NCBI GenBank assembly: GCA_944391625.1
Contig: CALXUG010000004.1
Span: 62,001-126,000, forward strand
Direction: 5' to 3'
Source: an uncultured Clostridia bacterium
Lineage (GTDB): Bacteria; Bacillota; Peptococcia; Peptococcales; Peptococcaceae
Length of the DNA stretch: 64,000 nt
A model generated the notes under the pieces. That model worked only from the letters and a program-made list of their open reading frames with translations, did no database searches and was not told the DNA's origin. Each line of letters opens with the position of its first letter. The first letter of the stretch is position 1. Made by a program: the position numbers and the translations under genes. Shown one piece after another: positions 1 to 64,000 of the stretch.

Positions 1-224
1 GGTATGAAGCTTTCTACGGCTGTAAAAAATTGCAGGAAATTGAAATTCCCCAAAGTGTAAAAGTGATTGGCCGTGGGGCCTTTGCCAATTGCAGCAGTTT
101 GCAGAGGGTGGTGCTTCCCAGAGGCGTAAAACTTGAAGAAGATGTGTTTGCAGGCTGTCCGTCTGCTTTGCAAATAGAAGATGGTGTAACGGAACAAGCA
201 TTTGCAGTTGATGATTCAAAATAA
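1..224 (+). CDS. Leucine-rich-repeat (BspA-like) protein, C-terminal end
   Basis: The reading frame enters from before the window and stops with TAA at 222-224, so only the last ~73 residues are visible. They show BspA/LRR_5-type repeats: short blocks of the form C-x-x-L-x-x-I/V-x-I/L-P-x-x-V with F-x-x-C spacing, for example IEIPQSVKVIGRGAF followed by CSSLQRVVLP. Such repeats normally belong to surface or secreted proteins that bind host or matrix partners. The last ~20 residues leave the repeat pattern. Location and ligand cannot be judged without the N-terminus. Confidence 0.75.
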   Translation, partial: YEAFYGCKKLQEIEIPQSVKVIGRGAFANCSSLQRVVLPRGVKLEEDVFAGCPSALQIEDGVTEQAFAVDDSK

Positions 225-239
225 AGGGGAGATACTTGC

Positions 240-722
240 GTGATACATTCTTTTGCTCCCATTGCGGACGAGAACTGTCGTGTTTTGGTGTTGGGCTCCA
301 TGCCCAGTGTGGTATCCTTGGAGCGGCAGCAATATTATGGTCATAAGCAGAATTTTTTCTGGCCGATGATGTTTCAGCTGTTTGCAGAGCCCTACAGTGA
401 AAGCTATTCCGATAAAAAAGCATTGCTGCTGCGCCATCACGTTGCCTTGTGGGATGTGCTGGCCAGCTGTGAACGGGAGGGCAGTCTGGACAGCAATATC
501 ACCGATGAGGTGCCCAATGATATCCGAGGATTGCTGAAACAGTATCCTTCGATTGGATATCTGTGTTTTAATGGCGGCAAAGCTTACCAAACATTTAAAC
601 GGAATTTTCCGGACTTGCTGCAGCAGATGCAGTATTGGCAGTTACCATCTACCAGTCCGGCGCATACGATGAAACGAGAAAAGAAGCTGCAGGCGTGGCA
701 GGTAATTTTATCGCTCTGTTAA
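240..722 (+). CDS. DNA-deoxyinosine (hypoxanthine) glycosylase
   Basis: A 160-residue protein of the uracil-DNA-glycosylase superfamily, hypoxanthine-DNA glycosylase branch. It is expected to remove deaminated adenine (hypoxanthine) from DNA as the first step of base-excision repair. The N-terminal VLGSMPS block followed by QQYYGHKQNFFWP matches the family's active-site region, and LPSTSPAH near the end matches the C-terminal motif of the superfamily. The start is GTG at 240, behind a GGGGAG ribosome site. It begins 15 bases after the LRR gene and may share its transcript. Confidence 0.8.
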   Translation: MIHSFAPIADENCRVLVLGSMPSVVSLERQQYYGHKQNFFWPMMFQLFAEPYSESYSDKKALLLRHHVALWDVLASCEREGSLDSNITDEVPNDIRGLLKQYPSIGYLCFNGGKAYQTFKRNFPDLLQQMQYWQLPSTSPAHTMKREKKLQAWQVILSLC

Positions 723-806
723 GAAAAAAGATAGCATTTTATTTCCAGATGCGTTATACTATAGAAAGACCATTGATGTATACATAATGTGAAGGAGTGG
801 ATGGTT

Positions 807-1313
807 ATGAGTAAGAAAAATAATGAAATGAATAAAAAAGTAAATGAAATCATGAAAACAGATGTATATACTGTTTCTGATGAAGCAACCATTAAGGATG
901 TGCTGCAGGCGCTGGTTGACAGAAAAACAAGCGGTGTGCCTATTGTAAATGCAAAGCAGCAGGTTGTGGGCTTTATCAGCGATGGTGATATCATGAAGTT
1001 CATTGCCAAGCAAAATCCTCGGATTATCGACATGACAAGCTTCATCACAGTATGGTACGATACAGAATCTTTTGAAAAGAAATTGCATGATTTAATGGAA
1101 CTGAATGTTATGGAACTGGCAACGACCAGACTGGTTTCTGTAGAAACCGATTATGATATTGATGAAGTTGCCAAAGTGTTAGGCGAAAAGAAAATTAAAA
1201 AAGTACCTGTTCTGGAAGACGGAAAACTGGCCGGTATTATTAGCCGTTCCGATATTTTACGGTACATTTTGGGCACTTATTTAGAAAAAGAAGCAGCTGC
1301 TGAAGCGGAATAA
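807..1313 (+). CDS. CBS-domain-pair protein
   Basis: A 168-residue cytosolic protein made almost entirely of two CBS domains: residues ~15-75 (VNEIMKTDVYTVSDEATI, GVPIV, GFISDGDIM) and ~90-160 (TTRLVSVETDYDIDEVAKVL, KVPVLEDGKLAGIISRSDIL). CBS pairs usually bind adenine nucleotides and report energy or second-messenger state. No effector domain is attached, so its partner is unknown. I chose ATG 807 because AAGGAG ends nine bases upstream; a GTG at 789 precedes the ribosome site. A second CBS-only protein lies at 53212-53667. Confidence 0.85.
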   Translation: MSKKNNEMNKKVNEIMKTDVYTVSDEATIKDVLQALVDRKTSGVPIVNAKQQVVGFISDGDIMKFIAKQNPRIIDMTSFITVWYDTESFEKKLHDLMELNVMELATTRLVSVETDYDIDEVAKVLGEKKIKKVPVLEDGKLAGIISRSDILRYILGTYLEKEAAAEAE

Positions 1314-1347
1314 CAGAAGCATGTAAAATGTATACAGCGACATGGTG

Positions 1348-1380
1348 AAAAAGAGATATCATATTGGTATCTCTTTTTTT
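1348..1380 (+). terminator. Rho-independent terminator after CBS gene
   Basis: AAAAAGAGATA pairs with TATCTCTTTTT across a nine-base loop, and the right arm runs into a T-tract. It lies 35 bases downstream of the CBS gene stop. Confidence 0.85.
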
Positions 1381-1429
1381 CAATTAGGTTGAATATGCTG
1401 CTGCTGTATCTGCTGTAAAGGAGAATTCT

Positions 1430-1981
1430 ATGGGCTTAGAAGGTATTTTGCTTTATTCGGTTCGGGCAATTCGATTTGCTTTGGCGGTGGAACTGTGCTG
1501 GTTATTGGGATATGCTGTTGCGGCAAGGAGCTGGAGCCAAACCTGCCGGCAGCAGCAAAAACGATGGTTTTGGCCGCGCAGTATATTTGTAGGGTATATG
1601 GCAGCATTGCTGCAAATTACAGTGGTTCGCAGCGGCATTGACTGGCAGAATATCTGGCAGCTTCATGATACCGCTACGGTGCAGCTGATTCCGTTCTATT
1701 ATACCTGGCAGCAGCTGGATGCGGGATGGTGGAATTTTATCTATCCGGTTTGCGGAAATATCCTCTGGTTTGTTCCTTTTGGCTTTTTACTGCCCTGTTT
1801 GGGCAACCGTTTAAAGCGTTGGCAGACTGTGTTGGCGTGCGGCCTGTTGCTCTCTTTGGGGATTGAATGTTTACAGTGGATGTTTGGCAGTGGTGTCAGT
1901 GACATTGATGATGTGATTTTTAATGGAATGGGAGCATTGCTGGGGTCTTGGATTGGGGCTGCCTGCAGAAAAAAACAGTGA
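1430..1981 (+). CDS. VanZ-like membrane protein
   Basis: A 183-residue integral membrane protein with about four or five hydrophobic segments (near residues 8-30, 45-63, 103-123, 130-148 and 160-178). The central RSGI...TATVQLIPFYYT stretch, the NILWFVPFGFLLP segment and the ending LSLGIECLQWMF...SDIDDVIFNGMGALLG are the signature blocks of the VanZ family. VanZ gives low-level teicoplanin resistance in enterococci, but chromosomal homologues are widespread and of unknown function. ATG 1430 has AAAGGAG eight bases upstream. It appears to be a single-gene unit. Confidence 0.85.
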   Translation: MGLEGILLYSVRAIRFALAVELCWLLGYAVAARSWSQTCRQQQKRWFWPRSIFVGYMAALLQITVVRSGIDWQNIWQLHDTATVQLIPFYYTWQQLDAGWWNFIYPVCGNILWFVPFGFLLPCLGNRLKRWQTVLACGLLLSLGIECLQWMFGSGVSDIDDVIFNGMGALLGSWIGAACRKKQ

Positions 1982-2091
1982 AAACTTTTTGGTTTTGTAA
2001 GGATTTTTATCATAAAAGAAGAAAGAAATAGTATAATCACATCTATGATTTTGACAATGAAAAGATAGAATAAAGAAGGAGAGTGATGCCA

Positions 2092-3705
2092 ATGGTGCAA
2101 ATGTTGTTGTTGGTTGCGATTGTGATTGTTGGTTGCATTTTGTGTAATCGGATTTCTGATAAAATCGGAGTCCCTATGTTATTGGCCTTTATACTGTTAG
2201 GGATGTTGTTTGGCAGTGACGGCCTGCTTAAGATTCATTTCGATGATTTTAAAATTGCTGAACAGATTTGCTCCATCGCTTTGATTTTTATTATGTTTTA
2301 TGGTGGGTTCGGCACCAAATGGAGTGAAGCCAAACCGGTAGCGGTCAAATCTATTTTGCTGTCTACGTTAGGCGTTATTTTAACAGCTGGTTTAGTGGGA
2401 ATATTCTGTCATTATGTTTTAGGTTTTTCCTGGCTGGAAGGTTTGTTGCTGGGCGCATTGCTGGGCTCTACTGACGCGGCGTCGGTGTTCTCCATTCTTC
2501 GTTCCCGGCAGTTAAACTTAAAATACGGCACTGCTTCTATGTTGGAAGTGGAGAGTGGTAGTAATGACCCCTGCGCCTATATGCTGACTGCCATTTTGCT
2601 TTCTATGATGGGCGGCGGAGGGGACACTTCCGTTTTTTCATTGGTATTTTCCCAGTTATTTTTTGGTTTATCCTGCGGTTTGTTGATTGCCGTTGTGGCG
2701 ATATTTGTGTTAAAACGCTTTGAGTTTGAGACAGAAGGGTTTAATGCTGCTTTTGTGGTAGCCATTGCCTTGTTGTCTTATGCGCTGCCTTCTGTTTTAA
2801 ACGGAAACGGATATTTGAGTGCATATCTGGTTGGTTTGCTGCTGGGAAACAGCGATATTCCGGAAAAAAAAGTATTGGTGCATTTTTTTGATGGCGTGAC
2901 CGGTTTGATGCAGATGTTAATTTTCTTCCTGCTGGGCTTGCTGTCCTTCCCATCTCAAATTCCTTCTGTCATTCCGGTTGGATTGCTGGTTGCATTATTC
3001 TTGACCTTTGTGGCCCGTCCGCTGGCAGTGTTTGTATTGCTGGCTCCTTTTGGCGCCAAATGGAATCAGCAGCTGTTAGTGTCCTGGGCAGGGCTGCGCG
3101 GCGCCGCCTCCATTGTATTTGCCATTATGGCCATTGTTAGCGGTGTGCAGACAGAAAATGATTTGTTTCATATTGTATTTTTTGTCGTATTGTTTTCTAT
3201 TTTACTGCAAGGTACTTTGCTGCCGTTTTTATCTTACAAGTTAAACATGGTGGATATTCACGGCAACGTATTTCGCACCTTTACCGACTACAGTGATGAG
3301 GATGATGTCGACTTTATCCGCTTGACCATACAGCCTTCTCACCCATGGGCAGGGCAGCCGATCAAAGAATTAACATTGCCGCCCGATTGTCTGCTGGTGA
3401 TGATTATTCGTGATAAACAAACGCTGGTGCCCCAGGGAGATACTGTCATTCGCGCCGGAGATATGATTGTGCTCAGTGCGTTATCGTACAGAGATGAACG
3501 GAACATCAAATTAAGAGAGGTTATCGTAAAACCGGAGCATGAATGGTGCGGAAAAGAACTGGGGCAGGTGCGGCTGCCAAAAGGCACGCTGGTGGTATTG
3601 GTTCGCCGGGAGGGTGACTCCATTATTCCCAATGGCCGTACTGTGATTTGCGCCGGAGATATTTTGGTAATCAATCGGAGTGAAGGGCAAAAAGTAATGG
3701 TTTAA
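2092..3705 (+). CDS. CPA1 K+/H+ antiporter with C-terminal TrkA_C domains
   Basis: A 537-residue NhaP2/CvrA-type monovalent cation/proton antiporter. About twelve hydrophobic segments fill residues 1-390 (Na_H_exchanger fold; SDAASVF-like block STDAASVFSILRSR and the ESGSNDP motif, typical of CPA1 exchangers). Two regulatory TrkA_C-like units follow (residues ~405-465 and ~475-535, each with a D-x-I/L-V-x-x pattern), which in this subfamily bind nucleotides or ions. It likely exports K+ or Na+ in exchange for protons. Candidate starts are GTG 2083, ATG 2086 and ATG 2092. The last is ten bases past GGAG and is preferred. Confidence 0.85.
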   Translation: MVQMLLLVAIVIVGCILCNRISDKIGVPMLLAFILLGMLFGSDGLLKIHFDDFKIAEQICSIALIFIMFYGGFGTKWSEAKPVAVKSILLSTLGVILTAGLVGIFCHYVLGFSWLEGLLLGALLGSTDAASVFSILRSRQLNLKYGTASMLEVESGSNDPCAYMLTAILLSMMGGGGDTSVFSLVFSQLFFGLSCGLLIAVVAIFVLKRFEFETEGFNAAFVVAIALLSYALPSVLNGNGYLSAYLVGLLLGNSDIPEKKVLVHFFDGVTGLMQMLIFFLLGLLSFPSQIPSVIPVGLLVALFLTFVARPLAVFVLLAPFGAKWNQQLLVSWAGLRGAASIVFAIMAIVSGVQTENDLFHIVFFVVLFSILLQGTLLPFLSYKLNMVDIHGNVFRTFTDYSDEDDVDFIRLTIQPSHPWAGQPIKELTLPPDCLLVMIIRDKQTLVPQGDTVIRAGDMIVLSALSYRDERNIKLREVIVKPEHEWCGKELGQVRLPKGTLVVLVRREGDSIIPNGRTVICAGDILVINRSEGQKVMV

Positions 3706-3741
3706 TATAGCCGATTTTAGAGGAGAAAGGGTGGTATCGTT

Positions 3742-4068
3742 GTGGTAAGGTTTGCAATGATAGCATTGGTTACGGTGCTGGAAGCAGGCGGAATCTTTTT
3801 GTTGTTGAAAAAAATATTTGGCCGTCCTGCATTGCGCCAGAATATTATGCTTGTATTGTATGGATTGGCAGGTTTGGGACTGTTCTTGAAAGGATGGTTT
3901 GATACCGTTTTGCTGCAGTGGGCAGCCATTAATTTTATGTTGTTTTTTCTGTTAGCTGTATTTTATCGCGGAGATATGAAACAGCAGGCTCTGGTGGCAG
4001 CCGGAGCTGCGCTGTTAGCTACCGGACTGGATGCAGCGTTGAAGCTGGCGCTGCTGCCTGTGCTGTAG
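3742..4068 (+). CDS. Small membrane protein, unknown
   Basis: A 108-residue hydrophobic protein with three or four predicted membrane segments (residues ~3-22, 35-50, 58-80 and 85-105) separated by short charged loops such as KKIFGRPALRQ and YRGDMKQQ. I do not recognise a family. It begins 36 bases after the antiporter and has no promoter of its own that I can see, so it may be co-transcribed and could be an accessory membrane subunit. The start is GTG 3742, behind an AGGAGAAAGGG stretch. Confidence 0.6.
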   Translation: MVRFAMIALVTVLEAGGIFLLLKKIFGRPALRQNIMLVLYGLAGLGLFLKGWFDTVLLQWAAINFMLFFLLAVFYRGDMKQQALVAAGAALLATGLDAALKLALLPVL

Positions 4069-4130
4069 TGAAGCAAAAACCGGATGATATTATGCCTGAC
4101 GGTTGGGCGCTTAAAAGATTCTTGTAAATC

Positions 4131-4188
4131 AAAAAGCCTTTTATGGATTTGTGCATATGGTATGCGTTTCCATAGAAGGCTTTTTATT
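4131..4188. terminator. Bidirectional terminator between convergent genes
   Basis: AAAAAGCCTTTTATGGA pairs with TCCATAGAAGGCTTTTT (one G-T pair) around a ~21-base loop, with A-tract on the left and T-tract on the right. It can therefore stop transcription from both sides between the 3742-4068 gene and the convergent GNAT gene. Confidence 0.85.
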
Positions 4189-4265
4189 GTGCATGTATAT
4201 CGCTGTAAACAAAACATTGCTGTTATCGTTTTTGGCGCAAAAGAGTACTTACTTGATTGGGGGAA

Positions 4266-4901
4266 TTATTCCAGGAAGGAATTACTCAAAATAAAAAATT
4301 CTTCCTGGCTTGGTTTTTGTTTTTTCTCCATTTTGGGCAGTGTATCGTCATATTTTTGCGCCTCTTCTTCGGAAATTGCCATGACAGGACTATCGTAATA
4401 GAACCATTTTCTTCCGTCCAATGCTTGAGGAATCAGTTCTTTTACCATCATTGCTGCCGGATATTTGCCATTTTCCAAACAAATGTTTTTCTTTTTGCAG
4501 CTCAAAAAGCCATGCCCCACATAATTGGCCGGGCTCCCAAAAATCACAATAACATCGTAGCCAAGCGTCATTGCTTGCTGAAAGGAATGTTCCAAAAGCG
4601 CTTTTCCGTAGCCCATTCGCTGATATTCGGGCGTAATGCAGACAGGGCCGAAGGTCAGAATTTCTTTTTCTGCTCCTGTTTCATCCACCAATTTTGCTTT
4701 GGTATACATAATATTGCCGATGATGTTCCCATCCAGTTCGATGACAAAATCCAATTGGGGGATAAAGTCAGCATGATGACGCATGCGGCGAACTAAATAA
4801 TGCTCTACACAGCCTGGAATATATTGATTGTAAAATGCTTTTCTGGTAATTTCCTCTACGATCGCGTAATCGGATTCTTTTTCATTTCGTATATGAATCA
4901 T
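4266..4901 (-). CDS. GNAT-family N-acetyltransferase
   Basis: A 211-residue YhbS-like acetyltransferase. The N-terminus (MIHIRNEKESDYAIVEEITR) is the usual first strand and helix. The acetyl-CoA pyrophosphate loop is CITPEYQRMGYGKALLEHSF (Q/R-x-x-G-x-G/A), followed by VIVIFGSPANYVGHGF, which is typical of this subgroup. The substrate is not evident. ATG 4901 has AGGAGAAG a few bases upstream on the minus strand. It stands alone and convergent to its left neighbour. Its last codons overlap a CCAGGAAG inverted repeat that may help termination. Confidence 0.85.
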   Translation of the reverse strand: MIHIRNEKESDYAIVEEITRKAFYNQYIPGCVEHYLVRRMRHHADFIPQLDFVIELDGNIIGNIMYTKAKLVDETGAEKEILTFGPVCITPEYQRMGYGKALLEHSFQQAMTLGYDVIVIFGSPANYVGHGFLSCKKKNICLENGKYPAAMMVKELIPQALDGRKWFYYDSPVMAISEEEAQKYDDTLPKMEKKQKPSQEEFFILSNSFLE

Positions 4902-5066
4902 AACTATCTTCTCCTTAAAAGTTTGTTTTCTTAGTTTTATAGTCTACCACAATTCTGCGCGTATAGAAATAACAAGTTTGTCCAATCAATTTGAGCCAGG
5001 AAACGGGCTTTTGCAGATGGATGAAGGATTTGTCAGAAAAAAGCGGTGTGAAAAATTACCAGCATA

Positions 5067-5107
5067 CAAAAAACCTCCCATGTAAATTGCGGTATACATG
5101 AGAGGTT
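5067..5107 (-). terminator. Terminator of yebC
   Basis: Read on the minus strand, AACCTCTCATGTA pairs with TACATGGGAGGTT (one mismatch) and is followed by a run of T. It lies 24 bases past the yebC-family stop codon. Confidence 0.8.
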
Positions 5108-5130
5108 GTGCCTTAACCAGTATCGTTCGC

Positions 5131-5841
5131 TTACTGTTGCAGGTTGTGATATACGTTCTGCACATCATCGTCTTCTTCCAGTGCATCCAGCAGTTTATCC
5201 ATCTGTTTTTGCAGGGAAGGGTCAATGGTGGTGTAGGTGGATGGCAGCATGGTAACATCTGCCTGTACAAATTCATATTTGCCTTCTAAGGCTTCCCGAA
5301 CAGCTGCAAAATCATTTGGAGCTGTGATGATTTCATAACCGTCTTCCTCGGCGATAAAATCTTCTGCGCCTGCTTCTAAAGCAGCTTCCATCAATTCATC
5401 TTCACTGACGGCATCATCAGCGGCGATTAAGAGCATGCCTTTGCGTTCAAACATATAGCTGACAGAACCGGCTGTACCCAGATTGCCGCCGTTGCGGTCC
5501 AGGTAATAACGAACATTGCTGGCTGCGCGATTTTTGTTATCGGTCAGCATTTCAATGATGATTGCCACACCGCCAGGGCCGTAGCCTTCGTAGGTGATGT
5601 GTTCATAGTTGGCGCCGCCGTCTTCGCCGGTACCTTTTTTGATAGCACGGTTGATGTTATCGTTAGGCATGTTGTCTGCTTTGGCTTTTTGGATCGCCAG
5701 CTTCAGTGCTGCGTTATAATCAGGATTTCCGCCGCCGGCACGGGCAGCTACTGTAATTGCGCGCGCATGTTTGGTAAACACGTTAGAGCGCAGAGAATCC
5801 ATTTTGTTTTTTTTGCCTTCAATATTGTGAATACGTCCCAC
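5131..5841 (-). CDS. YebC/PmpR (TACO1) family translation/transcription factor
   Basis: A 236-residue protein covering the full YebC/PmpR fold. The N-terminal helical part holds KKNKMDSLRSNVFTKHARAI. The central NPDYNAALKLAIQKAKADNMPNDNI and GTGEDG block is highly characteristic, and EGYGPGGVAIIIE followed by NRAASNVRY completes the family signature. Family members have been described as DNA-binding regulators and, more recently, as factors that relieve ribosome pausing. The first residues (MGRIHNIEGKK) differ from the common MAGHSKWANIK form. ATG 5841 has AAAGGAGAG upstream. It is monocistronic, with its own promoter and terminator. Confidence 0.92.
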   Translation of the reverse strand: MGRIHNIEGKKNKMDSLRSNVFTKHARAITVAARAGGGNPDYNAALKLAIQKAKADNMPNDNINRAIKKGTGEDGGANYEHITYEGYGPGGVAIIIEMLTDNKNRAASNVRYYLDRNGGNLGTAGSVSYMFERKGMLLIAADDAVSEDELMEAALEAGAEDFIAEEDGYEIITAPNDFAAVREALEGKYEFVQADVTMLPSTYTTIDPSLQKQMDKLLDALEEDDDVQNVYHNLQQ

Positions 5842-5885
5842 AAATATCTCTCCTTTTTGATTGTATACACACCTTTCAGCTTATT

Positions 5886-5914
5886 AATATAGCATAATCG
5901 ATATAGAAAATCAA
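5886..5914 (-). promoter_or_regulatory. Promoter of yebC
   Basis: On the minus strand, TTGATT is followed after exactly 17 bases by TATATT, a good sigma-A spacing, about 45 bases upstream of the yebC start codon. Confidence 0.65.
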
Positions 5915-6057
5915 ACCAAAATTCAAAAAAATCATATACTAAAGTAAATTTGCAATTTTTTTGCAGAAATCTTTCTTTGATTTTGCGTTTATAATTTTGT
6001 GCTTATTTGAAAAGATGGTGTGGATTTTTGCAATCTGGATATAAGGAGAGGGATGTG

Positions 6058-6825
6058 ATGACCACTTTTTCGATTGTGCCCGGTGCAGTTGTGACCGAGA
6101 ATATAGAGCAGCATGAACAAAAACAGCAGCAATATCGCAGTATATTGCCGGAACAGGGCGGCATAGGGGATCTGGCGCTGCCGGTTGTACATCAGGGAAC
6201 GCTGCCCATTTGCACCGGTGTAGCGGCAGCCAATGCTCGTATGATTTTACAATATCAACAAACAGGGCAGCTGATTCCCTTTTCCGGTTTGTTTATTTAT
6301 AAAATGAACCGATTATTTGACGGCTTGCCCAGGGAACAAAAGGGAAGCACACTGGAAGCTTCCATGCAGACATTATCCTGCAAAGGGGTTTGTCTGGAAC
6401 GATTATATCCCAGCAATCAATATAACTGCCAGAAACCCTTTCCTGCCAATGGCAAACATTTATTGCAAAATGCGTTGGCTTATCGGATTTTACAATATCA
6501 GCGCTGTGATACTTTGTCAGAAATATTATTTCAGTTATCCAACCAGCATCCGGTGGCATTTTCTATGATTATTTCTACAGATTTTTATCAGGCACAACGG
6601 GGGATTGTACCGGCAAAGCGGCAGGGAGAACGAATTGGCGGTCATTCTATGGTGGCCGTCGGCTATGACTTGAAGCGGGAATTGGTGAAGGTGCTGCAAA
6701 GCTGGGGAAGAAGCAAACACGGCCCTACGGCAGATGGATATATGTATATCCCTTTTTCATGGTTTGATATGACAGATCCGCTGACAGAACATTCTTTATT
6801 AATTGAAGCCTTTGCCTTGTCCTGA
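6058..6825 (+). CDS. Papain-like (C1 family) cysteine peptidase with altered NSWG motif
   Basis: A 255-residue C1-type fold. The presumed nucleophile Cys lies in QGTLPICTGVAAANA, the catalytic His in GGHSMVAVGYD, and the downstream motif reads LQSWGRSKHGP...GYMYIPFSWF. In most papain-like enzymes this last motif is NSWG; here Gln stands where the catalytic Asn is expected. There is no signal peptide and no long propeptide, so it is probably cytosolic and without a zymogen stage, or is a non-catalytic relative. ATG 6058 has AAGGAG nine bases upstream; an earlier TTG at 6007 precedes the ribosome site. Confidence 0.75.
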   Translation: MTTFSIVPGAVVTENIEQHEQKQQQYRSILPEQGGIGDLALPVVHQGTLPICTGVAAANARMILQYQQTGQLIPFSGLFIYKMNRLFDGLPREQKGSTLEASMQTLSCKGVCLERLYPSNQYNCQKPFPANGKHLLQNALAYRILQYQRCDTLSEILFQLSNQHPVAFSMIISTDFYQAQRGIVPAKRQGERIGGHSMVAVGYDLKRELVKVLQSWGRSKHGPTADGYMYIPFSWFDMTDPLTEHSLLIEAFALS

Positions 6826-6914
6826 TTGCAGGTATAAAAAGCATTGGGCAGGGCAGACTAAAGAGTAGAAATTTGCGCATAGAACGATCAAAGCGCAAGA
6901 GGAGGATGAATGAC

Positions 6915-7607
6915 ATGGGATTTACCATTGGAAGATTAGTTTTACTTAGTCTGGCCCTGTTGATTTTTTTTGGTGTGGCGGAGCGTGTGCTGGATCGTAT
7001 GCATATGAGCGATAAAAGTGCTTTGCTGGTTATTGCTGCCATTGTGTTGGGCAGTTTTGTAAATCTTACTTTGTATCAATCGGATTTATTAACCGTACGG
7101 TTTAATGTGGGCGGTGCGCTGGTGCCGTTGGCAGTTGCGCTTTATGTTTGGATGAAAGCGGGCACCACCAAAGAAAAAGTGCGTTCCTTGCTGGGCGCTG
7201 TGCTGACTGCCGCTGCCATTTGGCTGCTGGGTGTGTTTGTGGTTGATGAATATGCGCTGCCTATTGATATTATTTACTTGTATCCCATCATTGCCGGTTT
7301 GATTGGCTATTTGTTTGGCCGTTCCCGCAAGGGCGCTTTTGTGGCAGCTGTGCTGGGGGTATTGCTGTTTGATGCCAGCCACGGTCTTTATTTGATTTGG
7401 AATCAGATGCCCGGTATGGTTCACTTTGGCGGTGGCGGCATGTATGACAGTGTGATATTGGCCGGGATATTGGCAGTTTGTCTGGCCGAACTGATTGGAG
7501 AAAGCAGAGAGCGGCTGCAGGGAGGTCCCAGCAGTGAAAATCGGGATGCCAGTGTATTAAAAAATTTGCAGACAGCTGGTATGAAGGGAGGCAAACACCA
7601 TGGATAA
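6915..7607 (+). CDS. DUF1614 family membrane protein
   Basis: A 230-residue integral membrane protein with about seven hydrophobic segments. The order of short charged loops (LYQSDLLTVRFNVGGALVP, FGRSRKGAFVAA, SHGLYLIWNQMPG and a GGGGMYDSVILAGILAVCL segment) fits DUF1614 as I remember it. That family is commonly next to spoIIP in clostridial genomes. Function is unknown. ATG 6915 lies nine bases past AGGAGG; the ATG at 6906 abuts the ribosome site and is unlikely. Its end overlaps the spoIIP start by eight bases, so the two are probably translationally coupled. Confidence 0.75.
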   Translation: MGFTIGRLVLLSLALLIFFGVAERVLDRMHMSDKSALLVIAAIVLGSFVNLTLYQSDLLTVRFNVGGALVPLAVALYVWMKAGTTKEKVRSLLGAVLTAAAIWLLGVFVVDEYALPIDIIYLYPIIAGLIGYLFGRSRKGAFVAAVLGVLLFDASHGLYLIWNQMPGMVHFGGGGMYDSVILAGILAVCLAELIGESRERLQGGPSSENRDASVLKNLQTAGMKGGKHHG

Positions 7608-8739
7608 GCAGGACAATAAAGTGAACTGGGAACGGGCCAATTGGACTGTGGCCTTGCTCAGTGTGATCTGTCTTTGTATTTTTACCTATATTTTTACCCA
7701 GTGGCAGCAAAACGGAAGTTTTTTGCCGGTGTGGGGAGATAACAGCCAGATTGGCGATGAACAGACAAACGGGTCTTATTACACCTTATATGATCAGGAA
7801 ACAAAAGAAGCCATTGAATATATGAGCCGCAAAGTATCCGTTGGAGATGAATTGCTGACAGGTGATAATAAGCATTATCGGGTTACCAAGCTGGATGGAT
7901 TAAACGCTTATTGTGAATTGTTGGCGCAGAGAGAAATGAAACAGGTTTTGGCGCAGCTGCACAGTGCAGCGGAGACGGTCAGCACGCAGACAGGTCCGTT
8001 TCGTTCTGTTGCTATTTATTCTACCCATACCGATGAAAGCTATGTGCCCACTTCGGGGACAGAAAGCAAAAACGGCGGCGGAGATATTCTGGATGTAGCC
8101 ACAACTATGGTAACTGTGCTGGAGGATCAGGGAATTGAAGTGGTACACAGTGATAATATCCATGATCCCCATGATGTCAATGCTTATCAGCGTTCCCGGA
8201 AAACAGCAGCAGAGCTGCTGCAGGACGGGCCTGCGGCAATTATTGATGTGCATCGGGACGGTGTGCCCGATCCGGAGTATTATGCAACCGAATTTGACGG
8301 AGAAGCGGCTACCCAGATTCGGCTGGTAGTGGGACGGCAAAATCAGAACAGCGAGGCAAATATTGCCTTTGCTGAAAAGATGAAAGCATATTATGATGAA
8401 GTAAAACCGGGGTTGATTAAATCAATTTTTATGGCAAAGGGCAATTATAATCAGGATTTGGCTCCCAATTCGGTTTTATTAGAAGTGGGCACCCATACCA
8501 ATTCGTTGGCGCAGGCAGAAGTGGGCGCCAGAGAATTTGCGGAAGCCCTGCCGCAGTTTTTGGGACTGAAATCGGCAACGGAGCAGCAGCCCAATGCAGC
8601 AGGACAAACGCAGGCCGGACAGGCAGCAGCAAAGCAGGACAGCAGCGGCATCAGCAAAGCCATCTTATGGCTGGTGGGTATTGCGCTGGTTGGCGGCCTG
8701 GGGTTTGTGTGGATTAGCCGCGGTACACTGAAACGGTAA
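7600..8739 (+). CDS. spoIIP: Stage II sporulation protein P (SpoIIP-like)
   Basis: A 379-residue protein with one N-terminal membrane segment (residues ~18-36), an extracytoplasmic SpoIIP amidase/endopeptidase domain (~130-320), a Gln/Ala-rich linker and a C-terminal membrane segment (~350-370). Family motifs are YSTHTDESYVP (catalytic His and Glu of the HTxES motif), IIDVHRDG and LLEVGTHTNSL. SpoIIP removes stem peptides from peptidoglycan during engulfment, working with SpoIID and SpoIIM, which are not in this window. The C-terminal second membrane segment is unusual compared with Bacillus SpoIIP. The start codon overlaps the upstream gene by eight bases. Confidence 0.9.
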   Translation: MDKQDNKVNWERANWTVALLSVICLCIFTYIFTQWQQNGSFLPVWGDNSQIGDEQTNGSYYTLYDQETKEAIEYMSRKVSVGDELLTGDNKHYRVTKLDGLNAYCELLAQREMKQVLAQLHSAAETVSTQTGPFRSVAIYSTHTDESYVPTSGTESKNGGGDILDVATTMVTVLEDQGIEVVHSDNIHDPHDVNAYQRSRKTAAELLQDGPAAIIDVHRDGVPDPEYYATEFDGEAATQIRLVVGRQNQNSEANIAFAEKMKAYYDEVKPGLIKSIFMAKGNYNQDLAPNSVLLEVGTHTNSLAQAEVGAREFAEALPQFLGLKSATEQQPNAAGQTQAGQAAAKQDSSGISKAILWLVGIALVGGLGFVWISRGTLKR

Positions 8740-8740
8740 G

Positions 8741-9631
8741 ATGGGACTTTACACAGAGGCAATCTTATTGGGGATGACAGCAGGTTTTTTAGCGCGTTTG
8801 TACATGCTGCGTACAGATTACCGCAATTACCCGTCGTATCCCCATGGTTATATCATTCATTTATCGCTGGGTGCCATTGCCGCCAGTTTGGCTGCCATTG
8901 CTCTGCCGGCATTGCTGGAGGAAGAATATACAGCGATTACGTTTTTGGTGTTATGCGCGCAGCAGTTTCGTGATATCCGCAATATGGAGCGGGAAACGCT
9001 GATGAAGCTGGAAGAAAATACGCTGGTGCCCCGCGGTCTGGATTATATCGAAGGGATTGCCAAGGTTTTTGAATCCCGCAATTATTTGGTGATGCTGGTG
9101 GCGCTGGTGACTTCCGGCGCCACTATTTGGGGCGGATGGACCTGGGGTGTGCCGGCCGGACTGGCCATGATTTTATTTTCCCGTTTTTTAATGCGGGGCA
9201 GTTATATCCGAAACATTGCCAAAGTGGAGCAGGGGCAGCTGCATTTTGAAAAATCTTTGCTATATGTGGACGATATTGTGATCATGAATGTAGGAGATCC
9301 TGCAGCGCGGGAAAAAATTTTAGAAGAAGGTATTGGTTTGATGCTGCATCCTTATGATGATGACGGGCGTTCTGTCTTAAATAATCTGGGGCAGCGGCAG
9401 GCAATGCTGCACGATATTTCCATGCTGGTGGGCAATAAGCTGGAAATCGGGGAGCAGGAGTGGACACCGGCAGCCAGAAAGAACATGGAAACAGGCGCGT
9501 TGGGAATTTTTCTGATGCCCAATGAAAAAGACATTGCCTGTGTGATCGAAGCGGCCAAACGCACACCTGTACTGGAAAGCGCAGTGCAGAAACCCCTGGC
9601 CAACACAATTGGGCGAAAGGCGGCGGATTAA
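8741..9631 (+). CDS. YIEGIA family protein
   Basis: A 296-residue membrane protein carrying the exact family-naming motif in LDYIEGIAKVFESRNY (residue ~103). Hydrophobic segments lie at residues ~5-22, 40-75 and 118-150, followed by a ~140-residue soluble region with LMLHPYDDDGRSVLNNLGQR. The family is restricted to spore-forming lineages and its biochemical role is unknown. It starts one base after the spoIIP stop and ends flush with the next gene, so the three are one operon. Confidence 0.88.
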   Translation: MGLYTEAILLGMTAGFLARLYMLRTDYRNYPSYPHGYIIHLSLGAIAASLAAIALPALLEEEYTAITFLVLCAQQFRDIRNMERETLMKLEENTLVPRGLDYIEGIAKVFESRNYLVMLVALVTSGATIWGGWTWGVPAGLAMILFSRFLMRGSYIRNIAKVEQGQLHFEKSLLYVDDIVIMNVGDPAAREKILEEGIGLMLHPYDDDGRSVLNNLGQRQAMLHDISMLVGNKLEIGEQEWTPAARKNMETGALGIFLMPNEKDIACVIEAAKRTPVLESAVQKPLANTIGRKAAD

Positions 9632-9817
9632 ATGCGGGATACTATTTTGGCGGCAGTGGTTACCAGAAAACACAGCGACAAAGTAAAAGGTATGAACAGT
9701 ATTTTTATTGTAGAAGATGAGGAAGAATTGCAGCGGACAGCTTTGTTGTTGAGCCGTATTTTGAAGGCAATGTCCCATGATCTGGAAAATGGTGTTACCA
9801 TTCTGGTACAGCACTGA
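9632..9817 (+). CDS. Capping complex subunit for YIEGIA
   Basis: A 61-residue soluble protein: an N-terminal strand-forming half (ILAAVVTRKHSDKV), a central SIFIVEDEEELQRTA and a helical LLSRILKAMSHDLENGV. Size, position directly after the YIEGIA gene with no gap, and overall sequence match what I remember as the small YIEGIA capping-complex subunit. Mechanism is not known to me. The start codon directly follows the preceding stop codon. Confidence 0.78.
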   Translation: MRDTILAAVVTRKHSDKVKGMNSIFIVEDEEELQRTALLLSRILKAMSHDLENGVTILVQH

Positions 9818-9894
9818 ACGGTGCAGCGCAGAAAAACAGTATAACATATACGGCAATTCGTAAGATATATAGCAGAATATCATACAGAAATATA

Positions 9895-9948
9895 AAAATA
9901 ACGCTTTTCAAGAGGATAGAATCTTTGAAAGGCGTTATTTTATATTTT
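9895..9948. terminator. Bidirectional terminator after the spoIIP operon
   Basis: AAAATAACGCTTTTCAAGA pairs with TCTTTGAAAGGCGTTATTTT around a short loop, with A and T tracts on either side. It separates the sporulation operon from the convergent 9965-10276 gene. Confidence 0.85.
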
Positions 9949-9964
9949 AGACTTAAAAATTTTT

Positions 9965-10276
9965 TTAATTTGTATCTCCAGGCAAATATTTTAACACATG
10001 ATTACATAAGAGCCGCAGTTCAATAGGACTGCGGTTCAGACCGATCAGGCAGTTAAAATTGACATTCATTTCCGCAGCCAGAACTTCTTTTGTCTGCGGA
10101 TCAAATTGAATCCATAGATAACCCGGCTGCCGTTTTCCGTCGGGTACCTGATAGTGATTGATCAGGCTGCCGTTGGAAAGCTGTTCCTGTTTTTGAAAAA
10201 TTACCAGTTCTTCCAATTGCGGCGGCACAGCGTTTTCAATTTGTTTCATTTTTGCAATCATTTGAGCAGAATCCAA
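9965..10276 (-). CDS. Hypothetical protein, 103 residues
   Basis: I do not recognise a family. The predicted protein is soluble and mixed alpha/beta, with an N-terminal helix (SAQMIAKMKQIENAVPPQLEELV), a central strand region (PGYLWIQFDPQTKEVLAAEMNV) and a C-terminal NRSPIELRLLCNHVLKYL. The start is either TTG 10276, six bases after GAGGTG, or GTG 10285, which overlaps that ribosome site; I prefer the first. It may be co-transcribed with the sirohaem-reductase-like gene upstream on the same strand (84-base gap). Confidence 0.55.
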   Translation of the reverse strand: MDSAQMIAKMKQIENAVPPQLEELVIFQKQEQLSNGSLINHYQVPDGKRQPGYLWIQFDPQTKEVLAAEMNVNFNCLIGLNRSPIELRLLCNHVLKYLPGDTN

Positions 10277-10360
10277 CCATAACACCTCGTATTCGTATCG
10301 TATTTACAAGAAAGCAACGCAGAAACAGCTGGCTGTATCGGCGTCGCTTGGTGTCAGCGT

Positions 10361-11017
10361 TTAGTTTAGTACAGCTGCTTTTAAATGTTCTATGCCCAAT
10401 CGTTCTACAGTGCGGATGGTACGTTCTTTGCCGGTTTTGTTATCCTGAAAGTATTGATATACCTTATCCAGCAGTTCTAACAAGGCTTCTTCGCTGAGAT
10501 CCTGGGCAATCACTTGTCCAACGCCGGGTTTGGCGCCGCCGTTGCCGCCGATGGTCAGCATCCAGCCTTTGGCAGTGGCCAATACGCCAAGATCCCGCAC
10601 TCGCGGCATGGCGCAGCCCAGTGGACAGCAACTGACCCCCACTTTGATTTTACCGGCATCATGGGCTTGTGAAATGCGTTCAATTTTTCTGCCTAATGCA
10701 TGATTGTCTTTTCCCGGGGTAGCAAATTTGCAAAAACGGCTGCCGGGGCATACAATAATTTTTCCTTTGGGAAAGCAAAGGCGATTGCCGAACGCTTGCT
10801 CCAGATCTTCCCACAAAGGATTGACTGCTTGTTCGGTAACATCCATAAAACTGATTTTTTTTGCAGTGGTGGCCATCAAAGTGGACACCTGATGTTTTTT
10901 TGCCAACTGGGCTAACACGAGAAAATCGTCCGGCGTCATATAGCCCTGGTCGATGCTGACACCCACAGAGTAGGTGCCGTCTTTATGCTGTGTAACATGG
11001 TATTTAAATGGTTCCAT
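10361..11017 (-). CDS. Small sirohaem/[4Fe-4S] nitrite-sulfite reductase-like protein
   Basis: A 218-residue single-copy version of the sulfite/nitrite reductase half-fold. The ferredoxin-like N-terminal domain (DGTYSVGVSIDQGYMTPDD) is followed by the sirohaem and cluster ligand motif CPGSRFC (C-x5-C) and then CCPLGCAMPRVRDLG (C-x3-C), as in assimilatory-type low-spin sulfite reductases of anaerobes. It likely reduces sulfite or a related substrate, or acts in an uncharacterised redox role. No electron-donor gene adjoins it. ATG 11017 lies eight bases past AGGAG. Confidence 0.82.
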   Translation of the reverse strand: MEPFKYHVTQHKDGTYSVGVSIDQGYMTPDDFLVLAQLAKKHQVSTLMATTAKKISFMDVTEQAVNPLWEDLEQAFGNRLCFPKGKIIVCPGSRFCKFATPGKDNHALGRKIERISQAHDAGKIKVGVSCCPLGCAMPRVRDLGVLATAKGWMLTIGGNGGAKPGVGQVIAQDLSEEALLELLDKVYQYFQDNKTGKERTIRTVERLGIEHLKAAVLN

Positions 11018-11227
11018 AAAAATCACTCCTAGTTTTATACGATTTCTCCCCTAGTATAACACAAAGCTGAAAAAGAAAAAAACAATTTTGTATATAAAAT
11101 CCATATAAACATAACCGATTATGTCATTTTTCCTACCGTTTAGACAAAAAGCATAGCGATAATATGTTAATTTTGTTATACTAAAATTGTAAACAAATAA
11201 AAATGATTGTAATCTGGGGGGATTCAC

Positions 11228-12076
11228 ATGAGAACAAAAGTAAATGTGGGTATGATTGTGATGGAAAGCGTTCGATTATATCGTCAGCATTGGAACATGA
11301 TGTTGGCCATGGGTTTGACGTTGGCTGTGGTAAATTTGTTTTACGATGTCGTTCAATTGCAGCTTCCGGAGCAAGGGGGACAGGTCATTACCAGCGTGGT
11401 TGGTTTTCTTTTACTTCCCGTTCTTACCTTTGGCTTTTTCCGTTATCAAATTAAGGTATGGCGGGAAGAACAGCCTGACTGGAAAGAAATGCTGCATTAT
11501 TGCCGCACACCAAAACGATATGGTACTGCGTTATGGTTTGAGGTATGCTGCTGGTTGTTGTTTCTGTTATTGGCCATTGCAGTTGTTATCGTTTTTATGG
11601 CAGTTGTGATGCTGGATGTTTTTTCAGCAACATCCTTCTGGCTATCTGTGATTTTTTATGTAGTCTTGGCTTTTTTCTTTATTTGGATAGCATTGCGTTT
11701 GTTTCTTGTTTCTTATTGTTATTTATTCCAGCAGGAAAAATCAGCCTGGCAGGCAGTCAGTGATAGTTTTTCCATTATGAAGGGTAACTGCTGGCGGCTG
11801 TTTCTGCTGCTGGTTGTGCAGTTTATCATTGGCTGTTTCTATGAAATCCCGTCGTTGCTTTTGACTGGTACAACCAATACAGAGGTGAATCATTTATTTT
11901 CTTTTGCAACAACAGAAACCGGTTTGGTTGTGATGTTTCTGTGTACTTTTGTGGGAACGGTATTGATTCAGCCGCTTGCGTTGTTAATGGGGGCAGGGTT
12001 TGCCAATCAGTTGCTGCAGGATAAGCAGTTGGCGGATACCGATCCGCAGGAAGCAAAAGAAGAGATTATTTTATAA
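11228..12076 (+). CDS. Polytopic membrane protein (paralogue A)
   Basis: A 282-residue membrane protein with about six hydrophobic segments: N-terminal cytosolic stretch, LTLAVVNLFYDVV, VGFLLLPVLTFGFFRYQI, two long central segments, LLLVVQFIIGCFYEI and LCTFVGTVLIQPLALLMGAGF. The SAWQAVSDSFSIMKGNCWRLFLLL block resembles the repeat seen in DUF975/GDPD-membrane-domain-like proteins. Function is unknown. It is a close paralogue of the next gene, which follows after 36 bases. ATG 11228 sits behind a G-rich ribosome site; a TATACT -10-like element is present at 11177-11182. Confidence 0.72.
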   Translation: MRTKVNVGMIVMESVRLYRQHWNMMLAMGLTLAVVNLFYDVVQLQLPEQGGQVITSVVGFLLLPVLTFGFFRYQIKVWREEQPDWKEMLHYCRTPKRYGTALWFEVCCWLLFLLLAIAVVIVFMAVVMLDVFSATSFWLSVIFYVVLAFFFIWIALRLFLVSYCYLFQQEKSAWQAVSDSFSIMKGNCWRLFLLLVVQFIIGCFYEIPSLLLTGTTNTEVNHLFSFATTETGLVVMFLCTFVGTVLIQPLALLMGAGFANQLLQDKQLADTDPQEAKEEIIL

Positions 12077-12112
12077 AGCGTAGCTATGATAGCGGTAAAG
12101 GAGGTATGCATC

Positions 12113-12970
12113 ATGAAGGCAAATATAAAACTGCGTTCCATTTTAACAGATAGTTTTCGTTTATATGGCCGGTATTGGAAACCATTGCTGGCAGTAGGTG
12201 CAGCAACAGTTATGATGAATTTGTTGCCCCTTTTGGGTGGGACATCCGATGCTATTCTATTTAAGCAGTTGATTGCGTTGGGAATGGGATTTTTTCTGGC
12301 ACCGATTCTTACATTTGGTCTTTATCGTTATTTGCTTAAAGTATGGAACGGGGAACAGCTTGGCTGGAAAGAATTATTATACTATTGCAGCAACTTAAAA
12401 CGATATGGGCGCACATTACTGTTCCAGATTTATTTTGGGCTGTTGGTGTTATTATTTATCTTTTTTGTTGTTCTTGTTGTTATGACCGTTCTTGTGGTGA
12501 TGATGTTTGGAATGGGCGAAGTTTTTTCTGAAACAGCCGGTTGGTTCTCGTTGGTGCTTTATCTGCTGCTGTTTGCAGGCGGATTATGGCTGGAAATGCA
12601 CTTATTTCTGGTTTTTTACTGTTATTTGTTTCAAAAGGAGGTATCAGCGTGGCAAGCCATCGGTGACAGTTTCTCTTTGATGAAGGGTAACTGCTGGAAA
12701 TTATTGCTGCTGATGATTGTACAGGGTATTTTAGGATTTTTATGTATTGGTATCATTTTACTTTTGTTTGTAGGATTGGAACATATTGATTTCTTGATGG
12801 TTTTTGTGGAAAATGGTTATATCCTCACTCTATTTTTATTTTTTGCGGTTGGGTTCATATTTACACCGTTATACTGGCTGATGAATGCTGGATTTGCCTG
12901 CAAAGTGATTCAGCAAACAGATTGGGCCAACCGGTCAGAAGTATTTAATCATATTGTAGATGAACCATAA
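12113..12970 (+). CDS. Polytopic membrane protein (paralogue B)
   Basis: A 285-residue protein with the same topology and landmarks as its upstream neighbour: KLRSILTDSFRLYGRYWKP opening, FFLAPILTFGLYRYLLKVW, YCYLFQKEVSAWQAIGDSFS and LMKGNCWKLLLL. The pair clearly arose by tandem duplication and has since diverged. ATG 12113 lies eight bases past AAAGGAGG, while the upstream in-frame ATG at 12086 lacks a site. A strong hairpin terminator follows directly, making this a two-gene operon. Confidence 0.72.
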   Translation: MKANIKLRSILTDSFRLYGRYWKPLLAVGAATVMMNLLPLLGGTSDAILFKQLIALGMGFFLAPILTFGLYRYLLKVWNGEQLGWKELLYYCSNLKRYGRTLLFQIYFGLLVLLFIFFVVLVVMTVLVVMMFGMGEVFSETAGWFSLVLYLLLFAGGLWLEMHLFLVFYCYLFQKEVSAWQAIGDSFSLMKGNCWKLLLLMIVQGILGFLCIGIILLLFVGLEHIDFLMVFVENGYILTLFLFFAVGFIFTPLYWLMNAGFACKVIQQTDWANRSEVFNHIVDEP

Positions 12971-13046
12971 AAGACAACTGTGTCGGAATTGTTTTAAAAT
13001 AGAAACTTCTATTTTGGAATTAATTTTTCTGACACAGTTGTTTTTA
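12969..13046 (+). terminator. Terminator after the membrane-protein pair
   Basis: AAGACAACTGTGTCGG pairs with CTGACACAGTTGTTTTT, with a nested smaller hairpin (AAAATAGAA...TTCTATTTT) inside and a T-tract at the end. Confidence 0.8.
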
Positions 13047-13072
13047 TATGTCCGAACCCTTTATTTCACTGG

Positions 13073-13101
13073 TTGAAATTTTTTTGTTTTCCGTTTAAGA
13101 T
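13073..13101 (+). promoter_or_regulatory. Promoter of the moa operon
   Basis: TTGAAA and TAAGAT are separated by 17 bases, 40 bases upstream of moaC. The fit to sigma-A consensus is moderate. I see no molybdenum-cofactor riboswitch in the short leader. Confidence 0.5.
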
Positions 13102-13140
13102 AGAAGGGAAAACGATTAATTGGTTAAAGGGGACGTTATT

Positions 13141-13626
13141 ATGGAACATGGATTAACCCATTTTGACAGCCAGGGAAATGCAATCATGGTAGATGTCAGT
13201 GAAAAAGCGGTTACCCATAGAGTGGCTGTGGCCAGCGGGAGAATTTTTGTGAATGCTCCGGTATATGAGGCCATTGTGCAGGGTACAGTAAAAAAAGGAG
13301 ATGTATTGGGTGTAGCGCGGGTGGCCGGAATTATGGCTGCCAAGAAAACCCACGAATTGATTCCCATGTGTCATCCATTGCTGTTGACCAAATGCACCAT
13401 TGACTTTGAATTGGAGCCGGAACGGCTGGCGGTGAAGGTGATTGCTACCGTAAAAGTAAATGGACAAACCGGTGTGGAAATGGAAGCGTTGACAGCGGTC
13501 AATGTGGCATTGCTGACAATTTATGATATGTGTAAAGCCATAGATAAAACCATGGAATTGGGTGAGATTCATTTGGAAGAAAAATCTGGAGGAAAAAGCG
13601 GTACATTTATCAATCCCGGGAAATAG
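13141..13626 (+). CDS. moaC: Cyclic pyranopterin monophosphate synthase MoaC
   Basis: A 161-residue MoaC covering the full length of the family. It turns the MoaA product, 3',8-cyclo-7,8-dihydro-GTP, into cyclic pyranopterin monophosphate in molybdenum-cofactor synthesis. Signature stretches are [18 protein letters not shown] near the N-terminus, the active-site [10 protein letters not shown], and [30 protein letters not shown] 13141 lies a few bases past AAAGGGGAC, and the in-frame GTG at 13120 has no site. First gene of moaC-moaA-mogA. Confidence 0.95.
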
Positions 13627-13644
13627 AATTGAGGTGCAGCGACA

Positions 13645-14628
13645 ATGAAAGATCGTCATGGGCGAGAAATAGATTATTTGAGAATTTCGATTACAGATCG
13701 CTGTAATCTGCGTTGTACGTATTGTATGCCCGAAGAAGGCATCGAGCAGCAACTGCGGCATGAGGATTTATTATCTTATGAAGAAATTTTGCGATTGGCC
13801 CGTTGTTTTGCAGCCTTAGGCATTCGCAAGATTAAACTGACCGGCGGAGAACCGTTGGTGCGGCTGGGTTGCTGTGATCTGGTGCGGCAGTTGAAGGCAT
13901 TGCCGGGAATTGAGCAGGTGACCATTACTACCAATGGCGTGCTGCTGGCGGAGATGGCAGAGGATTTGATTGCAGCAGGTATTGATGGAATCAATGTTAG
14001 TCTGGATACGGTGGAGCGGGAAATTTTTGCGCAAATTACCAGACGGGACTATTTTGATAAAGTGATGGCCGGATTGGAGCGGGTAAAAGCACTGCGGTTT
14101 CCAAATTTAAAAATAAATTGTGTGCCCATTGTGCAGTTTAATGGTGATCAGATTGTGAAGCTGGCGCAGCAGGCGCAGGACTATCCGCTGGCGGTAAGAT
14201 TTATAGAATTGATGCCCATTGGTTTGGGCAGTACCTACACTGCTGTCAGCAAAGAAGATATTATGAAACTGTTAACCGATGCATTTGGACCGCTGCAGCC
14301 CTATGAAGAAAAATTGGGCAATGGTCCGGCAGAGTATTATTCCTTACCGGGATTTCAAGGCAAGATTGGTTTTATCGGCGCCATTCACAATAAATTCTGC
14401 GGACAGTGCAATCGGGTGCGGCTGACTTCCAACGGGTTTTTAAAGCTGTGTCTGAATCAGAAAAAAGGAATGGAATTGCTGCCGTTGCTGCGCAGCGGAT
14501 GTGATGACAGTGCGTTGCAGGCAGCCATCACCGATATGATATTGCAAAAACCGCTGGAACATCATTTTTATGATAAAGAGTATGCCGAAGATACCGATTC
14601 TCGTCAAATGTTTCAGGTTGGCGGTTAA
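13645..14628 (+). CDS. moaA: GTP 3',8-cyclase MoaA
   Basis: A 327-residue radical-SAM enzyme that starts molybdenum-cofactor synthesis by cyclising GTP. The N-terminal SAM cluster motif CNLRCTYC, the GGEP motif (KLTGGEPLVR) and the C-terminal [4Fe-4S] GTP-binding motif FCGQCNRVR...KLCL are all present. The chain ends in Gly-Gly, as in active MoaA where the tail reaches into the active site. It begins 18 bases after moaC. Confidence 0.96.
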   Translation: MKDRHGREIDYLRISITDRCNLRCTYCMPEEGIEQQLRHEDLLSYEEILRLARCFAALGIRKIKLTGGEPLVRLGCCDLVRQLKALPGIEQVTITTNGVLLAEMAEDLIAAGIDGINVSLDTVEREIFAQITRRDYFDKVMAGLERVKALRFPNLKINCVPIVQFNGDQIVKLAQQAQDYPLAVRFIELMPIGLGSTYTAVSKEDIMKLLTDAFGPLQPYEEKLGNGPAEYYSLPGFQGKIGFIGAIHNKFCGQCNRVRLTSNGFLKLCLNQKKGMELLPLLRSGCDDSALQAAITDMILQKPLEHHFYDKEYAEDTDSRQMFQVGG

Positions 14629-14674
14629 GCAGAAATAAAAGTGTTGATACAGTAGAATTGAAGGAGGAATGAGC

Positions 14675-15166
14675 GTGTTTCGAGCAGCAATCATTACTGC
14701 CAGCGATAAAGGGGCAAAAGGGCAGCGTGAAGATGTCAGCGGTTCTGTAATTCGGGAAATTTTGGAGCAGAATGGGTATGAAGTGGTATATCAGGTCATT
14801 TTGCCTGATGAGCGGCAGCTGTTGGCGGCGGAAATGGAACGGATTTGCGTGCAGCAGCAGGCGGACTTGATTTTGACTACCGGCGGCACCGGGTTTTCAC
14901 CGCGGGATTGGACACCGGAGGCTACTTTGGATGTGATAGAACGGCAGGTGCCGGGGATTCCGGAGGCGATGCGGCTAAACAGTTTGCAAATTACCAAACG
15001 GGCTATGCTGAGTCGGGCGGTGGCCGGTATTCGGGAAAAGACATTGATTATAAACTTGCCGGGCAGTCCAAAGGCTGTTCGTGAAAATTTGGAATATGTG
15101 ATTACCGAATTGGCTCACGGATTGGAAATTTTGCGGGGCGAAGCAACTGAATGCGCCAGATCATAA
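14675..15166 (+). CDS. mogA: Molybdopterin adenylyltransferase (MogA/MoaB family)
   Basis: A 163-residue MogA/MoaB protein. It adenylylates molybdopterin before molybdate insertion. Family motifs are AAIITASDKGAKGQREDVSG, the LTTGGTGFSPRDWTPEATL substrate loop, LSRAVAGIREKTLIINLPGSPKAV and the C-terminal LEYVITELAHGLEILRG. GTG 14675 has GGAGG eight bases upstream; the ATG at 14669 is too close to that site. No moaE/moaD, moeA or molybdoenzyme is in the window, so the rest of the pathway must lie elsewhere. Confidence 0.92.
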   Translation: MFRAAIITASDKGAKGQREDVSGSVIREILEQNGYEVVYQVILPDERQLLAAEMERICVQQQADLILTTGGTGFSPRDWTPEATLDVIERQVPGIPEAMRLNSLQITKRAMLSRAVAGIREKTLIINLPGSPKAVRENLEYVITELAHGLEILRGEATECARS

Positions 15167-15174
15167 GGAGCAAG

Positions 15175-15208
15175 ACAGCCGCAGTCGTTGATACTGGGGC
15201 TGTTTTTT
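15175..15208 (+). terminator. Terminator of the moa operon
   Basis: ACAGCC-CAGT pairs with ACTG-GGCTGT (one internal mismatch) and is followed by six T, nine bases after the mogA stop codon. Confidence 0.8.
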
Positions 15209-15324
15209 GTGAAGCCATGTTTGATTTGGTGCGGTTTTATTTACGGAAACACGATTACGCAGAGTCTGTTTTTTTATCAGACAGGACAAACGATATGTTA
15301 GAAAAGGATGGTTAGAGCAACAGT

Positions 15325-16050
15325 ATGAAAAATGAAAAATTGCAAGAGATGCTGCAGGGAAAAAAGGTAATTATTTTTGATATGGATGGAACTCTGATTG
15401 ATTCGGTGGGAATCTGGAATGCCGTTGATGAGAAACTCATTGAACAGATTCGCACCGATGGAAAGACAGATTTAGAATCGGTACAGGAACAGCGGGATAC
15501 CGTTTTGCGGCAGTTTTATGCAGCAGAAAATCCTTATCTGGCTTACTGCGCATATTTAGGAAACAAATATCAGTCTTCGTTACATGCAGAAGAGATTCAT
15601 ACGCTGCGGTATCAGATTGCACAGGCGTATTTGCGCCATGAAATTGATTATAAAAAAGATGCCGAGCATGTTATCAAAGCATTGAAGTCGGCTGGCTATA
15701 CGTTGGTCATTGCCAGCACAACCAGACGAAACAATATGGATATTTACAGAACGGAAAATATGCGGATAAAAGAGAAGGCCAACATGGATGCGTATTTTAC
15801 ACGCATTTACACCAGAGAGGATGCCAAAGAAATAAAACCCAATCCAGAAATTTATTTGCGCGTGATGAAAGAATTGCAGGTATCGGCAGAAGAATGTCTG
15901 ATTTTTGAAGATTCATTAATTGGGATGGAGGCTGCCAAACGTGCAGGGATTGCTGCAGTGGCAGTGTATGATGCATATTCCGATGCTGAGCGGGAGCAGA
16001 TTTGCGCATTGGCAGATTATCAAATTGACAGTTATTCAGAGCTGTTGTAA
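15325..16050 (+). CDS. HAD-family hydrolase (phosphoglycolate phosphatase/PGM-like)
   Basis: A 241-residue HAD-superfamily phosphatase of subfamily I. Motif I is IIFDMDGTLIDSVGIWN (nucleophile and acid Asp), motif II VIASTTRR, motif III Lys around AKEIKPNPEIY, and motif IV IFEDSLIGMEAAKRAGI. The cap region lies between residues ~30 and ~110. The substrate cannot be told. ATG 15325 is used. A second HAD gene of the same general type is at 23406-24125. Confidence 0.85.
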   Translation: MKNEKLQEMLQGKKVIIFDMDGTLIDSVGIWNAVDEKLIEQIRTDGKTDLESVQEQRDTVLRQFYAAENPYLAYCAYLGNKYQSSLHAEEIHTLRYQIAQAYLRHEIDYKKDAEHVIKALKSAGYTLVIASTTRRNNMDIYRTENMRIKEKANMDAYFTRIYTREDAKEIKPNPEIYLRVMKELQVSAEECLIFEDSLIGMEAAKRAGIAAVAVYDAYSDAEREQICALADYQIDSYSELL

Positions 16051-16072
16051 CATGAAAATACATCGTTTAGAA

Positions 16073-16117
16073 AACAAAAAAACGTTTCTGATTTTTATCA
16101 GAAACGTTTTTTTGTTA
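16073..16117. terminator. Bidirectional terminator shared with tRNA-Pro
   Basis: AACAAAAAAACGTTTCTGA pairs perfectly with TCAGAAACGTTTTTTTGTT around a six-base loop. It ends both the HAD gene on the plus strand and the tRNA on the minus strand. Confidence 0.9.
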
Positions 16118-16119
16118 AG

Positions 16120-16193
16120 TCGGGGTGGAGGGATTCGAACCCCCGGCCCCATGGTCCCAAACCACGTACTCTACCAAACTGAGCCACACCCCG
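16120..16193 (-). tRNA. tRNA-Pro (anticodon TGG)
   Basis: On the minus strand the acceptor stem CGGGGTG pairs with CACCCCG, the D-arm is GGCTCAGTTTGGTAGAGT, and the anticodon loop TTTGGGA gives anticodon TGG. The T-arm carries GGTTCGAATCC. The discriminator base is A and CCA is not encoded. It is a lone tRNA transcribed from its own consensus promoter. Confidence 0.96.
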
Positions 16194-16209
16194 TCAACCA
16201 ACGATATTT

Positions 16210-16238
16210 ATTATACGCAGCATGTACTAATTTGTCAA
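16210..16238 (-). promoter_or_regulatory. Promoter of tRNA-Pro
   Basis: On the minus strand a perfect TTGACA is followed after 17 bases by a perfect TATAAT, 17 bases upstream of the tRNA 5' end. Confidence 0.88.
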
Positions 16239-16382
16239 TAACTTTTTAAAAAAATTTTAGAAATTTGCGCTGTTGAATTTTTGCGGTAATCAAGTTAAAA
16301 TATCATCATATGAAAAAATTTCTGAAGATTTAGAAGATTGATAAGAACTTTCATAAATTGAGTAGAAAAAAGGATGGCGTAT

Positions 16383-17129
16383 ATGACAGAAGAACGATTG
16401 CAGAAATATTTAGCATCGGCCGGTGTTGCTTCACGGCGGGCCAGCGAGACAATGATTCAGGAAGGCCGAGTGGCTGTCAACGGTAAAGTAATACGGGAGC
16501 TGGGAACCAAGATTGTTCCGGGCAAGGATCAGGTGACAGTAGACGGTAAGCCGGTACAGCCGGAAGAAAAGCTGGTATACTTACTGCTGAATAAACCGGC
16601 AGGTTACATTACGACAGCAAAAGATACGCACAATCGGCCAACAGTATTGGATTTGATTGCCGATGTGCCTTATCGGGTATTTCCTGTAGGACGGCTGGAT
16701 TATGAAACGGAAGGGTTATTGTTATTGACCAATGATGGTGAATTTGCCTATCGTATGACCCATCCTAAATTTAAAATGATGAAAACCTATGTGGCAGTGG
16801 TACAGGGCGTGCTGACACCGGAGCGTTTGGACATGCTGCAAAATGGTGTGCAGTTGGAAGATGGCAGGACAGGAACGGCCAAGGTTAGAATCTTACGGAA
16901 AGAAAATCATAAAACGGTAGTGGAGATTTCCATTCATGAAGGAAAAAATCGTCAGGTGCGCCGTATGTTTAAGGCGGTTAAGAATCCTGTTTTGGAATTG
17001 AAACGGATTTCTGTAGGCACCCTTACCTTGAAAGGCGTGAACCTGGGAGAATATCGTTATTTGCAGGATGATGAGCTGAAAAAAGTAGGGCAGCGTCTGG
17101 GGCTTCATCTGTCAAATGGTGGGAATTGA
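16383..17129 (+). CDS. rluB: 23S rRNA pseudouridine synthase, RluB/RsuA family
   Basis: A 248-residue pseudouridine synthase. Residues 1-60 form an S4 RNA-binding domain (ERLQKYLASAGVASRRASE), followed by the RsuA/RluB catalytic domain with the active-site Asp in FPVGRLDYETEGLLLLTNDG and the KTYVAVVQG and EGKNRQVRRMF motifs. It probably modifies helix 89-93 region uridines of 23S rRNA, as RluB does. ATG 16383 is nine bases past AAAGGA; the ATG at 16374 abuts the site. The MFS gene follows 13 bases later. Confidence 0.92.
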   Translation: MTEERLQKYLASAGVASRRASETMIQEGRVAVNGKVIRELGTKIVPGKDQVTVDGKPVQPEEKLVYLLLNKPAGYITTAKDTHNRPTVLDLIADVPYRVFPVGRLDYETEGLLLLTNDGEFAYRMTHPKFKMMKTYVAVVQGVLTPERLDMLQNGVQLEDGRTGTAKVRILRKENHKTVVEISIHEGKNRQVRRMFKAVKNPVLELKRISVGTLTLKGVNLGEYRYLQDDELKKVGQRLGLHLSNGGN

Positions 17130-17142
17130 GGAGGACGCAGTC

Positions 17143-18549
17143 ATGGAAGAAAATCTTGTGCGGCTGGGAAAAGGACACCAGCAGTTATTGATTGCTGCTA
17201 TTGTACTGGGTGGTTTTTTGTCGTTGTATAATTCAGTGGCGATGAATATAGCCATTCCCACGTTTGTAAAAGTATTTGATACCAATTTGGGCATGGTGCA
17301 ATGGATTATGATTAGTTACACACTGATGATGGGTGTACTAAGCCCAACTGCCGGTTATTTTGCAGATAAGTTCAGCTGCCGCAATCTGTTTGCCTTCAGT
17401 ATGTTGGGATTTGCAGCGGTGGCGTTGCTGTCCGGCTTTTGCACCGATATTTATCAGATGATTATCATTCGCTTGATCCAGGGCGCTTTGGCAGCATTTA
17501 TCGTTCCTTGCTCTATGATGATTATCTATCAATTTGTTCCGTATAAGCAGCGTTCTGTATTTTTAACCTTGCAGAGTGTGGCTATGTCCACAGGACCGGC
17601 GGTGGGGCCTGTTATTTCCGGCGTGCTGCTGACTTATATCAGCTGGCATTGGGTATTTTGGATTAATGTGCCCATTGCGTTGTTTACCGCCTATGCTGTT
17701 TATAAAGCAGTGCCCTATGAACTGACTGCCAGTGAAGAAACCTTGGATTATCTTGGTTTTGCTTATGTGATTGTCGGTACTGTATTGTTCCTGCTTAGTT
17801 TTAACCAGATTAGCAGCTGGGGCATTACTTCTCCGGCTGTATGGGCTATGATGCTGGGGGGAATTATTTTAATTGGTTTGTTTGTGCGCCGTTGTCTGGC
17901 CAGCAGTCATCCGGTATTGAATTTTCAAGTATTAAAAGAAAAGAATTTCAGTATTGCGTTGTTAATTAACAGCGGGCTTAGTATGGCATTGTGTTTGGTG
18001 CCCTTTGTACTGGCTATTTATTTTCAGGATATTCTGGGATATACGCCGATGTTTTCCGGTGTGATTCTGTTGATTCCGGCTATATTTTCTATTGCCGGAG
18101 GGCCTATCGCCCAATGGCTTTACAGCAGAGTTGACAGTAAATGGATTATTTTGTTTGCCATGCTGTTTCTGGCGGTAGGAAGTTTTATGTTAAGTATGAC
18201 AACCTTGCAGTCTACCATGCTTTTTGTGGTGGGATGGCTCTGTATTCGTTATCTGGGCATTGGTTTGTCCGCCATGCCGATCACAGATTATGGCATGAGC
18301 TCCATTGATCGCGAATTATCCGGACATGGTTCTTCTTTGATAAACTGGTTTAAAATGATGTCAACCAGCTTGTCCTTGAGTGTTTTCACCATGGTATTAA
18401 ATATGAGAGTTGCTGTCCACAGTCAGACAGTAGACAATCTATCAGCGCAAATGTATGCCATTGATGATGTATTTTTATACTCATCTTTGATTTTGTTTTT
18501 TTGTGTATTTGTAAGCTTTACTTTAAAATCCAATCAAAATTTAAAATAA
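17143..18549 (+). CDS. MFS transporter, DHA2 (EmrB/QacA) family
   Basis: A 468-residue major-facilitator exporter with about 14 membrane segments. DHA2 landmarks include the first-helix VAMNIAIPTF, motif A-like GYFADKFSCRNLF, the motif C region SVAMSTGPAVGPVISGVLL, and WHWVFWINVPI in helix 6. These proton-driven pumps export drugs or metabolites. ATG 17143 lies eight bases past GGAGG; the upstream GTG at 17116 falls inside rluB. Coupling to a pseudouridine synthase is by position only. A highly structured tract follows the stop codon. Confidence 0.9.
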   Translation: MEENLVRLGKGHQQLLIAAIVLGGFLSLYNSVAMNIAIPTFVKVFDTNLGMVQWIMISYTLMMGVLSPTAGYFADKFSCRNLFAFSMLGFAAVALLSGFCTDIYQMIIIRLIQGALAAFIVPCSMMIIYQFVPYKQRSVFLTLQSVAMSTGPAVGPVISGVLLTYISWHWVFWINVPIALFTAYAVYKAVPYELTASEETLDYLGFAYVIVGTVLFLLSFNQISSWGITSPAVWAMMLGGIILIGLFVRRCLASSHPVLNFQVLKEKNFSIALLINSGLSMALCLVPFVLAIYFQDILGYTPMFSGVILLIPAIFSIAGGPIAQWLYSRVDSKWIILFAMLFLAVGSFMLSMTTLQSTMLFVVGWLCIRYLGIGLSAMPITDYGMSSIDRELSGHGSSLINWFKMMSTSLSLSVFTMVLNMRVAVHSQTVDNLSAQMYAIDDVFLYSSLILFFCVFVSFTLKSNQNLK

Positions 18550-18551
18550 AA

Positions 18552-18717
18552 TTGATATTGCAGTTATATACCTATGGTGCCAGAAGTGTTCTTTTGTCAC
18601 CAGGTATAGCGTGTATGCGATATCAAATAAAAAGATAGCGCAATCTGTGAAGTCTCTTAAAAGTTAGGCAAAAAATCTAACGATTGGGGGATCGTTCACA
18701 CAGCGGCTATCTTTTTT
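18552..18717 (+). ncRNA. Candidate structured RNA or complex terminator
   Basis: Two adjacent, well-paired structures follow the MFS gene. The first (18552-18626) pairs TTGATATTGCA with TGCGATATCAA and, inside, TATACC-TGGTG with CACCA-GGTATA, capped by AGAA-GTG-TTCT. The second (18629-18717) closes AAAAAGATAGC with GCTATCTTTTT, contains CTG-TGAA pairing with TTCA-CAG, and has two inner hairpins (GTTAG/CTAAC and CGAT/ATCG), so it resembles a multibranch junction ending in a T-tract. I cannot match it to a known RNA family. It could be a small RNA or just an elaborate terminator. Confidence 0.45.
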
Positions 18718-18770
18718 ATTTTGCAAAACGATATCTTACATTAAAAGGGATAAGACGCTCATTGGTCCAT

Positions 18771-18945
18771 GTGAAAGATTGTGTAGTCGGTTGTCCTGTC
18801 TTTGCCTATCCTTCAGTGCTTCGGACACCAACTTGTTTGTTTCTTTCGCTATGGACTGCGTTCAGCTCAATGAAAACAAACTGCGTTGCTGACCGCCGCA
18901 ATTCAGAATTTTGGCAAAGGATAGGCCAGCCTTATGCGCACAAAT
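18771..18945 (+). repeat. Modular hairpin repeat, copy 1
   Basis: This gene-free segment shares long blocks with 24265-24440: the left end GTGAAAGATTG, then TCGGTTGTCCTGTCTTTGCC, CAGTGCTTCGGACA, and on the right GACCGCCGCAATTC, AATTTTGGCAAAGGATAGG and CCAGCCTTATGCGC. The left block GGTTGTCCTGTCTTTGCC is roughly the reverse complement of the right block GGCAAAGGATAGGCCAGCC, so the module can fold into one large hairpin. The apical part differs between copies. Short open frames here look like by-products. Confidence 0.75.
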
Positions 18946-18979
18946 CAGGGAGATGTTTTGTTGCCGTTGTCGACATTGA

Positions 18980-19056
18980 AGCGGACAGTTTATCCAGCTG
19001 TTCCAACCGTGGCGGACGTAGTCCGACTAAGGGGAATAGCGGTAAAACTGTCCGCT
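18980..19056 (+). repeat. Second hairpin of repeat tract 1
   Basis: AGCGGACAGTTT pairs perfectly with AAACTGTCCGCT over 12 bases. The apex GTGGCGGACGTAGTCCGACTA resembles the reverse complement of the apex of copy 2 at 24343-24366 (GTGGCAGACGAAGTCTGACTA), so the two tracts exchange the same sub-modules in opposite orientation. Confidence 0.65.
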
Positions 19057-19063
19057 GAAGGAG

Positions 19064-19126
19064 GGCAGGCAACAAACAGTCTCCCGACGATGGAATATTA
19101 CAAACAAAAATGTTTCACGTGAAACA
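19064..19126 (+). repeat. parS-ended tail unit, copy a
   Basis: Begins GGCAGGCAACAAACAGTCTCCCGACGATG and runs through a CAAACAAAAA stretch into a perfect parS palindrome. It shares GGCAACAAACARTCTCCCGA with the units at 24154-24273 and 24424-24543, but is shortened in the middle. Confidence 0.7.
19111..19126. other. parS site (ParB/Spo0J binding), perfect
   Basis: The 16 bases TGTTTCACGTGAAACA form a perfect palindrome and equal the bacterial parS consensus bound by ParB/Spo0J, which loads SMC and acts in chromosome segregation. Genomes normally cluster such sites around the replication origin. No parA or parB lies in this window. Confidence 0.9.
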
Positions 19127-19177
19127 TAGTTATTAACCAAATTTAACAAACAGCAAGTTTTTATCCATGGCGGCAGG

Positions 19178-19240
19178 GCAGGCAACAAACAATTTTTCGA
19201 CGATACAACATTGTAAATCAAAATTGTTTTATGTGAAACA
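19178..19240 (+). repeat. parS-ended tail unit, copy b
   Basis: A further copy of the tail unit: GGCAGGCAACAAACAATTTTTCGACGATACAACATTG, ending at 19225-19240 in TGTTTTATGTGAAACA. This last sequence differs from parS at two positions (C to T twice) and so is a decayed ParB site. It abuts the terminator hairpin of the next gene. Confidence 0.65.
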
Positions 19241-19280
19241 ATAATTTGGACTGCTGTTTGAGGCAGCAGTCCAAATTATT
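19240..19280. terminator. Terminator hairpin after 19291-19854 gene
   Basis: AATAATTTGGACTGCTG pairs perfectly with CAGCAGTCCAAATTATT around a seven-base loop. On the minus strand it lies just past the stop codon of the permuted papain-like gene; the T-tract is weak (ATTATTGTTT). Confidence 0.65.
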
Positions 19281-19290
19281 GCAGCGTAGC

Positions 19291-19854
19291 TTATGTTGCC
19301 TGGGGCAGCTGCCCCAGCTGTCCTTGATAATACAATTGTAATTGGGGCAGGCGGAGGAAATCGCCGGGTTGGATTAAGGAAGCTGCCTTTTCAAATTCGA
19401 TGGCGCCGCTTTGCTGTAAAAGATCGGCGACAAACTGAGAACAAAAATAATGATATTGACGCTGAAACGCAAAATCAAGCTTGCATAACAGCACGCCCAG
19501 ACAATTGTAGTGATAGGCATCGGCTGAATGCTGCATTTGGGTAATGCGCTGCGCAATCGTTTCATATACAGCAACCGGAACCTGCAATTCATACAACGCG
19601 CAGGGCATCTCCTGGAAGCGTCCAAAAACACCGGACTGTAAAGTTTCGCGCACAAAACCGGCAGGAAACATGAATATATCACTTTTTCGTCCAAAACTGT
19701 AAAAGTGACGCAGTGTTGGATCTAACGCAATGGAAACATGGGTATATTCCTCCGCAGTTACTTTATGAATGAGCTTGGAAAAATAAGTGTCGGAACGGGT
19801 CAATAAAATATAAACAGAACGGGTTTCTTGTTGACTGGTATAAAAACGTAGCAT
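19291..19854 (-). CDS. Permuted papain-like (YiiX/NlpC-P60-type) protein
   Basis: A 187-residue protein of the circularly permuted NlpC/P60 or YiiX/YebB-like class. The catalytic His comes first, in EEYTHVSIALD, and the Cys later in YHYFCSQFVADLLQQSG, which is the permuted order. SVYILLTRSDTYFSKLIH fits the usual first strand and helix. Members act as amidases, lipases or acyltransferases on unknown substrates. No signal peptide is visible. ATG 19854 follows an AAAGGGG site. It sits between the repeat tract and uppP. Confidence 0.75.
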   Translation of the reverse strand: MLRFYTSQQETRSVYILLTRSDTYFSKLIHKVTAEEYTHVSIALDPTLRHFYSFGRKSDIFMFPAGFVRETLQSGVFGRFQEMPCALYELQVPVAVYETIAQRITQMQHSADAYHYNCLGVLLCKLDFAFQRQYHYFCSQFVADLLQQSGAIEFEKAASLIQPGDFLRLPQLQLYYQGQLGQLPQAT

Positions 19855-19998
19855 AGAAAGGACCCCTTTCTTTTGTTATGTTATAAAGACAATAATTATA
19901 AAGGAATTTTATAAACTTGGTACAATCGTGATGAGGACAGCGCTTTGAGAGAACAAAACCAAGTCATTACAGAAGAATCTTAGAGAAAGCGGAAAAGG

Positions 19999-20025
19999 AT
20001 GGGCTGCGACAGAACAGCAGCCCAT
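19999..20025 (-). terminator. Probable terminator of uppP
   Basis: ATGGGCTGC pairs with GCAGCCCAT around a nine-base loop, and on the minus strand is followed by a short CCTTTTCC stretch. It lies 22 bases past the uppP stop codon. The T-tract is weak. Confidence 0.5.
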
Positions 20026-20047
20026 AAGAACAATTGTGATGAACGTA

Positions 20048-20878
20048 CTAGGCCAGGAAGAAAAAATAGCCCAGCACGATGATTCCAAGAACGATACGAT
20101 AATAACCAAAGGCCTTGAAATCATTTTTCTTGATGTAGCTTAATAAGAATTTAATTGCCAAAATCGAAACAACAAAAGCAACAATCATGCCGGTGATTAA
20201 AATGATGCTCTCTGCCATGGTAAAATGCAGACCGAATTTGAGCAGCTTTAAGAAACTTGCGCCGAACATGACCGGTATGGCCAGGTAAAAACTAAATTCT
20301 GCGGCAATATACCGAGATGTTCCCAATAAAATAGCCCCCAGGATGGTAGCGCCGGAACGGGATGTACCCGGAATCAGCGACAATACCTGAAACACACCAA
20401 TGAACAAAGCCATTTTCCAGGTAAGCTGAGAAAAGTCAGATACAATGGGCTGGCGGTGTTTATTATAGTTTTCAATTACAATAAACAGAACCCCGTATAA
20501 AATTAAGGTGACAGCAACCGTTTGATAATTATAAAAATGTTCATTGAACCAATCATCCAAAGGAATGCCGATGACAGCAGCCGGTAATACGGCCAGAATG
20601 ACTTTCATCCACAAATTCCAAATATCTTTTTTGATCAGTCCATGCTGCGGTGAACAAAATGGCCATAACTTATGAAAGAATAAGACCACAACAGCCATGA
20701 TGGCACCTAACTGAATGACAACATTAAACATTTCCAAAAATTCAGGGGAGACATTTAATGTTAAAAATTCTTCAGCCAAAATCATGTGACCTGTGCTGGA
20801 AATGGGCAGCCATTCGGTGATGCCTTCAATAATCCCGATGAGGATTACTTTTAACAATTCAATAAAAAAGTCGCTCAT
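20048..20878 (-). CDS. uppP: Undecaprenyl-diphosphatase UppP (BacA)
   Basis: A 276-residue polytopic membrane enzyme that recycles undecaprenyl pyrophosphate to the monophosphate carrier for cell-wall synthesis; extra copies give bacitracin resistance. Both catalytic motifs are intact: [15 protein letters not shown] near the N-terminus and [10 protein letters not shown] in the second half. About eight membrane segments fit the family. ATG 20878 lies six bases past AGGAGA, and the ATG at 20896 is upstream of that site. Monocistronic, with its own promoter. Confidence 0.95.
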
Positions 20879-20937
20879 GATAGATCTCCTGTCCATATAG
20901 TTTTTAGCATACGATTTGACTTTTGTATACCGTTGCT

Positions 20938-20966
20938 ACAATACTTGATTTCCCACAATTTGTCAA
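20938..20966 (-). promoter_or_regulatory. Promoter of uppP
   Basis: On the minus strand TTGACA is followed after 17 bases by TATTGT, about 60 bases upstream of the uppP start codon. Confidence 0.7.
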
Positions 20967-21052
20967 GTATCTGCCGTTTATCTTGTTGCTGAAAATCATT
21001 TTTTGTGCGCAACAACAGGCGATGGAAGAGGAGTGGGAATAACCGCAGATTG

Positions 21053-21084
21053 AAAAATCAGGGATGACCATTGCCATCCCTGAT
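21053..21084 (-). terminator. Terminator of the PadR/HAAS operon
   Basis: On the minus strand ATCAGGGATG pairs perfectly with CATCCCTGAT around an eight-base loop and is followed by TTTTTC, ten bases past the stop codon. Confidence 0.85.
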
Positions 21085-21093
21085 ATCAAAGAC

Positions 21094-21834
21094 TTAGTTG
21101 AGTGAGTTGCGGATATCGTCTAATTGTTGCTGCAGCTGTTCGATTTGTTCCTCTTTTTGCTGCAGTTGGGTATCATATTCTTGCTGCATGGTATCTAATT
21201 GGTTTTGATACTCTTCTTGTATGCTGTCAATTTGCTGCTGATACACTTCACTTTGTTCTTCCAGCTGATCATTCAGATAATTGACCTCACTCTGTTCATA
21301 CTGGGCTTGTTCCGCCAGTTCTGCTTTATTCTGTTCTTCATTTAATTTGAAGTTTTTGGCCTGTGCTTCGCTCATAGTTAAGGTCATTTTGATTGGCGGC
21401 ATATCGTTGAGAATATAACCTTCTTTGGCTGTTTGCAACAGCAGACGGAATGTGGCAAAATCATCAGAACGAACAGATAGAAAATAGTAATTGCCGTCCT
21501 GGCTGGTAGGATGTTCCAGATAAGCATGATACAATCCTTTTGGATAGTCCAGCTGAATCAACACTTTGTCTGTCAGTGTATTGTCATATTGAATATCATA
21601 ATTTTGCAGCAGCCAGTGGTTTGTATCCAGTTTGAACTGGGCATCACCGGTCAGTGATGCTTCCAGCAGCTGTGTTTCCTTTTCCAACGGAGGCAGATCG
21701 GAAGCTGTGGCATCGGTATTGTAGTTGGCGATTTGATAGGTGCTGATCTCAAAAACGGAAATCCCGCAGCCTAAACCGATAAGAATGACGCCCAACAGGG
21801 TCAGCGCCAGATAAATTTGTGTTTGCTTTTTCAT
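21094..21834 (-). CDS. Membrane-anchored coiled-coil protein
   Basis: A 246-residue protein with one N-terminal membrane segment (residues ~7-29), a ~130-residue extracytoplasmic beta-rich region of unknown type, and a long C-terminal coiled coil (~155-245) very rich in Gln and Glu. The region is in the position usually taken by a DUF4097 adhesin-like protein in PadR-DUF1700 operons, but I do not see the DUF4097 pattern. ATG 21834 overlaps the upstream stop codon (ATGA), implying translational coupling. Upstream in-frame starts lie inside the neighbouring gene. Confidence 0.7.
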   Translation of the reverse strand: MKKQTQIYLALTLLGVILIGLGCGISVFEISTYQIANYNTDATASDLPPLEKETQLLEASLTGDAQFKLDTNHWLLQNYDIQYDNTLTDKVLIQLDYPKGLYHAYLEHPTSQDGNYYFLSVRSDDFATFRLLLQTAKEGYILNDMPPIKMTLTMSEAQAKNFKLNEEQNKAELAEQAQYEQSEVNYLNDQLEEQSEVYQQQIDSIQEEYQNQLDTMQQEYDTQLQQKEEQIEQLQQQLDDIRNSLN

Positions 21835-22850
21835 GCCTGTTTGGCACCTCCTTTTCCGAATACAAACTGGAAGAGGGCGGCGGTTACCACAATGGCAATC
21901 AGGGCGCAGCCCAGTACAATCATAAACGGTCCGATGATGCTGTAACCCATTGCTACAAAGATTAAGGCAGTGGCAGTACCGGCGATTAATCCTAAGGCAC
22001 TGCAAGCGGCAAAGAGCAGGAAGAAGAAGCCCATAAACCGACAGCACCAGATTAACACTTTCATACACAGTTCGCTCAGAGAAATATCCGGAAAGGGGAT
22101 TTTGATTGGTTCTTTGGATTCTTTTAATGCACTGTTTGCCATACGCTGTTCTTTGGATTGGGCAGCTTTTTCCCGCATCCGATTAAACATAGCGGAAGTA
22201 TGTTCCTTGGCTTCGTTGGCGTATGTTTTGGCATCGTCCAAATCAAAAACCGGCTCACTGCTGTAGTTGCTGTAGATAACCGGCTGTTCCAGCGGACGAT
22301 AGTCGATTAAAACATAGCGCTTGATGAAAAAGATTAACAGGTAGACAGAAAATGCCATGAATATCAGATACAAGCATAATTCAATCAAACTGTAGATAAC
22401 AATGCCGACGGAATTGCCAAAGGGCAGTGTGTAAACAAGAAAACCGTATAACATGTTGCAGAATACTGCGCCAAACATGTAAAGAATACTTAAAAAGATA
22501 CCCATGCCGCAAAAACGCAGAAATAGCTGAAAGATTGATTTTTTGTTCATTTGGCACAACGATTCAAAGGTGCTGCTCAGAAAATGGGCGCAGCTTTTTA
22601 CATAATAGGTGATTTGCGAAGCAAATCGATTTTGATGCTGGTATTCGGTATTTAAGTGATAGGCTTCCAGTAATTCTTTAATTAATTCTTCCGGATCGCC
22701 GAAGTCGGCGATGGCTTCTTCTTCAGACAGACCGGACTGGATTTTCATTTCGATGTGTTGTTCATATTCGGATAACAGGTCTGCGCGCTCATTATCGTTG
22801 AGTACAAATAGACGCTGTTCCAACAGGTTGAGAAATTCTGTCTTAGTCAT
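21831..22850 (-). CDS. HAAS/DUF1700-domain membrane protein
   Basis: A 339-residue protein. Its N-terminus (MTKTEFLNLLEQRLFVLNDNERADLLSEYEQHIEMK...GLSEEEA form, residues 1-60) is the helical HAAS/DUF1700 domain with the IADFGDPEELIKELLEAY motif. Two or three membrane segments follow near 110-180, a charged cytosolic stretch near 190-250, and two more segments near 270-335. In other Firmicutes such proteins pair with PadR regulators in envelope-stress circuits. ATG 22850 lies ten bases past GGAG and the gene overlaps padR by eight bases. Confidence 0.82.
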   Translation of the reverse strand: MTKTEFLNLLEQRLFVLNDNERADLLSEYEQHIEMKIQSGLSEEEAIADFGDPEELIKELLEAYHLNTEYQHQNRFASQITYYVKSCAHFLSSTFESLCQMNKKSIFQLFLRFCGMGIFLSILYMFGAVFCNMLYGFLVYTLPFGNSVGIVIYSLIELCLYLIFMAFSVYLLIFFIKRYVLIDYRPLEQPVIYSNYSSEPVFDLDDAKTYANEAKEHTSAMFNRMREKAAQSKEQRMANSALKESKEPIKIPFPDISLSELCMKVLIWCCRFMGFFFLLFAACSALGLIAGTATALIFVAMGYSIIGPFMIVLGCALIAIVVTAALFQFVFGKGGAKQA

Positions 22851-23166
22851 GAGAATCACACTCCATAATAAATTTAGTTACACTTTCATTAAAATTAAGC
22901 CATTCTTCTTTTAATTCATCTTTGTATAATGTACCGGACTTGGTAAGATGATAATATTTTCTTGGTGGACCCTCGGAGGATTCACGTAGATAGGTCTCAA
23001 AATATTTTTCATTGGTCAGCCGTTTTAATAACGGATAGATGGTACCCTCATTGACTTCAATGATTTTAGAGACTTCGCTGACGATTTCGTAGCCGTACAT
23101 ATCATTCTTGGCCAGAGAGATGAGTACAACCAGTTCCAAAACACCTTTTTTGAATTGAGTATTCAA
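22843..23166 (-). CDS. PadR-family transcriptional regulator
   Basis: A 107-residue winged-helix repressor of the short PadR type. The recognition region GVLELVVLISLAKNDMYGYEI, the EGTIYPLLKRL turn and the RKYYHLTKSGTLYKDEL wing are family hallmarks. PadR proteins usually repress their own operon until an envelope or chemical signal is sensed. The start is taken as TTG 23166, eight bases past AAGGAGG; the ATG at 23190 lies upstream of that site. First gene of a three-gene overlapping operon. Confidence 0.9.
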   Translation of the reverse strand: MNTQFKKGVLELVVLISLAKNDMYGYEIVSEVSKIIEVNEGTIYPLLKRLTNEKYFETYLRESSEGPPRKYYHLTKSGTLYKDELKEEWLNFNESVTKFIMECDSHD

Positions 23167-23195
23167 GTCAGCCACCTCCTTACAATACATATGTT

Positions 23196-23261
23196 ATACC
23201 AACTACTTTGTAATGTCAAGTACTAAGAATATAATAATACTAAAATTATTTTAGTACTAAG
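23196..23261 (-). promoter_or_regulatory. padR promoter and possible operators
   Basis: On the minus strand TTGACA is followed after 17 bases by TAACAT (or after 15 by TATAAC). The nine-base word AGTACTAAG occurs as a direct repeat at 23219-23227 and 23253-23261 (plus strand), with the palindrome CTAAAATTATTTTAG between them. An ACATATGT palindrome lies near the start site. These are plausible PadR binding sites; the assignment is inference. Confidence 0.45.
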
Positions 23262-23405
23262 AAAATAACATAAGTGAATCGAACATGCTTCTGATTGGTA
23301 TACAGTTGTATCTGAATCAGAAAAATTTTCAGTTAAAATGGATGCTGCTATTGTTTCTTATGGTATAATGAAAACAAAATTCGGACAAAAGGAGAGTTAT
23401 AAATA

Positions 23406-24125
23406 ATGAAACCGGTAGTATTTTTTGATATGGATGGTACTTTGTTAAATATGGGAGAGAGTGCTTTTGAAAAAGAATATTTACAGCGGATGCTGTTCTT
23501 TTTTGAGCGGAAATTTCCCGGTAAGGGCAACGATGTGATGAAGGCTATGGGGTACGCAGCAGAAAAAATGAAGCACAATGATAGACGGCAAAGGAATGAA
23601 GTTTTATTTTGGCAGGCATTTGAAAAAGCGAGCGGACAGACGCGAGAAGCATTTGAACCTCAGTTTTTACAGTACTATACAACCGATTATGCCCACATCG
23701 GTGACGATTATGTGCCTGATGCAGATATGAAAGCATTGGTGCATTTGTTGGACAAAAAAGGCTATCAATTGGTGGTGGCGACCAATCCATTGGTGCCGCA
23801 GATTGCCAATCAGCAGAGAGTGCGCTGGGCCGGTGTAGATGATGTCAGTTGGCTGGAAATCACCAGTTTTGAACATTACAGCAGTTGCAAACCTAATGCG
23901 CAGTTTTATCAGGAAATTTGCCATCGGTTACAGCTGAACCCAACAGATTGTATTATGATCGGCAACAGCATCACTGATGATGGCGCAGCGCAGGAGATTG
24001 GCATGGACTTTTATCTGCTGTTGGGTGAAAATCCAGGCAATGATGCGGCCACCTATACAGGCAAGAAGGGAAGCAGGGGAGCGTTGCTGGAACTGGTAAA
24101 AGCCCTGCCGGTGCGGACTTGTTAA
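23406..24125 (+). CDS. HAD-family hydrolase
   Basis: A 239-residue HAD-superfamily phosphatase. Motif I is VFFDMDGTLLNMG, motif II VVATNPL, the motif III Lys is in SSCKPNAQFY, and motif IV is MIGNSITDDGAAQEIG. The cap (residues ~20-95) is helical. It resembles YjjG/PGP-like enzymes; the substrate is unknown. ATG 23406 follows AAAGGAGAG, and a TGGTATAAT extended -10 element lies at 23361-23369. The stop codon is followed after ~30 bases by the second repeat tract. Confidence 0.83.
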   Translation: MKPVVFFDMDGTLLNMGESAFEKEYLQRMLFFFERKFPGKGNDVMKAMGYAAEKMKHNDRRQRNEVLFWQAFEKASGQTREAFEPQFLQYYTTDYAHIGDDYVPDADMKALVHLLDKKGYQLVVATNPLVPQIANQQRVRWAGVDDVSWLEITSFEHYSSCKPNAQFYQEICHRLQLNPTDCIMIGNSITDDGAAQEIGMDFYLLLGENPGNDAATYTGKKGSRGALLELVKALPVRTC

Positions 24126-24153
24126 TGTTCCTTCGGGACTTACTTTGGCAAGA

Positions 24154-24273
24154 CCTTATGCGCGCAAGTCAGACAACAAACAGTCTCCCGATAATGCAGC
24201 ATTGCAAACAAAATTCTTTTATTTCTATTTGTGCTAGTCGAAAATTGGTTAATATAATTGTTAGTGTGAAAGA
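24154..24273 (+). repeat. parS-ended tail unit, copy c
   Basis: A ~120-base unit starting CCTTATGCGCGCAAGTCAG and ending in TGTTAGTGTGAAAGA (24259-24273), which is a decayed parS with one base lost. It is nearly identical, base for base, to 24424-24543 exactly 270 bases further on. Differences are mostly single transitions, so this is a direct duplication that has since drifted. Confidence 0.75.
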
Positions 24274-24440
24274 TTGCATGGTCGGCTTGTCCTATCTTTG
24301 CCTCTCCCTCAGCGCTTCGGACATTTTATTGCCTGTCTATCTTAGTCAGACTTCGTCTGCCACGATTTAGACAGGCTGCAAAATGACCGCCGCAATTCGG
24401 AATTTTGGCAAAGGATAGGCCAGCCTTATGCGCGCAAGTC
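24265..24440 (+). repeat. Modular hairpin repeat, copy 2
   Basis: This is the second copy of the module at 18771-18945. It starts GTGAAAGATTG, carries GGTCGGCTTGTCCTATCTTTGCC and CAGCGCTTCGGACA, and ends GACCGCCGCAATTCGG, GGCAAAGGATAGGCCAGCC. The outer arms are inverted repeats. The apex is its own hairpin, with GCCTGTCTA pairing with TTAGACAGGC and GTCAGAC pairing with GTCTG. There is no transposase and no clear target-site duplication. Confidence 0.75.
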
Positions 24441-24543
24441 AGGCAACAAACAATCTCCCGATGATGTAGCATTGCAAACAAAATTCTTTTATTTCCATTT
24501 GTGTTAGTCGAAAATTGGTTAATATATTGTTTCACGTGAAACA
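24424..24543 (+). repeat. parS-ended tail unit, copy d
   Basis: The best-preserved tail unit: CCTTATGCGCGCAAGTCAG, GGCAACAAACAATCTCCCGA, GTAGCATTGCAAAC, then AGTCGAAAATTGGTTAATAT and a perfect parS at its end. Confidence 0.75.
24528..24543. other. parS site (ParB/Spo0J binding), perfect
   Basis: TGTTTCACGTGAAACA, identical to the site at 19111-19126 and to the parS consensus. It lies ~5.4 kb from the first site and ends the second repeat tract. Confidence 0.9.
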
Positions 24544-24638
24544 TTTTTTTCTTATGGCTTCTAAAAAAATGGATAGATACATCTTTATAGTAGCTTTTTC
24601 TGTCACATCTTTACACATGATAACGTGTTATTTGCATC

Positions 24639-24667
24639 TTGACATCTGTTCCTTGGTATGCTATATT
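24639..24667 (+). promoter_or_regulatory. Promoter of glyQS
   Basis: TTGACA is followed after 17 bases by TATATT. This is a near-consensus promoter immediately upstream of the T-box leader; transcription should begin near 24674. Confidence 0.82.
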
Positions 24668-24673
24668 GAAAAA

Positions 24674-24892
24674 TATTCATATTTTGGATAGCGTTGAAGG
24701 AGAAGAGTAATCTGTCATATGAGCCAAAAGCGAGCCGGGAGTGGTGGGAGCCTGGTGCCATGTGCTGATGAAGGGCGCTCTGGAGCAATCAACCACAAAG
24801 TGGGCATGATATTGTATTGTGCCAATCAGGGTGGAACCGCGGGAATAGAACTCCCGTCCCTGTCGATTACGACAGAGACGGGAGTTTTTTGT
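24674..24892 (+). promoter_or_regulatory. Glycine T-box leader of glyQS
   Basis: A T-box riboswitch that senses uncharged tRNA-Gly. The apical stem I motif GAGCCGGGAGTGGTG with GGGAGCC is followed by a likely GGC specifier near 24774-24776 and the nearly invariant T-box AGGGTGGAACCGCG at 24828-24841. A strong terminator follows. When tRNA-Gly is uncharged, it pairs with the T-box bulge and stabilises the antiterminator so that glyQS is read. Specifier placement is inferred from position and from the downstream genes. Confidence 0.9.
24849..24892 (+). terminator. T-box conditional terminator
   Basis: AACTCCCGTC pairs with GACGGGAGTT, extended inside by CTGTCG/CGACAG, and followed by six T. 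It is mutually exclusive with the T-box antiterminator. Confidence 0.9.
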
Positions 24893-25018
24893 TTTTGCTA
24901 TGAATTGGAATGTATAGTTCGGCAGATGGGTGCTTGTCATAAACGGATGGTCTGTTCCATATCACAACCGATAAGAATGTGTTGCTGAATTATAAAAATA
25001 AGAAGGAGTGAAGTTGCA

Positions 25019-25936
25019 ATGAACTTTCAGGAAATGATTTTAACATTGAACAAGTTCTGGGGTGAACAGGGCTGTATCATTATGCAGCCTTATGATATTG
25101 AAAAAGGGGCGGGCACGATGAATCCTGCTACTTTTTTACGCGCTTTGGGACCAGAGCCATGGAATGTGGCTTATATTGAGCCATGCCGCCGTCCGGCTGA
25201 CGGACGTTATGGGGAAAACCCAAATCGGCTGCAGCACTATTATCAATATCAGGTAATCTTAAAACCATCACCGGACAATATTCAGGAACTGTATTTACAG
25301 AGCTTGGAAGCGCTGGGTATTAATCAGTTGGAGCATGATATCCGGTTTGTAGAGGACAACTGGGAATCTCCAACTTTAGGCGCCTGGGGCTTAGGCTGGG
25401 AAGTATGGCTGGACGGAATGGAAGTCACCCAGTTTACCTATTTCCAGCAATGCGGCGGGATTGACTGCAAACCTGTATGCGGTGAAATTACCTATGGCTT
25501 GGAACGCTTGGCTACCTTTATTCAGGGCAAAGACAGCGTGTATGATATTGAATGGGTTGGCGATGTGTTGTATCGCGATGTATTCCACCAGAATGAAGTC
25601 GATTACTCTGAATATAATTTTAAGGTAGCAGACACTGATATGCTGTTTACTTTCTTTGATGCTTACGAAAAAGAAGCAATGCGGGTTATTTCTTTGGGAC
25701 TGGTGCAGCCTGCCTATGATTATGTGCTGAAATGTTCCCATACCTTTAATCTTTTGGATGCCCGCGGTGCCATCAGTGTTACAGAACGTACCCATTATAT
25801 TGCCCGTGTACGCGCCATGGCCCGGGAATGTGCCAAAGGTTATGTGAAACAGCGGGAAACGCTGGGCTATCCAATGATCAAAGATCCAGAACTGCGTGCC
25901 AAATTAAATTTGGATCAGGCAAAGGAGGAAGAATAA
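25019..25936 (+). CDS. glyQ: Glycine-tRNA ligase alpha subunit
   Basis: A 305-residue catalytic subunit of the bacterial alpha2beta2 glycyl-tRNA synthetase. The opening [55 protein letters not shown] and the class II motif 3 region [14 protein letters not shown] are diagnostic. It charges tRNA-Gly together with GlyS. ATG 25019 follows AAGGAGTG. The stop codon overlaps the glyS start by one base (TAATG). Confidence 0.97.
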
Positions 25937-28005
25937 TGCGAGACTTATTATTAGAAATCGGTTTGGAAGAAGTGCCTGCCAAATTTATGCCGCCTGCGTT
26001 GGCTGAGTTGAAACAAATGGCGGAAACTCAATTGCAGGAACAGCGAATTGCCTATGATGAAGTAGTGACCTATGGTACACCGCGCCGGATTGCATTAGTG
26101 GTAAAAAATATTGCAGACAAGCAGCAGGATTTAGAAGAAGAGACAAAAGGGCCGGCAGTGAAAGCGGCTTATGACGCAGAAGGAAATCCAACCAAAGCTG
26201 CCATCGGTTTTGCCCGCGGTCAGGGTGTGGATGTAGCGGATTTATATCAAAAAGAACTGAATGGCGGTTTGTATGTATTTGCTACCAAAAAGGCTGCCGG
26301 AATTGCCACCGATGAAGTGCTGCCGGCTTTGCTGCCTCAGTTGGTAACCGGTATTCATTTTCCAAAACCAATGCGCTGGGGCTTTACAGAGTTGCGTTAT
26401 GCTCGCCCCATTCGTTGGATTGTAGCATTGCATGGAGATACTGTTGTGCCGTTCACCATTGAAGACATTGCTTCCGGCAATGTATCCCGCGGTCATCGGT
26501 ATCTGGGCAGTGAACAGTTGACCATTCCTTCGGCGGAACAATATGTATCTGTCATGGAACAGGATTATGTAATTGTGGATCAAGACAGACGGCAGACCAT
26601 GATTTTGGAACAGATTCAGAAACTGGCCGATGAAGTGGAAGGCACTGTAGAAATTGATGAAGACCTGCTGGAAGAAGTTTTATATCTGGTAGAATATCCA
26701 ACTGCACTGATGGGCAACTTTAATCCGGCTTATCTGATGATGCCGGAACAGTTGGTTATCACTCCCATGAAAGAACATCAGCGGTATTTCCCTGTGCTGA
26801 AAGGCCATCACTTGCTACCTAAATTTGTAACGGTGCGCAATGGGAATGCAGAGCATCTGGAAGTGGTGCAGGCTGGTAATGAAAAAGTGCTGGAAGCTCG
26901 TTTGGCTGATGCCAAATTCTTCTATGATGAAGATTTAAAAATTAAATTAGAAGATAACGTAGAAAAACTGAAAAATATTGTGTTCCAGGAAAAACTGGGC
27001 ACCATTTATGAAAAAATGCAGCGTGTACAACAGGGCGTTTCTGTGATTGCCGATTTGCTGCAGTTGGGCGATGGCGTAAAAGAACGGGCTATGCGTGCCG
27101 CTTATTTGGCCAAAGCTGACTTAGTGAGCAATGTGGTATATGAATTCCCAGAGTTGCAGGGTCTGATGGGTGAAAAATATGCTTATGCACAGGGTGAGCA
27201 TCCATTGACTTCCAAAGCAATTTCTGAGCATTATCTGCCTAAAAATGCCGATGGCGAAATTCCACTGACCTTTGAAGGGATTGCTTGCAGTATTGCGGAT
27301 AAAATGGATACCATCGTGGGTTGCTTTGCGGCCGGTATTGAACCAACCGGTTCGCAGGACCCATATGCGCTGCGCCGTCAGGCTGCCGGTATTTGCAGTA
27401 TGATTTTGGGCCGCAGTATTCTGGTTAGCCTGAATGAACTGATTGAACAGGCAGTAGATCATTATCCGGTAGAAATTGTTGGGGACAAAGCGGCGCTGTG
27501 TCAGCGTGTATATGAATTTTTTGAACAGAGAATTCGTAACGTGCTCAACGATAAAGGTTTCCGGTATGATATCATTGAAGCGGTGGTGTCCTGCGGATAT
27601 GATAATCTGACAGAAACACTGCTGCGTGCAGAAGCGTTAAATGAAATGCGCACCACCGATACGTTTGCTAAAGTATTGACTGCCTTTACCAGAGCTAACA
27701 ACTTAGCCAAAAAAGCAACAACAGATGTTGTGGATGAGGCATATCTGGTAGAAGAAGAAGAAAGAAAGCTGTGGGCCGATGTGCGGTTTGCGGAAGCTGC
27801 CATTGCTGACTTTGCTGCAAAACGGCAGTTTGGTCAGGCGCTGACCATCATTTCCACCTTGGAAGAATATATCAATGCGTTCTTTGATGCAGTGATGGTT
27901 ATGGATGAAAATGAAAACATCAAAAATACCCGTCTGGCGTTGTTGGTTCATGTCAGCAACCTGGGCAGCAATATCGCTGATCTGACAAAAATTGTACAGG
28001 ACTAG
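25936..28005 (+). CDS. glyS: Glycine-tRNA ligase beta subunit
   Basis: A 689-residue beta subunit, full length for the family. It opens with LLLEIGLEEVPAKFMPPAL, has TYGTPRRIALVV, the PMRWGFTELRYARPIRWIVAL block and a C-terminal anticodon-binding DALR-like region (LWADVRFAEAAIADF, IKNTRLALL). It binds and positions tRNA-Gly for GlyQ. ATG 25936 overlaps the glyQ stop; an in-frame start at 25828 lies inside glyQ and is not used. Confidence 0.97.
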   Translation: MRDLLLEIGLEEVPAKFMPPALAELKQMAETQLQEQRIAYDEVVTYGTPRRIALVVKNIADKQQDLEEETKGPAVKAAYDAEGNPTKAAIGFARGQGVDVADLYQKELNGGLYVFATKKAAGIATDEVLPALLPQLVTGIHFPKPMRWGFTELRYARPIRWIVALHGDTVVPFTIEDIASGNVSRGHRYLGSEQLTIPSAEQYVSVMEQDYVIVDQDRRQTMILEQIQKLADEVEGTVEIDEDLLEEVLYLVEYPTALMGNFNPAYLMMPEQLVITPMKEHQRYFPVLKGHHLLPKFVTVRNGNAEHLEVVQAGNEKVLEARLADAKFFYDEDLKIKLEDNVEKLKNIVFQEKLGTIYEKMQRVQQGVSVIADLLQLGDGVKERAMRAAYLAKADLVSNVVYEFPELQGLMGEKYAYAQGEHPLTSKAISEHYLPKNADGEIPLTFEGIACSIADKMDTIVGCFAAGIEPTGSQDPYALRRQAAGICSMILGRSILVSLNELIEQAVDHYPVEIVGDKAALCQRVYEFFEQRIRNVLNDKGFRYDIIEAVVSCGYDNLTETLLRAEALNEMRTTDTFAKVLTAFTRANNLAKKATTDVVDEAYLVEEEERKLWADVRFAEAAIADFAAKRQFGQALTIISTLEEYINAFFDAVMVMDENENIKNTRLALLVHVSNLGSNIADLTKIVQD

Positions 28006-28035
28006 AAAGCAGTCATTGATACACATATGAAAAGA

Positions 28036-28080
28036 TAAAAGCACCTCTGAAACAGGTTTGGTTTCAGGGGTGTTTTTTTG
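28036..28080 (+). terminator. Terminator of glyQS
   Basis: AAAAGCACCTCTGAAAC pairs with GTTTCAGGGGTGTTTT (with a G-T pair) around a short loop, followed by more T. It also marks the left edge of the accessory island. Confidence 0.88.
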
Positions 28081-28176
28081 TTTGAACTCATACTGATACA
28101 ATGAAATCAGGAAATTATATATGAAAATAGGATATGCTGTATCATATATTTATAATATATACGATTTGTAATGAGT

Positions 28177-28210
28177 ATATATTGACAATATATGTAGAAT
28201 ATTGTAATAT
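28177..28210 (+). promoter_or_regulatory. Island promoter with overlapping palindrome
   Basis: TTGACA (28182-28187) and TAATAT (28205-28210) are separated by 17 bases, giving a strong promoter for the four-gene island. The -35 box sits in the centre of a perfect 17-base palindrome (28177-28193, ATATATTG-A-CAATATAT). A related ATATTG-TAATAT follows just downstream. This layout suggests repression by a dimeric regulator, possibly one encoded by the first island gene. Confidence 0.6.
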
Positions 28211-28261
28211 ACGAGTTATAAAAAATATGAAAAGATATAATTGAGAAGGGTGATAACTGTT

Positions 28262-28480
28262 ATGAAAGAGGAAGAAAAGAGGGAACGGTTTAATAAAGTG
28301 GCAACGAATCGTGTTAATAGGATTTTAGAAACATTACAACTTTTAGGGAATTGTTCTAATACCTCTAATTATTCGTATACAGATGAAGAAATAAAAAAAA
28401 TTTTTTCAGCGATAGAAAGTGAAGTAAAAATTCAAAAAGCGAAATTTGACAGAAAGGATAAGAAAAAATTTTCTTTGTAG
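28262..28480 (+). CDS. Small island protein, 72 residues
   Basis: A short, highly charged, helical protein: EEEKRERFNKVATNRVNRIL, then ETLQLLGNCSNTSNYSYTDE and IKKIFSAIESEVKIQKAKF. I remember similar NRVNKxLxxLxLLGNCSNxxNYxYT proteins from phages, conjugative elements and other accessory loci, without a known function. It may be an RNA/DNA-binding regulator of the operon or a structural partner. ATG 28262 follows GAAGGGTG by nine bases. The GHKL gene begins 10 bases downstream. Confidence 0.72.
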   Translation: MKEEEKRERFNKVATNRVNRILETLQLLGNCSNTSNYSYTDEEIKKIFSAIESEVKIQKAKFDRKDKKKFSL

Positions 28481-28490
28481 GTGAATTACT

Positions 28491-30368
28491 ATGGATATTA
28501 AAAAATGGAGATTTGCTTCCTATAACAACGCTGGTGATGATGGAATTAATGATGCGGGTATAGAAACTTTTTCATCAAAGGCGGAGGTCGCAAATATTAG
28601 AGAAGTGATACAGAATTCTATTGATCAAATATCAGATGAAGCTCTAAAGAGTAACCTTCCTGTTATTGTTGAATTTGAAGACTTTTATATTGAACCAACT
28701 AGTTTTCCTGGATACGAAGACTTTAGTGAAATTTTAGATAAATGTATTGAAAGTTCAAAGAATAATGATATGGTTAAAAAATTTTTTAATCAATCGAAGG
28801 AATTATTGAACAAGGAAATTAGAGTTTTAAGGATTAGCGATTATAATACCACTGGTTTGGAAGGTGCTGAAGATGACAATCGAAGTAAGTCTTGGCATAA
28901 TTTAATCAAATCAAAAGGACATTCAAATAAGAATATGAGCTCTGGTGGAAGTTTTGGAATTGGGAAGTCGGCTCCCTTTACTTGTTCTGGTCTAAGAACT
29001 GTTTTTTACGCTTCAAAAGTTGAAGATATTGAATCATATGTTGGAGTTGCTAGGTTAATATCATTTGAGGATGAAACCGGATTAACTTTAGGAACAGGAT
29101 ATTATACTGAAAATGAATTATTAAGAGCTATTTTAGAACCTTTTTGCTTGAGCGGTTTTAAACGAACAACAAATGGTACAGACATTTATATCATGGGATA
29201 CGATGGAGAGGAAGATTTAGAAAAGGTAATTAAGGAAACAACACTTGAGAATTTTTTTGTTACAATTTATAAAAACAAGTTGAAAGTTCGATATAAGGAA
29301 TTAGAAATTAATAGTGATAATTTGGGACAGTATATTTCGGAATTAGATGACAAAGATTTTTTGGAGACAAAAATATATTATGATATGCTTAATTCTTATC
29401 CAACATCAGATGATGAAGATGAAAAAAGAATAGTTTTAGACAGTAATGAATTTGGGAAAAAATATGGTATTTTAGATGGAGAAGCTACACTATTGTTACG
29501 AAAAGCTGATGACCTAAATAGACGGATTTTAATGACTAGAAAACCAGGAATGTCATTGTTCTTACAGGGGGGAATTAGTGGAAGTATATCATTTACAGGT
29601 TTGCTACTAATTGAAGGTGATAAAATGAATAGCATCTTTAAAAATATGGAAGTGCCTGCCCATGATGCTTGGAAACCTGAAAAGTGTAAGCTAGAGAAAA
29701 AAATGTATATGGATGCATATAAGGATTTAAAAAAATATTTAAAAGATAAAGTTGTTCAATATTTTGGACAAACTAATGAGGAAAGAATTTCTGCATATGG
29801 CATGGATGAATTTTTTTCAAATTCGTCTATTGAAAGTGGGGAACATAAAATAAATGTACTTGATGGAAAAGTAAAGACGGATTCCAAAAAACATAAAAAT
29901 AATAAAAGGAAGAAAAAGAAGGTTACCATAAAAAGTGGTGGAGAGGATATATCTGCACCAAGTTATGAACCTGCACAGGAACCTACAGAGACACTAACTC
30001 CAAGTACAACGCCGATATCTATTCCGTCACGAAATCCATCGCCAAAAACTGATAAATATAAATATGTAGATTTAAAAAAATGGCTCATGTGTAGAAATGA
30101 AAAACAAGGCGAATACTCTATAACCTTTAAAGTTGACAAGAAAAAGAAAAAAGTAAAATTGGATTTTTTTGCTATTGCGGAAAAAGGTGTATATCCGCTT
30201 GAGATTAAAGAAATCTTGGTCGCAAAAGGTAATGCTTCTATTGATTATAGATTGAACAATAGTGTATATCTTTCTAATTTGTCAAACAAAGAACCGGTGA
30301 TTTTAAATTTCAAAATTGATTTTAATTTCAAATGCATGATGGAGGTGGAATACTATGAAGTTAGATAA
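28491..30368 (+). CDS. GHKL (MORC/Hsp90-type) ATPase, candidate defence protein
   Basis: A 625-residue protein with an N-terminal GHKL ATP-binding domain (residues ~25-230). The N-box is REVIQNSIDQ with Glu38 and Asn42, the G1 motif is SDYNTTGLEG with Asp117 and Gly122, and the G2 lid is GGSFGIGK (152-159), whose Lys resembles MORC proteins. A transducer-like middle region follows, then a Lys-rich, Pro/Ser/Thr-rich linker (~460-525) and a C-terminal beta-rich domain. Such ATPases act as ATP-gated clamps, often in restriction or anti-phage operons. It overlaps the next gene by 14 bases. Composition is clearly more A+T-rich than flanking genes. Confidence 0.82.
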   Translation: MDIKKWRFASYNNAGDDGINDAGIETFSSKAEVANIREVIQNSIDQISDEALKSNLPVIVEFEDFYIEPTSFPGYEDFSEILDKCIESSKNNDMVKKFFNQSKELLNKEIRVLRISDYNTTGLEGAEDDNRSKSWHNLIKSKGHSNKNMSSGGSFGIGKSAPFTCSGLRTVFYASKVEDIESYVGVARLISFEDETGLTLGTGYYTENELLRAILEPFCLSGFKRTTNGTDIYIMGYDGEEDLEKVIKETTLENFFVTIYKNKLKVRYKELEINSDNLGQYISELDDKDFLETKIYYDMLNSYPTSDDEDEKRIVLDSNEFGKKYGILDGEATLLLRKADDLNRRILMTRKPGMSLFLQGGISGSISFTGLLLIEGDKMNSIFKNMEVPAHDAWKPEKCKLEKKMYMDAYKDLKKYLKDKVVQYFGQTNEERISAYGMDEFFSNSSIESGEHKINVLDGKVKTDSKKHKNNKRKKKKVTIKSGGEDISAPSYEPAQEPTETLTPSTTPISIPSRNPSPKTDKYKYVDLKKWLMCRNEKQGEYSITFKVDKKKKKVKLDFFAIAEKGVYPLEIKEILVAKGNASIDYRLNNSVYLSNLSNKEPVILNFKIDFNFKCMMEVEYYEVR

Positions 30369-31215
30369 AAGATTGAGTTCATATCCAATTTTAATTAATG
30401 ATGATGACGATTATGTTGACTCTTCATTTGAGATATCATTAATTCAAAAAGTTGAGTTTAATAAATTAATCGTTAATGTATCATTTCAGCTAAATAACGA
30501 AGGATTATTAGAACTAATTAAAGAAGGTAAAGCTAAATATATTATACATGTTGATTGTCCTATGTTATCTTTTAGAAAAGTATTTTCCACTGATAAAAAA
30601 GATTTGGAATTTTCTATTAATTTGAATGATGTGACTGAAAGTGTTGAAATAAGTAGCATGATTGTGGCAACAATGGATATTCCTCACTATTATAATAAAA
30701 AATTCAATTGGTTTTATGGCACTGATGGGGTTGATATTTCTAAAGGCAATTATTTAGCAATAGGACCAATGTATTTAGTAAATATTAATAGATCTAATAT
30801 TGGTTATAAAAAATTATCAGATGTAATCGTTATTCAGAAAGATGACAGAAATTCGGATCAAATGAGTGTATCTCTGGATAACGATATTATTACGATTTTA
30901 GTAAATGAAAAAATAAAAAATCAATACTATGCATATGGACAGCAATATTTATATAATATTATTTCAATGGTAATGGTTCCTAGTATGGTATATGTTTTAA
31001 CATCGATGAAAAATAATCCAGATGGGCTATGTTCATATAGATGGTATTCAGTAGTGGAGCAAGTATTGTTAGACAATAATATTTCTGTTACTCAATTAAA
31101 TGAAGAAGATAGCACAGGTAAATACTCTATATTTGAAGTGGCGCAAAAAATATTTATGTCGCCTTTGGAAAAGGGAATGTTGGAATTATCAAATGTACGC
31201 TTAGGAGATGAGTGA
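30355..31215 (+). CDS. Island protein of unknown family, 286 residues
   Basis: I do not recognise this protein. It is predicted soluble, beta-rich in the first ~170 residues (SSYPILINDDDDYVDSSFEI, FNKLIVNVSFQL, SISMIVATMDIPHYYN-like strands) and helical after ~200 (YAYGQQYLYNIISMVMVPSM, RWYSVVEQVLLDN). The C-terminal part ends in FMSPLEKGMLELSNVRLGDE. The start overlaps the ATPase gene by 14 bases and the stop is two bases before the next start, so it is very likely an obligate partner of the ATPase. ATG 30355 follows GGAGGTG. Confidence 0.68.
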   Translation: MKLDKRLSSYPILINDDDDYVDSSFEISLIQKVEFNKLIVNVSFQLNNEGLLELIKEGKAKYIIHVDCPMLSFRKVFSTDKKDLEFSINLNDVTESVEISSMIVATMDIPHYYNKKFNWFYGTDGVDISKGNYLAIGPMYLVNINRSNIGYKKLSDVIVIQKDDRNSDQMSVSLDNDIITILVNEKIKNQYYAYGQQYLYNIISMVMVPSMVYVLTSMKNNPDGLCSYRWYSVVEQVLLDNNISVTQLNEEDSTGKYSIFEVAQKIFMSPLEKGMLELSNVRLGDE

Positions 31216-31217
31216 AT

Positions 31218-31982
31218 GTGGCAAAAGAAATTAGATTAAAATATTTGACAGACAATGGATTAGCGCAACTGAAAGAAGCATTTGATAGTAATATTGAATA
31301 TTATAAATCAAAAGACCAACAATATTTTTTAAATTATTTAAATACGAATGGATATTTACAAGATACGTCCTATGTAATAGAAGATTTTACAGACAAGTTA
31401 ATTTTTACTGAGGACTTAGATAAAGATGACTTAAATAATATAAAAATATTATATACAGCAATGAAAGATATACCTACATATGTTATGATGGAGGATAGAT
31501 TTTGGGCAGCGCAAAACCATACAATTATGTGGGACTACATTACCAAAAGAAGTGAAGGTTTTAGGAAAGAATCAAAAGACCAAAGAAATAAACTATACAA
31601 TTCTTTCTTCACACATACAAAAAATGGGAAAAAGAGAGGGACATATGTAAATTGTGTGTCACGCCTTTGGTGGGCAGGGAAGTTATCTTATGATGAAAGT
31701 AGAGAGAATCCTTTTGAATTAACCGAAGAATTATGTAAAACCGGATTTGCTTCTACTATAGTGCCGTTTTCGTCTTCTAATATTACCGGTAGAGATGAGT
31801 CTAGAAAAGCAATTTTGACTGTAGTGAAAGAGTTACGAGAGCAAGGGAAAATAGTAAAACGTGATGACATTACATATGGACTAAAGTATTTAAATTTGAT
31901 TGCTGGAAGTTCTATGTTAGATGTTATGTCATTTGATGAAATAGTAGAGTTACTTAGAAGATATTATGGGATGTTACAATAG
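31218..31982 (+). CDS. Island protein, possible DUF6339 family
   Basis: A 254-residue soluble, mostly helical protein: KEIRLKYLTDNGLAQLKEAF opening, YVMMEDRFWAAQNHTIMWDY in the middle, then VNCVSRLWWAGKLSYDESR, NPFELTEELCKTGFASTIVP and SSSNITGRDESRKAIL. By memory this pattern (R-L-W-W followed by NP-x-E-L-T) is like DUF6339, which I associate with GHKL-ATPase restriction-like loci; this is not verified. GTG 31218 is ten bases past AGGAG; GTG 31212 is an alternative start only four bases past it. Last gene of the island. Confidence 0.65.
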   Translation: MAKEIRLKYLTDNGLAQLKEAFDSNIEYYKSKDQQYFLNYLNTNGYLQDTSYVIEDFTDKLIFTEDLDKDDLNNIKILYTAMKDIPTYVMMEDRFWAAQNHTIMWDYITKRSEGFRKESKDQRNKLYNSFFTHTKNGKKRGTYVNCVSRLWWAGKLSYDESRENPFELTEELCKTGFASTIVPFSSSNITGRDESRKAILTVVKELREQGKIVKRDDITYGLKYLNLIAGSSMLDVMSFDEIVELLRRYYGMLQ

Positions 31983-32212
31983 AAATAGAGCCGATATTCG
32001 TGGAAAGATGATAGAAGTCTTTATTACCAAAAATGCAATAAATGAGAGTATTCCCCAATTTTTATGAAATATGATAGTGTAGGATATTTTTTGTATGCTT
32101 ATTGTACAGTGTGCCGGGCATAGAAAAACGACCGCACATAGTTTGTACGATCGTTCTCTGACAGCCGATTTGGATGTTATTCGTTTGCTGAATATTCTGT
32201 ATGGGGAAAAGT
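31983..32212. other. Intergenic edge of the accessory island
   Basis: This ~230-base tract separates the island from the convergent 32213-32527 gene. It stays A+T-rich up to about 32090 and then returns to the local composition. A short open frame at 32095-32283 (MLIVQCAGHRKTTAH...) overlaps the neighbouring gene and has no good ribosome site. I see no repeat, tRNA or att-like sequence that would explain insertion. Confidence 0.4.
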
Positions 32213-32527
32213 TTATAGAAGCTGCCAGCCCGAATATAATACAGCCAGGCCGATCAATAAAAATAAAAGGATGTTTACAATGACATATTGTATCAGCCCT
32301 TTGTTATTGCCGTGGCGTTGAATCAGATACGCAATTTTAGGCGGCATGTTTCCGGTGCGATGTCCCCAGTTGAGTAAAATGATGTTTTGAATGCCGATAT
32401 AGGCGCTGAGCGCTCCAATTCCCATATAGCTCTGACCTACAGACAGCTGGCCCATAGAAACTGCCAACATCCAGAGCAGGGCTAAAACCATAACAATACG
32501 GGAACTGATTTTTTGAAATTTTTCCAT
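32213..32527 (-). CDS. Small membrane protein
   Basis: A 104-residue protein with three hydrophobic segments: residues ~10-28, 32-50 and 80-100. The loop between the last two is basic (NWGHRTGNMPPKIAYLIQRHG). I do not know the family. ATG 32527 follows AAGGAGA by six bases; the longer open frame upstream has no ribosome site. Downstream it runs toward the island. Confidence 0.65.
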   Translation of the reverse strand: MEKFQKISSRIVMVLALLWMLAVSMGQLSVGQSYMGIGALSAYIGIQNIILLNWGHRTGNMPPKIAYLIQRHGNNKGLIQYVIVNILLFLLIGLAVLYSGWQLL

Positions 32528-32613
32528 GAAAGATCTCCTTCTGCTTTCTATAGTATTTACTTGCATTGTATCACAATTTTGTCCATTATACAAATCAGGA
32601 AAAATGGATAGAA

Positions 32614-32664
32614 ACACAAACAGGACTTTATCCGGCTTGTACCAAAATAAAGTCCTGTTTTGTA
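32614..32664. terminator. Terminator after the mrp operon
   Basis: AAACAGGACTTTAT pairs with ATAAAGTCCTGTTT around a ~17-base loop, with T-rich sequence on both sides. It lies 22 bases past the stop codon of the mrp-partner gene. Confidence 0.75.
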
Positions 32665-32685
32665 TATTGCGTTTAAAACGAAAGA

Positions 32686-32949
32686 TTAATCGGCAATTTC
32701 GTTGGTTTGCCATTTGAATTCATTAAATTTTAAGTTGGCAACCATAGCTGTTAAGTCAGGACGACCGAAATACTGCATGTCTCCCTGCTGATTTACTGCC
32801 ATCAAAACAATTGGTTTGTGGAAGTATTCAAAGAAATTGCGTACCAGTGCATTTTTTTCTTCTTGTGGCAGAACAAAGAAATGGGTGTCTACAGCAACAA
32901 TGACAATTTCTTTTTCTTCTACAGTGACCAGTGTGCTATCAAATTTCAT
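32686..32949 (-). CDS. Small protein co-encoded with Mrp
   Basis: An 87-residue soluble alpha/beta protein (KEIVIVAVDTHFFVLPQEEK, FFEYFHKPIVLMAVNQQGDMQYFG). No family is recognised. It follows the Mrp gene by 19 bases on the same strand and has a good AAAAGGAG site at ATG 32949. The co-transcription hints at a role in iron-sulfur trafficking or as a client, but this is inference. Confidence 0.62.
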   Translation of the reverse strand: MKFDSTLVTVEEKEIVIVAVDTHFFVLPQEEKNALVRNFFEYFHKPIVLMAVNQQGDMQYFGRPDLTAMVANLKFNEFKWQTNEIAD

Positions 32950-32968
32950 GAACGATAACTCCTTTTAT

Positions 32969-33829
32969 TTAATTCTGAACCGGTAAAAATTCTTCTAGGT
33001 TTTCCATCATGATGTTTAAAATTTCACCGTCATATTCTTCAATTTTACCGGCATCTCCCAATTGGGCCAGCTGTGGGTCTAATGGGAATTTGCCAATCAA
33101 AGGCACTTTGTAATTTTTGCAGGTTTCGGCAATATTGCTTTCCCCGAATAAATAAATCTTTTTACCACAGTCCGGACAGGACAGATAGCTCATATTTTCT
33201 GCAATCCCCAAAACAGGAATTTCCATCATATTTACCATTTTAATGCCTTTGCGTACAATCATATTGGCCAGATCCTGTGGAGAGGATACCATATAAACGC
33301 CATTGACAGGCAGGTTTTGCAAAATGGTCAGCTGAGCATCTCCGGTGCCCGGCGGCATGTCGATGACCAGATAGTCCAGATCGCCCCAAATAACTTCTTC
33401 CCAGAATTGTTTAATAACGCCGGAAACGATAGGACCTCTCCAAACAACCGGTTCTTCGTCGTTTGGCAGCAGCAAATTCATGGACATAACAGCGATACCA
33501 TTGGCGCTTTTCATTGGATAGGCGCCGAATTCGCTCATCTCCGGATTGCCGTGTAAACCAAATAATTTAGGAATGCTCGGACCGGTGATATCTGCGTCCA
33601 AAATACCTACTTTGTACCCTTTTTTGTGCAGTGTAATTGCGATCATAGATGTAAAGGAAGATTTACCAACACCGCCTTTACCGCTCATAACCACAATGAC
33701 ATTTTTTATATTGCTGAGCTGTTGTGCCTGTGTTTTCTGTGGAACAGAGCCGCAGGAAGCGCAGCCGCCGGAAGAACAGCTGGAAGAATCACAACTGCCG
33801 GATGAAGAGCATCCGTTGCAACTTGACAT
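32969..33829 (-). CDS. Mrp/NBP35 (ApbC) iron-sulfur carrier ATPase
   Basis: A 286-residue P-loop ATPase. The N-terminus is a Ser/Cys-rich tail with about nine Cys in ~30 residues (CNGCSSSGSCDSSS onward), followed by the deviant Walker A VMSGKGGVGKSS, switch region DADITGPSIPKLFG, and DYLVIDMPPGTGDAQLT. A CPDCGKKIYLFG CxxC motif near residue 215 is the usual bridging-cluster site. Mrp proteins assemble and hand over [4Fe-4S] clusters. The Cys-rich N-terminal tail is unusual for bacteria and recalls NBP35. ATG 33829 follows GGAGG by eight bases. Confidence 0.92.
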   Translation of the reverse strand: MSSCNGCSSSGSCDSSSCSSGGCASCGSVPQKTQAQQLSNIKNVIVVMSGKGGVGKSSFTSMIAITLHKKGYKVGILDADITGPSIPKLFGLHGNPEMSEFGAYPMKSANGIAVMSMNLLLPNDEEPVVWRGPIVSGVIKQFWEEVIWGDLDYLVIDMPPGTGDAQLTILQNLPVNGVYMVSSPQDLANMIVRKGIKMVNMMEIPVLGIAENMSYLSCPDCGKKIYLFGESNIAETCKNYKVPLIGKFPLDPQLAQLGDAGKIEEYDGEILNIMMENLEEFLPVQN

Positions 33830-34095
33830 GATTATTACCTCCAAATCAATATGAATTAAAATCTCTTTCTATTGTAATATTGCGGACCATAAAGTGCAAG
33901 AGCACAACGAAAAAATTTTTCTATGGAAACTCTATGAAAACTCTGTGGATTTATTTTGATATGTCAGGAAAGGAACCATAACCGATGTCCGGCAGGCGGT
34001 TACTTTGGTGATGCTGTTCAATGGTATAATTGGATATGGATATCGCAGAAATTAAGTGGTACAATAAAGGATATTGAAAAAGGAGCAGAGACAGG

Positions 34096-34434
34096 ATGGC
34101 CACTTATTATACATATATGGTATTATGCAGTGATGGTTCGCTCTATACCGGTTATACTGATAATCTGGTGCGTCGGATGGGCAGGCACAACAGTGGTAAA
34201 GGGGCCAAATATACCCGAAGCCGTTTGCCGGTGCGGCTGGTTTATTGGGAAAAGTTTTCGGGAAAGCGGCAGGCCATGCAGCGAGAATATGCCATCAAAC
34301 AATGGAATCGAGAACAAAAGTTGCGGCTATTGTCCGAAGAACAGCGAATTGATTGCTCTGCCCTTCAGAGAAAAAAGCTAGAATCCAGAAAAAATAATGT
34401 TTGCGATGGAGCAATGGTTGTATCTGCAAAATAA
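34096..34434 (+). CDS. GIY-YIG endonuclease-domain protein
   Basis: A 112-residue single-domain GIY-YIG protein of the UPF0213/YhbQ type. YTYMVLCSDGSLYTGYT contains the two motif strands, DNLVRRMGRHNSGKGAKYTR carries the conserved Arg and His, and QREYAIKQW holds the catalytic Glu. Members are small structure-selective nucleases of poorly defined role. ATG 34096 is ten bases past AAGGAG. The polA gene begins 14 bases downstream, so the two are likely co-transcribed. Confidence 0.88.
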   Translation: MATYYTYMVLCSDGSLYTGYTDNLVRRMGRHNSGKGAKYTRSRLPVRLVYWEKFSGKRQAMQREYAIKQWNREQKLRLLSEEQRIDCSALQRKKLESRKNNVCDGAMVVSAK

Positions 34435-34448
34435 AGTGAGGTTTATTT

Positions 34449-37082
34449 ATGGAAAAATTGATTGTAATAGATGGGAATAGTCTGGCCAATCGAGCCTTTT
34501 ATGCAATCCCTATTTTAAGTAATTCCAAAGGTGTCATCACCAATGCCGTTTATGGGTTTACCAATATGCTGATGCGTTTGCTGCGGCAGGAACAGCCTGA
34601 TTATGTGGCAGTTGCCTTTGATGTAAGCCGCAAGGTGTTTCGCCATGAGCAATATGCTGATTATAAGGCGCAGCGTAAAGGAATGCCGGAAGAGCTGCGC
34701 GGGCAGATGGATTTAATCAAAGAGGTTCTGCGGGCAATGAACATTGCCATTTATGAGCTGTCCGGTTATGAAGGGGATGACGTCATCGGCACCATGGTGC
34801 GTTGGGCAGAACAGCGGGAAATTTCCAGCATTATTGTCACCGGAGATAAGGATAGTTTGCAGCTGATCAGTGAACATACCAGCGTGTATTTAACGAAAAA
34901 AGGCATCAGTGAATTGGGCCGTTATGATTATGCTGCCTTTACAGAAGAGTATGGTTTGGTGCCGGACCAGATTCGAGATTTAAAGGGATTGATGGGCGAT
35001 GCGTCTGATAATATTCCCGGTGTGCCCGGTGTAGGGGAAAAAACGGCTTTGAAGCTGCTGCATCAATATGGTACGGTGGAAGAATTATATCAGCATCTGG
35101 AGGATTTTGCAGGAAAAAAACTGGGCGAAAAATTGCAGGAAAATCAGGACAAGGCTTTTTTGAGCAAGGAACTGGCAACAATTTATTGCCAGGTGCCGCT
35201 GGAATTTGATCAGGCGGTTATGGCTCGTCGGGAGTTTGACAGAGAAAAGCTGATTGCTTTATATCAAGAACTGGAGTTGCGGGCATTGCTGAAAGATTTG
35301 GCAAGTCAGTATCCGGAGCCGGAAGCAGCGGACATGGAACAGGAAAACACCATGGCATACCAGGCCCAGTCTGTGATTCATCTGGCAGAACCGGAAGAGC
35401 TGCAGCAATTGGTACAGGAACAGTCTCCCCAGATTATTACCTTGATTGTGAATCGAACCCCAGGCAATATTATGACGGCGCAGGTAACAAGTATGGGACT
35501 GTTGGTGGAAGAACAGCCTTATTATATAGCGTGTGAGGGCAGGTTCTCCCAATTTGCTCAAGGTTTGCGCAGCTGGTTGGAAGATGGGGAAATCACTATT
35601 TTGACCGATGATGCCAAAAAACTGTATTCAGCTTTTCTTCCGGAAGGGATTCGAATGAAAGCATTGTATTGGGACAGCTTGTTGATTGCCTATTTACTCA
35701 ATCCAGAGAGTAAAGATTTGTCTGTAGAGGCTTTGCTGGCGGAACAGTTCAATGTTACATTGCCGGAAGATCCAGTGGAACATTTATGCGGATTGTTAAA
35801 AGGTATTTATATACTCAGTGAACCTATGGTGCATCGCTTGGAACAGGAGCATTTGCTGGATCTGTACGCCAAGATTGAATTGCCGTTAAGCGAACTGTTA
35901 GCCACCATGGAATATGAGGGTGTGCGGATTGATACTGCATATTTGCAGCAGCTGGGCGCTGAATTGCGTGTACGGATTGATCAGTTGGCTGAAAAACTAT
36001 ATGAAACTGCCGGTGAGCGATTCAATTTGAATTCTTCCAAGCAGCTGGGTGTGATTCTGTTTGAAAAAATGGGACTGCCGGTTATCAAAAAAACAAAAAC
36101 CGGATACTCTACCGATGCCGAGGTATTGGATACGTTGGCGCAGGACTATGAATTTGTAAAGGATATTCTGGCTTATCGCCAGTTAACTAAATTGAATTCT
36201 ACGTATATTGAAGGAATTTTAAAGCTGGTGGATCCAGAGACAGCTAAGGTGCACACTACTTTTAATCAAACAATTACAGCCACAGGCCGTTTGAGCAGTA
36301 CAGAGCCCAATTTGCAGAACATTCCTATCAAAACGGAAGAGGGAAAACGGATTCGCAAAGCTTTTATGCCGTCCAAACCGGGTAATGTATTGGTAGCGGC
36401 CGATTATTCTCAAATTGAACTGCGGATTTTAGCTCATATGTCAAAAGATCCCGTGCTGGTAGAAAGTTTTCAAAACAATGAGGATATTCATCGCCGTACA
36501 GCATCAGAGGTGTTTGGGGTACCCATGGAAGAAGTAACCAAGGAAATGCGCCGCAATGCCAAAGCGGTGAACTTTGGTATTATTTATGGGCAGACCGATT
36601 TTGGTTTGAGCAAAGAGCTGGGGATTAGCCGCGGAGAAGCCAAAGCATATATCGATAGTTATTTTGAACGGTACAGCGGTGTTAAGCGTTGGATTGATGA
36701 GGCCATTCAGGATGCCAGAGTAACTGGAATCAGCACAACTATGATGGGCAGAAAGCGATATATTAAGGATATTAACAGCAAGAATTTTAATTTGCGCAGC
36801 TTTGCGGAGCGGACTGCCGTGAATACACCGATACAGGGAACTGCAGCTGATATTATTAAACTGGCGATGCTGCAGGTTCAAAAAAATATTGTTGCCCATA
36901 AGTTTTCTGCAAAAATGCTGCTGCAGGTACATGATGAGCTGATTTTTGAAGTGCCGCCACGGGAAATTGCCGGTTTGATAGTAATCTTGCATGAATGTAT
37001 GGAATCGGCTGTTGCTTTGGATGTACCTCTGAAAATTGATGTAAATGTAGGGTTTAATTGGTATGATATGGAGCGTGTGTGA
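34449..37082 (+). CDS. polA: DNA polymerase I
   Basis: An 877-residue DNA polymerase I. Residues 1-290 are the 5'-3' flap nuclease (IDGNSLANRAFYA, SGYEGDDVIGTM, GDKDSLQL, DNIPGVPGVGEKTA). The 3'-5' exonuclease region (~310-460) is degenerate and probably inactive, as in many Firmicutes. The polymerase domain has motif A VAADYSQIELRILAHMS, motif B RRNAKAVNFGIIYG and motif C LLQVHDELIFEVP. It fills repair and Okazaki gaps. It leads the polA-mutM-ytaF-coaE cluster known from Bacillus. Confidence 0.97.
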   Translation: MEKLIVIDGNSLANRAFYAIPILSNSKGVITNAVYGFTNMLMRLLRQEQPDYVAVAFDVSRKVFRHEQYADYKAQRKGMPEELRGQMDLIKEVLRAMNIAIYELSGYEGDDVIGTMVRWAEQREISSIIVTGDKDSLQLISEHTSVYLTKKGISELGRYDYAAFTEEYGLVPDQIRDLKGLMGDASDNIPGVPGVGEKTALKLLHQYGTVEELYQHLEDFAGKKLGEKLQENQDKAFLSKELATIYCQVPLEFDQAVMARREFDREKLIALYQELELRALLKDLASQYPEPEAADMEQENTMAYQAQSVIHLAEPEELQQLVQEQSPQIITLIVNRTPGNIMTAQVTSMGLLVEEQPYYIACEGRFSQFAQGLRSWLEDGEITILTDDAKKLYSAFLPEGIRMKALYWDSLLIAYLLNPESKDLSVEALLAEQFNVTLPEDPVEHLCGLLKGIYILSEPMVHRLEQEHLLDLYAKIELPLSELLATMEYEGVRIDTAYLQQLGAELRVRIDQLAEKLYETAGERFNLNSSKQLGVILFEKMGLPVIKKTKTGYSTDAEVLDTLAQDYEFVKDILAYRQLTKLNSTYIEGILKLVDPETAKVHTTFNQTITATGRLSSTEPNLQNIPIKTEEGKRIRKAFMPSKPGNVLVAADYSQIELRILAHMSKDPVLVESFQNNEDIHRRTASEVFGVPMEEVTKEMRRNAKAVNFGIIYGQTDFGLSKELGISRGEAKAYIDSYFERYSGVKRWIDEAIQDARVTGISTTMMGRKRYIKDINSKNFNLRSFAERTAVNTPIQGTAADIIKLAMLQVQKNIVAHKFSAKMLLQVHDELIFEVPPREIAGLIVILHECMESAVALDVPLKIDVNVGFNWYDMERV

Positions 37083-37921
37083 TGCCGGAACTGCCAGAAG
37101 TAGAAACGGTTTGCCGTTCATTGCGGCAGACTGTTTTGCATCAGAAAATCAAAACCGTTGATATTTATTTGCCCCGTTTGATTCAGCAGCCATCGGTTGA
37201 GGAAGTCAAAGCATTGCTGCCGGGTTGTTATTTTACTGCTGTTCGTCGGCGGGGAAAGTATATTTTGTTGGATTTATCTAATGGGATGACGTTGGTGGTG
37301 CATCTGCGCATGACGGGGAAACTGCTGTATGGATCAGAAGAAGAACCCCTGGGCAAGCATACCCATATTGTTATGACTTTAGAAACGCATAATACATTGC
37401 GGTATGATGATGTGCGTCAGTTTGGCGCGTTGTGGCTGGTTCAAACAGAGCATTGCAGTCAGCTGCCTGGATTGGCATCTTTGGGCATGGAGCCGCTGGA
37501 TGCAGATTTTACAGTACAATGGTTGATAGAACAGATGCAGGGGAAAAAGCAAAAGGTAAAAACTTTTTTGTTGGATCAGCATGTGATTGCCGGCATTGGG
37601 AATATTTACGCCGATGAAATATTATTTCAGGCGGGAATCCATCCGGAAGCACTTGTCTGCAATCTGACCGATGAGAAAACGGCGGCCGCTTTGTGGTCTG
37701 CCATTAGGGACAGATTGGAGCAGGGGATTGTATATGGCGGTAGTTCTATTAAGGATTATGTAGATAGTTTGGGGAATGCCGGAAGTTTTCAAAAATTGCA
37801 TAGAGTGTATGGACGCCATGGGCAGCCTTGTGTAAATTGTGGCTGCCTATTGGAAAAAATAACAATTGCCGGCAGAAGCAGCTGCTATTGTTCCAATTGT
37901 CAGATAAAGTTTGATAATTAG
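37082..37921 (+). CDS. mutM: Formamidopyrimidine-DNA glycosylase MutM (Fpg)
   Basis: A 279-residue Fpg. It removes oxidised purines such as 8-oxoguanine and cuts the backbone. The mature N-terminus must be Pro, so the start is ATG 37082 (MPELPEVETV). The H2TH region is DQHVIAGIGNIYADEILF and the C-terminal zinc finger is CVNCGCLLEKI...CYCSNC. The start codon overlaps the polA stop codon (TGATG), indicating coupled translation. Confidence 0.96.
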   Translation: MPELPEVETVCRSLRQTVLHQKIKTVDIYLPRLIQQPSVEEVKALLPGCYFTAVRRRGKYILLDLSNGMTLVVHLRMTGKLLYGSEEEPLGKHTHIVMTLETHNTLRYDDVRQFGALWLVQTEHCSQLPGLASLGMEPLDADFTVQWLIEQMQGKKQKVKTFLLDQHVIAGIGNIYADEILFQAGIHPEALVCNLTDEKTAAALWSAIRDRLEQGIVYGGSSIKDYVDSLGNAGSFQKLHRVYGRHGQPCVNCGCLLEKITIAGRSSCYCSNCQIKFDN

Positions 37922-37993
37922 AATTTGAAATGAATATTTGATAAAACAAGTGACACCTGTTTCTCATTCTTTCCATATAGTAATGGAGAAGAG

Positions 37994-38641
37994 ATGAAAA
38001 AGGAGGCGGTAGCTTTGTTTTTGACGGTATTACTGGCGTTGGCGCTTAGCTTTGACTGTTTGAGTGTCGGGCTTTCTTACGGATTGCGAAATATTATGCT
38101 GCCCTGGTATGGAATATTGATTATTTGTTGCTGCTCTGGAATGGTGCTGGCGATTTCTATGTTATTGGGTGGATTGTTAGAACAGATGATTGCACCGGCT
38201 TTGGTACAGTTTTTGGGCGCAGGGCTTTTAATTGCACTGGGTGTTTGGATTCTGGGAAAAAGTATTAAGGAACTGGCAAAAGAAGATAGTGCGCAGGAAC
38301 CTTTGTTTCAGTGGAATATTCATCGGTTGGGTATTATTGTGCAAATTTTAAAAGAACCGCAATGTGCCGATTTGGATCGTTCTGGCATTATTAGTATGCA
38401 GGAGGCTGTTTGGTTGGGGCTGGCATTATCATTGGATTCATTTGGTGCGGGAATTGGCATGGCGCTGATGGGATATTCGCCTTTTTGGACTAGTTTATGC
38501 ACGGCGATGAGTGCCTGTTTGTTTCTTTCAGCCGGATTGTATTTAGGGAAAAAAATGGGTTCCCATGTTTCCTATAAGAAAATAAAGCTATTGCCGGGTG
38601 GTTTGTTGATTGTAATTGGTATTGTTCGACTGGTATTGTAA
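37994..38641 (+). CDS. ytaF: YtaF, MntP-like sporulation membrane protein
   Basis: A 215-residue membrane protein with six segments arranged as two homologous halves, each with an ALSFDCLSVG or ALSLDSFGAG motif (acidic Asp in membrane). The middle loop EPQCADLDRSGIISMQEAVW is typical of YtaF. The family is kin to the manganese exporter MntP and is called sporulation membrane protein. Gene order polA-mutM-ytaF-coaE matches Bacillus subtilis. ATG 37994 has GGAG five bases upstream; TTG 38015, eight bases past AGGAGG, is an alternative start. Confidence 0.87.
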   Translation: MKKEAVALFLTVLLALALSFDCLSVGLSYGLRNIMLPWYGILIICCCSGMVLAISMLLGGLLEQMIAPALVQFLGAGLLIALGVWILGKSIKELAKEDSAQEPLFQWNIHRLGIIVQILKEPQCADLDRSGIISMQEAVWLGLALSLDSFGAGIGMALMGYSPFWTSLCTAMSACLFLSAGLYLGKKMGSHVSYKKIKLLPGGLLIVIGIVRLVL

Positions 38642-38653
38642 AGGATGAGAAGT

Positions 38654-39247
38654 ATGGCATTGGTAATTGGATTAACAGGCGGTATTGCCTGTGGTAAATC
38701 AACGGTGAGTGCATATTTGCGGCAAAAGGGCATCTCTGTGATTGATGCGGATTTGGTTGCCAGAGAGGTAGTAGAGCCGGGAACCATGGGTTTGCAGCAA
38801 ATCAAAGAGGTGTTTGGCTGGCAATATATTTGTCCGGATGGTACGTTAAACCGGCAGCTTTTAGGGAAAAAAGTATTTGCGGATCCAGAAGCGCTGCAAC
38901 AGTTAAATACCATTATGAAGCCCCTCATTTTAGAGCAATTGCAGCTGCGAATTGGGAAAGCACAGGATGTGGTGGTATTAGATGCGCCATTGCTGTTGGA
39001 AGATGAGCAATACCATAAGTTGGCTGACATTGTATGGGTGGTAACTGCTGCGCCTGCAGTGCAGTTAGAACGGCTTATGCAGCGCAATGGTTATAGCTGG
39101 CAGCAGGCTCAGGAACGCATTGATGCGCAGATGACAGAGCAGCAGCGGTTAGCCTATGCAGATAGTGTGATCCAGAATAACGGCAGCATTTTGCAAACGC
39201 AGAAGCAGGTAGATGGCTTGCTGCACAAGGTGTTATCCTCCAGATGA
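38654..39247 (+). CDS. coaE: Dephospho-CoA kinase
   Basis: A 197-residue P-loop kinase for the last step of coenzyme A synthesis. It has Walker A GLTGGIACGKSTV, the substrate region VIDADLVAREVVEPGT, HP-equivalent IMKPLILEQ and VVLDAPLLLEDE, with the lid in MQRNGYSWQQAQERIDAQM. The common HP of the family is replaced by MKP. ATG 38654 follows AAGGATGAG; ATG 38645 overlaps this site. Last gene of the polA cluster, followed by a terminator. Confidence 0.94.
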   Translation: MALVIGLTGGIACGKSTVSAYLRQKGISVIDADLVAREVVEPGTMGLQQIKEVFGWQYICPDGTLNRQLLGKKVFADPEALQQLNTIMKPLILEQLQLRIGKAQDVVVLDAPLLLEDEQYHKLADIVWVVTAAPAVQLERLMQRNGYSWQQAQERIDAQMTEQQRLAYADSVIQNNGSILQTQKQVDGLLHKVLSSR

Positions 39248-39304
39248 AATGGAATTATTTTTTGCGATTGTAAAATTATAAATAGGATGGTAAAACCGTA
39301 AATG

Positions 39305-39356
39305 AAAGAGAGGACCTTCAACTTCTTATTTGAGTTGAAAGTGCTCTCTTTTTTAA
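39305..39356 (+). terminator. Terminator of the polA-coaE operon
   Basis: AAAGAGAG...TTCAACT pairs with AGTTGAA...CTCTCTTT, with a small internal loop, followed by a T-tract. Confidence 0.8.
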
Positions 39357-39414
39357 TTAATCGAGGGTAAAAATGATATTGTGGTAAGAGGATGCTTATC
39401 AAGAAAGTATTGAA

Positions 39415-39540
39415 AACTTTGAAAATGAAGTGAATTTAGGATAAAGATGGTATTTCTTTTTATAAAAATTGACAGATTTTATTACTAATGATAATATAAT
39501 TTTATGCATAGAAAATTACATTTGCAATCAACACATGATA
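39415..39540 (+). repeat. Duplicated promoter region, copy 1
   Basis: Contains TTGACA (39469-39474), 17-base spacer and TAATAT (39492-39497). The whole stretch from GAAAATGAAGTGAATTTAGG through ATTTCTTTT, AAAAATTGACAG, TGATAATATAA and GCATTT-like downstream sequence is shared with 40195-40310, which drives the next gene. Confidence 0.75.
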
Positions 39541-39590
39541 GGAATGTAGAGACTATTTTAAACAATAGCTATAAATAAGGGGGTATTGAA

Positions 39591-40121
39591 ATGAACAAGG
39601 TAATAACAAAATTAATAATAGCTTTTTTGATTATAGTGACCTTTCTACTATTATTTGGCAAAACATTGTTTATGCATATAATGGGATTTCTGTTTTTTGG
39701 CTCTCCTTTTGACGAATTTACTATAAATCACATAGGAAACCCTTTAGTTGTTGGTGAGAGTTGGAGTGAAGAAGATGTAGATTATGAAGATTATTTTCAA
39801 GTAACTGTAGCAGATATTACTTCTTCAGAAGAAAATGGGCAATATTTATATGACATTACGATAATTGCCGAGAACTACCAGAATCTGCGTGGGAATGAAG
39901 ATCTGGAGGTGTATTGTGAGATTGATATTCCTAAACGTAAAATGATAACCGAGGAAACGCCGAATTACTTTACAGTACCGAAAGAACAAATCAAAGAATA
40001 TCATTACAAGTTTTTCTTACGGGAGGAAATTACTAATTTTAATTGTGAAATTGAAATTCCTTTACACGTGGATGAAAGACACAAATATAAAAAAATATGG
40101 AGCTATAGTTCGACTTTGTAA
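39591..40121 (+). CDS. Membrane-anchored hypothetical protein
   Basis: A 176-residue protein with one N-terminal membrane segment (residues ~8-38) and a soluble, probably extracytoplasmic domain with immunoglobulin-like beta strands (YFQVTVADITSSEENGQ, YDITIIAENYQN, FNCEIEIPLHVDE). No family is recognised. ATG 39591 follows AAGGGGG. Its promoter region is a near copy of that of the downstream HbpS-like gene, suggesting shared control or local duplication. Confidence 0.65.
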   Translation: MNKVITKLIIAFLIIVTFLLLFGKTLFMHIMGFLFFGSPFDEFTINHIGNPLVVGESWSEEDVDYEDYFQVTVADITSSEENGQYLYDITIIAENYQNLRGNEDLEVYCEIDIPKRKMITEETPNYFTVPKEQIKEYHYKFFLREEITNFNCEIEIPLHVDERHKYKKIWSYSSTL

Positions 40122-40194
40122 TTAGAGTTGAGCAAGACTTTATGCTCAATGATAGAGTTATTGTATAAGGGGATATATATCAAAAAAGGCTAAA

Positions 40195-40310
40195 AAATCT
40201 GAAAATGAAGTGAATTTAGGAGGAAGATTGTATTTCTTTTCACAAAAATTGACAGGAAGTATTATTAGTGATAATATAAATTTATACATAGCAGATTGCA
40301 TTTGTAATCT
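40195..40310 (+). repeat. Duplicated promoter region, copy 2
   Basis: TTGACA (40249-40254), 17-base spacer and TAATAT (40272-40277) embedded in the same ~110-base context as copy 1 (TCTGAAAATGAAGTGAATTT, TATTTCTTTT, AAAAATTGACAG). Confidence 0.75.
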
Positions 40311-40338
40311 GTATTATAAAACGAGGGGGTTTTATTTT

Positions 40339-41298
40339 ATGAAGAAAAACAAATTGATTTCTATGTTGTTGGTAGGTGCATTATCGGTATCTATGGTGTT
40401 AGGTTTTGGCGGCGCAGCTTTTGCCGACACTGCAGATAAGGTGCCTGCAAAAGCGCCGGTGGCGAATGGTGAATTATTAGATGCCGCAAAGATTATGGTA
40501 GCCGGTGCGCAAAATAAAGCAGAAGAAATTAAAGTGCCGATGGTTATTTCTGTTGTAGACATGGATGGCAATTTAGTATTACTGCATCGCATGGAAGATT
40601 CTCTGTTAGCAAGTTTGGAAATTGCCCAGAATAAAGCATACACATCCGTTGCTTTAAAAATGCCAAGCGCTGATGTGAAAAAACTGGCTCAAGAAGGGCA
40701 GGAACTGCAGGGGATTGCAGTGCAGCATGCCGGACGTATTGTAGAATTTGGCGGCGGACTGCCAATCTATGATAAAAATGGTAAACAGATTGGTGCCATC
40801 GGGGTATCCGGCGGCAGTGTAGCAGAAGATACTTCTGTAGCGCAGGCTGGTTTGGATGCCTATAAAGCTGGTAAAAAAATAAAAGCTGCTTCTGGTGGCG
40901 AACTGTTGGATCAGGCTATGACAATGGTAGAAGCTGCTGAGAAAAAAGCAGTCAATATTAAAGTGCCGATGGTTATTTCTGTTGTAGATATGGGCGGTAA
41001 TTTAGTATTACTGCATCGTATGGAAGATTCTCTGTTAGCAAGTTTGGAAATCGCTCCAAATAAAGCATACACATCTGTTGCCTTAAAAATGCCGAGCGCT
41101 GATGTGAAAAAACTGGCCCAGGAAGGGCAGGAACTGCAGGGGATTGCAGTACAGCATGCCGGACGTATTGTAGAATTTGGCGGCGGGCTGCCAATCTACG
41201 ATAAAAATGGTAAACAGATTGGTGCCATTGGGGTATCCGGCGGCAGTGTAGCAGAAGATACTTCTGTAGCGCAGGCTGGTCTGAATGCAGTGAAGTAA
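40339..41298 (+). CDS. Exported tandem HbpS/GlcG (DUF336) protein
   Basis: A 319-residue exported protein. Residues 1-29 form a classic signal peptide ending in AFA. Two HbpS/GlcG/PduO-C (DUF336) domains follow (~50-180 and ~190-319), each with VPMVISVVDM, GNLVLLHRMEDSLLASLEIA, YTSVALKMPSADVKKL and the glycine-rich IVEFGGGLPIYDKNGKQIGA-type core. The two copies are almost identical. Related proteins bind haem or sense it extracellularly. ATG 40339 follows GAGGGGG; longer frames upstream include the promoter. It is likely abundant and surface or medium located. Confidence 0.85.
   Translation: MKKNKLISMLLVGALSVSMVLGFGGAAFADTADKVPAKAPVANGELLDAAKIMVAGAQNKAEEIKVPMVISVVDMDGNLVLLHRMEDSLLASLEIAQNKAYTSVALKMPSADVKKLAQEGQELQGIAVQHAGRIVEFGGGLPIYDKNGKQIGAIGVSGGSVAEDTSVAQAGLDAYKAGKKIKAASGGELLDQAMTMVEAAEKKAVNIKVPMVISVVDMGGNLVLLHRMEDSLLASLEIAPNKAYTSVALKMPSADVKKLAQEGQELQGIAVQHAGRIVEFGGGLPIYDKNGKQIGAIGVSGGSVAEDTSVAQAGLNAVK
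40527..40855 (+). repeat. Internal DUF336 repeat, first copy
   Basis: This coding repeat is nearly identical at DNA level to 40956-41284, offset by 429 bases (143 codons). Most differences are synonymous, so the duplication is recent or is maintained by gene conversion. Confidence 0.85.
40956..41284 (+). repeat. Internal DUF336 repeat, second copy
   Basis: Partner of 40527-40855. Replacements include D to G in VVDM(D/G)GN and Q to P in EIA(Q/P)NKA. Confidence 0.85.
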
Positions 41299-41334
41299 TG
41301 CCAGAATGATTTTTTTATAAAATATTTGATTTTT

Positions 41335-41368
41335 AGGGTGATGAAACGTTGGTTTTGTCACCCTTTTT
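41335..41368 (+). terminator. Terminator of the HbpS-like gene
   Basis: AGGGTGA pairs with TCACCCT around a 16-base loop and is followed by five T, 37 bases past the stop codon. Confidence 0.8.
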
Positions 41369-42025
41369 GCTGTGAAGTTGATTATTTGAAATTGATTATA
41401 AAAATGAATTGTTATGTCATGAAAATAGAATATCATAATAAAATAATGTATAGGCAAATATTTCTTGTTTGTGCTGCAAACCATAACGAATTTGATAGAG
41501 TAAAGTAGTATATGGATTAAAAAAGTGTAAAAGAACAGACACATATCATGATGTACGGGAGGTTAATTTTTTGATAAAAGAAAGTTTTCCTGAAATACTG
41601 CGTAATTAAAATGCAAACTTGTACCTGAATTCACAAATAAAAGTGTCACATATTATAAAGCATCAATAAGTCAGAAGAAAAGCCGGATACAGATTGTTAT
41701 GATAGCTTTATAAAGAAAAAAGAGTTAAGTAAGTGTAAAATATTATAGTATAGTGTAATATATTTTTGGTAAAAAAGAAAAAATAATTTCACTATTTCTG
41801 GATATAGTTAGAAATTATAGTCATATAAATTTGATTAATATGAAAAATTAAAATTGTTTAACCGCCGAAAGTGGCGTAATGAAGCCTGTACAATAAATTT
41901 TGTGCTGGCGTTCACGAGGAACTATAGACTTTTAATTTTGGATACTATATAATGAAATTAACTTAATATGATACGAGATAGATTGTATTATTAAAAAGTA
42001 AATAAATAAAGGGAGAGTGGTACCG
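41369..42025. other. Long A+T-rich leader region before hdrC
   Basis: About 650 bases with no convincing gene; short open frames lack ribosome sites. Most is A+T-rich. The exception is a compact G+C-richer block at 41860-41925, listed separately. A TATAAT at 41948-41953 with a poor TAGACT -35 at 41925-41930 could be a promoter for the hdr-flx operon. Confidence 0.55.
41860..41925 (+). promoter_or_regulatory. Candidate structured RNA or operator upstream of hdr-flx
   Basis: Three back-to-back hairpins: CGCC/GGCG closing a GAAAGT loop (41863-41876), GCC-GTACAA/TTGTGC-GGC (41884-41909) and GTTC/GAAC (41910-41922). They are joined by short segments such as GTAATGAA. The arrangement resembles a small riboswitch more than random A+T-rich spacer, but no known class fits well and no terminator follows. 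Whether it is transcribed is unknown. Confidence 0.35.
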
Positions 42026-42598
42026 TTGACGCTGAATGAAAAACAGAAGCAAAATGAAGAACTGAATCGTGAGTTCCTCAGACGCAGTGGCGTAAATGTT
42101 TCAAAATGTTATCAGTGTGGGAAATGTTCTGCTGGTTGTCCTGTGGGCGATCATATGGACATTCCAACCAATAAGGTAATGCGTCTGGCACAGATGGGTC
42201 TGATTGAAGATGCTATGAAGAGTCATGCAATTTGGTTATGTGCTTCCTGCACAACCTGCACAACTCGATGTCCAAAAGGGGTAGACGTTGCGAAAGTAAT
42301 GGAAACCTTACGGATTATGGCCAAAGAACATGGTTATGTGGCAGAGAAGAATGTAGATAAATTCCATAGTGTATGGATGGGGATTATTGGAACTATGGGC
42401 AGAATGTATGAACCAGGTTTAATTGTTGGGCGTAATTTCTCTACCGGGAAATTGTTCCAGGACACATCCTTTGGTATTCCATATATTGCAAAACAAAAAT
42501 TAAAATTGGTTCCATATAAATCTGGAAATATGAATGAAATTAAATCTCTGATTGCCAAAGCAGAAGCGATGGACCGAGAAGAAAGGGGCAATAAATAA
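42026..42598 (+). CDS. hdrC: HdrC-like iron-sulfur subunit
   Basis: A 190-residue ferredoxin-type subunit of a heterodisulfide-reductase-like complex. Two [4Fe-4S] motifs are visible: CYQCGKCSAGCP (Cys28, 31, 34, 38) and CASCTTCTTRCP (~73-84). It passes electrons from HdrA to the HdrB site. Unlike membrane-bound HdrE systems, the gene set here is soluble. TTG 42026 is ten bases past GGGAG; a GTG at 42017 abuts the site. First gene of hdrCBA-flxDCBA; it overlaps hdrB by one base. Confidence 0.9.
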   Translation: MTLNEKQKQNEELNREFLRRSGVNVSKCYQCGKCSAGCPVGDHMDIPTNKVMRLAQMGLIEDAMKSHAIWLCASCTTCTTRCPKGVDVAKVMETLRIMAKEHGYVAEKNVDKFHSVWMGIIGTMGRMYEPGLIVGRNFSTGKLFQDTSFGIPYIAKQKLKLVPYKSGNMNEIKSLIAKAEAMDREERGNK

Positions 42599-43479
42599 TG
42601 GATTATGCATATTATCCTGGATGTTCCCTGGAGTCTACAGGGATTGAATTCCATATGTCCACCAAAGCTGTAGCAAAAGCTTTAGGTATTAATCTTGTGG
42701 AAATACCTGACTGGAACTGCTGTGGTGCAAGTAGTGCCCATGCCAGAGGTCATTGGCTGTCTTTGGCGTTGCCAGCCCGTAATATGGCAATTGCCGAAGC
42801 TGCTGGTTTAGATGTTGCCATTCCTTGCGCAGCTTGTTATTCCAGAAGTAAACAGGTTGAAGTGGAAGTAAATAAATCTGAAGAAACAAAGGCAAAAATT
42901 GAAGAAATCATTGGCCGTCCTTACACTGGCAAAAGCAAAGCAAGAAATCTGACTGATATTTTTTATCGCGATTTAGGTCCTGCTGCTATTGCTGAAAAAG
43001 CGAAAAAGAGTCTGAAAGGTTTGAAAGTTCTGACCTATTACGGTTGCTTGATGTCTCGTCCGCCGGAACTGGCTTGTGATGATATAGAAGATCCAATCAG
43101 CTTGGATGAAATTATGACAGCATTGGGTGCAGAAGTGATTCCTTGGGGATTCAAAACCGAATGCTGCGGTGGCAGTTTGACTGCTTGCCGTCCGCAGGTT
43201 GGAATGGATATGACAAAAAGAATTATGGACGCTGCTAAAAAATCCGGTGCTGACTGTATTGTAACTGCTTGTCCAATGTGTCACTCCAACTTGGATATGC
43301 GTCAGGTGCAACTGAGCAAAGCATATGGTGCATATAATGTGCCTGTTTACTTTGTAACAGAATTGATTGGTATTGCATTGGGTATGAGTCCAAAAGATTT
43401 GGGTATTAACAGACACTTTATTCCAGCGGAAGCTACATTGACAAAAATCGGAAAAACCAGTGAAGGCGGTGAAGCATAG
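42598..43479 (+). CDS. hdrB: HdrB-like CCG-domain subunit
   Basis: A 293-residue catalytic subunit with two CCG domains. The first has Cys9, Cys41-Cys42 and CAAC (76-79), matching C-x31-39-CC-x35-36-C-x-x-C for the noncubane [4Fe-4S] cluster. The second has YYGCLMSRP, ECCGGSL and CPMC. In methanogens this pair of clusters reduces CoM-S-S-CoB; in bacteria the disulfide partner is probably different, for example a DsrC-like thiol protein, which is not present here. Both start and stop codons overlap the neighbours. Confidence 0.93.
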   Translation: MDYAYYPGCSLESTGIEFHMSTKAVAKALGINLVEIPDWNCCGASSAHARGHWLSLALPARNMAIAEAAGLDVAIPCAACYSRSKQVEVEVNKSEETKAKIEEIIGRPYTGKSKARNLTDIFYRDLGPAAIAEKAKKSLKGLKVLTYYGCLMSRPPELACDDIEDPISLDEIMTALGAEVIPWGFKTECCGGSLTACRPQVGMDMTKRIMDAAKKSGADCIVTACPMCHSNLDMRQVQLSKAYGAYNVPVYFVTELIGIALGMSPKDLGINRHFIPAEATLTKIGKTSEGGEA

Positions 43480-45485
43480 TGGAAAGAGTAGGGGTATTTA
43501 TCTGTCACTGCGGTTCCAACATCGGTGCAGTTGTTGATTGTGCCAAAGTAGCAGAAAACGTAAGAAATTATCCTGGTGTTGCTTACAGCACCGACTACAA
43601 ATATATGTGTTCTGAACCTGGTCAGGAAATGATTCAGAATGCTATCAAAGAACATAATCTGAACCGTGTGGTTGTAGCTTCTTGTTCTCCTCGTATGCAT
43701 GAAAAAACATTCCGGGCTTGCGTAGAAAAAGTGGGTCTGAACCCATATATGTTTGAAATGGCAAATATTCGTGAACATTGTTCCTGGGTACATGCTGGTA
43801 AAAATGAAGAAGCAACGGAAAAAGCAACTGACTTGGTAAAAATGGCTGTTTCCAAAGTATGCAAAAATGAGGAATTGCAGAAAGGACATGCGCCTGTAAC
43901 AAAACGTGCTTTGGTTGTAGGCGGCGGTATTGCTGGTATTCAGTGTGCTCTGGATATTGCTAATAACGGTTATCAGGTAGACATTTTGGAACGGACTCCA
44001 TCTATCGGTGGTAAAATGTCTCAGATTGATAAAACTTTCCCGACCATTGACTGTTCTGCTTGTATTTTGACTCCTAAAATGGTAGAAGCCAGCAGTCATC
44101 CAAATATCAATCTGATTACCTATTCTGAACTGGAACATGTAGATGGTTATGTGGGCAACTTTGAAGTTACCATCCGCAAAAAAGCCCGTTCTGTTGATAT
44201 TAAAAAATGTACTGGCTGCGGTACTTGTATGACCAAATGTCCAGGGAAAGCAGATGACGAATTCAATATGAATCTGCGGAAACGGACTGCAATTTATACA
44301 CCGTTCCCACAGGCTATTCCAAATAAACCGGTTATTGACCGTGTGAACTGTTTGAAATTTAAAAGCCGTGAAAATGGTAAAGATGTTTGCGGGATTTGTT
44401 CTAAATTCTGTCCAACTGGCGCAATTGATTACGAACAGGTTGATGAACTGGTAACAGAAAAATATGGTGCTATCGTTATGGCAACTGGTTATGAACAGTT
44501 TGACCACAGCATTTATGGGGAATATGGCTATGGTAAATATCCAGATGTAATTTCCGGTTTACACTTTGAACGTCTGGTAAATGCTTCTGGTCCTACCCAG
44601 GGTCACATTGTTCGTCCTTCTGACCACAAAGAACCAAAAACAGTTGTTATGGTAAAATGTGTTGGTTCCCGTGATCCAGAACATGGTAAGAGCTATTGCT
44701 CCAGAACTTGCTGTATGTATACTGCAAAACAGGCTACCATGATTCGTGACCATTGCCCGGATACAAAAGTGTATGTATTCTATATGGATGTTCGTACTCC
44801 AGGGAAATTGTATGATGAATTCTACAATCGTACCAGAGAAGAATATGGTGTAGAATATGTTCGCGGCCGTGTATCCAAAATTTATCAGGATGGCGAACAG
44901 CTGATGGTGAAAGGCGAAGACACTCTGTTGGGTAAACAGGTAGAAATCGCTGCCGATATGGTAATTTTGGCAAATGCAATGATTCCACAGACTGACTCTG
45001 AAAAAATGGCGCAGATTGTTGGGATTGGTTATGATAAAGATGGATGGTTTACAGAATCTCATCCAAAATTGGGTCCGGTAGAAACCCACACTGCTGGTGT
45101 ATTCTTAGCTGGTGCTTGTCAGGGTCCGAAAGATATTCCAGACTCAGTAGCACAGGCCGGTGCAGCTGCTGTTAAAGTATGCGCCCTGTTGTCAAAAGAT
45201 CAGTTGGAAACAGAGCCAACCGTATCTAAAGTTGATACAAAAATCTGTTCTGGTTGTGGATTGTGCGTTCCGGTTTGTCCATACAAAGCGATTACACTGG
45301 AAACCATTCAGGAGCGGAGAGCTGGAAAAACAATTGAGCGTTTGGTTGCCAATGTTAACAGCAGTTTGTGTCAGGGTTGCGGTGCTTGTACTGTTACCTG
45401 CCGTTCCGGTGCAGCGAACCTGAAACACTTTACAAACGCACAGATCTTAGCGGAGGTGGATGCATTATGTCAAACAATTCTGTAG
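43479..45485 (+). CDS. hdrA: HdrA-like FAD iron-sulfur bifurcating subunit
   Basis: A 668-residue HdrA, the flavin-based bifurcation centre. The N-terminal domain has VFICHCGSNIGAVVDC and SCSPRMHEKTF. The FAD Rossmann motif is VVGGGIAGIQCALDIANNGY, next to DCSACILTPKMVEA. Ferredoxin-type clusters are at KCTGCGTCMTKCPGK, CGICSKFCP, and a C-terminal pair CSGCGLCVPVCP and CQGCGACTVTC. It receives electron pairs from the Flx subunits and splits them to low-potential ferredoxin and to HdrBC. GTG 43479 overlaps the hdrB stop codon. No selenocysteine codon is present. Confidence 0.95.
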   Translation: MERVGVFICHCGSNIGAVVDCAKVAENVRNYPGVAYSTDYKYMCSEPGQEMIQNAIKEHNLNRVVVASCSPRMHEKTFRACVEKVGLNPYMFEMANIREHCSWVHAGKNEEATEKATDLVKMAVSKVCKNEELQKGHAPVTKRALVVGGGIAGIQCALDIANNGYQVDILERTPSIGGKMSQIDKTFPTIDCSACILTPKMVEASSHPNINLITYSELEHVDGYVGNFEVTIRKKARSVDIKKCTGCGTCMTKCPGKADDEFNMNLRKRTAIYTPFPQAIPNKPVIDRVNCLKFKSRENGKDVCGICSKFCPTGAIDYEQVDELVTEKYGAIVMATGYEQFDHSIYGEYGYGKYPDVISGLHFERLVNASGPTQGHIVRPSDHKEPKTVVMVKCVGSRDPEHGKSYCSRTCCMYTAKQATMIRDHCPDTKVYVFYMDVRTPGKLYDEFYNRTREEYGVEYVRGRVSKIYQDGEQLMVKGEDTLLGKQVEIAADMVILANAMIPQTDSEKMAQIVGIGYDKDGWFTESHPKLGPVETHTAGVFLAGACQGPKDIPDSVAQAGAAAVKVCALLSKDQLETEPTVSKVDTKICSGCGLCVPVCPYKAITLETIQERRAGKTIERLVANVNSSLCQGCGACTVTCRSGAANLKHFTNAQILAEVDALCQTIL

Positions 45486-45934
45486 AAAATTTTGAACCAA
45501 AAATTCTGGTTTTCGCATGCAACTGGTGTACTTATGCCGGTGCGGACTTAGCTGGCACAAGCCGTTTGCAGTATCCGCCAAATGTTCGTGTGCTGCGTGT
45601 ACCATGTTCCTGCCGTGTGAATCCACAGTTTGTAATTCGTGCGTTCCAGAGAGGGATTGACGGTGTATTGGTAGCAGGCTGTCACCCAGGTGACTGCCAT
45701 TATACGACAGGAAACTATTATACAAGACGTCGTTTCTTATTAATTACTCGTATGATGGAATATATGGGCATTGATCCAAAGCGGTTCCATACCAGATGGA
45801 TTTCTGGTGCAGAAGGTCCAAAATTCCAGCAGGTAGTAACAGAAATGATTGAAGAAGTAAAAGCAATTGGTCCAAATGATAAATTGCGTGATGATATGAA
45901 AGTTGAAGTAAAGGCGGTGGAAACAAATGAGTGA
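45467..45934 (+). CDS. flxD: MvhD/FlxD-like [2Fe-2S] electron-transfer subunit
   Basis: A 155-residue MvhD-family protein linking the NADH-oxidising module to HdrA. It begins KILVFACNWCTYAGADLAGTSR, then VRVLRVPCSCRVNPQFV and GVLVAGCHPGDCHYTTGN, the usual ligand cysteines. Position 3 of the second motif is Cys where family members usually have Gly (CSGRV or CTGRV). ATG 45467 overlaps the end of hdrA by 19 bases and has GGAGGTG upstream; longer frames upstream lie inside hdrA. Confidence 0.92.
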   Translation: MSNNSVENFEPKILVFACNWCTYAGADLAGTSRLQYPPNVRVLRVPCSCRVNPQFVIRAFQRGIDGVLVAGCHPGDCHYTTGNYYTRRRFLLITRMMEYMGIDPKRFHTRWISGAEGPKFQQVVTEMIEEVKAIGPNDKLRDDMKVEVKAVETNE

Positions 45935-46811
45935 TATCCAGAGTGAAATGCGAGCAACTGCGAAACAGTTGTTAGAATCCGGAGAAGCTACTGTTGTAAT
46001 CGGATGGGAAAAAGGTACTATGCCATATAATTCTACTCCGGTTATGATTCGTTCTGCTGCTGATGTTGATAAATTAATTTGGGATGAGTATTGTCAGCAA
46101 AATTTGAGCACTTACTTGATTGATTTTATCTACACAGAAGATAAAGTTGCAATCTTTGCCAAAGGCTGCGACACCAGAGCGTATAACCGTTTGATTCAGG
46201 ATAAACGTATCAGTGCGGATAAATGTATCGTTATTGGTGTTCCATGCTCTGGTATGAAGAGTGCCAAAGCGGCGGCTAAACTGCCTGAAGGTGCTGAAGT
46301 ACCAATGTCCAAAGCTTGTAAAGAATGCCGTTATCCGAACCCGGTTGTGTTTGATCGTAAAATTGGTCAGGATGTAACACCTTGGTGTACTGAAAAAGAT
46401 TTCTCTGATGTAGAAGCTATTGAAGCGATGGATCAGGATGCCAAAGCTGCATTCTGGAAAGAACAGTATACCAAATGCATTCGTTGCTATGCTTGCCGTA
46501 ACATCTGTCCAGCTTGTAACTGCACCAACTGTATCTTTGATCAGAGTGCTTCCGGTTGGCAGAGTAAAGATATTAATGCCTCTGAAAATCAGTTCTATGG
46601 TGTAACCAGAGCGTTCCACGTAGCAGGTCGCTGTATTGAATGCGGACAGTGCGAAATGGTATGTCCATCTGATGTTCCAATTATGTTAATGAATAAAAAA
46701 TTCATTAAAGATATTGATACATTGTTTGGTGCTTATGAAGCTGGTTTAGAAACAGAAGGGCCTGTTCCACTGAGTCACTACGAAGTGTCTGACCCTGAAG
46801 AATTTATGTAA
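45927..46811 (+). CDS. flxC: FlxC-like iron-sulfur subunit
   Basis: A 294-residue iron-sulfur protein. The N-terminal half resembles coenzyme F420 hydrogenase/FdhB-like proteins (VAIFAKGCDTRAYNRLIQ, VIGVPCSGM, CKECRYPNPVV). The C-terminal half has two clusters, CIRCYACRNICPACNC and CIECGQCEMVCP. Position and composition match FlxC of Flx-Hdr operons described in sulfate reducers. It overlaps flxD by eight bases. Confidence 0.82.
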   Translation: MSDIQSEMRATAKQLLESGEATVVIGWEKGTMPYNSTPVMIRSAADVDKLIWDEYCQQNLSTYLIDFIYTEDKVAIFAKGCDTRAYNRLIQDKRISADKCIVIGVPCSGMKSAKAAAKLPEGAEVPMSKACKECRYPNPVVFDRKIGQDVTPWCTEKDFSDVEAIEAMDQDAKAAFWKEQYTKCIRCYACRNICPACNCTNCIFDQSASGWQSKDINASENQFYGVTRAFHVAGRCIECGQCEMVCPSDVPIMLMNKKFIKDIDTLFGAYEAGLETEGPVPLSHYEVSDPEEFM

Positions 46812-46826
46812 AGGAGGCAGGTTATT

Positions 46827-47828
46827 GTGAAAACTATTGAAAAAGCAAAATTAGACAGTCTTTTCGCACAGCTGGCGCAGAATTATAGTCTGTTGGTGCC
46901 AGTGGATTACAATGGCTTGACACAGTTTGCTCCATATAGTCAGGTACAGGAAGGCGTTTCTCAGTTGTATTTAGACGGAAACGTAACAGTATCTCCAAAA
47001 ACAGCTTATCTGCCTCAGTCTGAAGCAATGTATAAATTCCGTGCGCAGGGCAAAAAACTGGCTATTGAAGAAATGGCTGGTTTGGATAAACAGCAGGTAT
47101 TGTTTGGTGTTCGTCACTGTGATACTAAGGCGATCCAATGTTTAGACAAAGTATTTTTGGATGAAAAATTTGAAGATCCGCAATATAAAAATAAAAGAGA
47201 ACAAAATATTGTATTCTCTTTGGCTTGCAACAATCCAAAAGCGACTTGTTTTTGTGAGTCCATGGGGCTGGATCGTGCCCATGCAGAAGCTTCTGTGGCT
47301 GACGTACAAGTATATGATTTTGGTGATAGTTTCGGTTTTGAAGCCATTTCCGATAAAGGGAAAGCATGTCTGGATAAATTGACTGGCTTGGGTGAAACTG
47401 CCAGCAAACTGCCAGACCAGAAACCGCAAACTCTTAAGTTTGATGTTGCTGGTCTGCCGGAAAAATTAAAAGATATGTTTGAAGATCCTATCTGGGATGA
47501 ATATAGTTTTAAATGCTTGAATTGCGGTACTTGCAGTTATATCTGTCCAACTTGCCATTGCTTTGATATTAATAATAAAATCCGTGGTGAAGTGGGTGTA
47601 AAACTGCGTACTTGGGATAGCTGCATGTTCAATGAATACACTTTGATGGCTGGCGGTCATCAGCCACGTGCGGGCAAAAAAGAACGTGTGCGGAACCGTT
47701 TCTTGCATAAATTGCAGTATTTCAATGAAAAACATGATATGTCTCTGTGCGTTGGATGTGGTCGTTGTGTTGCCAAATGTCCAGTGAACGTAGATATTAC
47801 AAAATTTATCAGACAGGTAATTGGCTAA
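46827..47828 (+). CDS. flxB: FlxB-like iron-sulfur subunit
   Basis: A 333-residue 4Fe-4S dicluster protein related to sulfhydrogenase beta subunit (HydB) and FlxB. The N-terminal part has LLVPVDYNGLTQFAPY and GVRHCDTKAIQCLDKVF. The clusters lie at CLNCGTCSYICPTCHC and CVGCGRCVAKCP. It should carry electrons from FlxA to FlxD/HdrA. GTG 46827 is preceded by AAAGGAGG. It starts 15 bases after flxC. Confidence 0.85.
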   Translation: MKTIEKAKLDSLFAQLAQNYSLLVPVDYNGLTQFAPYSQVQEGVSQLYLDGNVTVSPKTAYLPQSEAMYKFRAQGKKLAIEEMAGLDKQQVLFGVRHCDTKAIQCLDKVFLDEKFEDPQYKNKREQNIVFSLACNNPKATCFCESMGLDRAHAEASVADVQVYDFGDSFGFEAISDKGKACLDKLTGLGETASKLPDQKPQTLKFDVAGLPEKLKDMFEDPIWDEYSFKCLNCGTCSYICPTCHCFDINNKIRGEVGVKLRTWDSCMFNEYTLMAGGHQPRAGKKERVRNRFLHKLQYFNEKHDMSLCVGCGRCVAKCPVNVDITKFIRQVIG

Positions 47829-47843
47829 AGAGGAGGGTTTTTT

Positions 47844-48692
47844 GTGAAAACAGCTTCGGCAAGTGATGTAAAACGCATCAACAATTTGGTTCCAAAAATC
47901 GGTGTTGTTAAGGAAATTCTGGATGAAACACCAGATGTAAAAACCTTCCGTATCAGTACGCCGGAAGGAGAAAGACCGTTTACTCCAATGCCAGGTCAGC
48001 TGGGAATGTATTCTCTGCCAGCAGTTGGGGAAGCAATGTTCTCCGTTACAAATTATGGCGATGACTATATTGATATGTCCATTAAAAAATATAATGATGG
48101 TGTATTGACCAGTGTTCTGCATGCTATGGAAGAAGGACAGGAAGTTGGTATTCGTGGGCCTTACGGCAATGGGTTCCCTATTGATCAGTTCAAAGGGAAA
48201 GACATTGTGTTCGTTGCTGGCGGTATCGGTTTGGCTCCAGTTAGAAGCCTGATTTTATATTGCATGAGAAATAGAGAAGACTTTGGTAAACTAACCATTA
48301 TTTATGGCGGACGCAGTAAAGATGACTTATGTTTTAAAGAAGATTTGTTTGAAAACTGGCCAAAAGTTCCAAATACAGAAGTACATGTTACCATCGACCG
48401 TCCACAGGAAGGTTGGGATGGTCACGTGGGGTTTGTGCCTGACTTTGTAAAAGAAATTGCGCCAAATGCACAGATTGCTGCTGTATGTGGACCTCCGATT
48501 CTGATAAAATTAACATTGCCAATTTTATCTCAAATGGGTCTGCCAGATGAAGATATCATCACTACGCTGGAATTGCGTATGAAATGTGGTATTGGTAAAT
48601 GTGGACGTTGTAACATTGGTTCCTGTTATGTATGTTTAGATGGTCCTGTATTCTCTCAGGCACAGCTGAATAACATGCCAAAAGAATATTAA
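47844..48692 (+). CDS. flxA: FlxA-like NAD(P)H:FAD oxidoreductase subunit
   Basis: A 282-residue ferredoxin-NADP reductase-type flavoprotein related to sulfhydrogenase gamma and dihydroorotate dehydrogenase PyrK. FAD binding is in FTPMPGQLGMYSLP and FSVTNYGD, and the pyridine-nucleotide fold is FVAGGIGLAPVRSLI. The C-terminal [2Fe-2S] motif is CGIGKCGRCNIGSCYVC. It is the entry point for NADH into the Flx-Hdr complex. GTG 47844 follows AGAGGAGGG. Last gene before a strong terminator. Confidence 0.9.
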   Translation: MKTASASDVKRINNLVPKIGVVKEILDETPDVKTFRISTPEGERPFTPMPGQLGMYSLPAVGEAMFSVTNYGDDYIDMSIKKYNDGVLTSVLHAMEEGQEVGIRGPYGNGFPIDQFKGKDIVFVAGGIGLAPVRSLILYCMRNREDFGKLTIIYGGRSKDDLCFKEDLFENWPKVPNTEVHVTIDRPQEGWDGHVGFVPDFVKEIAPNAQIAAVCGPPILIKLTLPILSQMGLPDEDIITTLELRMKCGIGKCGRCNIGSCYVCLDGPVFSQAQLNNMPKEY

Positions 48693-48716
48693 TATTTCAA
48701 AGAAATAAAAAATGAC

Positions 48717-48750
48717 GATAGGGCGGACAGTTTGTCCGCCCTATCATTTT
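48717..48750 (+). terminator. Terminator of the hdr-flx operon
   Basis: GATAGGGCGGACA pairs perfectly with TGTCCGCCCTATC around a short loop and is followed by ATTTT. It is one of the most stable hairpins in the window. Confidence 0.9.
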
Positions 48751-48786
48751 ATACATAATAAGGTTGTTGATTGGGAGAGAAGAAAT

Positions 48787-49254
48787 TTGCAAAAGGAACT
48801 TCGGTATTTATGTGCACTCCTTTTTTTAATTGTTGGGGTTGTACTTGTGTTTGGTCGTATGGAATTTCATAATGAATTACAAAAGGATATACAAAGACAC
48901 ACATTCTTGGGATATTTGGATGAACAACAATACCAGGGAAGGGTGCATGTGTCGGCAGAACAATGGCCATCATGGACTGCCGTTTTTGAAACAGAACGGG
49001 ACGTAATACTTGACTTTGCACCGGATAAAAGTGGACGAATTGGTATTTTTGCTGATCTGGTATATTATGAGAATCGGTATGAACGGCGTGTGTGGTTCAG
49101 TGGGAGATTATTAGAACAAGATTCTGAGTATTATTACCGGCAGGATGGTCCTTTGTATTTAGAAGCAGTCTATGAGCCGCAGCAAGTTGCTATTCATATA
49201 GCAGAGTTAAGAAACAATGCATATGATTATCAGAGTTTCTGCGGCGAAGACTGA
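48787..49254 (+). CDS. Membrane-anchored hypothetical protein, 155 residues
   Basis: One N-terminal membrane segment (residues ~8-24, LCALLFLIVGVVLVFG) precedes a soluble domain of alternating strands rich in Tyr, Glu and Arg (YLDEQQYQGRVHVS, GIFADLVYYENRYERRVWF, YYRQDGPLYLEAVYE). No family is recognised. TTG 48787 is preceded by GGGAGAG at a normal distance. An in-frame ATG at 48712 would force translation through the terminator hairpin and is rejected. Confidence 0.62.
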   Translation: MQKELRYLCALLFLIVGVVLVFGRMEFHNELQKDIQRHTFLGYLDEQQYQGRVHVSAEQWPSWTAVFETERDVILDFAPDKSGRIGIFADLVYYENRYERRVWFSGRLLEQDSEYYYRQDGPLYLEAVYEPQQVAIHIAELRNNAYDYQSFCGED

Positions 49255-49306
49255 ATGGTTGGGAAACCATATGAGTGGATAAAAAATTGTATTGCCTGAA
49301 ACAGTA

Positions 49307-49882
49307 TCAGATATTTTCTATCTGGTATAAATTCTTTTCAGTTAGAATATAATCCATAGGTAAATCATAGGTTGTAACAGGCAATTTAGTGGGTGATATT
49401 TGACATTCGTAGGCGAGTGCAATACGTTTCGCTTGTGGATTTACTTTTGGGAGATATCGATCATAATAACCAGCGCCAAACCCTAAGCGATTACCAGCAA
49501 GATCAAAGGCAATGCCGGGAATTAAGCATAAATCAATTTGGTTCGGCGATATAATTTGTTGTGCCTCTAAGGGCAGTTCTCTAATACCGTATTGATTGAT
49601 GACTAAGTGTTGTAAAGATGAAATGCAACTCATTTGCATAGTTGTGGTTTGTGGGGAGCAAATGGGAACTAGCATCGTTTTTCCTTCTGTCCAACCTTGT
49701 TGATAAATGGCATGGGTACCTATTTCATTTTGAAAGGAAAGATAAAGCATGATTACCTTGCTGTTTTTCCAAAAAGAAGTTTGAAACAAGGCAGAAGCAA
49801 TTTGATTGCTGCATTGTACTACTTGTTCCTGTGATAATTGTTGACGAATTTGTTTATATTGTTTTCGTAGTTGTTCTTTCAT
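49307..49882 (-). CDS. 5-formyltetrahydrofolate cyclo-ligase
   Basis: A 191-residue MTHFS-family enzyme that converts 5-formyl-THF to 5,10-methenyl-THF using ATP. N-terminal KEQLRKQYKQIRQQLS, the MLYLSFQNEIGTHAI substrate strand, and the C-terminal LIPGIAFDLAGNRLGFGAGYYDRYL are diagnostic. ATG 49882 follows AAAGGATG; the longer frame at 49921 has no site. It diverges from groES. Confidence 0.93.
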   Translation of the reverse strand: MKEQLRKQYKQIRQQLSQEQVVQCSNQIASALFQTSFWKNSKVIMLYLSFQNEIGTHAIYQQGWTEGKTMLVPICSPQTTTMQMSCISSLQHLVINQYGIRELPLEAQQIISPNQIDLCLIPGIAFDLAGNRLGFGAGYYDRYLPKVNPQAKRIALAYECQISPTKLPVTTYDLPMDYILTEKNLYQIENI

Positions 49883-50027
49883 AAAAATATCATCCTTTCT
49901 GGCAGGATTTTTTATTTGCATTCCAGAATAAATAAAATGTTCTTGATTATGGGTCCATTTTGAGGAACTGAACCGTATCCATTATAGAGGAATTTTTGGT
50001 TTAAGTAAATTTTTTTCTGAAAATCTC

Positions 50028-50056
50028 TTGCATTTTTTTTACAAGATGGTATTATA
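50028..50056 (+). promoter_or_regulatory. Promoter of groESL
   Basis: TTGCAT and TATTAT are 16 bases apart, immediately upstream of the CIRCE operator. The fit is typical of HrcA-controlled sigma-A promoters. Confidence 0.65.
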
Positions 50057-50062
50057 TATGTG

Positions 50063-50089
50063 TTAGCACTCGATAGTGATGAGTGCTAA
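50063..50089. promoter_or_regulatory. CIRCE operator (HrcA site)
   Basis: TTAGCACTC, nine bases, GAGTGCTAA: a perfect match to the CIRCE inverted repeat. HrcA repressor binding here couples groESL expression to heat or misfolding stress. hrcA itself is not in the window. Confidence 0.97.
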
Positions 50090-50152
50090 CAAAGAATATG
50101 TTAATCTCATATGTTTTAATATGTGTATATTATTTAAGGAGGCTTTTTTATC

Positions 50153-50443
50153 ATGAGTATCAGACCAATTGGTGACAGAATTGCAGTAAAACCTGTAGCG
50201 GTAGAGGAAAAAACAAAAAGCGGGATTGTTTTACCAGGTTCTGCCCAGGAAAAACCTCATCAGGGTGAAGTTGTTGCAGTTGGCAGCGGTTATGTGTCCC
50301 AGGCAACCGGTCAGAGAATTCCATTGGAAATCAAAGTTGGCGATAAAGTCGTTTATGGGAAACATGCTGGTATCGAAGTAAAATTCGATGAAGAAGAACT
50401 GGTATTGTTAACAGAAAATGATGTTCTGGTTGTACTGGAGTAG
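50153..50443 (+). CDS. groES: Co-chaperonin GroES
   Basis: A 96-residue GroES, full length. RPIGDRIAVKPVAVEEKTKSG, the mobile loop SGIVLPGSAQEKPHQGEVVAVG, and the C-terminal DEEELVLLTENDVLVVLE match the family. It caps GroEL and triggers folding-chamber release. ATG 50153 follows AAGGAGG. CIRCE-controlled with groEL. Confidence 0.97.
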   Translation: MSIRPIGDRIAVKPVAVEEKTKSGIVLPGSAQEKPHQGEVVAVGSGYVSQATGQRIPLEIKVGDKVVYGKHAGIEVKFDEEELVLLTENDVLVVLE

Positions 50444-50462
50444 TTTTTCTATATTTTTATGA

Positions 50463-52133
<1,671 letters not shown>

Positions 52134-52163
52134 GTTTATAACAGTATTCATAGTTCAGTTAAG

Positions 52164-52214
52164 AATATCCTTCAGCGAAACAATAGATAAATTGTTTTGC
52201 TGGAGGATATTTTG
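52164..52214 (+). terminator. Terminator of groESL
   Basis: AATATCCTTCAGCGAAACAAT pairs with ATTGTTTTGCTGGAGGATATT with few mismatches, followed by TTTG. Confidence 0.85.
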
Positions 52215-52611
52215 TGTTATCAGAGAAATTTGAAGTGAAATGGGTGTTTTTGAAAACATTTGTTTGATTTTGTCTTGAAATGTGATATGATAATAACTAG
52301 GGGATAACATGTAATTGGCGAAATGTGCAGCAACTGTTTGTGAAATCAAACCGATATGTGCAAGTAATTGATTTTAGTAAAAAAATAAATGTGCTGAATA
52401 CAAATAGAAAGAACTGAGTTTGTCCAATAAATATAAAATAATTTTGAAATCCTGCAATATGAAATAATTGAATGAAATCTGGAAACAATATTGTTATGGG
52501 CACAATTGGTATTACTCGTTTTCTTGGCAGGTTGGGAAAACGAGGCGAACTGTTATTACCCGATTTGATATGCCTGAGCCAATTAGGCGGTAAGGTAAAG
52601 GAGAGAGTGAG
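52215..52611. other. Intergenic region with a structured block
   Basis: A ~400-base gap. The left half is plain A+T-rich DNA. In the right half, CTCGTTTTC (52515-52523) pairs perfectly with GAAAACGAG (52536-52544), and GCCT/AGGC forms a second hairpin at 52572-52588, ending 17 bases before the ribosome site of the next gene. This could be a 5'-leader element, but no class is recognised. An open frame from 52472 crosses it and runs into the next gene in another frame. Confidence 0.35.
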
Positions 52612-52896
52612 ATGGAAGATCGAGAATTTCTTCAATTATTTCAGCAGGCAGCAAGTTATTTGCGGGAGCGGACAACGGATAGCTTATTGCAACAGAATTC
52701 CGTTTATCAAGAAGTTAGTCAGATGGAAGAACAAGCTGAAAAAGAGTATTTACAGTTATCTTTGAATGAAGAACAGCGGCAAATTATTGATGGGTTATTA
52801 CAGCAAAAAGAGCATAGTTGTTTAATTTATGCTGATGCTGCATATTTGGCAGGAATTAAAAGTGCAGTGCAGATGTATAGTTTGTTGAATAAATAG
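52612..52896 (+). CDS. Hypothetical helical protein, 94 residues
   Basis: A small soluble protein, almost all helix: EDREFLQLFQQAASYLRERT, QEVSQMEEQAEKEYLQLSLN, then QQIIDGLLQQ-like and the ending CLIYADAAYLAGIKSAVQMY. The last part resembles the short tail of DUF6809-like proteins, but I am not sure. ATG 52612 follows AAAGGAGAG. It is a single-gene unit with a possible structured leader and its own terminator. Confidence 0.65.
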   Translation: MEDREFLQLFQQAASYLRERTTDSLLQQNSVYQEVSQMEEQAEKEYLQLSLNEEQRQIIDGLLQQKEHSCLIYADAAYLAGIKSAVQMYSLLNK

Positions 52897-52904
52897 TAAA
52901 TGAG

Positions 52905-52932
52905 ACCGGTTCAGCCTGCAACCGGTTTTTTT
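52905..52932 (+). terminator. Terminator of the 52612-52896 gene
   Basis: ACCGGTT pairs with AACCGGT around an eight-base loop and is followed by seven T. Confidence 0.85.
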
Positions 52933-53211
52933 AGATTGAAGGATATATGAATATAGTGCTCAACCATATTATTATGGCCAAATATAAAAAAACAACATAA
53001 TATGTTCCATAATACAATATTTTTTTGAATTATATATTCTATTTTTTGCTTTTATGCTATACTATATAAAAGTGCAGTTGGATTATTGTATGTACTATAT
53101 TATGAAAATAGTTTTTCTTGACAAAATCTTGATACATTTTATAAGTTGTTTGAATATTTTTTGTGTATAATGAAACGAAGAGGTTTTGTTATTTGCGAGG
53201 AGGAAAAAGAA

Positions 53212-53667
53212 ATGAATGTACTGTTTTTCTTAACACCAAAAGAAAATGTAGCCTATATCTACCATGATTATACAGTACGGCAGGCTTTGGAGAAAATGAA
53301 GCATTATCATTACTCAGCCATTCCTATTATAGATCGCGAGGGACATTATATTGGAACTGTCACAGAAGGTGACTTTTTATGGGGGATGCTGGAACGGAAC
53401 AGTATTACATTAAAGGATGCAGAAAGCTGGAAATTGAGTGAATTACCCTTATACCGTGACAATCAGTCAGTAAAAATTGATGCTGACATTGAAGATCTGC
53501 TGCAATTGGCCTTCCGGCAAAATTTTGTGCCAGTGGTAGATACGCATAATATTTTTATTGGGATCGTTACTCGAAAAGATATTATGCAGTATTTTGCTAC
53601 GTCTGCCATAGATAGTAATACAGCTGCCTATAAAGAAAAAACAATTACTATGCAGCAAATTATTTAA
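53212..53667 (+). CDS. CBS-domain-pair protein
   Basis: A 151-residue protein composed of a CBS pair: residues ~12-60 (VAYIYHDYTVRQALEKM, AIPIIDREGHYIGTVTEGDF) and ~75-130 (SVKIDADIEDLLQLAF, FVPVVDTHNIFIGIVTRKDI). It resembles YkuL/CbpB-type proteins, which in Bacillus relatives can bind c-di-AMP; that role is inference here. ATG 53212 is eight bases past GAGGAGG, and longer upstream frames lack a site. Confidence 0.82.
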   Translation: MNVLFFLTPKENVAYIYHDYTVRQALEKMKHYHYSAIPIIDREGHYIGTVTEGDFLWGMLERNSITLKDAESWKLSELPLYRDNQSVKIDADIEDLLQLAFRQNFVPVVDTHNIFIGIVTRKDIMQYFATSAIDSNTAAYKEKTITMQQII

Positions 53668-53692
53668 TAAAACGTAATTAGTGATTAGTGAG

Positions 53693-53747
53693 AACAACGT
53701 TTCTTTTATTCTTTTTGGAGAATATAGGGAGCGTTGTTTTTGTTTTT
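53693..53747 (+). terminator. Terminator of the CBS gene
   Basis: AACAACG pairs with CGTTGTT; inside, ATTCT pairs with AGAAT. The right arm is followed by a T-rich run. Confidence 0.7.
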
Positions 53748-53864
53748 ATAGGAAGAAAGCGTTATCATGTAGATGTAGAAGGATTTGCAGTTACTTTATA
53801 AAAGTATACTAAGGAAGATTTATCTAAACGAAGTATTGGAAACAATATTTTACATAAAAAAGTA

Positions 53865-53893
53865 TTGACAAATTAAGTTAGTCATAGTAAATT
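53865..53893 (+). promoter_or_regulatory. Promoter of the feo operon
   Basis: TTGACA and TAAATT are 17 bases apart, ~70 bases upstream of the first feoA. The spacer and -10 region are A+T-rich and loosely palindromic, but I see no clean Fur or DtxR box. Confidence 0.6.
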
Positions 53894-53964
53894 AATATAT
53901 GCAATAAGACATATGCGGCTTTGGATATAAATGTTGGATAACTTGATAAAGGATGGTGATTTTT

Positions 53965-54174
53965 ATGCCGTTATCAATGGCATCTTATGGGCAGGAAAAA
54001 GTGATTGTAAAAATTACAGGTCGTGACCACATTCAGAAGCATCTTGCAAATCTGGGCTTTGTTGTAGGCGAACCTGTGACGGTTATTTCGGAAATCGGCG
54101 GTAATATGATTTTGAAGATAAAAGATGTAAGGATTGCTTTGGATAAAACAATGGCGAACCGAATTTTAGTATAA
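53965..54174 (+). CDS. feoA: FeoA-family protein (first copy)
   Basis: A 69-residue SH3-like FeoA protein (VIVKITGRDHIQKHLANLGF, VGEPVTVISEIGGNMILKIKDVRIALD). It assists FeoB in ferrous iron uptake. ATG 53965 follows AAAGGATGG; the in-frame ATG/ATA region before it precedes the site. A second FeoA gene follows after 66 bases, then feoB. Confidence 0.88.
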   Translation: MPLSMASYGQEKVIVKITGRDHIQKHLANLGFVVGEPVTVISEIGGNMILKIKDVRIALDKTMANRILV

Positions 54175-54240
54175 AACAATATTTTTTTTGATTATTAGTT
54201 AGCTTATACTTACAAATAAAAGCAATGGGAGGTAATAGGT

Positions 54241-54465
54241 TTGAAAAGCTTACGAGAGGTGCCGTGTGGTAATCAGGCGAAAATTGTGAAAGTGCATGGT
54301 GATGGCAGTGTAAGACGCCGCATTATGGATATGGGTATTACAAAAGGATGTGATGTGTTTGTACGCAAGGTAGCACCTTTGGGTGATCCCATTGAAATTA
54401 CCGTACGAGGATATGAAATGTCTATCCGCAAAGCGGATGCACAAATGATAGAAGTGGAAGCATAG
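54241..54465 (+). CDS. feoA: FeoA-family protein (second copy)
   Basis: A 74-residue FeoA (LREVPCGNQAKIVKVHGDGS, RRRIMDMGITKGCDVFVRKVAPLGDPIEI, GYEMSIRKADA). This one matches the classical FeoA pattern with the RRRxxDMGxxxG block more closely than the first copy. TTG 54241 follows GGGAGG. It ends 15 bases before feoB. Confidence 0.92.
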   Translation: MKSLREVPCGNQAKIVKVHGDGSVRRRIMDMGITKGCDVFVRKVAPLGDPIEITVRGYEMSIRKADAQMIEVEA

Positions 54466-54480
54466 GGAGGTTGTGTCAAA

Positions 54481-56643
54481 ATGGGCTATAAAATAGCGCT
54501 TGCCGGTAATCCAAACTGCGGGAAAACAACATTGTTCAACGCTTTAACCGGTTCCAATCAATTTGTGGGAAACTGGCCGGGGGTTACAGTTGAAAAAAAA
54601 GAGGGAAAACTGAAAGGGCATCCAGATGTAAGTATTATAGACTTACCAGGAATTTATTCTTTATCGCCATACACATTAGAGGAAGTGGTGGCAAGAAATT
54701 ATTTACTCAGTGAGCGCCCTGATGCAATTTTAAATATTGTGGATGGAACAAACTTAGAACGAAACTTATATTTGTCAACACAGTTATTGGAACTGGGTAT
54801 TCCGGTTGTGATGGCGGTGAATATGATGGATATCGTTGAAAAAAATGGAGACAAAATTCATATTCATGAACTTTCAAAAGCGCTTGGCTGTAAAGTGGTA
54901 GAAATTTCGGCACTAAAAGGCACCGGCATAAAAGAAGCGGCAGAGCTGGCTGTGAAAGCTGCGGCGTCAAAACAAATCTCAAAAATTGTGCATACTTTTG
55001 ATTTTCAGGTAGAAACAGTTTTACAGGAAATAGAAATGCAGTTGGGCAATGATGTTCCGGAACATCAGAAACGATTTTTTACTATCAAATTATTTGAGCG
55101 AGATCAGAAAATTGGCAGCATGTTAAAGACAGTTCCCAATGTAGAAAGCAGTATCAGAAAATTGGAAGATGAATTGGATGACGATGCAGAAAGTATCATT
55201 ACCAACGAACGGTATGGATATATTTCTTCAATCATCGGAACATGCAGTGTAAAAGCCAAAAGAAAGGGGCTGTCTGTTTCTGATAAAATTGATCAGATTG
55301 TGACCAATCGGATTCTGGCATTGCCTATTTTTGCTGCTATTATGTTTGCTGTTTACTATATTTCTGTTACCACCATTGGGACTTTTGTTACCGATTGGAC
55401 CAATGATGTTTTGTTTGGAGAAATCATTCCTCCGGCCATTGAAGGTGTTTTAATTGCTATTGGTTGTGCTGACTGGTTGCAGGGTTTGATTTTGGACGGT
55501 ATTGTAGCTGGTGTTGGTGCTGTTTTAGGTTTTGTACCACAGATACTGGTATTGTTTCTCTTTTTAGGATTTCTGGAATCCTGCGGTTATATGGCGCGTG
55601 TTGCTTTTATCATGGATAGAATTTTCCGCAAATTTGGTCTGTCCGGTAAATCTTTTATTCCTATGTTAATTGGTTCAGGATGTGGTGTTCCTGGTATCAT
55701 GGCTTCCAGAACAATTGAAAATGAACGGGACCGCAGAATGACCATTATGACAACTACCTTTGTTCCTTGTGGAGCCAAATTGCCAATCATTGCTTTAATT
55801 GCCGGTGCATTCTTCGGCAATGCGGGCTGGGTTGCTTGGAGTGCTTATTTTGTTGGTGTTGCAGCCATCATTTGTTCCGGTATCATTTTGAAAAAGACAG
55901 CAATGTTTGCTGGTGATCCTGCTCCTTTTGTAATGGAATTGCCGGCTTACCATATGCCAACAGTAGAAAATGTTCTGCGTAGTATGTGGGAACGGGGATG
56001 GTCCTTTATCAAAAAAGCTGGTACCATTATTTTGTTATCTACAGTAGTATTATGGTTCTTAATGAGTTTTGGTTGGGTAGACGGCAGCTTTGGCATGTTG
56101 GAAGCGGAACAACTAAATAATTCGCTGCTGGCTTCTATTGGCGGCGCTGTGGCTTGGATATTCGCACCACTGGGCTGGACTCAGGGTGGCGAAGGCTGGA
56201 AAATGGCTGTTGCTGCCATTACCGGCTTAATTGCCAAAGAAAATGTGGTAGCTACCTTTGGTATGTTGTATGGATTTGCAGAAGTTGCTGAAGATGGCGC
56301 AGAAGTTTGGGGTAACTTGGCCAGTGTGATGACACCTATTGCTGCATACGGATTTTTAGTATTCAACCTGTTATGCGCACCTTGCTTTGCTGCCATGGGC
56401 GCAATGAAACGGGAAATGAACAATATGAAATGGTTCCTGTTTGCCATTGGCTATCAATGTGGTCTGGCTTATCTAGTGGCCATGATGATTTATCAGTTTG
56501 GGACATTGTTTGCCGGAGGCGGTTTCGGTCTTGGAACTTTAGCGGCTGTTGTTGTTCTGATTGCATTGCTGTACCTGTTGTTCCGACCGGAAAAACAGCA
56601 AAGACATCAAAAACAGTTACAGAATGCGCAGCATGCGGTGTAA
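54481..56643 (+). CDS. feoB: Ferrous iron transporter FeoB
   Basis: A 720-residue iron transporter. The cytosolic N-terminal G domain has G1 GNPNCGKTTLFNALTG, G2 WPGVTVEKKEG, G3 DLPGIYSLSPY and G4 NMMD, followed by a helical GDI-like region (~170-260). The membrane part has the two Gate motifs with Cys (FIPMLIGSGCGVPGIMASR and VPCGAKLPIIALIAGAFF) in opposed orientation. It imports Fe2+ under anaerobic conditions. ATG 54481 follows GGGAGG. Confidence 0.97.
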   Translation: MGYKIALAGNPNCGKTTLFNALTGSNQFVGNWPGVTVEKKEGKLKGHPDVSIIDLPGIYSLSPYTLEEVVARNYLLSERPDAILNIVDGTNLERNLYLSTQLLELGIPVVMAVNMMDIVEKNGDKIHIHELSKALGCKVVEISALKGTGIKEAAELAVKAAASKQISKIVHTFDFQVETVLQEIEMQLGNDVPEHQKRFFTIKLFERDQKIGSMLKTVPNVESSIRKLEDELDDDAESIITNERYGYISSIIGTCSVKAKRKGLSVSDKIDQIVTNRILALPIFAAIMFAVYYISVTTIGTFVTDWTNDVLFGEIIPPAIEGVLIAIGCADWLQGLILDGIVAGVGAVLGFVPQILVLFLFLGFLESCGYMARVAFIMDRIFRKFGLSGKSFIPMLIGSGCGVPGIMASRTIENERDRRMTIMTTTFVPCGAKLPIIALIAGAFFGNAGWVAWSAYFVGVAAIICSGIILKKTAMFAGDPAPFVMELPAYHMPTVENVLRSMWERGWSFIKKAGTIILLSTVVLWFLMSFGWVDGSFGMLEAEQLNNSLLASIGGAVAWIFAPLGWTQGGEGWKMAVAAITGLIAKENVVATFGMLYGFAEVAEDGAEVWGNLASVMTPIAAYGFLVFNLLCAPCFAAMGAMKREMNNMKWFLFAIGYQCGLAYLVAMMIYQFGTLFAGGGFGLGTLAAVVVLIALLYLLFRPEKQQRHQKQLQNAQHAV

Positions 56644-56653
56644 GGAGGTATTT

Positions 56654-56824
56654 ATGGAACTTTTATTGAATAATCTGGGCACATTGATAGTAGGATCAGT
56701 TGTTTTTGTTGGAATTTACTTTGCAGCGCGCAGTGTGCGGAAAGAGTTTGAATCGGGCGGATGCAGCGGTTGCAGTGGATGCAGCAAAAATTGCGGCGGC
56801 AGTTGTGGATTTCAAAAGCAGTAA
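56654..56824 (+). CDS. FeoB-associated Cys-rich membrane protein
   Basis: A 56-residue protein with one membrane segment (residues ~8-25, LGTLIVGSVVFVGIYFAA) and a Cys/Gly-rich C-terminal tail with five Cys (GGCSGCSGCSKNCGGSCGF). Small proteins of this type regularly follow feoB and may act in place of FeoC. ATG 56654 follows AAGGAGG, ten bases after feoB; the longer frame at 56561 lies inside feoB. Confidence 0.88.
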   Translation: MELLLNNLGTLIVGSVVFVGIYFAARSVRKEFESGGCSGCSGCSKNCGGSCGFQKQ

Positions 56825-56850
56825 AATAGAAAGAATGAAAGATTGATGAT

Positions 56851-56891
56851 GTTTCTGGTTGGGCGTTGGCTCAGCCAGAAACAAATTTTTT
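56851..56891 (+). terminator. Terminator of the feo operon
   Basis: GTTTCTGG pairs with CCAGAAAC around a 15-base loop and is followed by an ATTTTTT run. Confidence 0.82.
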
Positions 56892-56950
56892 CAGTATGAG
56901 TTAGTGGTTGATAATAGAAGTTTCAAAATGATTAATAAGGAGAGAAACTT

Positions 56951-57235
56951 ATGAGCAAACTAGTAATCATTGGCGGGCATGATTGTATGGCTTGTAAATA
57001 CAGAGAACTATGCAAACAGTACAACTATAAAGCAAAAGTGTTTACACAAGTACCAGGTAATCTAAAGCAACAAATTGGGGAGCCGGATTTGTTGGTTTTG
57101 TTTACCAATACCGTTTCACACCGTATGGTAAACTGCGCCGTGACAGAAGCTAAAAGAAAAAATATTAATCTTGTGCGATGTCATACCAGCAGCGCTGCTG
57201 CATTAAAACAAATTTTAGAGGAAACTGTAGTATAA
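56951..57235 (+). CDS. DUF2325 family protein
   Basis: A 94-residue Rossmann-like protein: KLVIIGGHDCMACKYRELCKQ, then DLLVLFTNTVSHRMVNCAVTEAKRKNINLVRCHTSSAAALKQIL. This matches DUF2325, with the H-T-S-S motif. Function is unknown; the CxxC near the N-terminus suggests metal or redox binding. It often neighbours iron-transport genes. ATG 56951 follows AAGGAGAG. Confidence 0.85.
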   Translation: MSKLVIIGGHDCMACKYRELCKQYNYKAKVFTQVPGNLKQQIGEPDLLVLFTNTVSHRMVNCAVTEAKRKNINLVRCHTSSAAALKQILEETVV

Positions 57236-57449
57236 GCGCTATCGTTTTTATAGTAATGGAAACGATCATAGAAACTAAAGAAGGAACTGTTTATGAATCG
57301 GTTTATATAACATGCTGCCATGCACATGAACGTCATTGGCAGCATTTTGTATTGGAGAAATCTTTTGTTTATCTTTTTCTTAGCAGGTTTTTTTATAAAT
57401 GAGATAATAAAATTGATTGCCAAATGGGAATAAAAGCAAAAACTATGGT

Positions 57450-57478
57450 TTGTCAAATTCCCGATAAAGTAGTATGAT
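57450..57478 (+). promoter_or_regulatory. Promoter of the ABC binding-protein operon
   Basis: TTGTCA and TATGAT are 17 bases apart, about 40 bases upstream of the binding-protein start codon. Confidence 0.62.
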
Positions 57479-57520
57479 AAAAGCGTACAAGAGAGTTTGT
57501 ACAGAAAGCGAGGGACAACA

Positions 57521-58522
57521 ATGAAAAAACTGAGTAAGGCATTGGCTATCTTGTTATGTTTGGGAATGGTAGCCGGTATGATGACAGGTTGTGGCGGCGA
57601 TACCACACCAAAAGAAAAAGCAAAGCTGAATGTGGTAGGATTGACAGGACCAACCGGTATGGGTATGGTAAAATTAATGTCAGACAACGAAGCAGGGGAT
57701 ACAGTCGTTGATTATACAGTAGAACTGGTCGGCGCTGCCGATGAAATCACCGGAAAAATTGTAAATGGCGATGTAGATATTGCTGCGGTGCCATGCAATT
57801 TGGCCTCTGTATTGTATAATAAAACAGAAGGCGGTGTAAAAATTGCTGCTGTAAATACATTGGGTGTTTTGTATATGCTGGAAGCCAATGGCGGTCAGGA
57901 AATCCAGTCTGTTGCTGACTTAACAGGCAAAACCATTGTAACCACCGGCAAAGGCACCACACCGGAATATATTTTAAACTACATTCTGCAGGCTAACGGT
58001 TTAAACCCGGAAACAGATGTAACTGTAGAATATAAAGCAGAAGCTGCCGAAGTAGCTGCTTTATTGCAGCAGGGCGGTGCCGATATTGCGATGCTGCCGC
58101 AGCCTATGGTGACCACTGTCATGGCCAAAACAGAAGGTGTACGCATTGCACTGGATATGACAAAAGAATGGGCCAAAGCGCAGGGGGATGACGGAAAACA
58201 ACTGGTGACTGGCGCTGTCATTGTACGTAGTGATGTATTGGAAAATAATCAGGAAGCGGTGGACACATTCCTGGAAGAATATGCGGCATCCATTAACTAT
58301 GTCAATGAAAATGTGGCAGAAGGCGCTGCATTGGTAGAACAGTATGGCATTATTCCATCTGCCGCCATTGCCGAAAAAGCCATTCCGGCTTGCAACATGG
58401 TTTATATGAGCGGTGCGGAAATGCAGCAGAGCGTAAGTGCTTATTTAGAAGTGCTGGCAGAAGCCAATCCGGTTTCTGTAGGCGGAACATTGCCAGATGA
58501 TGCGTTCTACTATGTACCGTAA
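57521..58522 (+). CDS. ABC transporter substrate-binding lipoprotein (SsuA/ThiY-like)
   Basis: A 333-residue binding protein. The signal peptide ends in a lipobox MMTGC, so it is a lipoprotein on the outer face of the membrane. The fold is NMT1/THI5-like: LNVVGLTGPTGMGMVKLM, then GDVDIAAVPCNLASVLYN, DLTGKTIVTTGKGTTPEY and GGADIAMLPQPMVTT. Relatives bind sulfonates, taurine, nitrate or thiamine precursors; the ligand is open. ATG 57521 follows GCGAGGG. The permease gene overlaps its end by 26 bases. No ATPase gene is near. Confidence 0.87.
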   Translation: MKKLSKALAILLCLGMVAGMMTGCGGDTTPKEKAKLNVVGLTGPTGMGMVKLMSDNEAGDTVVDYTVELVGAADEITGKIVNGDVDIAAVPCNLASVLYNKTEGGVKIAAVNTLGVLYMLEANGGQEIQSVADLTGKTIVTTGKGTTPEYILNYILQANGLNPETDVTVEYKAEAAEVAALLQQGGADIAMLPQPMVTTVMAKTEGVRIALDMTKEWAKAQGDDGKQLVTGAVIVRSDVLENNQEAVDTFLEEYAASINYVNENVAEGAALVEQYGIIPSAAIAEKAIPACNMVYMSGAEMQQSVSAYLEVLAEANPVSVGGTLPDDAFYYVP

Positions 58523-59255
58523 TTTGCTGCGTCATTTGAAAAAGCCAGCCATACTTTTGGTCTGGCTTTTTCTGTGGCAGTTAGGCAGTTTGCTGCTGGG
58601 GCAGGAAATATTGCTGGTATCCCCCGTAAAAACAGTAGAAACTTTGCTGATACTTATGTGGACACCGGATTTTTGGTATAGTATCGGTACTTCCTTATTG
58701 CGGATTATGGGCGGCTTTTTGTTGGCACTGCTCACAGGTTCTGTACTGGCTTTTTGCGGTTGGCGCGTTCCTTTCATCCATGAGTTTTTAAGCCCCTTAT
58801 TGAATGTGATGAAAGCAACGCCGGTGGCATCGTTTATTATTTTGGCATTGCTTTGGGTGAATGGCGCTTATATTTCTGTTTTGTGTTCGTTTATCATGGG
58901 AATGCCTATTGTATACAGTAATTTATATGCAGGGCTTTGTAATATTGATAAAAAATTACTGGAAGTAGGGCAGGTTTTTGCATTGCCGCAGCAGAAAATG
59001 GTGCAGCAAATCTATATCCCATCCCTAAAGCCTTATTTGCTGTCTGCCTGTACCATTTGTATTGGATTTTGCTGGAAATCCGGTGTTGCTGCCGAAGTCA
59101 TTGGTCTTGCCAATCATACCATTGGTATGCATTTGTATAATGCCAAAGTGTATTTGGAAACGCCGGAACTGTTTGCCTGGACACTGGTAATTATTTTGCT
59201 GAGTGTGTCCATTGAAAAATGGATGGTAAGAATTTCTCATAAAATTTTGCATTAA
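58497..59255 (+). CDS. ABC transporter permease (SsuC/TauC-like)
   Basis: A 252-residue permease with about six membrane segments. The segments KKPAILLVWLFLWQLGSLL, GTSLLRIMGGFLLALLTGSV and the coupling EVGQVFALPQQKMVQQIYIP (EAA-like loop) match the BPD_transp_1 family. It pairs with the preceding binding protein. ATG 58497 lies inside that gene; 58500 and 58512 are alternatives. An ATP-binding subunit is missing from the operon. Confidence 0.87.
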   Translation: MMRSTMYRNLLRHLKKPAILLVWLFLWQLGSLLLGQEILLVSPVKTVETLLILMWTPDFWYSIGTSLLRIMGGFLLALLTGSVLAFCGWRVPFIHEFLSPLLNVMKATPVASFIILALLWVNGAYISVLCSFIMGMPIVYSNLYAGLCNIDKKLLEVGQVFALPQQKMVQQIYIPSLKPYLLSACTICIGFCWKSGVAAEVIGLANHTIGMHLYNAKVYLETPELFAWTLVIILLSVSIEKWMVRISHKILH

Positions 59256-59318
59256 GCGGGCAGGCAGGAAAGTGCTGTTTTGGTATCGAAAAAAACAATA
59301 ACTGTTTTGCGTAAGTTT

Positions 59319-59343
59319 AGTGGCTGTTTTCAGCCACTTTTTT
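59319..59343 (+). terminator. Terminator of the ABC operon
   Basis: AGTGGCTG pairs perfectly with CAGCCACT around a TTTT loop and is followed by T-tract. Confidence 0.88.
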
Positions 59344-59406
59344 GCCTTTTATGCCGGTAAAAAGATGTCCGGTTGTCATAGAATAAACTAACATGGAGGG
59401 ACCTAT

Positions 59407-60417
59407 ATGCAAGATGCACAAAGTTTAATTGAAGTAAAAAAAGCGGTGTTACATATATTGGATTTGAATTCGGGCGTTCCGGTTTTTTCGGATAAAGAAT
59501 TGGATCGGGAGATTTTTGAATTTTTGCAAAAACATTTGGAAAAAGCCTGGAAAGATGCCTCTGCGCACAGCAGCAAAATTGGTGAGATTAATCCGGTACG
59601 GGTAAAATTGGAGGAGTATCAGAAGGACGCTGATTTATTTGTTTCTGTTAGCCAGGAATTGGCACAAAAACTGCACCAGGATCTGATGCTGTGCGGAGAA
59701 GAACGGGCGGTTGATTTGGTTGCCTGTGATTTTCTGGCTGCCGGAATTCGTCAGTTCGGCTTGTTGGTGTATCAAAATCAACTGGGCTATACCCATAAGG
59801 TTGGTCAAGATGGCGATCTTGTGTGCAATGAAATTATTCAGCACTATGCCATTTTGCCCAATCCCACCCAGAAGGTTAATATGTTCGCCTTTGTGGATAT
59901 GGAAAACTGGACTGTAAAATTTGCAGATAAAAAGCGGGTGCTGGATGGCGAAGAATTATTTCTTTTGCCCGATCGGCTTTTAAACTGCACCATGCCGGTA
60001 TCACCGAAAGATACTGTAAAAAAGGTACACACCATTGTCAATCAGGTTGCAGAAGAATATGGACAAAATGCAGCCCAGGCGGTATCGAAAGCAAAGGCCT
60101 ATCTGCTGGAGCTTAGTGAAACCAGCGAAGAAGTATGTCCGGCTGATATCGGCCGCGAGGTGTTTGCCAGCCATCCGGGAATGCAGGCATCTTATATGGA
60201 ACAGGTGGAGCTGGCAAGCTTGCCCAAAAGTACCCCATTGGAGCGGGATTTTGCAGTGAAAGCCAACCGTTCGCACAAAATAAAAACAGATACAGGAATT
60301 GAAATTACGGTTCCGTCTGATTTTTTTAACAATCCGGAATACATTGAATTTATCAGTAACGAGGACGGTACCATTTCCATTGCTATAAAAAATGTAGGCC
60401 AGATTATCAATCGCTGA
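59407..60417 (+). CDS. Nucleoid-associated protein (NdpA/YejK family)
   Basis: A 336-residue NdpA-like protein. VKKAVLHILDLNSGVPVFSD at the N-terminus, the FLQKHLEKAWKDA helix, and DLVACDFLAAG...LGYTHKV followed by QHYAILPNP match the family. The C-terminal part (IEITVPSDFFNNPEYIEFI) ends in a small beta region. Members bind the nucleoid; the function is little known. ATG 59407 follows GGAGGG. It appears monocistronic. Confidence 0.8.
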   Translation: MQDAQSLIEVKKAVLHILDLNSGVPVFSDKELDREIFEFLQKHLEKAWKDASAHSSKIGEINPVRVKLEEYQKDADLFVSVSQELAQKLHQDLMLCGEERAVDLVACDFLAAGIRQFGLLVYQNQLGYTHKVGQDGDLVCNEIIQHYAILPNPTQKVNMFAFVDMENWTVKFADKKRVLDGEELFLLPDRLLNCTMPVSPKDTVKKVHTIVNQVAEEYGQNAAQAVSKAKAYLLELSETSEEVCPADIGREVFASHPGMQASYMEQVELASLPKSTPLERDFAVKANRSHKIKTDTGIEITVPSDFFNNPEYIEFISNEDGTISIAIKNVGQIINR

Positions 60418-60507
60418 ATATGGTTTTATTTGCATTTCCAGCGGTTCCATAGTATTATGATACTAGTTATTTATGATTGATTTTGGTAAGAAAGGAGTCA
60501 GAATAGT

Positions 60508-61221
60508 ATGGCTGTGGCAGGCGGTAGTAATATCGGACTAAGAAAAAATAACGAAGACAGTTATTATATAAATGAAGATTGCGGGCTTCTGGTAATTGCT
60601 GACGGCATGGGCGGACATGAGCATGGGCAGCTGGCCAGTCGATTGGCAGTAGAAAAAATCTCTACGTTGACAACCGATCAGTGTCCAGAAACCTTTAATT
60701 TGGGCATGATGCAGCAATTGTTTATGCAGGCCAATGCGGTGGTATTTGAAAAACAGCAGGCATTGCAGAGCGGTATTATGGGAACCACACTGACGGCAGT
60801 GGTGATTGATGAAAATCAGATTTATGTAGGTCATGTAGGTGACAGTCGCTTATATCTGCTTCATGACAATGCGCTGATGCAGCTGACCATGGATCATTCC
60901 TATTATGCTGAATTAATCCGTCAGGGTACAGAGAATGTACACATTGAAAACAGACAAAAGAATGTGCTGTTAAAAGCATTAGGACCAGAGGCGCAGGTGG
61001 AGGGCCAATATTTAACCCATCCAATCGAGGCGGGAGATATGCTGCTGCTTTGTACAGATGGCTTGTATAATTTATTACAGCCGGAAGAAATGAAACAGTT
61101 CATGCAGCAATCAGAAAATCTGGATCTGGCTGTGGAGCAGCTGCTGAATCAGGCGCTGCAGCGAGGTGCCAGTGATAATCTGACGGTTATTTTATACCAG
61201 CATGAGTCAATACATCATTAA
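60508..61221 (+). CDS. PP2C-type Ser/Thr phosphatase (Stp/PrpC)
   Basis: A 237-residue PPM/PP2C phosphatase. Metal-binding motifs are NEDSYY (Asp17), IADGMGGHEHG (Asp32), GHVGDSRLYLL, CTDGLYNLL and SDNLTVILY. It reverses phosphorylation by the adjoining PASTA kinase. ATG 60508 follows AAAGGAG. The kinase gene starts 21 bases later, and rsgA overlaps the kinase, as in many Firmicutes. Confidence 0.95.
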   Translation: MAVAGGSNIGLRKNNEDSYYINEDCGLLVIADGMGGHEHGQLASRLAVEKISTLTTDQCPETFNLGMMQQLFMQANAVVFEKQQALQSGIMGTTLTAVVIDENQIYVGHVGDSRLYLLHDNALMQLTMDHSYYAELIRQGTENVHIENRQKNVLLKALGPEAQVEGQYLTHPIEAGDMLLLCTDGLYNLLQPEEMKQFMQQSENLDLAVEQLLNQALQRGASDNLTVILYQHESIHH

Positions 61222-61242
61222 CCAATTCTGTGAGGTGATACT

Positions 61243-63165
61243 ATGGAGGACAAGCGAATGCTAGCAAACCGTTATGAACTGCTGCGCAAGATTGGCAGCG
61301 GTGGAATGGCGGTGGTGTATCAGGCCTATGATACATCTTTGGATCGAAAGGTTGCAATCAAATTGCTGCGGGAAGAATATGTGGATGATCCCGATTTTAT
61401 CCGGCGGTTTCAAAAAGAAGCGCAGGCAGTTGCCCGTCTTTCTCATCAGAATATCGTTAATATTTATGATTTTGGCGAGAGTGATGGCCTGACTTATCTG
61501 GTTATGGAATACGTAGAAGGCAGTACCTTAAAAGAAATCATTGCACAGAATGGCCCCCTTCCTATCAGTCAGGTGCTTGATTACAGTATTCAGCTGTGCT
61601 ACGGTATGGCGCAGGCCCATAGCCAGCAGATTGTGCATAAAGATATCAAACCCCATAATATTATGGTAGACCATAATCATGTGGTGAAGATTACCGATTT
61701 TGGCATTGCACAGGCAATGAATAATCTTACCATTACCCATAACAAAGGGATTCTGGGTTCGGCGCATTATTTTTCGCCAGAGCAGGCCCGCGGCGAGCAT
61801 GTGGATTTTGAGTCGGATATCTATTCCCTGGGCATTGTTATGTATGAGATGATAACGGGAAAAGTGCCTTTTACTGGTGATAATCCTGTTACAGTGGCGT
61901 TAAAGCACATGCAGGAGCAGCCGGCAAGCTTGCTGGCCCAGCGGGAGGATGTGCCGTCCGGTTTAGAGCGGATTGTTTTTAAAGCGTTGGAAAAAAGCCC
62001 CGCTTATCGATTTAAGAGCATGGATGAGATGGCTGATGCGTTGATTGATTTGCAGCGGTATCTGGAAAACGAAGGATATTTTAATCATGCATACCATGCA
62101 GCCATTACCGTTAAGGAATATGCAGAGCCGGAACGAGCAGAACGCAAAAAGGCAGAGATGCGGGAGAATGACGGCCACACCAGAGTTATGAGTCAGGATT
62201 ATTTGCGGGAAGATGACGGGCAAAAGAAAAAGAAGAAAACAAACAAAAAAAATGTGCTGATTTTGACGGGCGCGGCCTTGGCATTGTTTCTGGTTACCTT
62301 TATTGCAGTGCAGGGGTTGTTAGGACGAGATGAAGTGGTAGTTCCCGATTTGGAAGACAAAACGGTTCTGGAAGCAGAAAAAATGCTGAGCGAACTTTCG
62401 CTGAAAATTAAAGTAGATGATGAAGTATATGATGATGAGATTGAAAAAGATCATATTATCAGTCAGCTGCCAGCAGCTGAATCCAAAGTAAAAGAAGGCA
62501 GGGAAATTACAGTGGTTGTCAGTCTTGGCACCGATGAAGTGGAAGTGCCCGATTTAGCAGGAAAGACAGAGCAGGAAGCGGCCATTGCGTTAGAAAACGA
62601 AGAACTGGAGCTGGGAACTGTCACCAAAGTTACAGACAGTAAGCAGCCTGCCGATGTTGTGGTATACCAGTCTGTTCAGGCAGGCGAAACGGTAAAAGCC
62701 GGCACCAAAGTAGATATTATGATTAACGAAAAAGAAGCAGAACCGGAAGTAGCCACCGTAGCTGTACCGACCTTAACCGGAAAAACTTTGGAAGAAGCCA
62801 AAAAAACGCTGACCAACGCGGGTTTGCAGGTGGGCACCATCAATAAGGTAGCCAGTGATGAATATTATAATAATTATGTCATTGACCAGGGAACGGCAGC
62901 GAATACTTCTGTTTCGGAAGGAACAGCGGTTGCTTTAACGGTGAGTACAGGGCCGGGGCCGCAAAAATCGGCGCAGTTTGAGCTGATTATTCCTGAAAAC
63001 GGAACGGTCATTGCCACATTAACCGATGCTTCCGGCAGTTCTAAGCTTTATGAGAGGGACTGTGTTGCTGGTGAGCGGATACAGCAATCATTCCTGTATC
63101 ATGATAAGGGAACTATCACCATCACCTGCAATGGAAAAGAAATTTGGAGTCAAGACTATGATTGA
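61243..63165 (+). CDS. PASTA-domain Ser/Thr protein kinase (PrkC/StkP)
   Basis: A 640-residue membrane kinase. The cytosolic Hanks kinase (residues ~11-275) has the glycine loop GSGGMAVVY, VAIK (Lys40), catalytic loop HKDIKPHNI and DFG in ITDFGIAQ. The common HRD Arg is replaced by Lys. A basic juxtamembrane stretch precedes one membrane segment (~345-362), three external PASTA domains (~365-430, 432-498, 506-570) and a ~60-residue C-terminal beta domain. PASTA domains bind muropeptides or lipid II to tune cell-wall growth and dormancy exit. ATG 61243 follows GAGGTG. Confidence 0.95.
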   Translation: MEDKRMLANRYELLRKIGSGGMAVVYQAYDTSLDRKVAIKLLREEYVDDPDFIRRFQKEAQAVARLSHQNIVNIYDFGESDGLTYLVMEYVEGSTLKEIIAQNGPLPISQVLDYSIQLCYGMAQAHSQQIVHKDIKPHNIMVDHNHVVKITDFGIAQAMNNLTITHNKGILGSAHYFSPEQARGEHVDFESDIYSLGIVMYEMITGKVPFTGDNPVTVALKHMQEQPASLLAQREDVPSGLERIVFKALEKSPAYRFKSMDEMADALIDLQRYLENEGYFNHAYHAAITVKEYAEPERAERKKAEMRENDGHTRVMSQDYLREDDGQKKKKKTNKKNVLILTGAALALFLVTFIAVQGLLGRDEVVVPDLEDKTVLEAEKMLSELSLKIKVDDEVYDDEIEKDHIISQLPAAESKVKEGREITVVVSLGTDEVEVPDLAGKTEQEAAIALENEELELGTVTKVTDSKQPADVVVYQSVQAGETVKAGTKVDIMINEKEAEPEVATVAVPTLTGKTLEEAKKTLTNAGLQVGTINKVASDEYYNNYVIDQGTAANTSVSEGTAVALTVSTGPGPQKSAQFELIIPENGTVIATLTDASGSSKLYERDCVAGERIQQSFLYHDKGTITITCNGKEIWSQDYD

Positions 63166-64000
63166 TAAAAAGAATGATTCTGATATGGAGTCTTGTTTGC
63201 AAAGCGCAGTAGCTTCTGACTGTCAGCTGCTGGAAGGCACCATAATCAAAGGATATAGTGGTTTTTATTATGTTTCTTGTGCAGGTGTGCTGTATGAATG
63301 CTCTCTGCGGGGAAAAAATAAGCAAAAAAAAGTCAAATTTTTGCCTGGTGATAAAGTACAATTCAGTGTCATTGGCGATGGTGTGGGCGCGATAGAAACA
63401 TTGCTTCCGCGTAAAAATCAGCTATTGCGCCCGCCTGTAGCCAATTTGGATCAATTGGTGATTTTGGCAGCTATGCGGGATCCGCTGCCGGATTTGCGGT
63501 TGATTGACCGTTTGACAGTGTTTGCACAATGGAATGAAATTGCACCGGTGATTTGCTTTAATAAATGGGATTTGGCGGATTCTGCGGAACAGAAAAAGCT
63601 AGCAGAAATTTATGAACCTGCCGGATTTCCGGTTTTCTTTTGCAGCACAGTGACCGGGCAGGGGATTGCCGAGCTGAAAGCCGCATTACAGGGAAAATTT
63701 TCTGTGCTGGCAGGTAATTCGGGTGTAGGCAAATCCAGTATCATGAATGCTATTAGTGGTGAATGGCAGCTGGCTACCGGTGAAATCAGTGATAAACTGA
63801 AGCGGGGCCGTCATACCACCCGGCATGTAGAGCTGTTTCAGGCAGATGCCGATACCCTGATTGCAGATACACCGGGGTTTAGTTCTCTGCAGCTGCCGGA
63901 AGATATCAAACGGGAGGAACTGAGCCGTTTGTTTCCCGAGTTTTTGTCCAGGCTGAGTCATTGCCGATTTGCCACCTGTATGCACAGAAACGAACCGGAC
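63158..64000 (+). CDS. rsgA: Ribosome small-subunit GTPase RsgA, 3' end outside window
   Basis: The frame is open to the window end (281 codons seen). Permuted GTPase order is visible: an OB fold (~25-80), G4 NKWD (135-138), then G1 GNSGVGKSS (186-194) and RGRHTTRHVEL, DTPGF. The C-terminal zinc region begins with CRFATCMHRNEPD at the cut edge, where the last Cys would be just outside. RsgA checks late 30S assembly. ATG 63158 is eight bases past GGAG and overlaps the kinase stop codon by eight bases. Confidence 0.94.
   Translation, partial: MIDKKNDSDMESCLQSAVASDCQLLEGTIIKGYSGFYYVSCAGVLYECSLRGKNKQKKVKFLPGDKVQFSVIGDGVGAIETLLPRKNQLLRPPVANLDQLVILAAMRDPLPDLRLIDRLTVFAQWNEIAPVICFNKWDLADSAEQKKLAEIYEPAGFPVFFCSTVTGQGIAELKAALQGKFSVLAGNSGVGKSSIMNAISGEWQLATGEISDKLKRGRHTTRHVELFQADADTLIADTPGFSSLQLPEDIKREELSRLFPEFLSRLSHCRFATCMHRNEPD

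Follow-up and report, generated by a model that had tools for sequence, protein, structure and literature searches.

A rare exported protein with two DUF336 domains in gut and rumen Firmicutes: partial gene conversion over an old tandem, and a possible association with alcohol and aldehyde oxidation

Proteins of the DUF336 family (PF03928, named HbpS-like) occur beside aldehyde-making pathways, and few of them have a known ligand. Three structurally characterised members can be compared with the locus described here. HbpS of Streptomyces reticuli (3FPV), part of a haem sensor system with a haem-binding Thr-113, is described as exported by the Tat pathway and partnered by SenS-SenR (PMC3754957). 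The C-terminal domain of PduO (PduOC, PDB 5CX7), which is fused to an adenosyltransferase, is described as a haem binder whose ligands are the His18 residues of two subunits and whose pocket also contains Trp50 (PMC4923194). EfgA (PDB 6BWS, 6C0Z), whose features are formaldehyde binding and growth arrest, is presented as a cytoplasmic protein found almost only in methylotrophs, with formaldehyde contacts at K57, S114 and D121, and at R42 by simulation (PMC8153426). As regards metabolic context, the oxidation of ethanol by Desulfovibrio vulgaris is reported to require FlxABCD-HdrABC (PMC10084766 and PMC4759654, citing Ramos 2015), and Aor (DVU_1559), Adh1 and Flx of the same organism are grouped under ethanol metabolism (PMC10920352).

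The locus lies in a 64,000-nucleotide stretch of DNA from an uncultured Clostridia bacterium (the whole of which we refer to as the window), and consists of the following features:

39413..39529, + strand: promoter repeat copy A, ahead of gene A (repeat comparison, genome search, resampling)
39591..40121, + strand: gene A, 176 aa, no family, with an N-terminal hydrophobic segment (by eye), between the two promoter repeats
40193..40309, + strand: promoter repeat copy B, ahead of the two-domain gene (repeat comparison, genome search, resampling)
40339..41298, + strand: gene for a putatively exported protein of 319 aa with tandem DUF336 domains; by eye, residues 1-29 look like a signal peptide
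40474..40863, + strand: domain 1, residues 46-175
40534..40851, + strand: homogenised tract, domain 1 side, codons 21-126 (dS 0.246 versus domain 2; diagnostic columns)
40903..41292, + strand: domain 2, residues 189-318
40963..41280, + strand: homogenised tract, domain 2 side, codons 21-126 (dS; diagnostic columns)
41335..41364, + strand: terminator-like hairpin after the two-domain gene (2 found versus a shuffle mean of 1.2, weak alone)
42017..48692, + strand: operon of HdrC, HdrB, HdrA, FlpD, Fe-S protein, AsrA-like and AsrB-like genes, of Flx-Hdr type by composition

An earlier note on this DNA, written from the letters alone, had described the second gene as containing two DUF336 domains at 429-base spacing, and the family scan confirmed this: PF03928 (and no other family) matched the protein in two stretches (237.3 bits versus a curated cut-off of 25), while in the DNA the repeat (40467-40766 and 40896-41195, 87% identity) has a spacing of 429 nt. 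The genome is without any other PF03928 gene. The mechanically called reading frame begins at 40210, within copy B of the promoter repeat; the ATG at 40339 is the plausible start, and from there the protein would carry a Sec-type signal peptide (by eye) and be exported. The same note's claim of export is supported by this predicted signal and by two relatives (L060 and L061) whose lipobox-like starts make them look like lipoproteins. In this respect the protein resembles HbpS and differs from the cytoplasmic EfgA, although HbpS leaves by the Tat pathway and has SenS-SenR as a partner, whereas in the window protein the signal reads as Sec-type (by eye) and the scanned neighbours include no kinase.

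A search of genome contigs with the single protein as query gave nothing, and an alignment query gave relatives, i.e. at least ten loci at 76-88% identity to domain 1 among the matches listed, followed by a gap to about 62%. The ten listed loci encode eight exported two-domain and two exported single-domain proteins (one copy of the gene in each genome), and together with one two-domain protein from a survey of genomes of one taxonomic family they form the 11 relatives discussed below. The gene is rare and patchy: it was found in 2/397 genomes in one family survey, in none of seven same-genus genomes and in none of five other same-family genomes. As the two-domain architecture recurs in nine of the 11 listed relatives from other genomes (the other two being single-domain), the mis-assembly that the earlier note had considered is ruled out, and the duplication of the domains, which it took to be recent, is old; judged from these sequences, the tandem is ancestral to the rare family. 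Another duplication state is seen in Acetobacterium (L107, L116, L117, L124 and L126), where directly after a PduO gene comes a second DUF336 gene, with a single domain.

The likeness between the two window domains has a younger origin. Between them, dS is 0.246 in codons 21-126 and 1.88 in codons 1-20, while the same 106 codons differ between the domains of eight relatives by a dS of 0.98-1.55 (dN being well under dS between domains in all eight). The differences had been called mostly synonymous, which holds for codons 21-126 (14 synonymous and 2 non-synonymous codons) and fails for codons 1-20 (4 and 9, respectively). Since many forks of the domain tree are weak (10 of its 19 inner branches are open), conversion was judged from dS and from diagnostic columns, namely the 8 of 130 columns in which the domain 1s and domain 2s of eight non-window proteins have no residue in common. 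Each window domain retains its own type at columns 6, 10, 14, 17 and 31; at two others, 96 and 124, domain 2 shows the domain-1 type, and its residue at column 130 belongs to neither set. The confinement of low dS to codons 21-126, together with the domain-1 residues in domain 2, means that a recent partial gene conversion (homogenisation) between the domains took place in the window lineage, so that conversion, the other process raised in the earlier note, is upheld.

A first structure model was poor (pLDDT 57) and was set aside; a second AlphaFold2 model, built from 62 rows, reached a mean pLDDT of 87.8 and a pTM of 0.82. Its best solved matches were tied between EfgA (Z 17.7, rmsd 1.4, 41% identity), PduOC with haem (Z 17.4, rmsd 1.4 over 132 residues, 37% identity; the same fold) and OrfY (Z 17.2), followed by 4nkp (Z 16.1) and by NahX and HbpS (about 15.5-15.8, HbpS at 15.5). 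Matches of IclR type (Z about 4-6) were discarded as fold-level likeness only. Functional residues were mapped through HMMER alignments, extended by two residues without gaps, onto 20 domain copies from 11 proteins. At the position of PduOC His18 (Lys51 and Met194 in window domains 1 and 2, respectively), none of the 20 copies has a His; the residue is K or Q in domain 1 and in the single-domain proteins, and M or I in domain 2. The position of PduOC Trp50 is taken by a His (His83/His226) that is invariant in all 20.

These substitutions bear directly on whether the protein is an extracellular sensor or store of haem or iron after the manner of HbpS, with haem held between the domains through another residue (e.g. 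His83/His226). Such a function would agree with the family name, with export and with the invariant His within what is the haem pocket of PduOC, and domain 2 has mostly Met, a residue that can ligate haem, at the His18 place. Nevertheless, the only ligand shown structurally, His18, is replaced throughout, a His at the His83 position is present in the alignment of EfgA too, and the HMMER match to HbpS (2e-8) is weaker than those to OrfY, EfgA and PduOC. Moreover, no haem-uptake, sensor-kinase or response-regulator family was detected among the 16 window ORFs scanned (37994-59255), a set that includes the two-domain gene. We therefore regard a haem or iron function as distinctly unlikely, and the haem scavenging or redox sensing suggested in the earlier note found no backing in the axial position or in the genomic links, which are to aldehyde and alcohol oxidation. 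A more improbable derivation still is that of a corrinoid (or other tetrapyrrole) accessory protein from the C-terminal domain of PduO. Within the organism's own class, the homologues closest to the protein are indeed PduO fusions in pdu-like operons, and both haem and cobalamin are given as ligands of HbpS and PduO in PMC8153426; yet the window protein has neither the adenosyltransferase nor the N-terminal domain of PduO. Other differences from PduOC are that it is exported and tandem, with His18 replaced. Furthermore, no pdu genes stand beside the ten loci (by eye), and Rfam scans gave nothing, cobalamin riboswitch included, so that a riboswitch was dropped as a candidate.

By comparison, the pocket residues of EfgA are kept. 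R42, K57, S114 and D121 correspond to R84, K99, S157 and D164 in domain 1 and to R227, K242, S300 and D307 in domain 2, and all are invariant in the 20 copies. Because the Lys, Ser and Asp are kept family-wide (K99, S157 and D164 are invariant in 62/62 DUF336 rows of the wider alignment), the pocket neither singles out aldehydes nor identifies the ligand. What sets the exported clade apart from 51 other DUF336 sequences is a signature of Q124, E136, S110 and K114: position 124, occupied in EfgA by the Tyr of its LYG motif, is Gln in 11/11 members of the clade and Tyr, Phe or Trp in 51/51 sequences outside it, and position 136 is Glu in 11/11 and in 0% outside.

The earlier note had also pointed to about 110 bases of promoter DNA repeated before two adjacent genes, and this repeat proved to be genuine: the copies span 117 nt at a spacing of 780 nt and agree at 98 positions (84%), as against a maximum of 65 matches in 200 Markov-resampled pairs (subsampled offsets). 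Both contain a sigma-70-like TTGACA-17-TAATAT with identical spacing (39469-39497 and 40249-40277), the second hexamer being preceded by TG. A genome search with the block returned two strong copies only (E 1.5e-71 and 5.1e-30, the next being 0.058), and the upstream regions of ten relatives gave short stretches only (best 16 nt, E 0.015). As there is no third strong copy and no real match upstream of the relatives, the block is a local duplication and not a promoter of the family, and the idea of a regulon was dropped.

Between the two copies lies gene A, a low-GC orphan (31.5% versus 41.3% for the window) that encodes a membrane-type protein flanked by direct repeats. It matched no family in Pfam and NCBIfam (even at E 5 only chance-level matches appeared). 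A homologue (59%) was present in one of the seven same-genus genomes (G003, locus L158), where the context differs and so, by eye, does the DNA immediately upstream; this homologue adjoins N runs. A weak second match to gene A occurs in the organism's own genome (G000:C19, E 1.7e-4). On the simplest reading, gene A came to lie between two copies of a promoter that had been duplicated, and would now share its neighbour's regulation. In all seven same-genus genomes (loci L138-L144) coaE is followed by a cysK-like gene (by eye; one is TIGR01139 by HMM), whereas in the window gene A and the two-domain gene come after it, with no cysK-like gene there, and the locus of the two-domain gene thus looks acquired. 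A mobile element on plasmids or phages was considered and dropped, the matches being domain-level only and below 60% identity.

On the other side of the gene, an operon that resembles FlxABCD-HdrABC by composition (HdrABC, FlpD, Fe-S, AsrA-like and AsrB-like proteins, the AsrA and AsrB models being below cut-off) starts 0.7 kb downstream; its frames for HdrA (43479-45485) and FlpD (45368-45934) overlap. The components expected of FlxABCD-HdrABC are HdrA, HdrB and HdrC together with FlpD, two Fe-S proteins and an NAD-binding subunit. Given the terminator-like hairpin, the two-domain gene is probably transcribed separately from this operon.

The genomic company of the relatives points in the same metabolic direction. 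In four of the 11 (G429, G430, G432 and G435) genes of a molybdopterin aldehyde oxidoreductase (AOR) cluster are found no more than about 3 kb from the two-domain (or single-domain) gene, and in three of these (G430, G432 and G435) it is placed on the same strand among the genes of a DVU_1551-1559-type cluster (NF045668, NF045663, NF045669, NF045646 and NF045666), for which the literature searched shows no exported DUF336 member. Specifically, the gene stands between AOR and the dicluster oxidoreductase in G435 and has AOR 0.8 kb downstream in G430; in G432 it is preceded by a ModC-like gene (207 bits, cut-off 285) and followed after 63 bases by the dicluster oxidoreductase, AOR itself being on another contig; and in G429 it has AOR on one side and an XdhC-like maturation factor (312.5 bits, cut-off 350) on the other, each about 3 kb away. 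Two further relatives have alcohol-related neighbours, namely AdhE (NF010378, 1376.7 bits) one gene upstream in G434 and an iron-type alcohol dehydrogenase (ADH) directly after the gene in G437 (specific models below cut-off). The remaining five (G428, G431, G433, G436 and G663) showed no aldehyde gene by eye in flanks that were in some cases very short and with ORFs partly scanned. In G431 an ORF that by eye resembles carbon monoxide dehydrogenase (L184, 16452-18338) was seen about 6 kb from the two-domain gene.

At the level of whole genomes, AOR (NF045668) is present at no less than 71% identity in 10 of 12 listed carrier genomes, the window's included (one partial at 74%), and absent from G434 and G663; in the window genome a full molybdopterin AOR cluster lies on another contig (L225, G000:C3:52000-71999). 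The background is lower: in the family of one carrier, AOR occurs in 14/397 genomes at an identity of at least 64% (23/397 at the E-value limit), and in 4/46 genomes of the window's own class. AOR without the two-domain gene is found in three of these four (G001, G005 and G014) and in most of the 14 background genomes; G001 and G005 also carry a full AOR cluster. Fisher tests gave p 6e-7 for the six carriers in the surveyed family and p 3e-11 for all 11 other listed carriers, the latter from a table that mixes families; both values are indications only and are too small, since the carriers are related and were treated as independent. The neighbourhood and co-occurrence evidence, moreover, partly repeat each other.

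It might be argued, then, that the promoter block and the tandem have no functional tie to aldehydes, and that the association with AOR reflects shared habitat and gene transfer only. The rarity and patchiness of the gene and the acquired look of its locus speak for this; the retention of the tandem in most listed relatives, the low dN relative to dS between domains and the placement of the gene inside the AOR cluster speak against it, and we judge a purely ecological association unlikely, if far from negligible. AOR, furthermore, is expected in the cytoplasm and the two-domain protein outside it, which would count against any aldehyde reading. The evidence for an aldehyde-linked extracytoplasmic role is consistent but circumstantial. 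With these reservations, our tentative interpretation, to which we give somewhat less than an even chance, is that the protein represents a rare extracytoplasmic DUF336 subfamily which, in Firmicutes of the gut and rumen, functions in connection with the oxidation of alcohols and aldehydes, the nature of its ligand being inferred. If this is so, each domain would accommodate a small aldehyde, or a compound related to one, within the R84/K99/S157/D164 pocket (R227/K242/S300/D307 in domain 2), at the place where EfgA holds formaldehyde. Outside the membrane, the exported protein would sense or buffer aldehyde, its tandem would provide a built-in dimer with two slightly different sites, and the shared promoter would let gene A and the two-domain gene be expressed under the same conditions. 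The more specific proposal, that the exported subfamily is a two-site aldehyde receptor or buffer attached to an anaerobic ethanol/aldehyde module (AOR, ADH and Flx-Hdr), is possible and on the doubtful side; neither a link of DUF336 to this module nor an exported DUF336 gene in an AOR cluster is described in the literature searched.

Taken together, the domain pair offers a clear natural case of partial gene conversion over an old duplication, and the 'haem-binding' annotation of the DUF336 family should not be read literally. Moreover, the tie between an exported tandem branch and the AOR cluster puts forward a concrete and testable ligand class and, if true, would suggest that anaerobes in the gut monitor the aldehyde outside their membrane or buffer it.
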